A DNA stretch of 33,724 nucleotides from a virus, in IMG/VR virus record IMGVR_UViG_3300020472_000092, positions 1 to 33,724 of that record. One strand, written 5' to 3'. Position 1 is the stretch's first letter. Each line of letters begins with the position of its first letter. Below are positions 1 through 33,724 of this stretch, piece by piece. Under the pieces are notes generated by a model, which saw nothing but the letters and a program-made list of their open reading frames with translations, was not told the DNA's origin and made no database searches. The translations under genes were made by a program, and so were the position numbers.

Positions 1-252
1 GGATTCTTAAAGAAATATGCAGAAATGAATTTAGTACCAGTTAGAGGTCAATATGGCAAATACTGGTTAAGTGGTGTCAAAGGATATGACATGATTGATG
101 GAAACAAATACTACAAACTAGATTTCAATGGCTGGGAAATGAGCATTGAATGTGTTGGTAGTTTCAATGCATTTGCAATGAAACCTTCAATAATCGATTG
201 GATTAAAGAAGGATTTGAAAAAAGAAAAAAGGAGTTAAATAGTGAAAAATAA
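1..252 (+). CDS. Hypothetical protein, probably 5'-truncated by the window
   Basis: The reading frame is open from base 1 and ends with TAA at 250-252. The first ATG is at 25, but no Shine-Dalgarno precedes it, so the gene probably begins upstream of the window. The visible part is about 84 residues, rich in Tyr, Gly and Trp in the middle and ending in a Lys/Glu-rich helix. It overlaps the next gene by 11 bases. I do not recognise the family. Confidence 0.6.
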   Translation, partial: GFLKKYAEMNLVPVRGQYGKYWLSGVKGYDMIDGNKYYKLDFNGWEMSIECVGSFNAFAMKPSIIDWIKEGFEKRKKELNSEK

Positions 253-583
253 AGTAGAATTAGAGAAAGTAATCAAGGGATTAGAGGATAAATCTGATAA
301 TCTTGATTCTGCAATCTCTTTAGTCAATTCAGCGACTAGAGATATTAAGTACAACGATGTACCTTCTGATATTTACCTTAAAGTACAAGGTTATGCAGAA
401 GAGTATGGTATCAAAGAAGATGACCTAGAGTGGAAAATCAAAGAAGTTCGTGAATGTGTGAACAAATTAGAATCTGCAATCTATGACTTGGTTGAACCCT
501 TTGAAGATAAGAAAAGGGATATCGACAATGAGAAAGATGAAGTAGAGTGGGATTTGGAAGAACTCTTAGCAGAGAACATTTGA
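242..583 (+). CDS. Small acidic coiled-coil protein, unknown function
   Basis: A 113-residue protein starting at a GTG (242). A good GGAG at 231-234 with 7 bases of spacing decides this start. It is Glu/Lys/Asp-rich with heptad-like spacing over most of its length, so I expect a largely alpha-helical coiled coil. It has no membrane segment and no motif I can name. Its stop codon lies inside the -35 box of the downstream promoter. Confidence 0.65.
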   Translation: MKNKVELEKVIKGLEDKSDNLDSAISLVNSATRDIKYNDVPSDIYLKVQGYAEEYGIKEDDLEWKIKEVRECVNKLESAIYDLVEPFEDKKRDIDNEKDEVEWDLEELLAENI

Positions 584-609
584 CACATGGGTGCATTTTT
601 TTGTATAAT
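580..609 (+). promoter_or_regulatory. Sigma70-type early promoter
   Basis: TTGACA at 580-585 and TATAAT at 604-609 are separated by 18 bp, both perfect hexamers. Predicted start is near 616, just ahead of the gene at 633. The stop codon of the upstream gene (581-583) is embedded in the -35 box. The same 18-bp architecture recurs elsewhere in the window, so this looks like the phage early promoter class recognised by host RNA polymerase. Confidence 0.8.
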
Positions 610-632
610 GGATACATAACTTGGAGAAACGA

Positions 633-1118
633 ATGAAATTAGTAATACAAACCCAATACCTAGAAAATTACAATTGTGATAATCCTGGCGAGGGTAATGA
701 TTACTGGAAACCTAAAGGTGGTTCCACTTATGTGGTTGAAAATGTTGACCCTAGAGATGCACGAATTCGTATCGTGCCTGAGATTAAGAAATTAATTGAG
801 TATGATGATGTTATGTCTAAGGAATACATCATTGATATAGATGTTGTCGAAGACGACAAAGAAGTTTGCGAAGAGTGGGAAGCACCAGTTATCTTTGAAG
901 AGAACTTTGCAGTTGGTCGTGGTTGGCAATGTAAGAAACTTGGTAGTCCTTTAATGTATGAACATACATTTGGGATTAACAGACAAAAAGAATTTTGGAT
1001 TCCTACCTTAGAAGGTGGTAGGGAAGAAGGTTCATACAAATCTGAGTATGAACTTGATAATGGACAATGGGTAGATAATAAAACTGCCTGTGAGTATAGG
1101 GACAATTTAGCAGCATAG
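633..1118 (+). CDS. Conserved hypothetical protein
   Basis: A 161-residue protein starting MKLVIQTQYLENY. I chose ATG 633 because GGAG at 623-626 fits it; the TTG at 621 would sit on that ribosome site. It is first in line after a strong sigma70-type promoter, so early expression is likely. It is acidic in the middle (VVEDDKEVCEEWE) with several Trp/Tyr/Gly motifs. This kind of protein is familiar from marine T4-like phages, but I know no function. Confidence 0.7.
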   Translation: MKLVIQTQYLENYNCDNPGEGNDYWKPKGGSTYVVENVDPRDARIRIVPEIKKLIEYDDVMSKEYIIDIDVVEDDKEVCEEWEAPVIFEENFAVGRGWQCKKLGSPLMYEHTFGINRQKEFWIPTLEGGREEGSYKSEYELDNGQWVDNKTACEYRDNLAA

Positions 1119-1128
1119 GGAGAGAATT

Positions 1129-1302
1129 ATGGCAGGAATTATAACAGAAAATTGGAAGGATGTAAGAATCAAAGAGATTAACAATATGGGATATCTTTCT
1201 GATGATTCACATCCATGTTTCGATGAAGTTATGGCAATTTATGAAAGTAACGCAGAAACATATAAAGAGTTTATAAAGGAGTTCAAGAGTTTGAATAATT
1301 AA
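1129..1302 (+). CDS. 57-residue hypothetical protein
   Basis: ATG at 1129 is preceded by GGGAGAG at 1118-1124, and the ORF ends at TAA 1300-1302. The protein starts MAGIITENWKDVRIKEI, is soluble in character and has a charged helical C-terminus (TYKEFIKEFKSLNN). It is 10 bases downstream of the previous gene and probably co-transcribed with it. Function unknown. Confidence 0.6.
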   Translation: MAGIITENWKDVRIKEINNMGYLSDDSHPCFDEVMAIYESNAETYKEFIKEFKSLNN

Positions 1303-1307
1303 GTAAC

Positions 1308-1417
1308 GAGGATTGCATGTCAACATGGCAGTTGTAAATTGGATTATTCCTAAAGGTGCTGGTTGACAGATGGGTTTAACTCTCTCCTTCCCTATCATCA
1401 ATCGACATGCAATCCTC
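1308..1417. ncRNA. Long hairpin element: 14-bp perfect inverted repeat around an 82-nt loop
   Basis: GAGGATTGCATGTC (1308-1321) is perfectly complementary to GACATGCAATCCTC (1404-1417). The 82-nt interior can form extra short pairings, for instance GATGGG at 1369 with CCCTATC near 1390. No convincing ORF lies between 1303 and 1437; the longest plus-strand start gives only a 13-codon peptide (ATG 1325). I infer a structured RNA or an RNA-processing/regulatory hairpin inside an early operon. It is not a tRNA and has no T-tract for termination. Confidence 0.45.
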
Positions 1418-1437
1418 ACCTAATTTGGAGTAAGAGT

Positions 1438-1527
1438 ATGAAATTATTAGCAATGAAAATTTTAGTGGGAATAATGATAATCGATGAGTTTATTTTTGTT
1501 CTATTAATTGCACTTGGTATATTATGA
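1438..1527 (+). CDS. 29-residue single-span membrane peptide
   Basis: ATG 1438 follows TTTGGAGT with ideal spacing, and the ORF ends TGA 1525-1527. The product is almost entirely hydrophobic after its first residues (MKLLAMKILVGIMIIDEF, then FVLLIALGIL), so it should be one transmembrane helix. Its stop overlaps the next start as ATGA, which points to translational coupling. Role unknown; tiny membrane peptides like this often target host membrane functions, but that is only inference. Confidence 0.55.
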   Translation: MKLLAMKILVGIMIIDEFIFVLLIALGIL

Positions 1528-1715
1528 GTTTAACATATCTAAAAGAGATAACAGATTGGGGAGACCAAAAAGTTCCCAATCATACTTACATCTTTAATGA
1601 ACAGAATCAGAATGTAGGTTATATCAAGACAGGAACAAAAGAAGAAATCTTTTATGGAAAACCATCTAAGTTGTTTTCCAAGTCAAGAAGGAAATTTATC
1701 AAACTAAAAAGATGA
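1524..1715 (+). CDS. 63-residue basic hypothetical protein
   Basis: Starts with ATG 1524 in an ATGA overlap with the membrane peptide upstream and ends in another ATGA overlap downstream. The C-terminus is strongly basic (FSKSRRKFIKLKR), suggesting nucleic-acid binding; the N-terminal half (LTYLKEITDWGDQ) has the look of a small conserved phage fold. I do not recognise a family. Confidence 0.6.
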   Translation: MSLTYLKEITDWGDQKVPNHTYIFNEQNQNVGYIKTGTKEEIFYGKPSKLFSKSRRKFIKLKR

Positions 1716-1843
1716 CAAAGAAAAGAGTGCCAAGAGCAAAAAGAGAAGTGGTTAATTCCCTCTCAAAAAAAGAGACAAAAAAGAACAAGAAACTCTCAAA
1801 TAAGAGAGTACGAAGAGTCAACTTATTAGGAGAAAATTTATGA
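1712..1843 (+). CDS. 43-residue Lys/Arg-rich protein
   Basis: ATG 1712 to TGA 1841-1843. About 40 percent of residues are Lys or Arg (MTKKRVPRAKREVVN at the start). Both ends overlap neighbours by 4 bases (ATGA), and TTAGGAG near its 3' end supplies the ribosome site of the next gene. The composition suggests DNA or RNA binding. The tight coupling on both sides is the main evidence that it is translated. Confidence 0.55.
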   Translation: MTKKRVPRAKREVVNSLSKKETKKNKKLSNKRVRRVNLLGENL

Positions 1844-2037
1844 TGAGTGAAGTTGCACCAGTGAATGGTGTTGAAAAGGTAGAAAGATTTTTTATCTACC
1901 TCGATATTCTGCGTGAAAGTGGATTAATGAATATGTTCGGTGCCCCAAAGGTACTGGAAGAAGAGTTTGGTTTATCTAGAGAGATGGCCATTGATGTGTT
2001 TCAACAATGGACGAAGACTTATGAAGAACGACACTAA
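1840..2037 (+). CDS. 65-residue hypothetical protein
   Basis: ATG 1840 lies just after TTAGGAG (1826-1832) and overlaps the upstream stop. The protein is helical, with MFGAPKVLEEEFGLSREMA resembling a small helix-turn-helix-like or recruitment helix pair, but that is weak. Its last 17 bases overlap the next coding region. Function unknown. Confidence 0.6.
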   Translation: MMSEVAPVNGVEKVERFFIYLDILRESGLMNMFGAPKVLEEEFGLSREMAIDVFQQWTKTYEERH

Positions 2038-2332
2038 AATAGGTGAATTCAAAAAGGAAGAACTAGAAAATTCCAAAAGGATTTTTAAATCTGCAACACC
2101 AAAATATACCTTAGACTGGTATATTAAATGGATTGCATCTGCATTTGTGTTGATGGCAATGTCCCTAAGAGGTATTGTAGGATTAGAAACATATGATTTG
2201 GTTCTATCAATTATGGGTGTTTCCCTATGGTTGGTAGTCTCTTTATTGTGGAAAGATAGGGCATTAATAATACTAAATGGAGTAGGATTATTGTTCTTAA
2301 TCAAGAATTTGATAGTTGCATTGGTGGTTTAA
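2021..2332 (+). CDS. Small integral membrane protein, three predicted helices
   Basis: The frame is open from 1940, but the part before ATG 2021 only shadows the upstream gene, so I start at MKNDTKIGEF. The 103-residue protein has a charged N-terminus, then the motif PKYTLDWYIKWIAS, followed by hydrophobic stretches at about residues 43-55, 64-80 and 83-102. I recall similar proteins with the TLDWYIKW motif in T4-like marine phages, without a function. It overlaps both the upstream and the downstream reading frames slightly. Confidence 0.6.
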   Translation: MKNDTKIGEFKKEELENSKRIFKSATPKYTLDWYIKWIASAFVLMAMSLRGIVGLETYDLVLSIMGVSLWLVVSLLWKDRALIILNGVGLLFLIKNLIVALVV

Positions 2333-2381
2333 AAACTTAAAAGTGATAAATAAGATTCGACACTGTAAAAAAGAGGTGCCT

Positions 2382-2996
2382 ATGGATAAGGAATATAATA
2401 AATTTCCAGCACTTGTAATGTTTACGGCTGGTTTGATTCTTGCAGTAATAGTACATACGCATAATATCAAAACAGAGAATGAGATTCAAAACGAACAGAT
2501 TGAACGAATTGAAGAACATATAGAATTAGAGAAGATTAGGAGACAAGAAGAAATTGAACGACTTGCTCTAGAATCTTCTCAAGAAGAGGTTCGTTGTCTT
2601 GCAGAGAATATATACTGGGAGGCAAGGAATCAAGAAGAAGAAGGAAGAATTGCAGTCGCTCAAGTTACTCTTAATAGAGTATCAGACTCAAGATTTCCTA
2701 ACACCATTTGTGGTGTTGTAAAACAAACCAAATACTACCCTAGTGGTAGGATTGATTTGCATTCATGCCAGTTCTCGTGGTACTGTGACGGCAAGCCTGA
2801 CGAACCATATGAGAATGAAATGAATGCATGGAATGAATCACTTGCACTTGCAACTTCGGTTTTATTTGATAGACCAAGTGACAATACTAAAGGTGCATTG
2901 TGGTATCATTCAAAGAAAGTGAAACCATTTTGGAGTGATGTGTATCATCAAGTGGCAATTCACCAAGACCATCTGTTTTATACAGATGATACTTAA
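2382..2996 (+). CDS. Membrane-anchored SleB/Hydrolase_2-type cell-wall hydrolase (endolysin candidate)
   Basis: A 204-residue protein. AAGAGG at 2371-2376 supports ATG 2382 rather than the upstream ATG 2316, which is inside the preceding gene. Residues 8-25 form a hydrophobic N-terminal helix, a signal anchor or SAR-like segment. Residues 28-66 form a Glu/Arg-rich helical stalk. Residues 70-204 match the Hydrolase_2 (SleB/CwlJ) family: CLAENIYWEARNQEEEGRIA with the presumed catalytic Glu at about 75 or 80, then VAQVTLNRV, and CQFSWYCDG. The family cleaves peptidoglycan. With its anchor it should act from the periplasmic side of the inner membrane, most likely in host lysis. gp5 in this phage has no lysozyme domain, so this is the clearest muralytic enzyme in the window. 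Confidence 0.8.
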   Translation: MDKEYNKFPALVMFTAGLILAVIVHTHNIKTENEIQNEQIERIEEHIELEKIRRQEEIERLALESSQEEVRCLAENIYWEARNQEEEGRIAVAQVTLNRVSDSRFPNTICGVVKQTKYYPSGRIDLHSCQFSWYCDGKPDEPYENEMNAWNESLALATSVLFDRPSDNTKGALWYHSKKVKPFWSDVYHQVAIHQDHLFYTDDT

Positions 2997-3013
2997 TTAA
3001 TAATTAATTTATT

Positions 3014-4126
3014 ATGGCTAGAAAACAAAAGACATTAGACGAAATCCATTATGGAGTTGAGCCAGACCATGAATCTGAATTAGATTTGCATGGATGTTTC
3101 AACTGGTATTCCTATATGTCCAAGAAAGAAGACCAAAGTAAATGGTTAGCAGATTGGATGGAACATAATGAATATAAATCAGAGTATGCCGAAAGGGTTA
3201 GAAAGTATTCTGAGTATATCCCTAATTCGACAGCTTCTCTTGCTCGTATGGAGATAAGAAATGTCCCTTGTATTACTGACCCAAACTTTCCTAAACCATT
3301 ACTCTTAGGTGGAAAGACTCCAGCAGAAAAGATTACACCACTAATTGATAAAATTTGCTCTGGTTTAGATGCAAAGAAAGATAAGAGAAAGTATGAACCT
3401 AAGAAACCATTTGTATCAATCCAAGAAAGGATACAGAACAAAGCAGATGTATTAAGTGGTGAGATTGACCATGCAATAGATGTTTGGTTAGATGATAAGA
3501 AATCTAATTTCAATACCTTTGCATATCTACAGGATGAAAAAGTATCTGGCCCAGTTGCACTAAAGATTGGAGATATCTTTAAACCTAATCTTGATGAGAT
3601 TATGGAAGCACTAGAGGGAACTGACCCACAACTAAAAGAAGGATATTCATTTCTTACAAAACCACAACTAAAAAAGTTTAAACAATTCCATGAAGATATT
3701 ATCACTGGAATACAGAAATATGCAGAAGGTAAATCGAAGAGAAAACCAAGAAGGAAAAAAATATATTCTGCGGAACAGCAAATTAAGAACCTAAAGTACA
3801 AGTGGAGTGATGCAGACTACCAACTAACATCACTTGACCCTACAGCAATTGTAGGTGTTATGGAACTATGGACATTCAATACCAAGACCAAAGAGGTTAC
3901 TAGATACCTTGCATTAGATAGAGGTGGTATTACAGTTAAAGGAACAACATTACAGAACTTTAAAGGAACCACTAAGAAGATAGGAAACAGGACAGAATAT
4001 TTCCTTGACAGAATCCTAAAAGGTGGTAAAATAGTATTAAGTAAAGTAATAGATGAAATAAATACAAATTCATCTAAACCTACAGGAAGAATAAACCAAC
4101 ACACTATATTATTGAAAGTGAACTAA
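3014..4126 (+). CDS. Conserved T4-like marine phage protein, unknown function
   Basis: A 370-residue soluble protein. There is no Shine-Dalgarno before ATG 3014; the upstream bases are only A and T. The middle is rich in Lys, with a basic linker around residues 238-252 (KSKRKPRRKKIYSAEQQ). The C-terminal 100 residues look beta-rich (VMELWTFNTKTKEVTRYL). Its stop directly abuts the ATG of RNase H, so the two are probably co-expressed. That suggests a DNA-metabolism role, but only from context. Confidence 0.6.
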   Translation: MARKQKTLDEIHYGVEPDHESELDLHGCFNWYSYMSKKEDQSKWLADWMEHNEYKSEYAERVRKYSEYIPNSTASLARMEIRNVPCITDPNFPKPLLLGGKTPAEKITPLIDKICSGLDAKKDKRKYEPKKPFVSIQERIQNKADVLSGEIDHAIDVWLDDKKSNFNTFAYLQDEKVSGPVALKIGDIFKPNLDEIMEALEGTDPQLKEGYSFLTKPQLKKFKQFHEDIITGIQKYAEGKSKRKPRRKKIYSAEQQIKNLKYKWSDADYQLTSLDPTAIVGVMELWTFNTKTKEVTRYLALDRGGITVKGTTLQNFKGTTKKIGNRTEYFLDRILKGGKIVLSKVIDEINTNSSKPTGRINQHTILLKVN

Positions 4127-4972
4127 ATGATACTAATTGACTTGACTCAAGTGATGATTGCATCACTTATGGCTCAGACTAGGGGTGGAAAAGACCCAAT
4201 CTCTGAGGAACTCGTAAGACATATTTGTCTTAAATCCATTGCAAACTACAGGAAACAATATACTAATAAGTATGGAGAGGTAACTCTTTGTGCTGATTCC
4301 TTACACTATTGGAGAAAGGATTTCTATCCTTTATACAAAGCACATAGAAAGAAAGGTAGGGATGAATCATCTTTAGATTGGAATCTAGTATTTGAATGTC
4401 TTAACAAAGTTAGGGATGAACTAAGAGATAACTTCCCATACAAGTATCTCAATGTATATGGGTGTGAAGCAGATGATGTGATTGGTGTTCTTTGTGAAAG
4501 GTATGGTGAGTCAGAAAACATTATGATTATCAGTGGTGATAAAGACTTTCAGCAACTACAAAGATATAGTAAAGTTGCACAATATTCACCAATAACACGA
4601 AAGAAAATCACACTAAATAAAGATGAGGCACAAGAATATCTTGAAAACCATATTATAAGTGGTGACAAAGGGGATGGTATTCCCAATGTATTGTCTCAAG
4701 ATGATTGTATAGTAGAAGGTATAAGACAAAGACCTATTTCTAAAAAGAAACGAGGTATTCTATTAGACCCATTGGTTGCAAAAGACCAAGAGGTTGAAAG
4801 GAACTTTAATAGGAATAGAACATTAATAGATTTGACCTATATACCTAAACAATATAAAGATGCAATTCTAACTGAGTTCTTTGAATTCAGTCCACAACCA
4901 AGAAGTGGTCTACTCAACTACTTCATTAAAAACAGGTTGATGGAATTGCAAGAACATATCGGAGATTTTTGA
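4127..4972 (+). CDS. rnh: Ribonuclease H, T4 Rnh-like 5'-3' (FEN-1 family) nuclease
   Basis: A 281-residue homolog of T4 RNase H, which removes RNA primers and adjacent DNA from lagging-strand fragments. The acidic metal-binding residues are visible: Asp5 in MILIDLTQ, Asp57 in LCADS, the cluster CEADD at 113-117, the pair in ISGDKDF at 135-141, and the helix-hairpin signature SGDKGDGIPN near 178-187. The length is close to T4 Rnh (305). ATG 4127 immediately follows the upstream stop. Neighbouring replication genes (32, 59, 33) lie a few kb away. Confidence 0.92.
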   Translation: MILIDLTQVMIASLMAQTRGGKDPISEELVRHICLKSIANYRKQYTNKYGEVTLCADSLHYWRKDFYPLYKAHRKKGRDESSLDWNLVFECLNKVRDELRDNFPYKYLNVYGCEADDVIGVLCERYGESENIMIISGDKDFQQLQRYSKVAQYSPITRKKITLNKDEAQEYLENHIISGDKGDGIPNVLSQDDCIVEGIRQRPISKKKRGILLDPLVAKDQEVERNFNRNRTLIDLTYIPKQYKDAILTEFFEFSPQPRSGLLNYFIKNRLMELQEHIGDF

Positions 4973-4974
4973 TT

Positions 4975-5769
4975 ATGGCAAAAAGAGGAAGAGGAAGACC
5001 TAAAGGTTCCTTAAATAAAAAAACTTTAGAGAAGAAAGCTGCAAAGACTATCGATGAACAGATGGCTGAAGCAGTAGAAATACCCATAGAGGGTTATGAT
5101 GCAAATGGTTCTCCAGTTGTAGACCAGAGTGAATCTCAAAAACTACAAGATGAGTTAGAACCAATTCAAGAGGGTTCTGTTAAAGAGAAGATTCTTCAAG
5201 GCCCAGATACAGAACATGACGAAAGTGATGATTTGGAACAGGCAAAAAGGATAGCAGATATCCCAGCTGAAGAAGAAGGTTTGGTTCAAGGAAAACCTAA
5301 GAAGTGGACTGCTGATACCTTACCAAGAAACCCAAGTATTGTAGAAATACTTAAGGGTGTTAACTCATTAAGAGGTAAGAAAGACCAGATTGCACAACTA
5401 TCCCAGTTTACTGGTAGAGCAGATGTAGTTTATTGTTTAAAAGCTGCATTTGATGATAGAGTTCAATTCACTTTACCAGATGGTTTACCAGATAATTTTA
5501 CTATCGGTGACCCAGATACACCAGCAGGTGCAATGGATATGGCACCAGAAAGACTCATTCGTGTTTATAAAAGAATGCAGTATTGGGTAGAAGGTGGTTC
5601 TGGACAAGCAAAACCAGCTAAGAGAGAAGAGATTTTCTTGGATACTCTTAGGTCTTTAGAGAAATCTGAAGCAGAATTTTTAAATGAGATTAGACATAAA
5701 AGAATGCCGTTTAAGAACATCACAAAAGAAGTTTGTGAAGCAGCAGGGTTTAATCTAACACCTCAATAA
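4975..5769 (+). CDS. AT-hook protein with DUF6433-like C-terminal domain
   Basis: I prefer ATG 4975, with GGAG at 4961-4964, over the in-frame TTG at 4969; this gives 264 residues. The N-terminus carries an AT-hook (KRGRGRPKGSLNKK), which binds the minor groove of AT-rich DNA. Residues 20-110 are acidic and probably disordered. The C-terminal 150 residues contain the motif CLKAAFDDRVQFTLPDGLP, which I associate with DUF6433 proteins of T4-like phages. Function unknown; the hook implies DNA contact. Confidence 0.7.
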   Translation: MAKRGRGRPKGSLNKKTLEKKAAKTIDEQMAEAVEIPIEGYDANGSPVVDQSESQKLQDELEPIQEGSVKEKILQGPDTEHDESDDLEQAKRIADIPAEEEGLVQGKPKKWTADTLPRNPSIVEILKGVNSLRGKKDQIAQLSQFTGRADVVYCLKAAFDDRVQFTLPDGLPDNFTIGDPDTPAGAMDMAPERLIRVYKRMQYWVEGGSGQAKPAKREEIFLDTLRSLEKSEAEFLNEIRHKRMPFKNITKEVCEAAGFNLTPQ

Positions 5770-5770
5770 G

Positions 5771-5778
5771 TATAAATA
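5771..5778 (+). promoter_or_regulatory. T4-type late promoter (leaderless arrangement)
   Basis: Exact TATAAATA followed by CTAAT and then the ATG at 5784. In T4 the box spans about -13 to -6, which places the start on the A of the ATG. No Shine-Dalgarno is present between promoter and gene. Confidence 0.8.
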
Positions 5779-5783
5779 CTAAT

Positions 5784-6089
5784 ATGGAATCAACAAATAA
5801 ACTAGGGGTAACAGATACAGAGAGAAGTATAACTTACGATAGGGATGGTGTAAATACCATTGCAGAAGTAAGACACTTCGACCCAATCTATGGTCTAGTT
5901 AAATTGTTTGACCCAAAGAATAATGAGGTAATAGAATTTCTTTATGATAAGAATTCTTCTACTTGGAGAGTGCCAGGCAAAGGTTGGTCATGTATCAATC
6001 CAGACTGGGAAGTTCCAGTAGAGAAACAGGTGGATGTGGGCAGTACAAGTCCTAATCCAGTAAGTAGATTCCCATCTAGTCCTTTATAG
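5784..6089 (+). CDS. 101-residue hypothetical protein, late-expressed
   Basis: Starts at ATG 5784, exactly where transcription from the adjacent TATAAATA box should begin, so a leaderless late mRNA is predicted. The sequence is beta-rich (HFDPIYGLVKLFDPKNNEVI, then WRVPGKGWSCINPDWEVP) with a Pro/Ser tail, reminiscent of a small virion or wedge-associated domain. I do not recognise it. Late expression suggests an assembly or structural role. Confidence 0.6.
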   Translation: MESTNKLGVTDTERSITYDRDGVNTIAEVRHFDPIYGLVKLFDPKNNEVIEFLYDKNSSTWRVPGKGWSCINPDWEVPVEKQVDVGSTSPNPVSRFPSSPL

Positions 6090-6272
6090 GATTATGGGGT
6101 TATAATTTATGATGAGTAAGTGACTATAAACCAACTTGAAAGATTAAGGGGGTGATTTCAACTGTCGTTATGAGGTTTTTAATTTCAACCAGTTGGGATA
6201 GTAAGGAGTCAATTATATCATTCGTGGATACGATACTATACCCAGTATCCACACCTATAATATGGAGTTATT
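6090..6272 (+). promoter_or_regulatory. Structured 5' leader with two inverted repeats
   Basis: This 183-nt gap has no ORF. It contains a TATAAT at 6101-6106 without a clear -35 box. A long-range helix is possible: CCAACT+TGAAA (6131-6141) with TTTCA+AGTTGG (6183-6187 and 6191-6196), with a 3-nt bulge. A perfect 8-bp repeat GTGGATAC (6224-6231)/GTATCCAC (6245-6252) follows. It overlaps an alternative pairing GATACT (6232-6237)/AGTATC (6244-6249). The GGAG ribosome site of the next gene is just downstream (about 6263). I infer a leader with possible regulatory folding. Confidence 0.45.
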
Positions 6273-6581
6273 ATGGCTGAAGAGCAAAAAGCGATGCAAC
6301 TTAGATTTATAAATCTTCAAGATTTTACATCTATGATTGCAGTTATTGACACTGTTGCAGGCAGAGGTGCATTCAAGGCTGAGGAATTTAGTGCAGTCGG
6401 TAATCTTAGAGATAAGATACTAGCAGAATCTCAACATCAGAGTCAATTGTTACAGGAAGCAAAAGGTGCTACCACAACTACTGAGTATGGTGGGTCTTCA
6501 ACAATAGATGAAGATGAACTAATACAATCAGAATTAGATGTACCTAAAGCTGACAGGAAACATTCAAAAAGGAAGAAATAA
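6273..6581 (+). CDS. 102-residue hypothetical protein
   Basis: ATG 6273 follows ATGGAGTTATT. The first 60 residues (LRFINLQDFTSMIAVIDTVAGRGAF...) look like a compact helical domain of a type common in T4-like cyanophages, followed by a Gln/Thr/Ser linker and a basic end (PKADRKHSKRKK). It lies downstream of a structured leader and 3 bases upstream of the next gene. Function unknown. Confidence 0.65.
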   Translation: MAEEQKAMQLRFINLQDFTSMIAVIDTVAGRGAFKAEEFSAVGNLRDKILAESQHQSQLLQEAKGATTTTEYGGSSTIDEDELIQSELDVPKADRKHSKRKK

Positions 6582-6584
6582 GAT

Positions 6585-7001
6585 ATGGCAGATTTAGATT
6601 TCGGTTTTACAGCAGTAGACCAAGATGAACTGGTAACTAAGACTGGGGAATCAGCTGCAATCCAAGAGAAGATTGCAGAAGACCTTAAGAAAGTTGCAGA
6701 GTCTTCTGGTTCTGGTGCTAGTTCAAAACAATTAGAGGAACTTGATAGTAAAGTAGATGTACTTACTAAAGTTGTCTCATCTGCACTTGATGAACTAGAT
6801 GATGCTAAAACATCGATGGGTAGTTCAACAGATGTTGCAGTATCTAAATTAAAGTCAAGTCTTGCAGAAGCAGAAGAACTTATCCTACCACTTCTCTATA
6901 AACTTATGGAGAATGAGGATAAAGAATATATCTATTGGCCTAATAGAAAAGCAATCATCACTCAACAGGTCGATAGAGTTAAGAAGATAACAAGGGGTTA
7001 G
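6585..7001 (+). CDS. Conserved helical hypothetical protein
   Basis: A 138-residue acidic protein. Residues 22-95 form a likely coiled coil (heptads of Leu/Val, Ser/Gly loop near 42-47), followed by a conserved C-terminus YIYWPNRKAIITQQVDRV that I recall at the end of proteins in many marine T4-like genomes. AAGATATGG upstream gives a weak ribosome site. It is likely co-transcribed with both neighbours. No function known. Confidence 0.65.
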   Translation: MADLDFGFTAVDQDELVTKTGESAAIQEKIAEDLKKVAESSGSGASSKQLEELDSKVDVLTKVVSSALDELDDAKTSMGSSTDVAVSKLKSSLAEAEELILPLLYKLMENEDKEYIYWPNRKAIITQQVDRVKKITRG

Positions 7002-7004
7002 AAG

Positions 7005-7745
7005 ATGGCACAAACTGCACCAAGTTGGAAAGACGATGCAGAAGTAGTATTCACTAAACATATGATGTTAAGAAGTGGTACTGATTATGATTTACTCGAC
7101 AAGATTATGACTCAAAGAGATTCAGATGATGCAAAAGCACCAGATGGAATCTTTGCACCAAGTGCTGGTGCATTCAGTTTTACAGACTCAAGAGTGGGTG
7201 ACCCACTTATGGTTGATGGTAAGGATGAGAATCCTATCCACAATGATAGTTACTCAATTCATGATGGTTCATCAGAAGGTGCTACAAGAACTGATAGTAG
7301 GACTGGTTCAGACTTAGGTTCTAACCCATCATCAGAATCATTTGACCCAGCAAACTTTACTGCATGGAATTGGTCAGCCAGACCTAATGTAACAAACCCA
7401 TCATATAAAGATGCAGTTAAACAAGGTGATGGTTCATGGTTAGTTACTGTATATTGGAGATATGCAGATGACTATCTAAGAGAATATCAAAGCACAAGAT
7501 TAACTCGACAACAATCATGTTCAGATGGATTCTTAATTGGTGTTGCAAACTACAAAATCAAATACGAAATGGTAACTGGTGGTAGTTTGGAACAGGTAAC
7601 CAAGTTAGAAGACTACTGGAACAGAAATGGTTATGCACACCTAATCAGAAATGGTGCATGGAACGAAGACAAATATTCAACACATAGGGATGGAATAATC
7701 CCCAATTCAACAGTTTATCCAAGTGGACATCCACTAGCAAGTTAA
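7005..7745 (+). CDS. Hypothetical protein, possibly virion-associated
   Basis: A 246-residue protein. Residues 60-120 are very rich in Ser, Asp, Gly and Thr and are probably disordered. The C-terminal 125 residues contain aromatic motifs (TAWNWSARPN, TVYWRYADDYL, YWNRNGYAHL). It is coupled to the next gene, whose ATG overlaps its stop by one base. I do not recognise the fold; its composition would suit a virion or DNA-bound protein. Confidence 0.6.
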   Translation: MAQTAPSWKDDAEVVFTKHMMLRSGTDYDLLDKIMTQRDSDDAKAPDGIFAPSAGAFSFTDSRVGDPLMVDGKDENPIHNDSYSIHDGSSEGATRTDSRTGSDLGSNPSSESFDPANFTAWNWSARPNVTNPSYKDAVKQGDGSWLVTVYWRYADDYLREYQSTRLTRQQSCSDGFLIGVANYKIKYEMVTGGSLEQVTKLEDYWNRNGYAHLIRNGAWNEDKYSTHRDGIIPNSTVYPSGHPLAS

Positions 7746-8164
7746 TGGCAGAACATTTATTAAGAATGAACAAGGGTGATATTGCTCTTGTAATAACACA
7801 AAAGGATGGTTGGTTTCAAAAGATATCAGTAGCATATGCTGATGAAGCAGACCTAGACCCACTTGAAATAGACCCAAACTGGTTGTCCTTATACAAGGCA
7901 ACTACTCATTTATCACTAGTATGTGATACCTACCTAAGAACAAGACAATCTATAATGCAAGAGAGTGACGAAGATATATTTCAACTCTGGGATGAAGAAG
8001 ACGAAGACTACAGAAGAGACCCAGAGGTTATAAGAGATATGTTAGATGGAATGGGTTACTCTATCCCAGCAGAACTACAAGAAGATTTAGAAGAGATTAA
8101 AAAGCAGAACGAAACTGAGAAAGAATCAAAAGGAAATATTATACAGTTTCCTATTGACAGGTGA
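7745..8164 (+). CDS. Acidic hypothetical protein
   Basis: A 139-residue protein whose start overlaps the upstream stop (TAATG). The N-terminal 60 residues look folded (LRMNKGDIALVITQKDGWFQ); residues 75-120 are extremely acidic (ESDEDIFQLWDEEDEDYRRD). The C-terminal end (NIIQFPIDR) has the IQFP pattern seen at ends of several phage proteins. The promoter for the next gene lies in its last codons. Function unknown. Confidence 0.6.
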   Translation: MAEHLLRMNKGDIALVITQKDGWFQKISVAYADEADLDPLEIDPNWLSLYKATTHLSLVCDTYLRTRQSIMQESDEDIFQLWDEEDEDYRRDPEVIRDMLDGMGYSIPAELQEDLEEIKKQNETEKESKGNIIQFPIDR

Positions 8165-8183
8165 GTTCACTTTTTGATATAAT
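8154..8183 (+). promoter_or_regulatory. Sigma70-type early promoter
   Basis: TTGACA at 8154-8159, 18-bp spacer, TATAAT at 8178-8183. Predicted start is near 8190, giving a short leader to the gene at 8219. The -35 box sits in the last codons of the upstream gene. Confidence 0.75.
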
Positions 8184-8218
8184 GTATACAATTTAAAACC
8201 TTATAATTGGAGTATAAT

Positions 8219-8530
8219 ATGGGATATTATGATGCAACTGAGGGAGAGTTAAAACTTGCAGAAATCGGTAGGGAAATATCGGCTTATGCAGAAAACCATA
8301 AAACTAAGTCATTAAGATTTAGTCGTAAACTATTTGAGAAGGACAGAAAGGGTTGTCCAGAAGATGATGTATGGAATACTATGTTATCGGCTGCAGATAA
8401 GTTGAGTAGGTTCGGAACATTGTGGGGGCCCAAAACTGTTGATGTTTTCAACGCAAAAGAAAGGGTCATAATACAAGCACAATTGAAGAAGAGAGAAAAG
8501 AAAAGTGCCAGACAACGAAAAAATACTTGA
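8219..8530 (+). CDS. 103-residue hypothetical protein
   Basis: ATG 8219 with TTGGAG 12 bases upstream; the TTG at 8207 is part of that ribosome site, so I reject it as start. The protein begins MGYYDATEGELKLAEIG and ends in a basic helix (RVIIQAQLKKREKKSARQRK). Driven by the sigma70-type promoter at 8154. It overlaps the next gene by 26 bases. Function unknown. Confidence 0.65.
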   Translation: MGYYDATEGELKLAEIGREISAYAENHKTKSLRFSRKLFEKDRKGCPEDDVWNTMLSAADKLSRFGTLWGPKTVDVFNAKERVIIQAQLKKREKKSARQRKNT

Positions 8531-8687
8531 AAGTAATGTCTATGAAATGGAAAAACAGAACAGAGAGTTGATGATTCGTATATCAGAGTTAGTAGCAGAG
8601 AAATCTGCTCTGGAAAAAAGATTAGAGAAAGAAAAGAAAAGATTCTCTAACGAGTATGATGACCAGATGATGCACGATATGGATTGA
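8505..8687 (+). CDS. 60-residue coiled-coil protein
   Basis: Starts with GTG 8505 after a purine-rich GAAGAGAG stretch. Nearly the whole length is a predicted coiled coil (MEKQNRELMIRISELVAEK). It ends TGA at 8685-8687 inside the -35 box of the next promoter, the same arrangement seen at 580. Role unknown; likely an oligomerising adaptor. Confidence 0.55.
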   Translation: MPDNEKILESNVYEMEKQNRELMIRISELVAEKSALEKRLEKEKKRFSNEYDDQMMHDMD

Positions 8688-8711
8688 CAAATACCAGTAT
8701 AGTGGTATAAT
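8684..8711 (+). promoter_or_regulatory. Sigma70-type promoter, start predicted at the next ATG
   Basis: TTGACA 8684-8689, 16-bp spacer, TATAAT 8706-8711. Seven bases past the -10 box is 8718, the A of the next gene's ATG, so its mRNA may be leaderless. No Shine-Dalgarno lies in between. Confidence 0.75.
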
Positions 8712-8717
8712 TATATT

Positions 8718-9209
8718 ATGAATATATTTTATTTAGATAGTGACCCTATCATATGTGCAAAGATGCACAACGACAAACATTGTGTGAAGATGATATTAGA
8801 ATCAGCACAGATGTTATCGACCGCCCATAGAGAATTAGATGGTATCGAATATGCAGATACCCACAAACTCTATAAATCCACACATAAGAATCATCCATCA
8901 TCAGTATGGGTTAGAGAATCTCACATGCATTACAGGTTTCTTTATGACCTATTCATTGCATTGTGTGATGAGTACACATATAGGTATGGTAAACAACATG
9001 CAAGTGATAGACAACTAAGAGTTCCACTTGCAAAAGCACCAGACAACATACCAGAAGTCACATGGAATCCACCACCACAATGTATGCCAGAAGAGTACAA
9101 GATGACAAGTTCTGTACTTGCATATAGAAAGTATTACATACAAGATAAAGGTTCATTCTCTACATGGAAGAATAGACCACAACCATATTGGTTCAAGGAA
9201 ACAGCATGA
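8718..9209 (+). CDS. Conserved phage protein of unknown function
   Basis: A 163-residue member of a family widespread in marine T4-like phages, recognisable by the N-terminal YLDSDPIICAKMHNDKH, then MILESAQMLSTAHR, THKNHPSSVWVRES and LCDEYTYRYGK. The many conserved His, Asp and Glu residues would suit a metal-dependent or nucleotide-acting enzyme, but I know no demonstrated activity. It has its own strong promoter, possibly leaderless, so it appears to be an independently controlled early gene. Confidence 0.75.
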   Translation: MNIFYLDSDPIICAKMHNDKHCVKMILESAQMLSTAHRELDGIEYADTHKLYKSTHKNHPSSVWVRESHMHYRFLYDLFIALCDEYTYRYGKQHASDRQLRVPLAKAPDNIPEVTWNPPPQCMPEEYKMTSSVLAYRKYYIQDKGSFSTWKNRPQPYWFKETA

Positions 9210-9349
9210 AGTTAAGAAAGTTTAGTCATACAGGTGGAAGGAATGCTAGAAGGTCTAGAGCATTAGAAAGATTACAGACTATCAAAGAACCCAACAAAGA
9301 ACAACTCAAACAGATTGAGACCCTAGAGAAGAGGATAAGGGCATCATGA
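9206..9349 (+). CDS. 47-residue basic protein
   Basis: ATG 9206 overlaps the upstream stop by 4 bases (ATGA), and the ORF ends TGA 9347-9349. The product is Arg/Lys-rich (MKLRKFSHTGGRNARRSRA) with an amphipathic C-terminal helix. The overlap at both ends argues for real translation. Possibly nucleic-acid binding. Confidence 0.5.
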   Translation: MKLRKFSHTGGRNARRSRALERLQTIKEPNKEQLKQIETLEKRIRAS

Positions 9350-9426
9350 ACATAGAAAGACTTCCTATCATTAGAACTATCTGGATACTCTTCTGGAGTA
9401 TATTCAGTAAAGAGGATAGAGACTAA
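9346..9426 (+). CDS. 26-residue membrane-associated peptide
   Basis: ATG 9346 to TAA 9424-9426, overlapping its neighbours by 4 bases and 1 base. The sequence starts MNIERLPIIRTIWILFWSIF and ends charged, an amphipathic or short membrane helix. Its existence rests on perfect coupling to both flanking genes rather than on homology. Confidence 0.4.
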   Translation: MNIERLPIIRTIWILFWSIFSKEDRD

Positions 9427-9734
9427 TGCCTACTTATGTATTTCAAGATACTAAGACAGAAGAAGTCTTTGAGAAGTTTATGGGTATATCTGAAGCAGAT
9501 ACTTACCTAGAAGATAATCCACATATCAAACGAATAGTTCAAGCACCACAGATAATTAGTAAGTCTGGTGAAAGAACTAGTTTAGGTGGTACAGGTGGAT
9601 TTAACGAAGTATTACATAAGGTTGCAGATGGTCATCCACAGTCAGACCTTGCAAAGCAAGTTAAGACTAGAAGTGCATCAGATGTAAGAAGAGATAATGT
9701 AATTAAAAAACATGGATTAGATAAATTAAAATGA
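9426..9734 (+). CDS. FmdB-like small protein lacking the zinc cysteines
   Basis: A 102-residue protein beginning MPTYVFQDTKTEEVFEKFM, the N-terminal pattern of FmdB-type regulatory zinc ribbons, but with no cysteine at all. The rest (GGTGGFNEVLHKVADGHP) matches the version common in T4-like cyanophages. It is translationally linked to both neighbours and overlaps the nuclease gene by 4 bases. Function not established. Confidence 0.65.
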   Translation: MPTYVFQDTKTEEVFEKFMGISEADTYLEDNPHIKRIVQAPQIISKSGERTSLGGTGGFNEVLHKVADGHPQSDLAKQVKTRSASDVRRDNVIKKHGLDKLK

Positions 9735-10402
9735 CGCATACAATATTAGACTACGATTTTCAGAAGCTTCCTACTACAAATATAGATGGGAAGAGATATT
9801 ACACCACACCAAATGGTAACAACTACCCATCGGTAACATCTGTTACTGGACTTGCAAGCAAGAAAGGTATCAAAGCATGGAGAAAGAGAGTTGGTGAAAA
9901 GAAAGCAAATAAGATATCAACTCAAGCAAGTAGACATGGTACATCTGCACACCAATTGTTTGAAGATTATATCAGAAGTGATAACTTTGAAGAGAAGTAT
10001 AAGACTGCAATGCCTACAACACAACTTGCATTCAATTGTGTAAAGAACTTACTTGATGAGATTGGAACAGTCCATGCACTTGAAGCACCACTTTATGGTG
10101 ATGAACTACAACTTGCTGGTAGGGTGGATTGTATTGCAGAGTGGCATGGTAAACTTGCAGTCATCGATTTTAAAACGAGTGCAAAACCAAAGAAACCAGA
10201 GTGGATAACAAATTACTTCTGTCAAGAGACTGCATATGCAAAAATGTTTGAAGAGAGGACTGGCAAACAGGTAGAGTCTATCGTGACACTTATTGCTGTA
10301 TCAGATGGTACTTCTCAGTTGTTTATTGATGAACCATCAGAACGATGGTTAGACCAACTCATATCGTTGAGAAATGAGTATAGAGATTTGTATGGTAATT
10401 AA
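9731..10402 (+). CDS. PD-(D/E)XK exonuclease, MGME1/RecB-like
   Basis: A 223-residue nuclease of the Cas4/RecB/MGME1 superfamily. Visible motifs: HGTSAHQLFE at about 69-78 (early His and Glu), GRVD with Asp133, and IDFKTS with Asp146 and Lys148, the core of the metal-binding site. A downstream QETAYAKMFE helix (about 166-175) matches the conserved Gln/Tyr motif. The family degrades single-stranded DNA ends and acts in recombination or repair. It starts in an ATGA overlap with the FmdB-like gene. Confidence 0.85.
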   Translation: MTHTILDYDFQKLPTTNIDGKRYYTTPNGNNYPSVTSVTGLASKKGIKAWRKRVGEKKANKISTQASRHGTSAHQLFEDYIRSDNFEEKYKTAMPTTQLAFNCVKNLLDEIGTVHALEAPLYGDELQLAGRVDCIAEWHGKLAVIDFKTSAKPKKPEWITNYFCQETAYAKMFEERTGKQVESIVTLIAVSDGTSQLFIDEPSERWLDQLISLRNEYRDLYGN

Positions 10403-10531
10403 TTATGCAAGATACATTAGTATAACTGGGATTGCAATGGGTAAAGTTAAGCAGAACATAAATTCAATAAAATTCCCTAATGTGTCCAATTCTTGTCTGT
10501 TCTTGGCCACCACTTTTCGTAAATGACCCAT
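10403..10531 (-). CDS. 42-residue membrane protein on the minus strand, late-expressed
   Basis: Minus-strand ATG (10531-10529) to TAA (10405-10403). The product starts MGHLRKVVAKNRQELDTL and continues into one hydrophobic helix from about residue 21 to 41 (FIEFMFCLTLPIAIPVILMY). An AAAGGAG lies upstream, though about 15 bases from the ATG, and an exact late promoter (10599-10592) lies 60 bases upstream, both on the same strand. It fills the gap between two plus-strand genes and its stop abuts the nuclease gene end. The combination of membrane helix, ribosome site and late promoter makes it a plausible lysis or membrane factor; no homolog comes to mind. Confidence 0.55.
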   Translation of the reverse strand: MGHLRKVVAKNRQELDTLGNFIEFMFCLTLPIAIPVILMYLA

Positions 10532-10591
10532 GATAAGATTTTTAAACTCCTTTGTTAATTATAATGCTGGTTTATTCCAACATATCACTCT

Positions 10592-10599
10592 TATTTATA
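10592..10599 (-). promoter_or_regulatory. T4-type late promoter, minus strand
   Basis: TATTTATA on the plus strand is TATAAATA on the minus strand. Predicted start is near 10586, giving a leader of about 55 nt to the 42-residue membrane ORF. A further TATAAT on the minus strand (10563-10558) could be a second, weaker start. Confidence 0.6.
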
Positions 10600-10610
10600 C
10601 AAATAAACAC

Positions 10611-10640
10611 TTGACAAATATGAGTTCCATGAGATAATAA
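10611..10640 (+). promoter_or_regulatory. Sigma70-type promoter for gene 33
   Basis: TTGACA 10611-10616, 18-bp spacer, imperfect -10 TAATAA at 10635-10640. It points at the gp33 start 17 bases further on. It lies back to back with the minus-strand late promoter. Confidence 0.65.
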
Positions 10641-10656
10641 TATAGTAGAGAAATAA

Positions 10657-10896
10657 ATGATAATTACTAAAAAGAGATTCACAGCTGCAATAGAAGAATT
10701 AGTTGCAGATAAGAACATGAACTACATTGATGCAATAGTAGTCTTTTGTGAACAACATTATCTAGACCCACAATCGGTCAAACATTTAATAACACCACCT
10801 CTAAAAGAAAAGATTGAGGCGGATGCAACTAACCTAAATTTCTTAAAACCTAACAAAAAGAAGGGAAAGGGGAATCTATCACAATTTGAAAAATAA
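10657..10896 (+). CDS. 33: Late transcription coactivator gp33
   Basis: A 79-residue homolog of T4 gp33, which bridges RNA polymerase (beta flap) and the gp45 sliding clamp to activate late promoters. The core MNYIDAIVVFCEQHYLDPQS ... EKIEADATNLNFLKP lines up with the T4 helical core (MSYLEATTAFLEENSIPE ... EKIQSEAIDENLLRP). T4 gp33 ends in a hydrophobic clamp-binding tail; here the tail is LSQFEK after a Lys-rich linker. It is shorter than T4 gp33 (112) at the N-terminus. Its presence agrees with the many TATAAATA boxes in the window. Confidence 0.8.
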   Translation: MIITKKRFTAAIEELVADKNMNYIDAIVVFCEQHYLDPQSVKHLITPPLKEKIEADATNLNFLKPNKKKGKGNLSQFEK

Positions 10897-11057
10897 TGGC
10901 AAAAAGAGCAGGACGAATATTCACAGCAATCACACCAACCAGAAAGAGTTCATCTATTGGTCAAGGTGGGAGAGGTAGAAAGATAAAGATTTCTACATCA
11001 TCGATGAATAAGAACAAAAGAAGGTCTCATAAGAGATATAGAGGACAAGGTAGATAA
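10896..11057 (+). CDS. 53-residue highly basic conserved protein
   Basis: ATG 10896 overlaps the gp33 stop by one base; its own stop overlaps the bS21 start by one base. The protein begins MAKRAGRIFTAITPTRKSSS and ends in a cluster of Arg/Lys (KNKRRSHKRYRGQGR). I recall very similar small proteins in T4-like cyanophages. The composition fits RNA or DNA binding, and the fixed position before bS21 might hint at a ribosome-related role, but that is inference. Confidence 0.65.
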   Translation: MAKRAGRIFTAITPTRKSSSIGQGGRGRKIKISTSSMNKNKRRSHKRYRGQGR

Positions 11058-11341
11058 TGAGTAAACCATATAATAGACGACCACAACAACAGAAAGGTTA
11101 TCAAAGAAATAAGAAGTTTGATAAGAAAAAAAGACCACCTACCTTTGACCAGTTGTTAAGAGCATTTAAAAAGAAAGTCGAAAGGGATGGAATCATCCAA
11201 GAGTGTAGACGAAGACAGTATTACATCAAACCTTCTCAATTGAGACAGAAGAAGATGAATGATAAGAAACGAAAGATTCAATTGCAGAAGATTCGTGAAG
11301 CAGAAGCAGAGATAAGACGAAGACAGAGCTCTTTCTTCTAA
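11057..11341 (+). CDS. rpsU: Ribosomal protein bS21 homolog
   Basis: A 94-residue protein. After a basic disordered N-terminus (about 25 residues) comes a bS21-like core: FDQLLRAFKKKVERDGI, then QECRRRQYYIKPSQLRQKK, then a long basic helix. Cellular bS21 has the same order (a FDxALRRFKR-type helix, then ExRRRxxYEKPxxxRKRK). bS21 sits on the 30S platform next to the anti-Shine-Dalgarno and helps start translation. A phage copy could replace the host protein and favour phage mRNAs; that is inference from reported viral bS21 genes. It is longer than cellular bS21 (about 70). Confidence 0.82.
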   Translation: MSKPYNRRPQQQKGYQRNKKFDKKKRPPTFDQLLRAFKKKVERDGIIQECRRRQYYIKPSQLRQKKMNDKKRKIQLQKIREAEAEIRRRQSSFF

Positions 11342-11934
11342 TGGTAGACTCAAGACAAGGATTTGATGCATATCAACTCTATATTGCTCTAAAACTTCAT
11401 TTCACATCTGACTATGATTTTATAAAGTACAATGGTAAAGTTAAGAGTGCAACATTTGATTCTTACCTTAAGAGAAAAGATAAATACCATTTTGCAAAAG
11501 TAGGAAAGAAGTACAAGAGTGAGCTTAAAGACTTCTTTATATCAAATTTTATCCACGAGGATGTGTGGGTAGGGGACATGTTAGGGAAAGAATGTGAATC
11601 TAATTACAAACATTACAAAAAATATATACAAAGTTTATCATACAGTTTCGAGAGGGATTGTGAAAATCTGGAGGCACTTTCAGAGTCTTTGGATTCTTTA
11701 TTTCTTTGTGACGATAGTAGTCATCCAATTATATGTAGGGCTGTCTTATCCAGAACTATTAGTCCCATTACATATGGCCTCATTGAGTCAAGGTTACATT
11801 TCTCCTCTAAACTACCTATAAAGGAAGAGTATGTTTGGCCTGAGTTTAAGAATAGAATGTTAAAGATGATACCATTCTTACCTTATGATAATAAAAAGAT
11901 TTCAGAGATAATGATTAATGTTTGGCAGAAGTGA
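11341..11934 (+). CDS. 59: DNA helicase loader gp59
   Basis: A 197-residue homolog of T4 gp59 (217), which loads the gp41 helicase onto forked DNA coated with gp32. Recognisable stretches are FDAYQLYIALKLHF near the start, SDYDFIKYNGKV, the RKDKYHFAKVGKKY motif, and FISNFIHEDVWVGDM, which matches FISNLVANQDAWIGDI in T4. The protein is helical throughout. Its ATG overlaps the bS21 stop. The partner gene 32 is two genes downstream. Confidence 0.88.
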   Translation: MVDSRQGFDAYQLYIALKLHFTSDYDFIKYNGKVKSATFDSYLKRKDKYHFAKVGKKYKSELKDFFISNFIHEDVWVGDMLGKECESNYKHYKKYIQSLSYSFERDCENLEALSESLDSLFLCDDSSHPIICRAVLSRTISPITYGLIESRLHFSSKLPIKEEYVWPEFKNRMLKMIPFLPYDNKKISEIMINVWQK

Positions 11935-12760
11935 TACACAAGAAATGTTTACAAATATGCAGCCATCTGCATTAGAACAAATGAATAAGAATTTTCCACA
12001 TACATCATACCTTGCGTTAGACCAGATAAAGACTGCATACATTATAGGTAATGGACAATCTAGAATAGGATTAGATTTAGATATTCTTGGTGGGGATGTA
12101 TGGGGTTGTAATGCATTGTTTAGAGATTATACTCCAGACTACCTTACAATAGTAGATGTAAGTATCATGGGTGAGTGTGCTGAATCAGCATACCCTAAGT
12201 ACAACCAATGTTACTTCTCTGGAGAATGGACAGAACCATTACATAGGGATGAAGAATATCCAGTGATTAAATCAACAATGGATGTCCCAGTAAGAGAATG
12301 GATAAGACCAGAACATACACATATCACTATGCATGGAAAGGGTAATGGTAATGTAGGTATCCTAGAAATGCAAGCAATAGGAATAGAAGAGGATTATAAG
12401 ATTAAAGAAGTGAGAGGGCCAGAAGATGACCCTTTCTTATTCGAGAATTTCTTTTGTGGAACCACTGCAAGTGCAATGGCTTCCATGACAGGAAAGTATG
12501 ATAACATAGTTTATGTGGGATTCGATTCCATATGGAATTATGATATAAATACTTACAATAATGTTTATGCTGGAACTAGATGTTATGGGTTAGAAACTGA
12601 CCCAGAAAACACTAGACTGAAAGAGGAAGACGAAAGAGGTTGGATGTCTCAGACAAATCAACTCAATGTTTTACTTGACAGATTCCAAAACATAGATTAT
12701 TATTATATGAAGGATGAACTTAGTGTTCACCTTCTGACTCATAACGAGTTATACGATTAA
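11918..12760 (+). CDS. Conserved hypothetical protein with nucleotide-binding-like N-terminus
   Basis: A 280-residue protein starting inside the end of gene 59. ATG 11945 is an alternative start and would avoid most of the overlap. Residues 38-80 (TAYIIGNGQSRIGLDLDILG ... VWGCNALFRDYTPDYLTIVD) form a Rossmann-like beta-alpha-beta pattern. A second conserved block is NFFCGTTASAMASMTGKYDN. I recall this GNGxSR ... GCNAL family in many phages, sometimes compared with DUF115 or glycosyltransferase-like folds, without known activity. It sits between gp59 and gp32. Confidence 0.65.
   Translation: MFGRSDTQEMFTNMQPSALEQMNKNFPHTSYLALDQIKTAYIIGNGQSRIGLDLDILGGDVWGCNALFRDYTPDYLTIVDVSIMGECAESAYPKYNQCYFSGEWTEPLHRDEEYPVIKSTMDVPVREWIRPEHTHITMHGKGNGNVGILEMQAIGIEEDYKIKEVRGPEDDPFLFENFFCGTTASAMASMTGKYDNIVYVGFDSIWNYDINTYNNVYAGTRCYGLETDPENTRLKEEDERGWMSQTNQLNVLLDRFQNIDYYYMKDELSVHLLTHNELYD
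12544..12551 (+). promoter_or_regulatory. Intragenic T4-type late promoter
   Basis: Exact TATAAATA inside the conserved hypothetical gene, 233 bases before gene 32. It could supply late transcripts of gene 32. An internal chance match in AT-rich DNA cannot be excluded. Confidence 0.4.
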
Positions 12761-12763
12761 TAC

Positions 12764-12771
12764 GATAAATA
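12764..12771 (+). promoter_or_regulatory. Near-consensus late promoter before gene 32
   Basis: GATAAATA differs from the T4 late box in its first base only. It lies 13 bases before the gp32 ATG and just ahead of a GAGGAG ribosome site (12773-12778), so a very short leader would result. Confidence 0.4.
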
Positions 12772-12784
12772 CGAGGAGTATATT

Positions 12785-13678
12785 ATGTCTTTTCAAGACT
12801 TAAAGAAATCCCGCAGTGGGTTCGATACACTGCAAAAATCACTAGAGACCTCTGGTGGTAACAATACCCAAAAATCATTCGCAGATGACCGATTCTGGAA
12901 AATAGAAATGGATAAATCTGGTAATGGTTATGCTGAAGTAAGGTTCTTGCCTGCACCAACTGGTGAAGACATGCCTTGGGTTCAGTATTGGGATCATGGC
13001 TTTCAAGGGCCAGGTGGATGGTATATTGAGAAAAGTTTAACGACTCTCAATAAACAAGACCCAGTATCAGAACACAATACTGAATTGTGGAACTCTGGTA
13101 TGGAAGCTAATAAGGATATTGCAAGGAAACAGAAACGAAGATTGCATTATGTTTCTAACATATATGTTGTTTCTGACCCAGCACATCCAGAGAATGAAGG
13201 TAAAGTATTCCTATACAGATTTGGGAAGAAAATCTTTGAAATGTTGAAGGATAAAATGCAACCACAATTTGAGGATGAAACACCAGTTAATCCTTTTGAC
13301 TTGTGGGAAGGTGCAAACTTCAAAATCAAACTAAGAAAGGTAGATGGTTTCTGGAACTATGATAAGTCAGAGTTCAGTGCAGCTGCTCCATTGTTTGATA
13401 ATGATGACCAGTTGGAAGCAACTTGGAATTCACAACACTCTCTACAGGGTGTTATTGCACCAGACCAGTTCAAATCTTATGACGAACTAAAAGAGAAACT
13501 TGAAAGAGTTCTTGGACTTGCAGTTCCGACTGCAACTGCAGCCAGTCGTTCAGAAGATTTTACTGATACTGCACAACCTTCACCTATACCAAGTGTATCT
13601 GAAACGGCAATACCAAGTACAGATGCAGATGAGGACGACAACATGTCGTACTTTGAAAAACTTGCAAACGATGTGTAG
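12785..13678 (+). CDS. 32: Single-stranded DNA-binding protein gp32
   Basis: A 297-residue homolog of T4 gp32, which coats ssDNA and organises replication and recombination. Matching blocks are SGNGYAEVRFLPAP, GGWYIEKS, ENEGKVFLYRFGKKIF, WEGANFKIKLRKV and FWNYDKSEF. The N-terminal basic segment needed for cooperativity and an acidic C-terminal tail (TDADEDDNMSYFEKL) are both present. The His/Cys zinc site of T4 gp32 (near residues 64-90) is absent: that stretch reads LTTLNKQDPVSE and contains no cysteine. A GAGGAG ribosome site precedes the ATG. Confidence 0.93.
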   Translation: MSFQDLKKSRSGFDTLQKSLETSGGNNTQKSFADDRFWKIEMDKSGNGYAEVRFLPAPTGEDMPWVQYWDHGFQGPGGWYIEKSLTTLNKQDPVSEHNTELWNSGMEANKDIARKQKRRLHYVSNIYVVSDPAHPENEGKVFLYRFGKKIFEMLKDKMQPQFEDETPVNPFDLWEGANFKIKLRKVDGFWNYDKSEFSAAAPLFDNDDQLEATWNSQHSLQGVIAPDQFKSYDELKEKLERVLGLAVPTATAASRSEDFTDTAQPSPIPSVSETAIPSTDADEDDNMSYFEKLANDV

Positions 13679-13706
13679 GTAGAGTTTTAGTCAAACTTGA
13701 ATTTTA

Positions 13707-13714
13707 TATAAATA
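13707..13714 (+). promoter_or_regulatory. T4-type late promoter before a non-coding stretch
   Basis: Exact TATAAATA with predicted start near 13720. No plus-strand ORF follows; the next 165 bases are hairpin-rich and end at the convergent tape-measure stop. Confidence 0.7.
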
Positions 13715-13719
13715 TTATG

Positions 13720-13885
13720 CACGACTAAAACGATTGCGGGGGCCAGACAACCACCTAATGGAGTCTGGAGATTCTATACCAACGAAGGGTTTGAGGGTTG
13801 GGTATAAGAAACGAGGAAAGATACTTATGCGGCAGAGAAGTATCGGATTAGACGGCGGGTGCAGGGGCCAGTCAATCAACCATTC
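13720..13885 (+). ncRNA. Candidate late-expressed structured non-coding RNA
   Basis: This stretch has no credible ORF, is visibly richer in G than its surroundings and follows a late promoter. Three successive hairpins are readable. First, CCAGAC 13743-13748 pairs with GTCTGG 13763-13768. Second, a 12-bp stem with two single-base bulges joins 13772-13783 to 13797-13810. Third, GATACTT 13820-13826 pairs with AAGTATC 13838-13844. GGGGCCAG occurs twice, at 13739-13746 and 13864-13871, flanking the hairpins. There is no T-tract, so it is not a simple terminator. I cannot assign an RNA family. Confidence 0.6.
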
Positions 13886-15943
13886 TTAATTTAATTTCTG
13901 ATTTGTTCTTACTTGCTGGTCGGTTAGAATACCACCAGATGCCACATATTGTTTACTATTACTTGTATTGATGTTATTAACTACTTGGTTTGCTTGATTC
14001 ATAGTTGCATTTCCACCACCACCAGCACCAGCTGCAGCAGATGCAGCTGCATTAATTACAACACCAGATTTTGAACCATAAGCCATCATGTAATCGATAC
14101 TTGCAACTGAAACAGATGGTGTAATAGTTACATGGTCTACTTTATTTAAACCTTTAACTACATAGTCCCACCACTTATCTAAATCTTGGTCATTAAGATG
14201 TTTAATCCCTTCTCCAAGTGCTTCAAAACCTTCTCCAACAGTCTTAAGTGCTTCTGCCTTCTTATCAATTCCTGCTGGTAAATTTGCAACCTTTTCTAGA
14301 GTAGACATCATATCAGTACCAAACAAGGAACCTAAACCAGCACCTATCGCATCCCATACACCTGTTTCTGGTGCATTCTTACCCCATTCATTCATTGCAG
14401 ATGATAGGGTTATAATGCCAGGAGCTGCAGCAGCAAGTGCTTCTCCATCTACTGATTCAAATGCTCTAAGGTCATTTGCCAACTTCACCATTGGTGATTC
14501 ACCATCATCAGTGAAGAAACTACCAACCCAACCTTTAAAGGATGTACCTAGTGAGGTAGATGCAATTGCAGATAATGATTCCATTGCAACACCAAGTGCA
14601 GTGATATTTGATGCAACATCCTTACCTTGTACATTACCTTCTATATTAGGGTCAAATGATTTGAATGAGTTTGCGAGGTCTGGTATACCACCAGATAATT
14701 TACCAGCAACAGATGCTATTGTTCCTATGAATGCAAGTCCAAGTAACCATCCCATAGACTTACCAATCTCTGATATGTTGAAACGAATTGCCTCACCATC
14801 TAAGTCAGTGAATGCCTCAAATCCTTTTGCAAGTTTGACCATACCTAATCCAACCACTATAAGACCAGCACCTAGTACCATAAGTCCAACACCAGCACCA
14901 GCACCTAAAGCTGCAAGTGCAAGTCCTAATGCACCAGCACCTATTACCATTGGCCCTGCAATTGGTGCCATAGATGCAAGAGTCATACCTAAAAGTCTTA
15001 TTGGAGCAGCTAACATTGGTAGAACTACTGCAAGACCTCTAAGTTTTAACATTAGTCCAGCACCACTTCCACCTTTATCACCTTTATCATCACCACCTTT
15101 TGTCTCGACTTCAACCTTCATAGGTTTCTTTCTTTCTTTCTTCTTCTCTCTCCTATCCATTCTCCATTGTTTGAATGAAAGTTTGTCTCGGAGTTTGGCC
15201 ATTGCCATTTTACTCTTTTCCCAGAACTCAGTTCTAGTAAGAGCATGGATAGTCTTCATAAGAAGTTTTCCAGTCATTGATGCAATAGGTTTAAGGAATG
15301 GAATGTTTCCTAATACTGCACTTGCAGGCCCCATAAGACCCATGAAGTCATCTTTAAGACCACCAAATCCATCACCAAGAATATCACCATAAGATTGTTT
15401 ACCAATCTCTTCCCAAGTCTTTTGAGTCCACTTTTTTACTCCAAATAGTAGAGAGTTATTTTGCTTACCCCAGTCTTCATTACTCTTATCGATTGCATCA
15501 ATTTGTGATTGAAGTTCATTTCTCTTAGTCCAACCTTCTTCGGTTGTTTGAAGATTATTCTCTTCTATCGCTTTTATTTCATTTTGCAGTTGGAGTTTTT
15601 CTTGTTCTCTTTTTCCTTGTGATAAAGCGTGTGCGATGAATACATCTTTTTGAATACCAATAGACGAAGCCATTTCTTGATGAACTTCTGGGTTCATCAT
15701 CTTGGCTCTTGTGTCCATCTGGGACTTCTGGAGTGATTCAAGAAGGTCTTCTGACCTCTTGGATTGGTCTTCGGTTAACTTACCTTGTTTGATAAGTTCA
15801 GCATTGTTCTTTTTAAGTTCAGCCTCTTGTACCTTATTAGACGCATCGACCTTTTTCTGCCATTTTTCATTCGTGTCAAATTTACCCTTAGTCTGGGTTC
15901 TTTGCATCGAAGTTGGGTCTACTTTATCAGTGGTGTTCGCCAT
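13886..15943 (-). CDS. 29: Tail tape measure protein (gp29-like)
   Basis: A 685-residue minus-strand protein. Residues 25-160 are a charged coiled coil, 255-290 are very basic then Gly/Asp-rich, and 299-370 are a long hydrophobic Gly/Ala/Leu block. The last 60 residues are Ala/Gly/Asn-rich. A long helical protein with a central hydrophobic block next to the gp26/gp51 chaperones fits a tape measure, which sets tail length and leaves through the tube with the DNA. T4 gp29 is 590 residues, so a slightly longer tail is possible. Direct sequence similarity to T4 gp29 is not obvious to me. Confidence 0.7.
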   Translation of the reverse strand: MANTTDKVDPTSMQRTQTKGKFDTNEKWQKKVDASNKVQEAELKKNNAELIKQGKLTEDQSKRSEDLLESLQKSQMDTRAKMMNPEVHQEMASSIGIQKDVFIAHALSQGKREQEKLQLQNEIKAIEENNLQTTEEGWTKRNELQSQIDAIDKSNEDWGKQNNSLLFGVKKWTQKTWEEIGKQSYGDILGDGFGGLKDDFMGLMGPASAVLGNIPFLKPIASMTGKLLMKTIHALTRTEFWEKSKMAMAKLRDKLSFKQWRMDRREKKKERKKPMKVEVETKGGDDKGDKGGSGAGLMLKLRGLAVVLPMLAAPIRLLGMTLASMAPIAGPMVIGAGALGLALAALGAGAGVGLMVLGAGLIVVGLGMVKLAKGFEAFTDLDGEAIRFNISEIGKSMGWLLGLAFIGTIASVAGKLSGGIPDLANSFKSFDPNIEGNVQGKDVASNITALGVAMESLSAIASTSLGTSFKGWVGSFFTDDGESPMVKLANDLRAFESVDGEALAAAAPGIITLSSAMNEWGKNAPETGVWDAIGAGLGSLFGTDMMSTLEKVANLPAGIDKKAEALKTVGEGFEALGEGIKHLNDQDLDKWWDYVVKGLNKVDHVTITPSVSVASIDYMMAYGSKSGVVINAAASAAAGAGGGGNATMNQANQVVNNINTSNSKQYVASGGILTDQQVRTNQKLN

Positions 15944-15955
15944 TGGTTATCCTAT

Positions 15956-16339
15956 TTACTTATTTGCATCAGCAGCATGGTCTTTGGATGCACTATTAAC
16001 ATATAGTCCAAACCATGCAGCTCCAGCACCTACGAGTATACTAATCAATCCACTTTGTTCCATTGATGGTGCTTCTAAATCTATGAACCACATAACAACG
16101 AAATAAATTAGGAAGATATAAACACTTAAGAATGCTCTTGGCCAAATTCTCCATGCATCGACTGTCTTTGCAAGATGAATCCATTTCTGCCAAGGATTTC
16201 TTTTGTCCTGTAACTCTGGGTCAGTAGCTTCTCTTAGTTTATCTTTTAATTCAGATATTTCTTCGGACATAGCCATAAATTTATCCAAATCAATCTGGAC
16301 TTCATTTCTGGTAGTATCCATTACTACATTGTCTGCCAT
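15956..16339 (-). CDS. Membrane protein with two helices, holin-like
   Basis: A 127-residue minus-strand protein. AGGAG 10 bases upstream supports the ATG at 16339. Residues 14-42 are a charged helix (EEISELKDKLREATD). Two transmembrane segments follow at about 69-87 (FLSVYIFLIYFVVMWFIDL) and 97-114 (GLISILVGAGAAWFGLYV), then a short polar tail. The size and topology resemble phage holins of the two- to three-span class, and it sits between tail genes in a late block. Holin function is inference. Confidence 0.55.
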   Translation of the reverse strand: MADNVVMDTTRNEVQIDLDKFMAMSEEISELKDKLREATDPELQDKRNPWQKWIHLAKTVDAWRIWPRAFLSVYIFLIYFVVMWFIDLEAPSMEQSGLISILVGAGAAWFGLYVNSASKDHAADANK

Positions 16340-16356
16340 TTTACTCTCCTATGAAC

Positions 16357-16548
16357 CTATATTCGGTTCTTTTCTTGTTTTCTTCTTAATTCCTCTTCTT
16401 CTAACCATTGCATAAGAAGAGCAATATAAATTTCCCTTTCCCAAGGCAACTGTCCTTCCAATTCTGCAAGACTATAGTTGTGGTGTTGCATCAATCCAAA
16501 GTTAGTGTTCATATAGTTCACTAAACTTTCATGAGAAAGGGCTAGACG
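16357..16548 (-). CDS. 51: gp51-like tail chaperone domain, expressed by -1 frameshift from gp26
   Basis: The coding stretch runs in the -1 frame relative to gp26 and adds 63 residues: RLALSHESLVNYMNTNFGLM, then QHHNYSLAELEGQLPWERE, ending in a charged helix. It resembles cyanophage gp51 (baseplate hub assembly catalyst). Upstream in this frame there is a stop (TAA) and then no ATG, GTG or TTG before the conserved RLALSHESL block; the first possible starts (GTG, ATG) fall inside the domain. The frame is therefore most easily reached by slippage at UUUUUUC, 16554-16548, making a gp26-gp51 fusion of about 302 residues. It ends 17 bases before the holin-like gene. Confidence 0.72.
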   Translation of the reverse strand, partial: RLALSHESLVNYMNTNFGLMQHHNYSLAELEGQLPWEREIYIALLMQWLEEEELRRKQEKNRI

Positions 16549-16554
16549 AAAAAA
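16498..16554 (-). promoter_or_regulatory. Candidate -1 programmed frameshift signal
   Basis: On the minus strand the zero frame reads AAT TTT TTC, giving the slippery heptamer T TTT TTC (16554-16548), followed two codons later by the gp26 stop. Downstream there is a small hairpin CTTTC/GAAAG (16539-16535 with 16530-16526), starting 8 bases after the slip site. A larger 10-bp stem with one bulge is also possible, AAAGTTTAGTG with CACTAACTTT (16529-16519 with 16507-16498). The two hairpins share bases and may be alternatives. Confidence 0.65.
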
Positions 16555-17264
16555 TTCTGCAAGCCCTGTATTTCCAAAGTATTATGATGTTGACATTCTT
16601 CGCAATCAAACTCTCTAATAAGTTGTAGTCTTGGTAGGTCATCAAAGAACTCTATCATCCTATTGAATTGCTCTGATGACATACTGTCAACAAATTCATG
16701 CAATTCTTTCTTACTAAAGTCTGTTCTATCCCAAACTTGTTCTTCATCATAGACTTGTGAAATACACAAACAAACGATATCGTATAAATCTTCAGCAGAC
16801 AGTTGTTGTACTTCCATCAACTTCTCTTCCACCATTCCAAATGATGGTGCTGATAATCTAACTCCTAAAGTATCGTTAATCTGGACATTGGTAGTACCTT
16901 CCCAATCCACATCCCCTTTTCCAACAGTTGCTTCTTCTAAGTTGACATCTTGTTTATTTTCATGTCCACACTTTTCACATTTAAAGGTTACTGTTGATGA
17001 TTCACCAACAGATTTACATCTCATCTGTAAAAACAACCATTCTAGGTCTGGGCCTGGGATTTTCCTAACATCCAAGTCCTCATTGGTAACACATCCTTGA
17101 GTGACATTAATTAATGCCTTACTCACTACAGGTGCAGTACCATCTTCCATTGCAATTAAAAATATCTTTTGTTCTTTAACTGTAAATGGACGATATCCCA
17201 CTTCAATCTTACTTAATGGTAATTCAGCAGTATATTCTACTTGGTTTACCTTTGGTAATGCCAT
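16542..17264 (-). CDS. 26: Baseplate hub assembly protein gp26
   Basis: A 240-residue homolog of the T4 base plate protein family (gp26). Two CxxC pairs, FKCEKCGHE (Cys96, Cys99) and FDCEECQHH (Cys221, Cys224), probably bind one zinc ion. The N-terminal half carries RPFTVKEQKIFLIAMEDG, typical of the family. It is helical and acidic near the C-terminus. It ends LQNFFV just after a slippery heptamer, and a gp51-like extension follows in the -1 frame. A minus-strand late promoter lies 30 bases upstream. Confidence 0.85.
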   Translation of the reverse strand: MALPKVNQVEYTAELPLSKIEVGYRPFTVKEQKIFLIAMEDGTAPVVSKALINVTQGCVTNEDLDVRKIPGPDLEWLFLQMRCKSVGESSTVTFKCEKCGHENKQDVNLEEATVGKGDVDWEGTTNVQINDTLGVRLSAPSFGMVEEKLMEVQQLSAEDLYDIVCLCISQVYDEEQVWDRTDFSKKELHEFVDSMSSEQFNRMIEFFDDLPRLQLIREFDCEECQHHNTLEIQGLQNFFV

Positions 17265-17294
17265 AATATATTCCTCACTATTATTTCTTTTAAG

Positions 17295-17302
17295 TATTTA
17301 TA
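17295..17302 (-). promoter_or_regulatory. T4-type late promoter for gene 26
   Basis: TATAAATA on the minus strand. Predicted start near 17289, leader about 25 nt, with GAGGAA near the gp26 ATG as ribosome site. It lies between the gene 54 stop and gene 26. Confidence 0.8.
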
Positions 17303-17303
17303 C

Positions 17304-17912
17304 TTAAAATACAACATCCTCTAATTTGGATGTTATTTTCCTTCCTAGTTTCTTCCCAAATTTCTGGAGAATACCACCAAGAAAGGTGTCTGGTTTTGAG
17401 TTAGTAAACTCACTAAACCAAAATCTGTAATTAAACTGTCCAGTGACAGTTTGTATTTCATTGTTGGAGTCTGCACTAAAGGTTGATACCCCTATCTGCA
17501 TCGGCCACGCATCTACCATTACACCTCTGTATGTAACTTGGCTATAATGGTCTACTTGTTCTAAGTAAATGAGTCCCTTGTAATCGTCAAGGTAATTCAT
17601 ATAAAAATCTGGTGCAGGGCTAAATACTGCCTCTTGCCATTTCTCTAACAGTTCTCTATCTTCATAATGGTTTTCTAATCGGAAGGTACAATCAAATGCA
17701 TCGTATTGGGGCATTGTTGGAACTGTTCTTCTAGGCCCATAATCGATTGGTGTTTTAGTCATAAACCCTCTGCCTGGCATTACAGCTGTAGTGCAGTGGA
17801 GTCCTCTCATTCTTAATCCACTAACTGCACCACCAGTACCAAACATTGCAAGGTTGAACCTATTAGTTCTTGCCATTGAGTTTACTTGTGCTTTAAATCT
17901 ATCTATTTTCAT
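17304..17912 (-). CDS. 54: Tail tube initiator gp54-like protein
   Basis: A 202-residue protein of the gp19/gp48/gp54 tube-fold group. The N-terminal ARTNRFNLAMFG, the middle DAFDCTFRLENHYEDRELLE with KWQEAVF, and the C-terminal NNEIQTVTGQFNYRFWFSEF follow the pattern of T4 gp54, where the end reads DNQITTFDVTFAYRVMQ. gp54 starts tube polymerisation on the hub. It is shorter than T4 gp54 (320). A gp19-type tube protein is the alternative, but this one sits with baseplate genes. It overlaps the upstream gene by 4 bases. Confidence 0.65.
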   Translation of the reverse strand: MKIDRFKAQVNSMARTNRFNLAMFGTGGAVSGLRMRGLHCTTAVMPGRGFMTKTPIDYGPRRTVPTMPQYDAFDCTFRLENHYEDRELLEKWQEAVFSPAPDFYMNYLDDYKGLIYLEQVDHYSQVTYRGVMVDAWPMQIGVSTFSADSNNEIQTVTGQFNYRFWFSEFTNSKPDTFLGGILQKFGKKLGRKITSKLEDVVF

Positions 17913-18157
17913 TTAACCTTTTGCCTCAATACTTTTATGACAGAATCAATGTCCATTTTATTAACATACTGTTTTGATGTTATTATGGTCTTACCAGTTT
18001 TCTTTAAATAGATTGCATCACCATCAAATGAAATCTTATCTTTAATTTCCTTCTCAAGATATGAATGACTGATATGGTCTTGAACATGTGGTACATCTTT
18101 TCTTGTAAGTTTCCTACCTCTTTTTATTGGTGATAACCACTCTTTAAATGTCTCCAT
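17909..18157 (-). CDS. 82-residue hypothetical protein
   Basis: A basic protein beginning METFKEWLSPIKRGRKLTRK, coupled by short overlaps to the genes on both sides. The C-terminal half (AIYLKKTGKTIITSKQYVNK) looks like a small beta-alpha fold. It is in a late virion block, so it is probably an assembly factor, but I do not recognise it. Confidence 0.6.
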   Translation of the reverse strand: METFKEWLSPIKRGRKLTRKDVPHVQDHISHSYLEKEIKDKISFDGDAIYLKKTGKTIITSKQYVNKMDIDSVIKVLRQKVK

Positions 18158-18753
18158 TAGTTATTTGCCTGTCTCATTTTTCTTCTAGAATCAGTGTAGA
18201 CTTTAGCCACACTTGCTTTCTTAAATTGTTCTGTTGGTAGGAATATTGCAATTTCCCAATCAGCTGCATCAACTACACCTAGTTTACTTCTAATATGACC
18301 AGATAGGTAATGTTTAACACAAGGTTCAAAGGCATTATTTGATGATACCTTTTGTAGTATATCATATGTCAATCTAAACCTTGTAGAGTTATCATACTTA
18401 TCATTAGTTGTAGTATCATACAATTGGTCAAGGAAAGTTGCACGAAGACCATGTGGTAAGTAGTGCAAGTTTAGACCCAAGAACCCACCTTTTGCTCTCT
18501 GAAAAGGAATAACAAGTGGGAATCTATCATAATATGGAAGAGTTTTCTTATGTTTTGGGTCATAGAACATCATATACATTTCACCAAACAAATGTCTTGA
18601 CTTCTGTCTTGCTTCCTGCTGTATCTCTTTTGAATTAACTCTTTTTATCTGAGACACACGAGTACGAAACCACTTCATGGACTCTTTAGTCCTTGCTTGG
18701 ATTCCACCTCTAAAGGCTTCTTGTTCTAATCTGTCAAATAGTTTTCCTGCCAT
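18157..18753 (-). CDS. Virion assembly protein, possibly gp2-like DNA end protector
   Basis: A 198-residue protein with the conserved block FYDPKHKKTLPYYDRFPLVI, then GFLGLNLHYLPHGLRATFLD, and CVKHYLSGHIRSKLGVV near the C-terminus. I associate these blocks with T4-like phage proteins encoded next to gp4 and sometimes labelled gp2 (DNA end protector), but I cannot confirm this by alignment. No Shine-Dalgarno precedes the ATG; the late box sits exactly 5 bases upstream, so the mRNA is predicted leaderless. Confidence 0.55.
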   Translation of the reverse strand: MAGKLFDRLEQEAFRGGIQARTKESMKWFRTRVSQIKRVNSKEIQQEARQKSRHLFGEMYMMFYDPKHKKTLPYYDRFPLVIPFQRAKGGFLGLNLHYLPHGLRATFLDQLYDTTTNDKYDNSTRFRLTYDILQKVSSNNAFEPCVKHYLSGHIRSKLGVVDAADWEIAIFLPTEQFKKASVAKVYTDSRRKMRQANN

Positions 18754-18758
18754 ACTAG

Positions 18759-18766
18759 TATTTATA
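18759..18766 (-). promoter_or_regulatory. T4-type late promoter (leaderless arrangement), minus strand
   Basis: TATAAATA, then CTAGT, then ATG (18753) on the minus strand. The predicted start coincides with the A of the ATG. It overlaps the last codons region of gene 4 upstream. Confidence 0.8.
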
Positions 18767-18769
18767 CTC

Positions 18770-19198
18770 TCAAGTCAAGTGGTCTTCTGTTAATATACGA
18801 AATTTGTATCCTCTTTCGACACAATACTCTCTGGCTGCATCCCACTTAAGTTCATTCTTACGATATGTTTTAACTTCTGATATATAACGACCTAATGCCT
18901 TCTTACCACGAACTGGTGGGGCACACTGTTTCTTTGGTTTGACTTCTATTATCTCTCTTTGGAACTTTCCTTGAGCATCTTTATATTCTATCATGAAATC
19001 TGGGAAATAACGATGGAGATTACCATCATCTGTTCGGTAAGGTATAATGACTTCTTCACTAGACCATCTAAGTATATTAGGGTTATCATCACAATATTTC
19101 ATGAATCTTCTTTCCCATAAAGACCTATAAACAATCTTTGTTGGGTCACCTTTATACTTATTATAGTGTTTTGGTTTAAATCTTCCTTTGTAACTCAT
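18770..19198 (-). CDS. 4: Head completion protein gp4
   Basis: A 142-residue homolog of T4 gp4 (also called gp50/65), a nuclease-like protein that finishes the DNA-filled head so that neck and tail can join. The signature DPTKIVYRSLWERRFMKYCD is clear; it is followed by YFPDFMIEYKD and EIIEVKPKKQ, the D...ExK core of a PD-(D/E)XK-type fold. Length matches T4 (150). Its start codon overlaps the divergent late promoter for gene 48. Confidence 0.9.
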   Translation of the reverse strand: MSYKGRFKPKHYNKYKGDPTKIVYRSLWERRFMKYCDDNPNILRWSSEEVIIPYRTDDGNLHRYFPDFMIEYKDAQGKFQREIIEVKPKKQCAPPVRGKKALGRYISEVKTYRKNELKWDAAREYCVERGYKFRILTEDHLT

Positions 19199-19205
19199 AT
19201 AAATA
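19198..19205 (+). promoter_or_regulatory. T4-type late promoter for gene 48
   Basis: Exact TATAAATA, predicted start near 19211, 34-nt leader with AGGG before the gp48 ATG. It marks the switch from minus-strand to plus-strand late genes. Confidence 0.8.
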
Positions 19206-19244
19206 CTCTATAGAAATCAAATACAATACTATTTAGGGTTACAT

Positions 19245-20534
19245 ATGTTAAAAGGATTATTCAAATCATTCAAAAACCAGTTAATGGGTTCTGTTAAAGC
19301 AGATTTAAACTCTGCACTAGAAGGACAGAGAAACATGTTCAATGCAAACATATCTGATGCATTAGACGATTTATTTGCAGCCAAGTTTGGTGTGAATATA
19401 TCAAATGTGCCTTCATCTATCACATCACATGCAGATAAGATGAAGGAAAGAAATGCAGTAAACAGAAAGTTACAGATGGGTGCTGTTGATACTGGTGTTA
19501 ACCCAGAAAAGATAACTAGAATACAATTCCCAACAGACCAAGAACAATCATTTGTCAATAACTTCTTAATAATTAGAACCATGAAACAAATTGGGGCTAA
19601 AGTTGCAAATAGAGATGGATATGAGATTGCACTTCCACTACCTAAGATACAAGATGACATTGCAGTATCATATAAGACAGAAGAAATAGGTTTAGGTGCA
19701 GCTGCAACACAAAGTGTAATGGATGCAGACTATCAAGGGGTGGGTGGAACTAATGAAGGTGGTAGAAGTTTCAGTGATACCTTCATTGATGTAGTAACTG
19801 GTGGTGGTAAAGAACTTGGTAGAGGAGTATTAGAAGCACTCGCACCATTAACACCAATTGCAGAAGGTGAAGTACAAAACCCAGTTAAGTTCCAGTTGTT
19901 TGAGGGTGTAGGGTTTAGAAACCACTCATATTCATTCGACTTACATCCATTTAATCAACAAGATTCAGATGCAATTGCACAAATCATTTATATATTAAAA
20001 CTCTGTTCATTACCAACAGTAGATTCTCAAAGTCCAAGACGATTCCATATACCATACACATTTGAGTTGGATTATTTTGGCCCTATTTCAAAACAATTAG
20101 AAAAACCATTACCATCTGGACTAACTAAGGTTGGTGTGGACTATTCTGGTGGTTCTGATATGACATTTATCGGACAACCAGAACAGGCAGAAGAAGGTGG
20201 TAACTTTGCATCTGGATTATATCCAAATGGAATAACATTAAGTGTAGAGTTTACTGAACTTATCACAATGGATAGTGAAAGATACCAGAAATTTGTATCA
20301 GTCCACAGAGATAGTAGAATGGATTCAATGATGGGTGCTATGAATAGAGATGCAAGGATGGTTAAAGATAATCCACCATCTGATGAAGAAACTATAGGAC
20401 AAGATAATAAACTAATCGGTGGTTGGACAGAACCAACTGATGCAGAGATGGCAGATGGTTTCCCAGATGAGTCAAGATTCGACTCTATGGATAATGAAGG
20501 CCCAACTGATGCAGAGTTAAATGGTGGGGGGTAA
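19245..20534 (+). CDS. 48: Baseplate tail tube cap gp48
   Basis: A 429-residue homolog of T4 gp48 (364), which caps the hub and, with gp54, templates the tail tube. The hallmark is the central block FRNHSYSFDLHPFNQQDSDA followed by IAQIIYILK, and later FHIPYTFELDYFGP and GITLSVEFTELITM. The N-terminal 60 residues are an amphipathic helix region. The C-terminal 60 residues are acidic, Asp/Glu/Gly-rich and probably disordered; this extension is longer than in T4. Confidence 0.88.
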   Translation: MLKGLFKSFKNQLMGSVKADLNSALEGQRNMFNANISDALDDLFAAKFGVNISNVPSSITSHADKMKERNAVNRKLQMGAVDTGVNPEKITRIQFPTDQEQSFVNNFLIIRTMKQIGAKVANRDGYEIALPLPKIQDDIAVSYKTEEIGLGAAATQSVMDADYQGVGGTNEGGRSFSDTFIDVVTGGGKELGRGVLEALAPLTPIAEGEVQNPVKFQLFEGVGFRNHSYSFDLHPFNQQDSDAIAQIIYILKLCSLPTVDSQSPRRFHIPYTFELDYFGPISKQLEKPLPSGLTKVGVDYSGGSDMTFIGQPEQAEEGGNFASGLYPNGITLSVEFTELITMDSERYQKFVSVHRDSRMDSMMGAMNRDARMVKDNPPSDEETIGQDNKLIGGWTEPTDAEMADGFPDESRFDSMDNEGPTDAELNGGG

Positions 20535-20540
20535 TGACAT

Positions 20541-21275
20541 ATGGCAATGAGTAATTATTTTAAGTATTTTCCAACGATGGAATACGACATCAAGAATGAT
20601 GGTAATTTAGTTCGTGTAAAGGATTTATTCAGACAAGTTAGAGTATTCGATGATGCAGATGATGGTGTAACAGGATATGAATTCCTACACATAGATAATG
20701 GTGAAAGACCAGACACACTTGCAAGTAGAGTATATGGTGATGGAACTTTATATTGGTTATTCTGGTTAGTCAACGATAATTTAACAACTCATGCAGATTG
20801 GCCTAGGTCTGATTCAGTGCAAGAGAAATATATTAGTAGAAAGTATACTGGAAAGGCACTAGTTGCAGAATATCCTACATCTATAGTGTCATCTGCTACA
20901 AGTAAATTCACAATGGGTGAAAAGATAATAGGTGGAACATCAGGAGCATCAGGATATGCGATAAATGTTGACCCTACATTTAATCATGTTATAATTAATG
21001 ATGTAAGTGGAGTATTCCAAGTAGGTGAAACTGTAACTGGTAGTAAATCAAATAAATCATTCACATTACATGCACTAGCAGACCATAAAGATAGACCACA
21101 CCATTATATTGATGCAAATAATAATAAAACAACTGAATATAATTCAACATATGCTATAGTTTCCAATGCAGAGTATGAAAGAACATTAAATGCAGATAAA
21201 AGGTTTATTAAATATATTCCGAGTAAATTCTCACATAGGATAGTAAAAGAATTTAAAGAAGTGATTAGGACTTAA
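20541..21275 (+). CDS. 53: Baseplate wedge protein gp53 with an inserted domain
   Basis: A 244-residue homolog of T4 gp53 (196). The N-terminal half has the family pattern: YFKYFPTMEYDI, then RPDTLASRVYGDGTLYWLFW and LVNDN. From about residue 112 to 175 there is an insert with two Gly-rich beta repeats (FTMGEKIIGGTSGASGYAIN and GVFQVGETVTGSKSN) like those in the large protein at the end of the window. The C-terminus returns to gp53 style with AIVSNAEYERTLNADKR. gp53 links wedge and hub. ATG 20547 is an alternative start. Confidence 0.85.
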   Translation: MAMSNYFKYFPTMEYDIKNDGNLVRVKDLFRQVRVFDDADDGVTGYEFLHIDNGERPDTLASRVYGDGTLYWLFWLVNDNLTTHADWPRSDSVQEKYISRKYTGKALVAEYPTSIVSSATSKFTMGEKIIGGTSGASGYAINVDPTFNHVIINDVSGVFQVGETVTGSKSNKSFTLHALADHKDRPHHYIDANNNKTTEYNSTYAIVSNAEYERTLNADKRFIKYIPSKFSHRIVKEFKEVIRT

Positions 21276-21277
21276 TT

Positions 21278-22801
21278 ATGCCAGAGGGTGCAAATACACC
21301 AAATCGTTATGTCATGCACTCCATGACAATAAGTAACAACGAAGGATATCAACTTGATATAAAACAAATATATCAAGACTTTATGATATCTGAATCAATA
21401 TATTCTAATCATATTGGTGGATATGTTACAGTAATAGATGGTAGTAATGTATTTAATCGTATAGGATTTACTGGACAGGAATATATTCGTATCCATTTCT
21501 CTGGTATAGAAGGTATTGATACAGAAGTACCATTTGAAGAGCAAGTTGATATAACATGTAGGATTCATAAAGTCAGTGCAATGAAAAAGACCACTGATGG
21601 TAACACTAGACAATATAAATTATATTTTATTTCACCACAATCCATTGCAAGTAAAAGAAAACGATTATCTAAAGCATATTCTGGTTCCCTATCAGATATC
21701 AGTGCAAAAATATTAAAGAACGAATTAGGTATCCAAGATAGTAGTGATAAGACTACTGATGGCAGATGGATGTCAGTAAGACAACAGTCTGAACCACAAA
21801 ACTACCATGTAGTAGTACCCAATTATACAGTAAATAATACACTTGATTGGTTAGTACACAACATGTCGGTAGAAGAAGGTACTACTAGAGACAGTTTTTA
21901 TCTATATCAGACTGCAAGGAATGGGTATAGATTGCATACAGTAGAAGACATGATGGGCATTAAATATCTCAATGGAGAGGTAGTATTTGGTGAACCATTA
22001 GGTGGTACTGGAGACAAAGATGCAACATATGATGATGGTGAGGGTCAAGGTGAAGAAGGAAGGCCTGGGCCAGGTATGGATATATACGATATAAACCAAG
22101 TTGAAATGTTTAATACAGAACAAAATACAACTGATGGAGTATATTCTGGTAAAAGAATTACATATAATCCAACACTTAAATTATATCAAGAAATAGAATA
22201 TAGTATATTAGGACAAGAAGAATATAAATTAAATGGTGATGGAGAATGGGAAGGTGGGACTCATATAAGTAAAGCACCACCATTTAGAATAGGTAACGAG
22301 TCATATAGACAACCATCTGATGGTACTGAGGGTGAAGGAGATATGGGTATAGCAATGACTATAGAGGGCCTAGAATCGATTATAACATACAAAGATGCAG
22401 TAGTTGACTTCGGATATGAACCACAATTTAATATAAATGGGGTTAATAAGAACACTATCTCACTACACCAAGACACAGGACTACACAATTTTAGAAGAAA
22501 TTCGGTCAAAAAGATACTAGATACTAATACAATGAATATAGTTATCTCTGGACGAACAAATATTAATGCTGGAATGGTTATAAACCTAGACCTTAAACAA
22601 CCTATTCCAGGCGGGGAAGAAGAACCAGAAATACTCCAGAATGGAGAAATGCTTATCACTGCACTATCCTTTCAAGGTACTAAAGACGAGTTAGTATGTC
22701 AATTAACATGCTCAACAGATGGTGCAGAGGTTAATATAGATGGTTACGATGCCCCACCAGTACCACCAAATGAAGGATTAGAAGGACAAATGACATCATG
22801 A
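21278..22801 (+). CDS. 27: Baseplate hub protein gp27-like
   Basis: A 507-residue protein matching the cyanophage/pelagiphage form of gp27. The start NRYVMHSMTISNNEGYQLDI, the middle VVVPNYTVNNTLDWLVHNMS and the C-terminal TNINAGMVINLDLKQPIPGG are typical of hub domains with the gpD/gp27 fold. It should form the trimeric ring that holds gp5. It is longer than T4 gp27 (391), with a Gly/Asp/Glu-rich insert around residues 245-270. It overlaps the next gene by 4 bases. Confidence 0.82.
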   Translation: MPEGANTPNRYVMHSMTISNNEGYQLDIKQIYQDFMISESIYSNHIGGYVTVIDGSNVFNRIGFTGQEYIRIHFSGIEGIDTEVPFEEQVDITCRIHKVSAMKKTTDGNTRQYKLYFISPQSIASKRKRLSKAYSGSLSDISAKILKNELGIQDSSDKTTDGRWMSVRQQSEPQNYHVVVPNYTVNNTLDWLVHNMSVEEGTTRDSFYLYQTARNGYRLHTVEDMMGIKYLNGEVVFGEPLGGTGDKDATYDDGEGQGEEGRPGPGMDIYDINQVEMFNTEQNTTDGVYSGKRITYNPTLKLYQEIEYSILGQEEYKLNGDGEWEGGTHISKAPPFRIGNESYRQPSDGTEGEGDMGIAMTIEGLESIITYKDAVVDFGYEPQFNINGVNKNTISLHQDTGLHNFRRNSVKKILDTNTMNIVISGRTNINAGMVINLDLKQPIPGGEEEPEILQNGEMLITALSFQGTKDELVCQLTCSTDGAEVNIDGYDAPPVPPNEGLEGQMTS

Positions 22802-23070
22802 CAAGCACAACAGTAACAGAAGAAGACCTATACAGGAGTTTTGTAACCAGAATGTGGTTAGACTACTCAGACGAGTTTAGTGACCCTATATCTGCACCAG
22901 ATAGGATGGATAGAGACGAATATGCAGAGACATATAAGGATTGGTTACGAGAGAAGTATGAGAAATCATCAAAACTGGAGTCATATGTCGATTATATTGA
23001 AGAACAGGGCAAAGTAACAGACCTTAATTGGGATGGACAAGAAAAAGGAACATACAGGTATCAAAAATGA
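22798..23070 (+). CDS. 90-residue acidic hypothetical protein
   Basis: An acidic helical protein with DLYRSFVTRMWLDYSDEF near the start and a YAETYKDWLREKYE helix. It lies between gene 27 and gene 5 with ATGA overlaps on both sides, so it is likely made together with the hub. It may be a hub accessory or chaperone; I do not recognise it. Confidence 0.6.
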   Translation: MTSTTVTEEDLYRSFVTRMWLDYSDEFSDPISAPDRMDRDEYAETYKDWLREKYEKSSKLESYVDYIEEQGKVTDLNWDGQEKGTYRYQK

Positions 23071-24152
23071 TTAAATTCGGTGGATTAAATGAGATGTCAT
23101 TCTTTACTGGTATAGTAGAGGATAGATTTGACCCATCATTCTTAGGACGAGTAAGAGTGAGGATATATGGTGTCCATAGTGATGATAAACAGAACATCGC
23201 AACACCAGACTTGCCTTGGAGTGATGTTTTAATGCCGAATACTGGTAGTTCATTGTCTGGATTAGGAGTATCACCACATGGATTAGTAGAAGGAACAACA
23301 GTAATGGGGTTCTGGAGAGATGGTGATGATATGCAAGACCCAGTGATAATTGGTACATTATTCGGTACGCCAGGCAAACATTACAAGTTAGACGAGAGAA
23401 ACGAAGGAATATTAAGGTCACCAGACAAGGGATTTAATGACCCACGACAAGAGTCATACGAAGGTAAACCAGATGGAAAAGACCCACAACACATAACAAG
23501 GGGATTCGGACTGTCTGTTAAATTATCAGATACGCCGGTCAGACCATCAAATATTAAACAAGAACTAGATGGCACAGGTACTACAGTAGAGAAAGGAACA
23601 CCTAAGAACTACCCTAAAGAAGAGTATTACGACCAATCAGACATCAATCCAGCAGGTAGAGGAGACTACGACCAGTACCCCAATAGTATGATTATTAGCC
23701 ACGATGGTGCGATAGTGAAGGAATCTGAGTTGTATCAGAAGAAGAATAGAGACAACATCTATAAACCAGTATACCCATATAATAAGGTTACTGAGACTGA
23801 ATCTGGACATGTCTTTGAGGTAGATGATAGTGTTGGTGCAGAGAGGATACACACTTACCATAGGAGTGGTACTAGAGAAGAGATAATCGCAGATGGTACA
23901 AAGATTACTAAGATAGTCAATGACCATGTAGAGATTATATTAAAAGACCATAAAGTGCTTATCGCAGGTAGTGCTGATATCGAATTAAAGAATGGTAATT
24001 ATAACCTAGTAACCACTGGGAGTACCAATATAACTGCAACAGAGAACTGTAATATCACTGCACAAGGGGACTGTAAGGTTACTGCAAGTGGTGATATAGA
24101 CATGAAAGGTGCGAATATACTACTGAATTCGGTGAAACAAGAGGGTTCTTAA
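23067..24152 (+). CDS. 5: Baseplate hub spike protein gp5, without lysozyme domain
   Basis: I start at ATG 23067, which overlaps the upstream stop; the frame's earlier ATG at 23028 lies within the preceding gene. The 361-residue product has the gp5 OB-fold (FFTGIVEDRFDPSFLGRVRV, then DLPWSDVLMPNTG, GTTVMGFWRDGDDMQDPVII). After a loop-rich linker comes a triple beta-helix (repeats with IELKNGNYNLVTTGSTNIT and ITAQGDCKVTASGDIDMKG). The T4 lysozyme domain between them is missing; the linker has no lysozyme motif. It forms the membrane-puncturing spike with gp27. Confidence 0.88.
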   Translation: MIKFGGLNEMSFFTGIVEDRFDPSFLGRVRVRIYGVHSDDKQNIATPDLPWSDVLMPNTGSSLSGLGVSPHGLVEGTTVMGFWRDGDDMQDPVIIGTLFGTPGKHYKLDERNEGILRSPDKGFNDPRQESYEGKPDGKDPQHITRGFGLSVKLSDTPVRPSNIKQELDGTGTTVEKGTPKNYPKEEYYDQSDINPAGRGDYDQYPNSMIISHDGAIVKESELYQKKNRDNIYKPVYPYNKVTETESGHVFEVDDSVGAERIHTYHRSGTREEIIADGTKITKIVNDHVEIILKDHKVLIAGSADIELKNGNYNLVTTGSTNITATENCNITAQGDCKVTASGDIDMKGANILLNSVKQEGS

Positions 24153-24313
24153 TGAGTGGTAAGTGGATTGGTGGTAAGGGAGATAAACCCAGACCAATCA
24201 AAGATTTTAATAAATTTAGTGAGAATTGGGACAATATATTCGGTAAAAGCACTCGGAATACCTCTAAGAAACCTTTTTGTAGCTCCAAAATCACTGGAAA
24301 TAATAAAAAATAA
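24152..24313 (+). CDS. 53-residue basic conserved protein
   Basis: ATG 24152 overlaps the gp5 stop by one base; TAA at 24311-24313. The sequence MSGKWIGGKGDKPRPIKDFN then FSENWDNIFGK matches a short motif I recall right after hub genes in several marine phages. The C-terminal half is Lys/Ser/Asn-rich. Function unknown. Confidence 0.55.
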   Translation: MSGKWIGGKGDKPRPIKDFNKFSENWDNIFGKSTRNTSKKPFCSSKITGNNKK

Positions 24314-24344
24314 TAAATTTGTAATGAAAAAAAGGGCAAAAACG

Positions 24345-24644
24345 ATGAAAAATAAAACTGAAAACCTTATGTGGCAAGAGAGGGGGATTCCAATCCTTAT
24401 GTGTGTCCTAATGATGGGATGTGTAAGCACCACTGAGATACTTCCAGGCCTATGTCATAACGATACAGATGGTTCTTTCGTGTGCCTGCCCGAAGCCGAA
24501 GCGCCTGAGGTGATAAGAGAATTGGAAGAGAATGATTCTAAACTACCATCTTGTGACAACTACCTTACCACACCAGAGTTATATAAGGCTTGTGTTGACG
24601 AAGAGATAAAGCGCCATCTTGAGCGCTTCAACAATTTCGCATGA
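24345..24644 (+). CDS. Putative lipoprotein
   Basis: I start at ATG 24345 because AGGG at 24333-24336 has ideal spacing; the earlier ATG 24324 is possible. The 99-residue product has a hydrophobic stretch and lipobox (IPILMCVLMMGCVST), so the mature protein should begin at that Cys. The remainder is acidic with several cysteines (LCHNDTDGSFVC, CDNYL, KACVDEE). A small phage lipoprotein in a late region could be an outer spanin or a superinfection factor; neither is proven. A 6-bp inverted repeat (AAGCGC 24609/GCGCTT 24623) sits at its 3' end. Confidence 0.6.
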   Translation: MKNKTENLMWQERGIPILMCVLMMGCVSTTEILPGLCHNDTDGSFVCLPEAEAPEVIRELEENDSKLPSCDNYLTTPELYKACVDEEIKRHLERFNNFA

Positions 24645-25759
24645 TTGCAATACCACAATTAGACTGTCCTAATACACTATTACCTAGTGTAAAAGACTTG
24701 CAACAAACTCTCGGTTCTCTCGCAGCCCTTCCTAGTGAGATACAGAGGATAGGTACTATCACTCTCAATGCAGAATTAATGGAAAAAGGGGCTGCTGTAC
24801 AAGCTGTAATTGATGGTATAGAGGAAGGACTAGGTAATTTCCCTATGTCGTATATACCAGATGCCACTGTAAAGATACCAGAATGGGAAAAACAAGACCT
24901 CGCTCAGTGTATTCATAACGAATTCAAGTTCATTTGTCAAATAAAGATGGCCGAGATTGTCACCAAAGTCATCCCAATCAATCTAAGTATCCCTACACCA
25001 CTAGGTTTTTCAATCGATGTCATCGAATTGTTCAAGAATAAGGACTATAAAGCAGAGTTAATCGCAAAGGTTACGAAGAACTTTGAGAAGTATCGTAAGA
25101 TGCTGCCCTCTAGCATGCAAGAGATGTGGTCTGAGATGGGTATTGTACATGATGAGATGGGTGTAAGGAAGATGATGGAATGGGTCATACAGACGATTTC
25201 TGGGGGTCTCTATGCCCTTCTGATGAAGGCCTTCAAGAAAGCCATCAAATTGGTAGAGGACTTAGGGCTGTCTATACTGGGGCTCAAAGACCTATTGTCC
25301 CTAGACATAGAGAGTATGTTTGATAAGCTCATTGAGGCTGCCAAGAAGAAGGGCGACCAATGGATGGAAGAACTAGAGAAGACCTTGACATCCCTATCTA
25401 TATTCGGTATGACTATAGAGGACATCATGGGTGGGGCTATAGAAGAGAAGGTACAATCAACAGCACGCAGAGTATCCAGAATCATGGAGAACTTGCGAAA
25501 GTTCAACATAGACTATCCCATCTATATGTTAGAGAAGTGGGTAGAGAAAGTAATGAGTCTACTAGAGAAGATAGGAATAAAGATACCCTTCATACCATTC
25601 ACCTTTTGTGATGCACTCACTCTAATTGGAATGCCTAAGAGTATCTCATTACCCTCTGGGCTTGAAGAAGTTGCAACCTTAACTACAACCTCAGATACAT
25701 CCATGAGTATATCAGACCCATACAGCAATGTCAATAGCGATGGCACTCCAGTCGTCTGA
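24641..25759 (+). CDS. Orphan helical protein, possibly virion-associated
   Basis: A 372-residue protein whose ATG overlaps the upstream stop (ATGA). There is no Shine-Dalgarno, so translation is probably coupled. It is mostly helical with many Met, Ile, Leu and Lys (LMKAFKKAIKLVEDLGLSIL). It has an amphipathic, tape-like middle and a Ser/Thr-rich C-terminus. Codon choice differs from neighbours: GCC, CTC, GGG and CCC codons are visibly more frequent, which may mean recent acquisition. No family recognised. Its place between hub and wedge genes suggests a structural role. Confidence 0.6.
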   Translation: MIAIPQLDCPNTLLPSVKDLQQTLGSLAALPSEIQRIGTITLNAELMEKGAAVQAVIDGIEEGLGNFPMSYIPDATVKIPEWEKQDLAQCIHNEFKFICQIKMAEIVTKVIPINLSIPTPLGFSIDVIELFKNKDYKAELIAKVTKNFEKYRKMLPSSMQEMWSEMGIVHDEMGVRKMMEWVIQTISGGLYALLMKAFKKAIKLVEDLGLSILGLKDLLSLDIESMFDKLIEAAKKKGDQWMEELEKTLTSLSIFGMTIEDIMGGAIEEKVQSTARRVSRIMENLRKFNIDYPIYMLEKWVEKVMSLLEKIGIKIPFIPFTFCDALTLIGMPKSISLPSGLEEVATLTTTSDTSMSISDPYSNVNSDGTPVV

Positions 25760-25966
25760 GCCTTATAGGGGGGGTATACCTTTAATGGGACTCCTAATAT
25801 AGTGGTTAAGGGGTAAGTAGTTCTTCTTTTGAGAATTCGATAGCGTTTTCAGAGTTGGGACTCCTATCGGAGAATTCTCCTGCCGACATATCTGTTCTTT
25901 ATATCCTTGTGGATATGCTCTATCAAAATAATTTTTCATGGGACTCCTATTCAGAGTAATATCTAT

Positions 25967-25974
25967 TATAAATA
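25967..25974 (+). promoter_or_regulatory. T4-type late promoter for the tiny-gene cluster
   Basis: Exact TATAAATA with predicted start near 25980, so the transcript would begin with the strong hairpin at 25979-26002. It serves the lipoprotein gene at 26034 and the two membrane peptides after it. Confidence 0.75.
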
Positions 25975-25978
25975 TTTG

Positions 25979-26002
25979 GGTGTGTTACTCTAGTAATACA
26001 CC
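25979..26002 (+). promoter_or_regulatory. 5'-terminal mRNA hairpin
   Basis: GGTGTGTTAC (25979-25988) pairs with GTAATACACC (25993-26002) around the loop TCTA: 10 bp including one G-T pair. Located at the predicted 5' end of the late transcript, where such stems protect mRNA from decay. No T-tract follows. Confidence 0.6.
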
Positions 26003-26033
26003 TGTGTTTAATCTAATAATCTAAGGAAATAAA

Positions 26034-26219
26034 ATGAAACCTTCCAAAACTTGGACTCATATATTCTTTATGGGACTCCTAGTTGTTTTAGCATCATCTG
26101 GATGTGCAACTGCCCAAACGAGTTGGGACTACAATTATAAGAAATTTGAAAAGGATACTATTACAGTTTGTACTGGACATTCTCCTGCTCATCTTACCTG
26201 TCAAGAATATGTACGATGA
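26034..26219 (+). CDS. Small lipoprotein
   Basis: A 61-residue protein with ATG 26034 after TAAGGAAAT. It has a signal peptide with a clear lipobox (MGLLVVLASSGCATAQ), so the mature form is about 38 residues starting at Cys. The mature part has two more cysteines (TVCTGHSPAHLTCQEY). Late expression from 25967 and the following membrane peptide suggest a lysis-related cassette (outer spanin-like), but size and sequence do not prove it. Confidence 0.65.
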   Translation: MKPSKTWTHIFFMGLLVVLASSGCATAQTSWDYNYKKFEKDTITVCTGHSPAHLTCQEYVR

Positions 26220-26320
26220 CTACTGTAACTGAACTTGGTGAACTTCTTAAGGAACTAGTAATCTGCATTGCTGTTGTAGCATACATCTGGGTACATCGAT
26301 ATATTGAAAAGCATTTCTAG
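26216..26320 (+). CDS. 34-residue single-span membrane peptide
   Basis: ATG 26216 overlaps the lipoprotein stop (ATGA); TAG at 26318-26320. The sequence MTTVTELGELLKELVICIAV continues through a transmembrane helix to WVHRYIEKHF. Coupling and hydrophobicity support a real gene. A holin-like or spanin partner role is possible. Confidence 0.5.
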   Translation: MTTVTELGELLKELVICIAVVAYIWVHRYIEKHF

Positions 26321-26322
26321 TC

Positions 26323-26406
26323 ATGAAGTGGTACGATATAGTATCTCTCATTGGTATACTTATCTGTAGTATCTTTTTATTTGTTCATGGCCTAAACGAA
26401 AGTTAA
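26323..26406 (+). CDS. 27-residue single-span membrane peptide
   Basis: ATG 26323, two bases after the previous stop; TAA at 26404-26406. The sequence MKWYDIVSLIGILICSIFLF is one transmembrane helix with a short polar end. Probably translated by reinitiation. Function unknown. Confidence 0.45.
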   Translation: MKWYDIVSLIGILICSIFLFVHGLNES

Positions 26407-26412
26407 TAATAT

Positions 26413-26496
26413 AAAAAAGAGGGCAGGGCAGATACATACTTGTCATCTCCGAACATGTGGTTGAGGCCTACCCTGTTACCAGACGGCCATACCCTC
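26413..26496 (-). terminator. Structured element with minus-strand terminator-like end
   Basis: Nested pairings GAGGG (26419-26423) with CCCTC (26492-26496) and CAGGG (26424-26428) with CCCTG (26471-26475) close an irregular multi-stem. On the minus strand the closing CCCTGCCCTC is followed directly by TTTTTT (26418-26413), which looks like a rho-independent end. It may be a second terminator for leftward transcripts or the 3' end of a separate small RNA. Confidence 0.45.
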
Positions 26497-26521
26497 GAAA
26501 AGTGTCATACAATGTCATACT

Positions 26522-26550
26522 AAAAAAAATCCCACTCCGAAGAGTGGGAT
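26522..26550 (-). terminator. Strong rho-independent terminator, minus strand
   Basis: On the minus strand ATCCCACTC-TTCG-GAGTGGGAT is followed by a run of T (plus strand 26522-26529 are all A). A perfect 9-bp stem with a cUUCGg tetraloop and T-run is textbook quality. It acts on leftward transcription; in the plus direction only a weak GTTT follows. Confidence 0.85.
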
Positions 26551-26921
26551 GTTTCCGAGACTTGTCTGCATAAAGTACACTTCTGTATTGTCGAATCAAA
26601 TCTCTAGTTGGAATCTCCTACCTCATCATCGTCATTGACTTTTGGCTCCATTTTTCAGGCAAAGGGGACTAACCTTCGGGCACCTATTGTGGTTGAGACT
26701 TGGTTTTGTAACTTGGTTCAAGAACCAATGGTTTGCGTTTCCATGCCAGAGTTCAACAGTAAATCCAACTTGTTAAATTGTTATAGTTTTTAATGATTAA
26801 GAACCTTTTCAGTAACACTTGTTTAAATCTTAGTCAAGTAGAGTTTCTCTATTTTTTAGAAGGTCGAACTCTCAAGCACTTCTGGTTTTTTTCTTTTGGT
26901 GTTATCTCACCATCTACAGCT

Positions 26922-26951
26922 ATTATACTCTTTTATGTACCCCTGCGTCAA
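26922..26951 (-). promoter_or_regulatory. Sigma70-type promoter P2, minus strand
   Basis: Minus-strand TTGACG (26951-26946), 18-bp spacer, TATAAT (26927-26922). The spacer shares GGGTACA and AAA blocks with the upstream promoter P1. Confidence 0.75.
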
Positions 26952-27000
26952 GGGATTTGTTCATTTAATTTAAACTTTATATATAATAACCAATACAAGT

Positions 27001-27030
27001 ATTATACAATTTTCTGTACCCTTATGTCAA
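27001..27030 (-). promoter_or_regulatory. Sigma70-type promoter P1, minus strand
   Basis: Minus-strand TTGACA (27030-27025), 18-bp spacer, TATAAT (27006-27001), both perfect. It lies back to back with the late promoter of gene 25. Confidence 0.8.
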
Positions 27031-27048
27031 ATAAACATTTAGTTGTCG

Positions 27049-27056
27049 TATAAATA
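27049..27056 (+). promoter_or_regulatory. T4-type late promoter of gene 25 (leaderless arrangement)
   Basis: Exact TATAAATA, then ATAGT, then the gp25 ATG at 27062. The predicted start is the A of the ATG and there is no Shine-Dalgarno. Confidence 0.8.
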
Positions 27057-27061
27057 ATAGT

Positions 27062-27484
27062 ATGGCACAAATGAAAGTAATACCAAATAAAGGGAAGAAT
27101 GTAGCACGAAAGTGGTATACTGATTTAGATATCAATCTAACAGCACATCCTCAGTCTGGAGATTTAACTCTCAAGCAAGATAAGGATGCAGTAAAAAGAA
27201 GTCTTAGAAATATATTATTAACTAATCATTATGAAAGACCTTTTAAACCATCCTTTGGAACGAACCTAATAGGACAGTTGTTTGAGTTAAATGATGAGAT
27301 ATCTAGAAGAAGTATCACTAAAGATGTTATCACAACTATTCACCAATTAGAACCAAGATGCAAAATCTATGATGTATTCTATTCAGACCAGAGTGATAAT
27401 TCTATTAACCTTACTATCCATTATGGTGTTACTGGTTCTCCAGAACCACAAGAATTAACAGTCCTATTAAAGAGAGTAAGATAA
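27062..27484 (+). CDS. 25: Baseplate wedge protein gp25
   Basis: A 140-residue homolog of T4 gp25 (132), which forms the wedge core with gp6 and helps start sheath assembly. Hallmarks are AVKRSLRNILLTNHYERPFK with PSFGTNLIGQLFE and the C-terminal LTVLLKRVR. The mRNA is predicted leaderless from the late promoter 13 bases upstream. Gene 6 follows after one base. Confidence 0.92.
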   Translation: MAQMKVIPNKGKNVARKWYTDLDINLTAHPQSGDLTLKQDKDAVKRSLRNILLTNHYERPFKPSFGTNLIGQLFELNDEISRRSITKDVITTIHQLEPRCKIYDVFYSDQSDNSINLTIHYGVTGSPEPQELTVLLKRVR

Positions 27485-27485
27485 G

Positions 27486-29351
27486 ATGGCAATAAAAAGT
27501 AATCAAGTAAACATTACTGATTTGGATTTCGATTCCATATCAGCAAACCTTAAGGAATATCTTAAGGGACAAACAACATTAAAAGACTACGATTTTGAAG
27601 GTAGTAATATTAGTTTATTAATAGACCTTCTTGCATACAGTTCACATGTTAGTGCATTTAATGCTAACATGGTTGCATCTGAAATGTTTTTGGATACTGC
27701 ACAAATAAGAAAGAATGTAGTATCTCGTGCAAAGGAAATAGGATACACTCCTACCTCTGCAACTGCTAGTAAAGCAACATTAGATGTACAAGTAAATAGT
27801 CCAACAATTGGTGGGGCAACTCCTACTGCATTGACGATTAATAGAGGACATAAATTTACTACTAATTTCGATGGAGTAAATTATCCATTCGTAGTTCTAG
27901 ATACAAAGACAATTGCACCAGCAAATGGTGTCTTCCTTTTTGACGATTTAGCAATTCATCAAGGAAGTATGAATACAGATATCTATAGGTATAACTCTCA
28001 GATACAAAACCAAAGATTCCCAATGACTGAATCTGGTGTTGACACTACAAGTATTTCGATTACTATTACTTCTGGTACAACAACTACATCATGGGTGCAG
28101 TCTAAAGATATATCTTCTGTTACATCTAAATCTAAAGTCTGGTATGTTCAAGAGAATGACGAAGGATTCTTTGAAGTATATTTTGGTGATGGTAATGTTA
28201 GTGCAGAACCTTTAGATGGTGACACAATTACTATCTCATATCTAGTTACTAATGAAGTACATGCGAATGGTTCAAAGAACTTCTCCATGTCTGATAATAT
28301 AAATGGTAACTCCGATGTAACTATTACAACTGGTATTGTTGCATCTGGTGGTAAAGAGAAAGAGTCTGTAGAATCAATTAAGTTTGCAGCTTCTAAATTC
28401 TACACATCTCAAAACAGATTAGTAACAGTAGAAGATTATAAATCTAAACTACAAACTTTATATCCAGGCGCAGATTCAATTGCAGTCTGGGGTGGTGAAG
28501 ATAATGAACCACCAGAATATGGAAAGGTATTTATTTCTATCAAACCAAGTCAAACAGTAAACACATTAACATCAACTGAAAAGACAAATTTAAAGTCTTC
28601 TTTAAAGACACTAAATATGTTGACAGTAAGACCGAACATAGTTGATGCAGAAGTGATAGAAATAATAATTAACACCAATTTTAAATTTAATCCTCGTGCA
28701 ACCACAAAGACTTCTTCCGAGTTAGAGACATTAGTTAAAGCTGCTGTTGTTGCACACGATACAAAATACTTAAGTGGATTCGATTCAGTGTTCAGAAGTT
28801 CTGTATTAAATCACGATATAGATAGTGCAGAATCTAGTATCCTATCGAATGTCACAACAACAAAATTAAGAAAGACATTATCACCAACTCTATCTGAATC
28901 AAAAGGATACACTGTAGAGTTTGGTGCTGGAAACAATTTTCATAATCCACACACTGGTTATAATAAAGATGGTGGTGGTATTATAGAGACAACAGGATTC
29001 GTTGTAAGTGGAGATGCATTTACATCTTACTTTGACGATGATGGTTCTGGTAACCTTAGAAGGTATTACTTCACAGGTTCCACGAGAGTTTATGCTTCAG
29101 AAGAAGCTGGAACTGTCGATTACTTGAATGGTAAAATAACAATAAATGGAGTCAATGTTATTTCAACAGCAAATACAGACGACACCATTTATTTTACTAT
29201 CATACCAAGTTCGTATGATGCAGTTGCATTTAGAAGTAACCTTCTAGATGTTAACACATCATTAATAAGTGCAACTGGAGTCTCAGACTCTATTGCATCT
29301 GGTGATACGAGTGCTGGAGTAGGATACACATCCTCAAGTTCACACTCCTAA
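27486..29351 (+). CDS. 6: Baseplate wedge protein gp6
   Basis: A 621-residue homolog of T4 gp6 (660), the wedge dimer that forms the inner baseplate ring. The N-terminal NLKEYLKGQTTLKDYDFEGS followed by LLIDLLAYSSHVSAFNANMV, and the VEDYKSKLQTLYPGADSIAV block in the middle, are diagnostic (baseplate J-like fold). The C-terminal 150 residues are Ser/Thr/Gly-rich beta structure. It is translated directly after gp25. Confidence 0.9.
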   Translation: MAIKSNQVNITDLDFDSISANLKEYLKGQTTLKDYDFEGSNISLLIDLLAYSSHVSAFNANMVASEMFLDTAQIRKNVVSRAKEIGYTPTSATASKATLDVQVNSPTIGGATPTALTINRGHKFTTNFDGVNYPFVVLDTKTIAPANGVFLFDDLAIHQGSMNTDIYRYNSQIQNQRFPMTESGVDTTSISITITSGTTTTSWVQSKDISSVTSKSKVWYVQENDEGFFEVYFGDGNVSAEPLDGDTITISYLVTNEVHANGSKNFSMSDNINGNSDVTITTGIVASGGKEKESVESIKFAASKFYTSQNRLVTVEDYKSKLQTLYPGADSIAVWGGEDNEPPEYGKVFISIKPSQTVNTLTSTEKTNLKSSLKTLNMLTVRPNIVDAEVIEIIINTNFKFNPRATTKTSSELETLVKAAVVAHDTKYLSGFDSVFRSSVLNHDIDSAESSILSNVTTTKLRKTLSPTLSESKGYTVEFGAGNNFHNPHTGYNKDGGGIIETTGFVVSGDAFTSYFDDDGSGNLRRYYFTGSTRVYASEEAGTVDYLNGKITINGVNVISTANTDDTIYFTIIPSSYDAVAFRSNLLDVNTSLISATGVSDSIASGDTSAGVGYTSSSSHS

Positions 29352-29384
29352 ACTATGATTCATGTGTATGCATGAAGTAGAATT

Positions 29385-29402
29385 CCCACATGTTGTGGGT
29401 TT
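29385..29402 (+). terminator. Weak hairpin after gene 6
   Basis: CCCACA (29385-29390) and TGTGGG (29394-29399) form a 6-bp stem with a 3-nt loop, followed by only three T. It could be a weak terminator or mRNA stabiliser in the 82-base gap before the next gene. Confidence 0.4.
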
Positions 29403-29433
29403 AAATTAATGCTTATTTAGAGAGGAAACTAAA

Positions 29434-29904
29434 ATGGCGGATAAAAAAGTAACGGCCCTAACCGATTTAGGGACAGGTATAGCAGGTGAAGACTTGCTAC
29501 ATGTTATTGACGACCCTGCTGGAACTCCAGTAAACAAGAAAGTATCTATGAGTAATGTTTTACAGAACCTTCCAGATTACTTGGGTTTTGCACAAAGTGC
29601 TGAAGCAATTACTTTTACAAGTAATGCTGCAACAGCAACAGCAGGTAAATTTGCACACTATGTAACTATCAGTGGTTCTGGAACCGATGTTCTAACTCTT
29701 CCAAATGGAAGTACAGGACAGGTTAAGTTCATTTGTATAGTTGCTACTGGTGGTGGTACTGGTTGTGAGATTACTCCTTCTGGAACTTTCACAGGTGGTT
29801 CAAAAATCACTGTTGCCGATGCAGGCGATTGTGTAATTATGCTTTACACTGGTGCAACATATGGTTGGGTAGTATTATCTAATCAAGGTGGAGCAATCAG
29901 TTAA
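29434..29904 (+). CDS. Small virion structural protein
   Basis: A 156-residue protein after AGAGAGGAAAC. The N-terminal VTALTDLGTGIAGEDLLHVI followed by DDPAGTPVNKKVS is a motif I know from phage structural proteins near tail fibre genes, where it acts as a short attachment module. The remainder is Gly/Thr/Ala-rich beta structure (GKFAHYVTISGSGTDVLTLP). It probably decorates the baseplate or a fibre; the exact place is unknown. Confidence 0.65.
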   Translation: MADKKVTALTDLGTGIAGEDLLHVIDDPAGTPVNKKVSMSNVLQNLPDYLGFAQSAEAITFTSNAATATAGKFAHYVTISGSGTDVLTLPNGSTGQVKFICIVATGGGTGCEITPSGTFTGGSKITVADAGDCVIMLYTGATYGWVVLSNQGGAIS

Positions 29905-29909
29905 TAATT

Positions 29910-32900
29910 ATGCCCATTCTTCACGACAGAATTAAAGACCAACTTCATGAGTTGTTACCTAACTTCATGTCAGAAGATGGGCCTGGTTTTCAGACCTTCC
30001 TTGAAGCATACTTTGACTTTCTTGAAAAAGGAATATTAGTACACAAGGAAGGAACTGATTTAGAAACAGTAGGACTGGAAGATGGTGTAGGGAGTCTTGT
30101 CCAAGAGACAGCAACTTACTCACCTTCTCCAGTCGTTACTACTAAGTTTCTATTAGAAAGGAATTCTGCTACTGGAGTAACCCAAGAGGCTTCTTGGGAA
30201 GTAGGAGAATATGTTGTAGGTTCTACATCTGGTGCAACTGCACGAATTGATGTATTAGGAAATGGTAATTCTAAACTCTACATAGAGTTGTTTACCGAAT
30301 CTCATTTCTTAATAGATGAAGTGATTGTAGGACAGAACAGTGGGTACACTGCAAAGGTAGATACCTTTACAGGTAACTCATTAATGGCAGGTAACAATCT
30401 ACTCTCATATGCAGATGTAGATAAGACTACTGGAGACTTCTTAAATTACTTTAGAGAAGACTTCATGCCGATGATTGACCAAGAGGTCATCGCAGACAAA
30501 AGAATTCTTGCAAAACATATCTCAGAGATATACAACACAAAGGGTAGTCTTGCATCATACCAATTCCTTTTTAGGATATTGTATGGTGAAGACATTAGTA
30601 TTATATACCCACAAGATAATGTAGTAGCACCATCTGATTCTGGATGGGTAGAAACCGAACTACTACACTTATATTCAACATTCAATTTATTAGATTATCC
30701 TCTTGGTAGAATTATCAAGAGAGATGCAGCTCAAGATATCATTACCAATATTCAAGTGGATAAGACCACAAGGGTAACTTCTGGTGAAGGTACTAATGTC
30801 TATGCAATTAGAATAGAGACTCCTTATATTGGAACTCTATCAATAGGTGATACTGTAGAACTTCAATCAAGAGAGAAGGCAACTGATTTCTATTATGCAA
30901 CTGTTAGAGGTATTTCTAGTGGTGTGTCACCAACAGAAAGTGGAGTCACAATCAGTCTAGAAGATGGAACTGGTAATGTTGGTGCAGAAGCAGAAGACTC
31001 AGAAGGGTTCTTATTAGAAACAGGATTACAAACAACTAGGACACCTTCTTGGTTGGGTGAAACATTACATTCCCTAGTATTAGAAACTGCAACTACAAAC
31101 ATTACAACTAATCATCCGATTCATGGTGGACTACCTAAGATGGTTAGAGAAACAGTCAACACTACAAGTACAGAAGCACCATCACAAGGTTCAATGTATT
31201 CAGATGAATATTCTCAAGGTGCATTGTATCGTGTATCCGACCAAGTAAATATATCCCTACCAGAATCAGAACAAGGTGTTGGACAAAGTGCAACATCAAT
31301 GGTAGGAGAAATAACATCTGGTGGTATAGAACAGATATTTGTAGATAGTGCAAATAAAGGAACTGGATATAGTGATGGAGACTATGTTGTCTTTGATGAA
31401 AGAGGCTCAGGTGGTAGTCTTGCATTAGGACAAGTCACATCTACTTCTGGCAACATGTTCCTCGAAGCAGGAACAACATTTGGTGCATTTGAATATATTA
31501 CAACATCTGCACAAGTATCATTTAGTGGTAGAGACAAACACAATAACATGATGGTGTTTGACCCAGAGAAAGTAGTAGTATTTGTTAAGAGGTCAAACAT
31601 AACAGATTCAACTACTGGAGATAGTTTTACAAATTACGAACATGTAAAGGGTGATGCAAACATTACACTTACTGGAACTGTAGTAACTTTTGTTGGAGAC
31701 TATGCAGATAGTGGACATGCAAATTATGTTGGTAATGCTGGAACAGAAGTTCTAGTTTATGCACAACCAGACGAGACTAATATTATATTAGAGAGTGGTA
31801 CAGGAGAAGGTAATTTACTTTACGACCAATCTGGTGCAGACCCAACAGGTTCAGTTTCAAGGGTTTCAATCCTAGATGAAGGATATGGATTTACTTCATT
31901 ACCTAAAGTGTATGTTGGTGGTAATATATTCTATACAGATACAGGAACTACACCAGCGTTTGCTGTTGGTGATTTGTTAACTGATAATGCTGGTTCAACT
32001 ACATGGGGTACTATTGTAGAACATGATGAAGACATTAGAAAAGTAGTAGTTGCAAAATCTCGTACTGCAACACATACAACTAAACCATCAGTTGGTGATA
32101 CAATAAAAGTAGGGACTGTTACAGCAGTCGTTAAGGACACAGATTTAACACAAGGTAAAAATGCACACATAACTTGTTATGGTGATAACATTGGTAAAGC
32201 AGGAAAATTAAGAATCATAACAGAAGGAAATCACTTTGACAAGTCTGGTGGTTTAACAAATTGGCCAGTAAGAATGGTCGTAGAAAATATAAGTGCAAAC
32301 CCAATTGTAGCCACTACACTAACAGGTGGATTCTCTGGTGCAACTGGAGAAGTTAAAGAGTTTGATGCAGATAGAAAATTAATAGAGATAACAGATACAA
32401 CAGGACAATTTAAACAGGGTGAAACTGTAACTGCTTCAGATGGTAAAACTTTTGATATAAAAAGATTCAACCATGCAACTGCAAGAGCTCAGAACTCTGT
32501 AGTTTCAAAAATAGATGGAAACTATACAGACGATAAAGGTTTCCCATCAGTAACATCACAAAGAATTCATGACTCTCATTATTACCAAGACTTCTCATAT
32601 GTCATTAAGGTAGGTGAGGGTATTGCTAAATATCGTTCTATAGTTAAACAATTGCTAAATCCAGCAGGTACAATCTTCTTTGGAGAGGTTGCAATTAGTT
32701 CAGAGATAGACAGTAGAGCAGATGTATATAATGCAAACTTTGATGGAACAAAGACTACAAGGTCATTCGTTCCTACTCTATACATTGGTTCTAAGATTGA
32801 CCCACTAAAAATTGTATTGGAAGATGGAACAGATACAGGGACAACAGTAGATACATTCTATGCAACAGAAGATAACATTATAATGGAAGATGGTTATGGA

Positions 32901-33724
32901 GTATTAACTTCTGAAAGATTCCTTGTTAACGATAGAATGACATTAACATTAGAAACAGATTCTATGAGTCCAGCTGGTGCATTAGACTTTACAGTAGGGG
33001 AGATAGTATATCAGAACCAATTTAAAACTGCAAGTGGTGATTTAAGTTCATTAAGAATGAAGGTTGTATCAGTAGATACAGGTAACAGTAAGATAACAGT
33101 TGAAAGTTTAATACCAGACAACACTGCAATCAAACAATACTTACTTGAAGATGAACTGAATGTAAGTTCAAACTTTGACGAAGATAATAACCACTTCTCT
33201 GGGTGGAACCTACCAGTACCAAGTAAAGAAGCATGGCAGACTAACCAAACATCTGAAAATGCATTACACTTGCCTTGGGGTATTGTTGGTGAGTCGTCTG
33301 GAAAGAAAGCAGAAGTTGCTTCAGTAGTTCCAGCAAATGTTAGTACCGACCAAGGCTCAGGTCAAGCATTTATTGCTGGAGAAACTATTGTTGAATCAGA
33401 TGTTGGATTATACGACAGAATAGTTCGTGCAAATGTGCAAGCAGGTGGTCATGAAGTTATTAAAGAACTTGACATTATGCCACACTATGCACATCATAGG
33501 ATATATTATACCACATTAGATACAACATTACCAGTAGGTACAATAGTTAAGGGTGCAACATCTGGAGTACAAGCTCGTGTCATGGAACATGATACAACCA
33601 ACAAGTATGTGATACTTTGGATAGGTGCAACCGAACCTTATGGAAGTAATGTAGGAAACTTTACAACAGAAGATATTAAGAACACTGCATTATCCACAAC
33701 ATACTTTACTGCAACTAAAGTAGA
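29910..33724 (+). CDS. Very large baseplate/tail structural protein, 3' end beyond window
   Basis: ATG 29910 opens a frame that stays open to the window end (1271 complete codons). The start MPILHDRIKDQLHELLPNFM with FQTFLEAYFDFLEK, and the block EVIADKRILAKHISEIYNTK followed by YQFLFRILYGEDISIIYP, are typical of large wedge/virion proteins next to gene 6 in marine T4-like phages (gp7-like position). The body carries repeated beta modules of the type SGATARIDV, FSGATGEVKEF and SGVQARVMEH, preceded by GE-hydrophobic-V turns. Whether it equals gp7, gp10 or a marine-specific protein cannot be decided here. Confidence 0.75.
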   Translation, partial: MPILHDRIKDQLHELLPNFMSEDGPGFQTFLEAYFDFLEKGILVHKEGTDLETVGLEDGVGSLVQETATYSPSPVVTTKFLLERNSATGVTQEASWEVGEYVVGSTSGATARIDVLGNGNSKLYIELFTESHFLIDEVIVGQNSGYTAKVDTFTGNSLMAGNNLLSYADVDKTTGDFLNYFREDFMPMIDQEVIADKRILAKHISEIYNTKGSLASYQFLFRILYGEDISIIYPQDNVVAPSDSGWVETELLHLYSTFNLLDYPLGRIIKRDAAQDIITNIQVDKTTRVTSGEGTNVYAIRIETPYIGTLSIGDTVELQSREKATDFYYATVRGISSGVSPTESGVTISLEDGTGNVGAEAEDSEGFLLETGLQTTRTPSWLGETLHSLVLETATTNITTNHPIHGGLPKMVRETVNTTSTEAPSQGSMYSDEYSQGALYRVSDQVNISLPESEQGVGQSATSMVGEITSGGIEQIFVDSANKGTGYSDGDYVVFDERGSGGSLALGQVTSTSGNMFLEAGTTFGAFEYITTSAQVSFSGRDKHNNMMVFDPEKVVVFVKRSNITDSTTGDSFTNYEHVKGDANITLTGTVVTFVGDYADSGHANYVGNAGTEVLVYAQPDETNIILESGTGEGNLLYDQSGADPTGSVSRVSILDEGYGFTSLPKVYVGGNIFYTDTGTTPAFAVGDLLTDNAGSTTWGTIVEHDEDIRKVVVAKSRTATHTTKPSVGDTIKVGTVTAVVKDTDLTQGKNAHITCYGDNIGKAGKLRIITEGNHFDKSGGLTNWPVRMVVENISANPIVATTLTGGFSGATGEVKEFDADRKLIEITDTTGQFKQGETVTASDGKTFDIKRFNHATARAQNSVVSKIDGNYTDDKGFPSVTSQRIHDSHYYQDFSYVIKVGEGIAKYRSIVKQLLNPAGTIFFGEVAISSEIDSRADVYNANFDGTKTTRSFVPTLYIGSKIDPLKIVLEDGTDTGTTVDTFYATEDNIIMEDGYGVLTSERFLVNDRMTLTLETDSMSPAGALDFTVGEIVYQNQFKTASGDLSSLRMKVVSVDTGNSKITVESLIPDNTAIKQYLLEDELNVSSNFDEDNNHFSGWNLPVPSKEAWQTNQTSENALHLPWGIVGESSGKKAEVASVVPANVSTDQGSGQAFIAGETIVESDVGLYDRIVRANVQAGGHEVIKELDIMPHYAHHRIYYTTLDTTLPVGTIVKGATSGVQARVMEHDTTNKYVILWIGATEPYGSNVGNFTTEDIKNTALSTTYFTATKV

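Follow-up and report, generated by a model that had tools for sequence, protein, structure and literature searches.

A predicted −1 programmed frameshift on a conserved T TTT TTN heptamer joins gp26 and gp51 in T4-like phages

In IMGVR_UViG_3300020472_000092, the 33,724-nucleotide IMG/VR record of a marine T4-like virus (the whole stretch analysed, hereafter the window), gp26 and a gp51-like domain are very probably joined by a −1 programmed frameshift on T TTT TTC, which would yield a short tail assembly chaperone of 240 aa and a long one of 302 aa; we put the probability of this reading at about 0.92. At the level of sequence, it is supported by the conservation of the heptamer, by frame-specific selection, by the lack of a start codon, and by the collinearity of T4 gp51 with the fusion. 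The slippage itself and the role of the products as tape-measure chaperones are presumed from these data. Most ribosomes translating gp26 would stop at TAG 16544–16542 and release the 240-aa short chaperone, and a minority would slip back one base on T TTT TTC (16554–16548) and read on to 16357, producing the 302-aa fusion. By analogy with lambda G/GT, the short form may coat the tape measure protein, and the long form may recruit tail tube or hub subunits. For a pair of this type, the fusion would be the minor product, would bind the tape measure protein, and would not be part of the virion. The elements of the junction are as follows.

16545 to 17264, minus strand (17264 to 16542 with the stop): gp26 ORF, predicted short chaperone (TAC-N), 240 codons before the stop; PF12322, phrog_150.
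16548 to 16554, minus strand: slippery heptamer T TTT TTC, of the form X XXY YYZ and in phase with gp26; T TTT TTN in 53 of 60 representatives.
16542 to 16544, minus strand: gp26 0-frame stop TAG, one codon past the heptamer.
16357 to 16549, minus strand: gp51-like domain (TAC-C) in the −1 frame, counted from the re-read heptamer base; phrog_634, pN/pS 0.25.

The gp26 ORF matched the Pfam family T4_baseplate (PF12322, E = 2.5e-54) and phrog_150 'baseplate hub' (E = 5.4e-54). Its 3′ end reads ...CAG AAT TTT TTC GTC TAG, so the perfect X XXY YYZ heptamer that the earlier note described near the end of gp26 is present and in phase. The −1 frame opens after a stop at 16584–16582, and past the heptamer it reads FF-RLALSHESLVNYMNTNF... 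up to the fusion stop, TAG 16359–16357. The −1 peptide matched phrog_634 'baseplate hub assembly catalyst' (E = 1.2e-26), and the fusion reads continuously with a predicted length of 302 aa; both the gp51-like domain in the −1 frame and a product near 302 residues had been anticipated from the letters alone. The first ATG, GTG, or TTG of this frame is the GTG at 16521, which lies within the conserved block and is not preceded by an SD sequence. The second ORF therefore has no start of its own ahead of the conserved domain, and the earlier description of an upstream stop without a start before the block holds.

Relatives were collected by searching IMG/VR once with gp26 and once with gp51 and by adding named phages, and 60 representatives with less than 15% of their gp26 12-mers in common were chosen. 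In the first locus set, every locus in which tblastn matched both parts had gp51 in frame −1 to gp26. An in-phase T TTT TTN was found at the gp26 end of 53 of the 60 divergent representatives. The carriers included the Straboviridae KVP40, phiAS5, and PX29; RHph_I9 (Pootjesviridae), Stenotrophomonas phage YB07, Sinorhizobium phage phiM7, Pseudomonas phage pf16, and Astolliot; the pelagiphages Mosig and HTVC008M; and cyanophages. The 0-frame stop followed 0 to 3 codons past the heptamer in 51 of 52 representatives. Given the amino acids and the codon usage of each phage, a T-ending codon followed by TTT in all 53 would have a joint probability of ~1e-20 if the loci were independent, a rough guide because the sequences are not. 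The −1 frame was open after the heptamer in 59 of 59 distinct sequences. The earlier note had proposed to check the conservation of TTTTTTC and of the −1 frame across T4-like marine phages; the heptamer is conserved as T TTT TTN, and the −1 frame is conserved with it. The same note counted loss of the slippery site in homologs against a frameshift; the site was kept in 53 of the 60 representatives but is absent from seven.

This distribution also bears on a possible artifact, a sequencing error in the T run that falsely splits one continuous gene. Homopolymers are error-prone, and the window is a metagenomic virus contig. However, the same −1 arrangement is present in dozens of independent contigs and in the isolate genomes of KVP40, P-SSM2, and HTVC008M, a recurrence that makes the objection, already raised from the sequence, scarcely credible.

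Frame-specific selection was assessed with pooled Nei-Gojobori counts over 17 codons on either side of the heptamer. The pN/pS ratio was 0.25 both in frame 0 upstream of the heptamer and in frame −1 downstream of it, and 1.4 to 1.7 in the other frames. Before the heptamer, the −1 frame contained stops in 62 of 62 sequences. Both frames are thus under purifying selection, and the switch of coding frame occurs at the heptamer itself.

An improbable alternative is that no frameshift takes place and gp51 is a separate small protein, whose translation is coupled to that of gp26 or reinitiates at the gp26 stop or directly behind it. It would fit the annotation of gp51 as its own gene in public records and the ATG that overlaps the stop (TAATG or TGATG) in several relatives, such as KVP40 and the loci L021 and L050. 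In the window, by contrast, no start overlaps the stop, and the earliest candidate is the GTG inside the block. As far as 45 nt beyond the first base of the heptamer, 29 of 52 representatives had no ATG in the −1 frame, and 23 of 52 had no ATG, GTG, or TTG. A gp51 start codon in related phages, which the earlier note regarded as contrary evidence, is available to some relatives but not, within this interval, to these 23. Reinitiation would also leave unexplained the switch of coding frame at the heptamer, the conservation of T6, and the fused form of T4 gp51.

T4, unlike the window, has two genes without a frameshift: genes 26 and 51 are separate and divergently oriented. A profile of the frameshifted fusion aligned with T4 gp26 over positions 10–236, ending at the junction (E = 4.7e-30, hhalign 99.5%), and with T4 gp51 over positions 23–281, across the junction (E = 3.8e-17, hhalign 98.3%), these E-values coming from a two-sequence search. 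The two T4 proteins are themselves related (BLASTP E ~3e-6). Because the gp26 alignment stops at the junction and the gp51 alignment spans it, the T4 short and long forms would be two genes, the short form corresponding to T4 gp26 and the fusion to T4 gp51. Cyanophage gp51 was reported to be only ~20% of the length of other gp51 proteins and to lack the first ~200 residues (Sullivan et al. 2010, PMC3037559). This shortness would be explained by the frameshift, with gp26 supplying the missing part.

To characterize possible stimulators, anti-SD pairing and RNA folding were calculated around the junction. Averaged over 52 representatives, anti-SD pairing showed a sharp peak of −6.1 kcal/mol 12 nt before the heptamer, compared with −2.8 kcal/mol or weaker at sampled positions away from the peak. 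In 45 of 52, the pairing energy was lower than that of synonymous-codon shuffles on average (Wilcoxon p ~1e-8, kinship not corrected). The family-level motif is GAGGG, ~9 nt upstream of the heptamer, a spacing similar to that of the E. coli dnaX stimulator. The Glu codon was GAG in 22 of 24 Glu-Gly motifs, even though almost all of these loci encode Glu mostly with GAA. Not every relative has the element, since a freshwater group (L113–L128) has GAA at this position. The SD-like element is the clearest family-level stimulator and was absent from the earlier note's account. On the 3′ side, the mean folding z in 60-nt windows at family level was about −1.2 at +6 to +72, whereas windows away from the site gave values from 0 to −0.4. 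The corresponding elements of the analysed stretch itself are as follows.

16564 to 16567, minus strand: AGGG, a weak SD-like element 9 nt ahead of the heptamer.
16526 to 16539, minus strand: 5-bp hairpin CTTTC-TCAT-GAAAG, 8 nt past the heptamer, not significant alone.

In the window, the pairing energy of the SD-like element was not better than that of synonymous shuffles, the predicted folding of the junction did not stand out from that of shuffled sequence (z 0.00 and −0.60), and an Rfam search with the junction gave no match. Of the two downstream structures proposed earlier, the 5-bp hairpin is present 8 nt beyond the heptamer, whereas the predicted fold lacks the 10-bp stem.

The family-level signals are relevant to transcriptional slippage, in which RNA polymerase slips on the T run and produces mRNAs of two lengths. 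The T run at the site is indeed six or seven bases long. Six bases are few for slippage of this kind, and the fixed codon phase, the flanking SD-like element, and the 3′ folding signal suit the ribosome, so that slippage by the polymerase is very unlikely. Sequencing error, transcriptional slippage, and, for the window, reinitiation were all judged unlikely.

T6 is missing from seven representatives, namely L022 and six loci from Ackermannviridae and other phages (L079–L082, L085, and L091). In the latter six, the 0 frame ends TTTTC-ANN-TAA, as in GR28A (GCTTTCATG TAA). Across these six and L095–L112 (Ackermannviridae and some other phages), TTTTCANN TAA replaces T6 at the junction, yet the −1 frame stays open with the gp51-like domain retained; the Ackermannviridae junction sequence is ATTTTCATTTAA. 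In the Klebsiella and Salmonella members, no ATG, GTG, or TTG lies ahead of the domain start, and the first GTG or ATG of the −1 frame is 32–35 nt past the stop. These heptamer-less junctions could operate by P-site slippage on T TTC or, where TAATG is present, by reinitiation. We see an even chance that the T4-like chaperone frameshift uses a three-part signal (GAGGG ~9 nt upstream, T TTT TTN, and 3′ structure) and that the tandem heptamer has disappeared from some lineages, Ackermannviridae in particular. In these lineages a degenerate TTTTCA would precede the retained −1 domain, and the two parts would have to be joined by slippage of a single tRNA or by some other route.

Two further loci were unusual at the junction. 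S-SCSM1 (L089, about 1980–2180) keeps the heptamer, but a stop ends its −1 frame after a few codons, and the gp51-like domain is encoded in frame +1; this could reflect an insertion, a sequencing error, or a gene with its own start. In Mosig (L074, about 1490–1546), eight further codons of the 0 frame follow the heptamer before the stop, giving the short form an unusual tail.

With regard to gene location, the pair lies among putative tail genes, of which the two relevant here are listed below.

17304 to 17912, minus strand: tail tube-like protein, upstream of gp26; phrog_45 'tail tube', E = 1.9e-20.
13886 to 15943, minus strand: candidate tape measure, a 685-aa ORF two genes downstream, positioned as in HTVC008M.

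The earlier note placed the tape measure two genes downstream of the pair. A 685-aa ORF does occupy that position, where the HTVC008M gene is labelled a putative tape measure and its product hits several tape-measure PHROGs, but the ORF of the window has no family match of its own in Pfam and PHROG searches. A partial T4 gp29 compared by BLAST with the ORFs downstream of gp26 gave nothing convincing. The AlphaFold2 model of gp26, built from 27 sequences, had a pLDDT of 87 and a pTM of 0.82. Its most probable PDB match was the HK97 tail assembly chaperone 2OB9 (probability 0.80, target TM 0.52), a likeness that is suggestive only because E = 0.58. A PDB sequence search with the gp26 alignment returned nothing meaningful, and a search of viral contigs with the Vibrio K489 protein found no relative. 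Since the HK97 match is suggestive and the tape-measure candidate of the window matches no tape-measure PHROG, the chaperone role is put forward as a presumed one; it is in agreement with the literature.

Other features were seen in this region. A small ORF with a hydrophobic stretch (15956–16339, minus strand; phrog_10198, unknown function, E = 1.7e-18) sits between the chaperone pair and the candidate tape measure, and HTVC008M has a small ORF in the same place. A 325-codon open frame (14415–15392, plus strand) runs antisense to the candidate tape measure and is probably a by-product of composition. The head closure protein (phrog_218; 18770–19198, minus strand) also matches the TnsA-like endonuclease N-terminal domain PF08722 (E = 5e-24).

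The slippery sequence of lambda G/GT is GGGAAAG and differs from the window heptamer; the lambda gpG/gpGT device is reportedly due to Levin et al. 1993 and Xu et al. 2004. As predicted for the window, lambda has a short chaperone, gpG, and a −1 frameshifted longer form, gpGT; the lambda pair is encoded between the tail tube and tape measure genes (PMC5009743). The window differs in having a small ORF between the pair and the candidate tape measure, and no sequence similarity to the lambda proteins was shown. Conserved −1 frameshifts with a poly-T motif at the short-form end have also been described for the chaperone loci of Vandenendeviridae and Andersonviridae (PMC12846349), which, unlike the window, carry the motif GTTTTT and belong to other phage families.

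Conservation, selection, and T4 collinearity together support the earlier proposal that a −1 frameshift joins gp26 and gp51 and that the T4-like pair belongs to the G/GT class. That class placement is reportedly the subject of Vladimirov et al. 2022, whose abstract is said to name T4 genes 26 and 51 and to describe frameshifting as conserved in several T4-like groups. In the passages that cite this work, the PRFect paper describes some T4-like phages with one short and one long gene and no frameshift (PMC10885494), and the Adele paper describes poly-T −1 signals in TAC-N genes of T4-like phages, a feature that the window shares (PMC12846349).

Our results support the view that the window pair is a tail assembly chaperone device of G/GT type (TAC-N/TAC-NC), a further member and a rediscovery of the 2022 report; the SD-like stimulator and the heptamer-less lineages, such as Ackermannviridae, are less documented. 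The public records examined either omit gp51 or annotate it as a separate gene, whose start is often placed within or beyond the junction; many marine T4-like genomes therefore probably need a joined CDS. On this evidence, the two T4 hub assembly proteins can be regarded as a single chaperone, with gp26 as its short form and gp51 as its long form.
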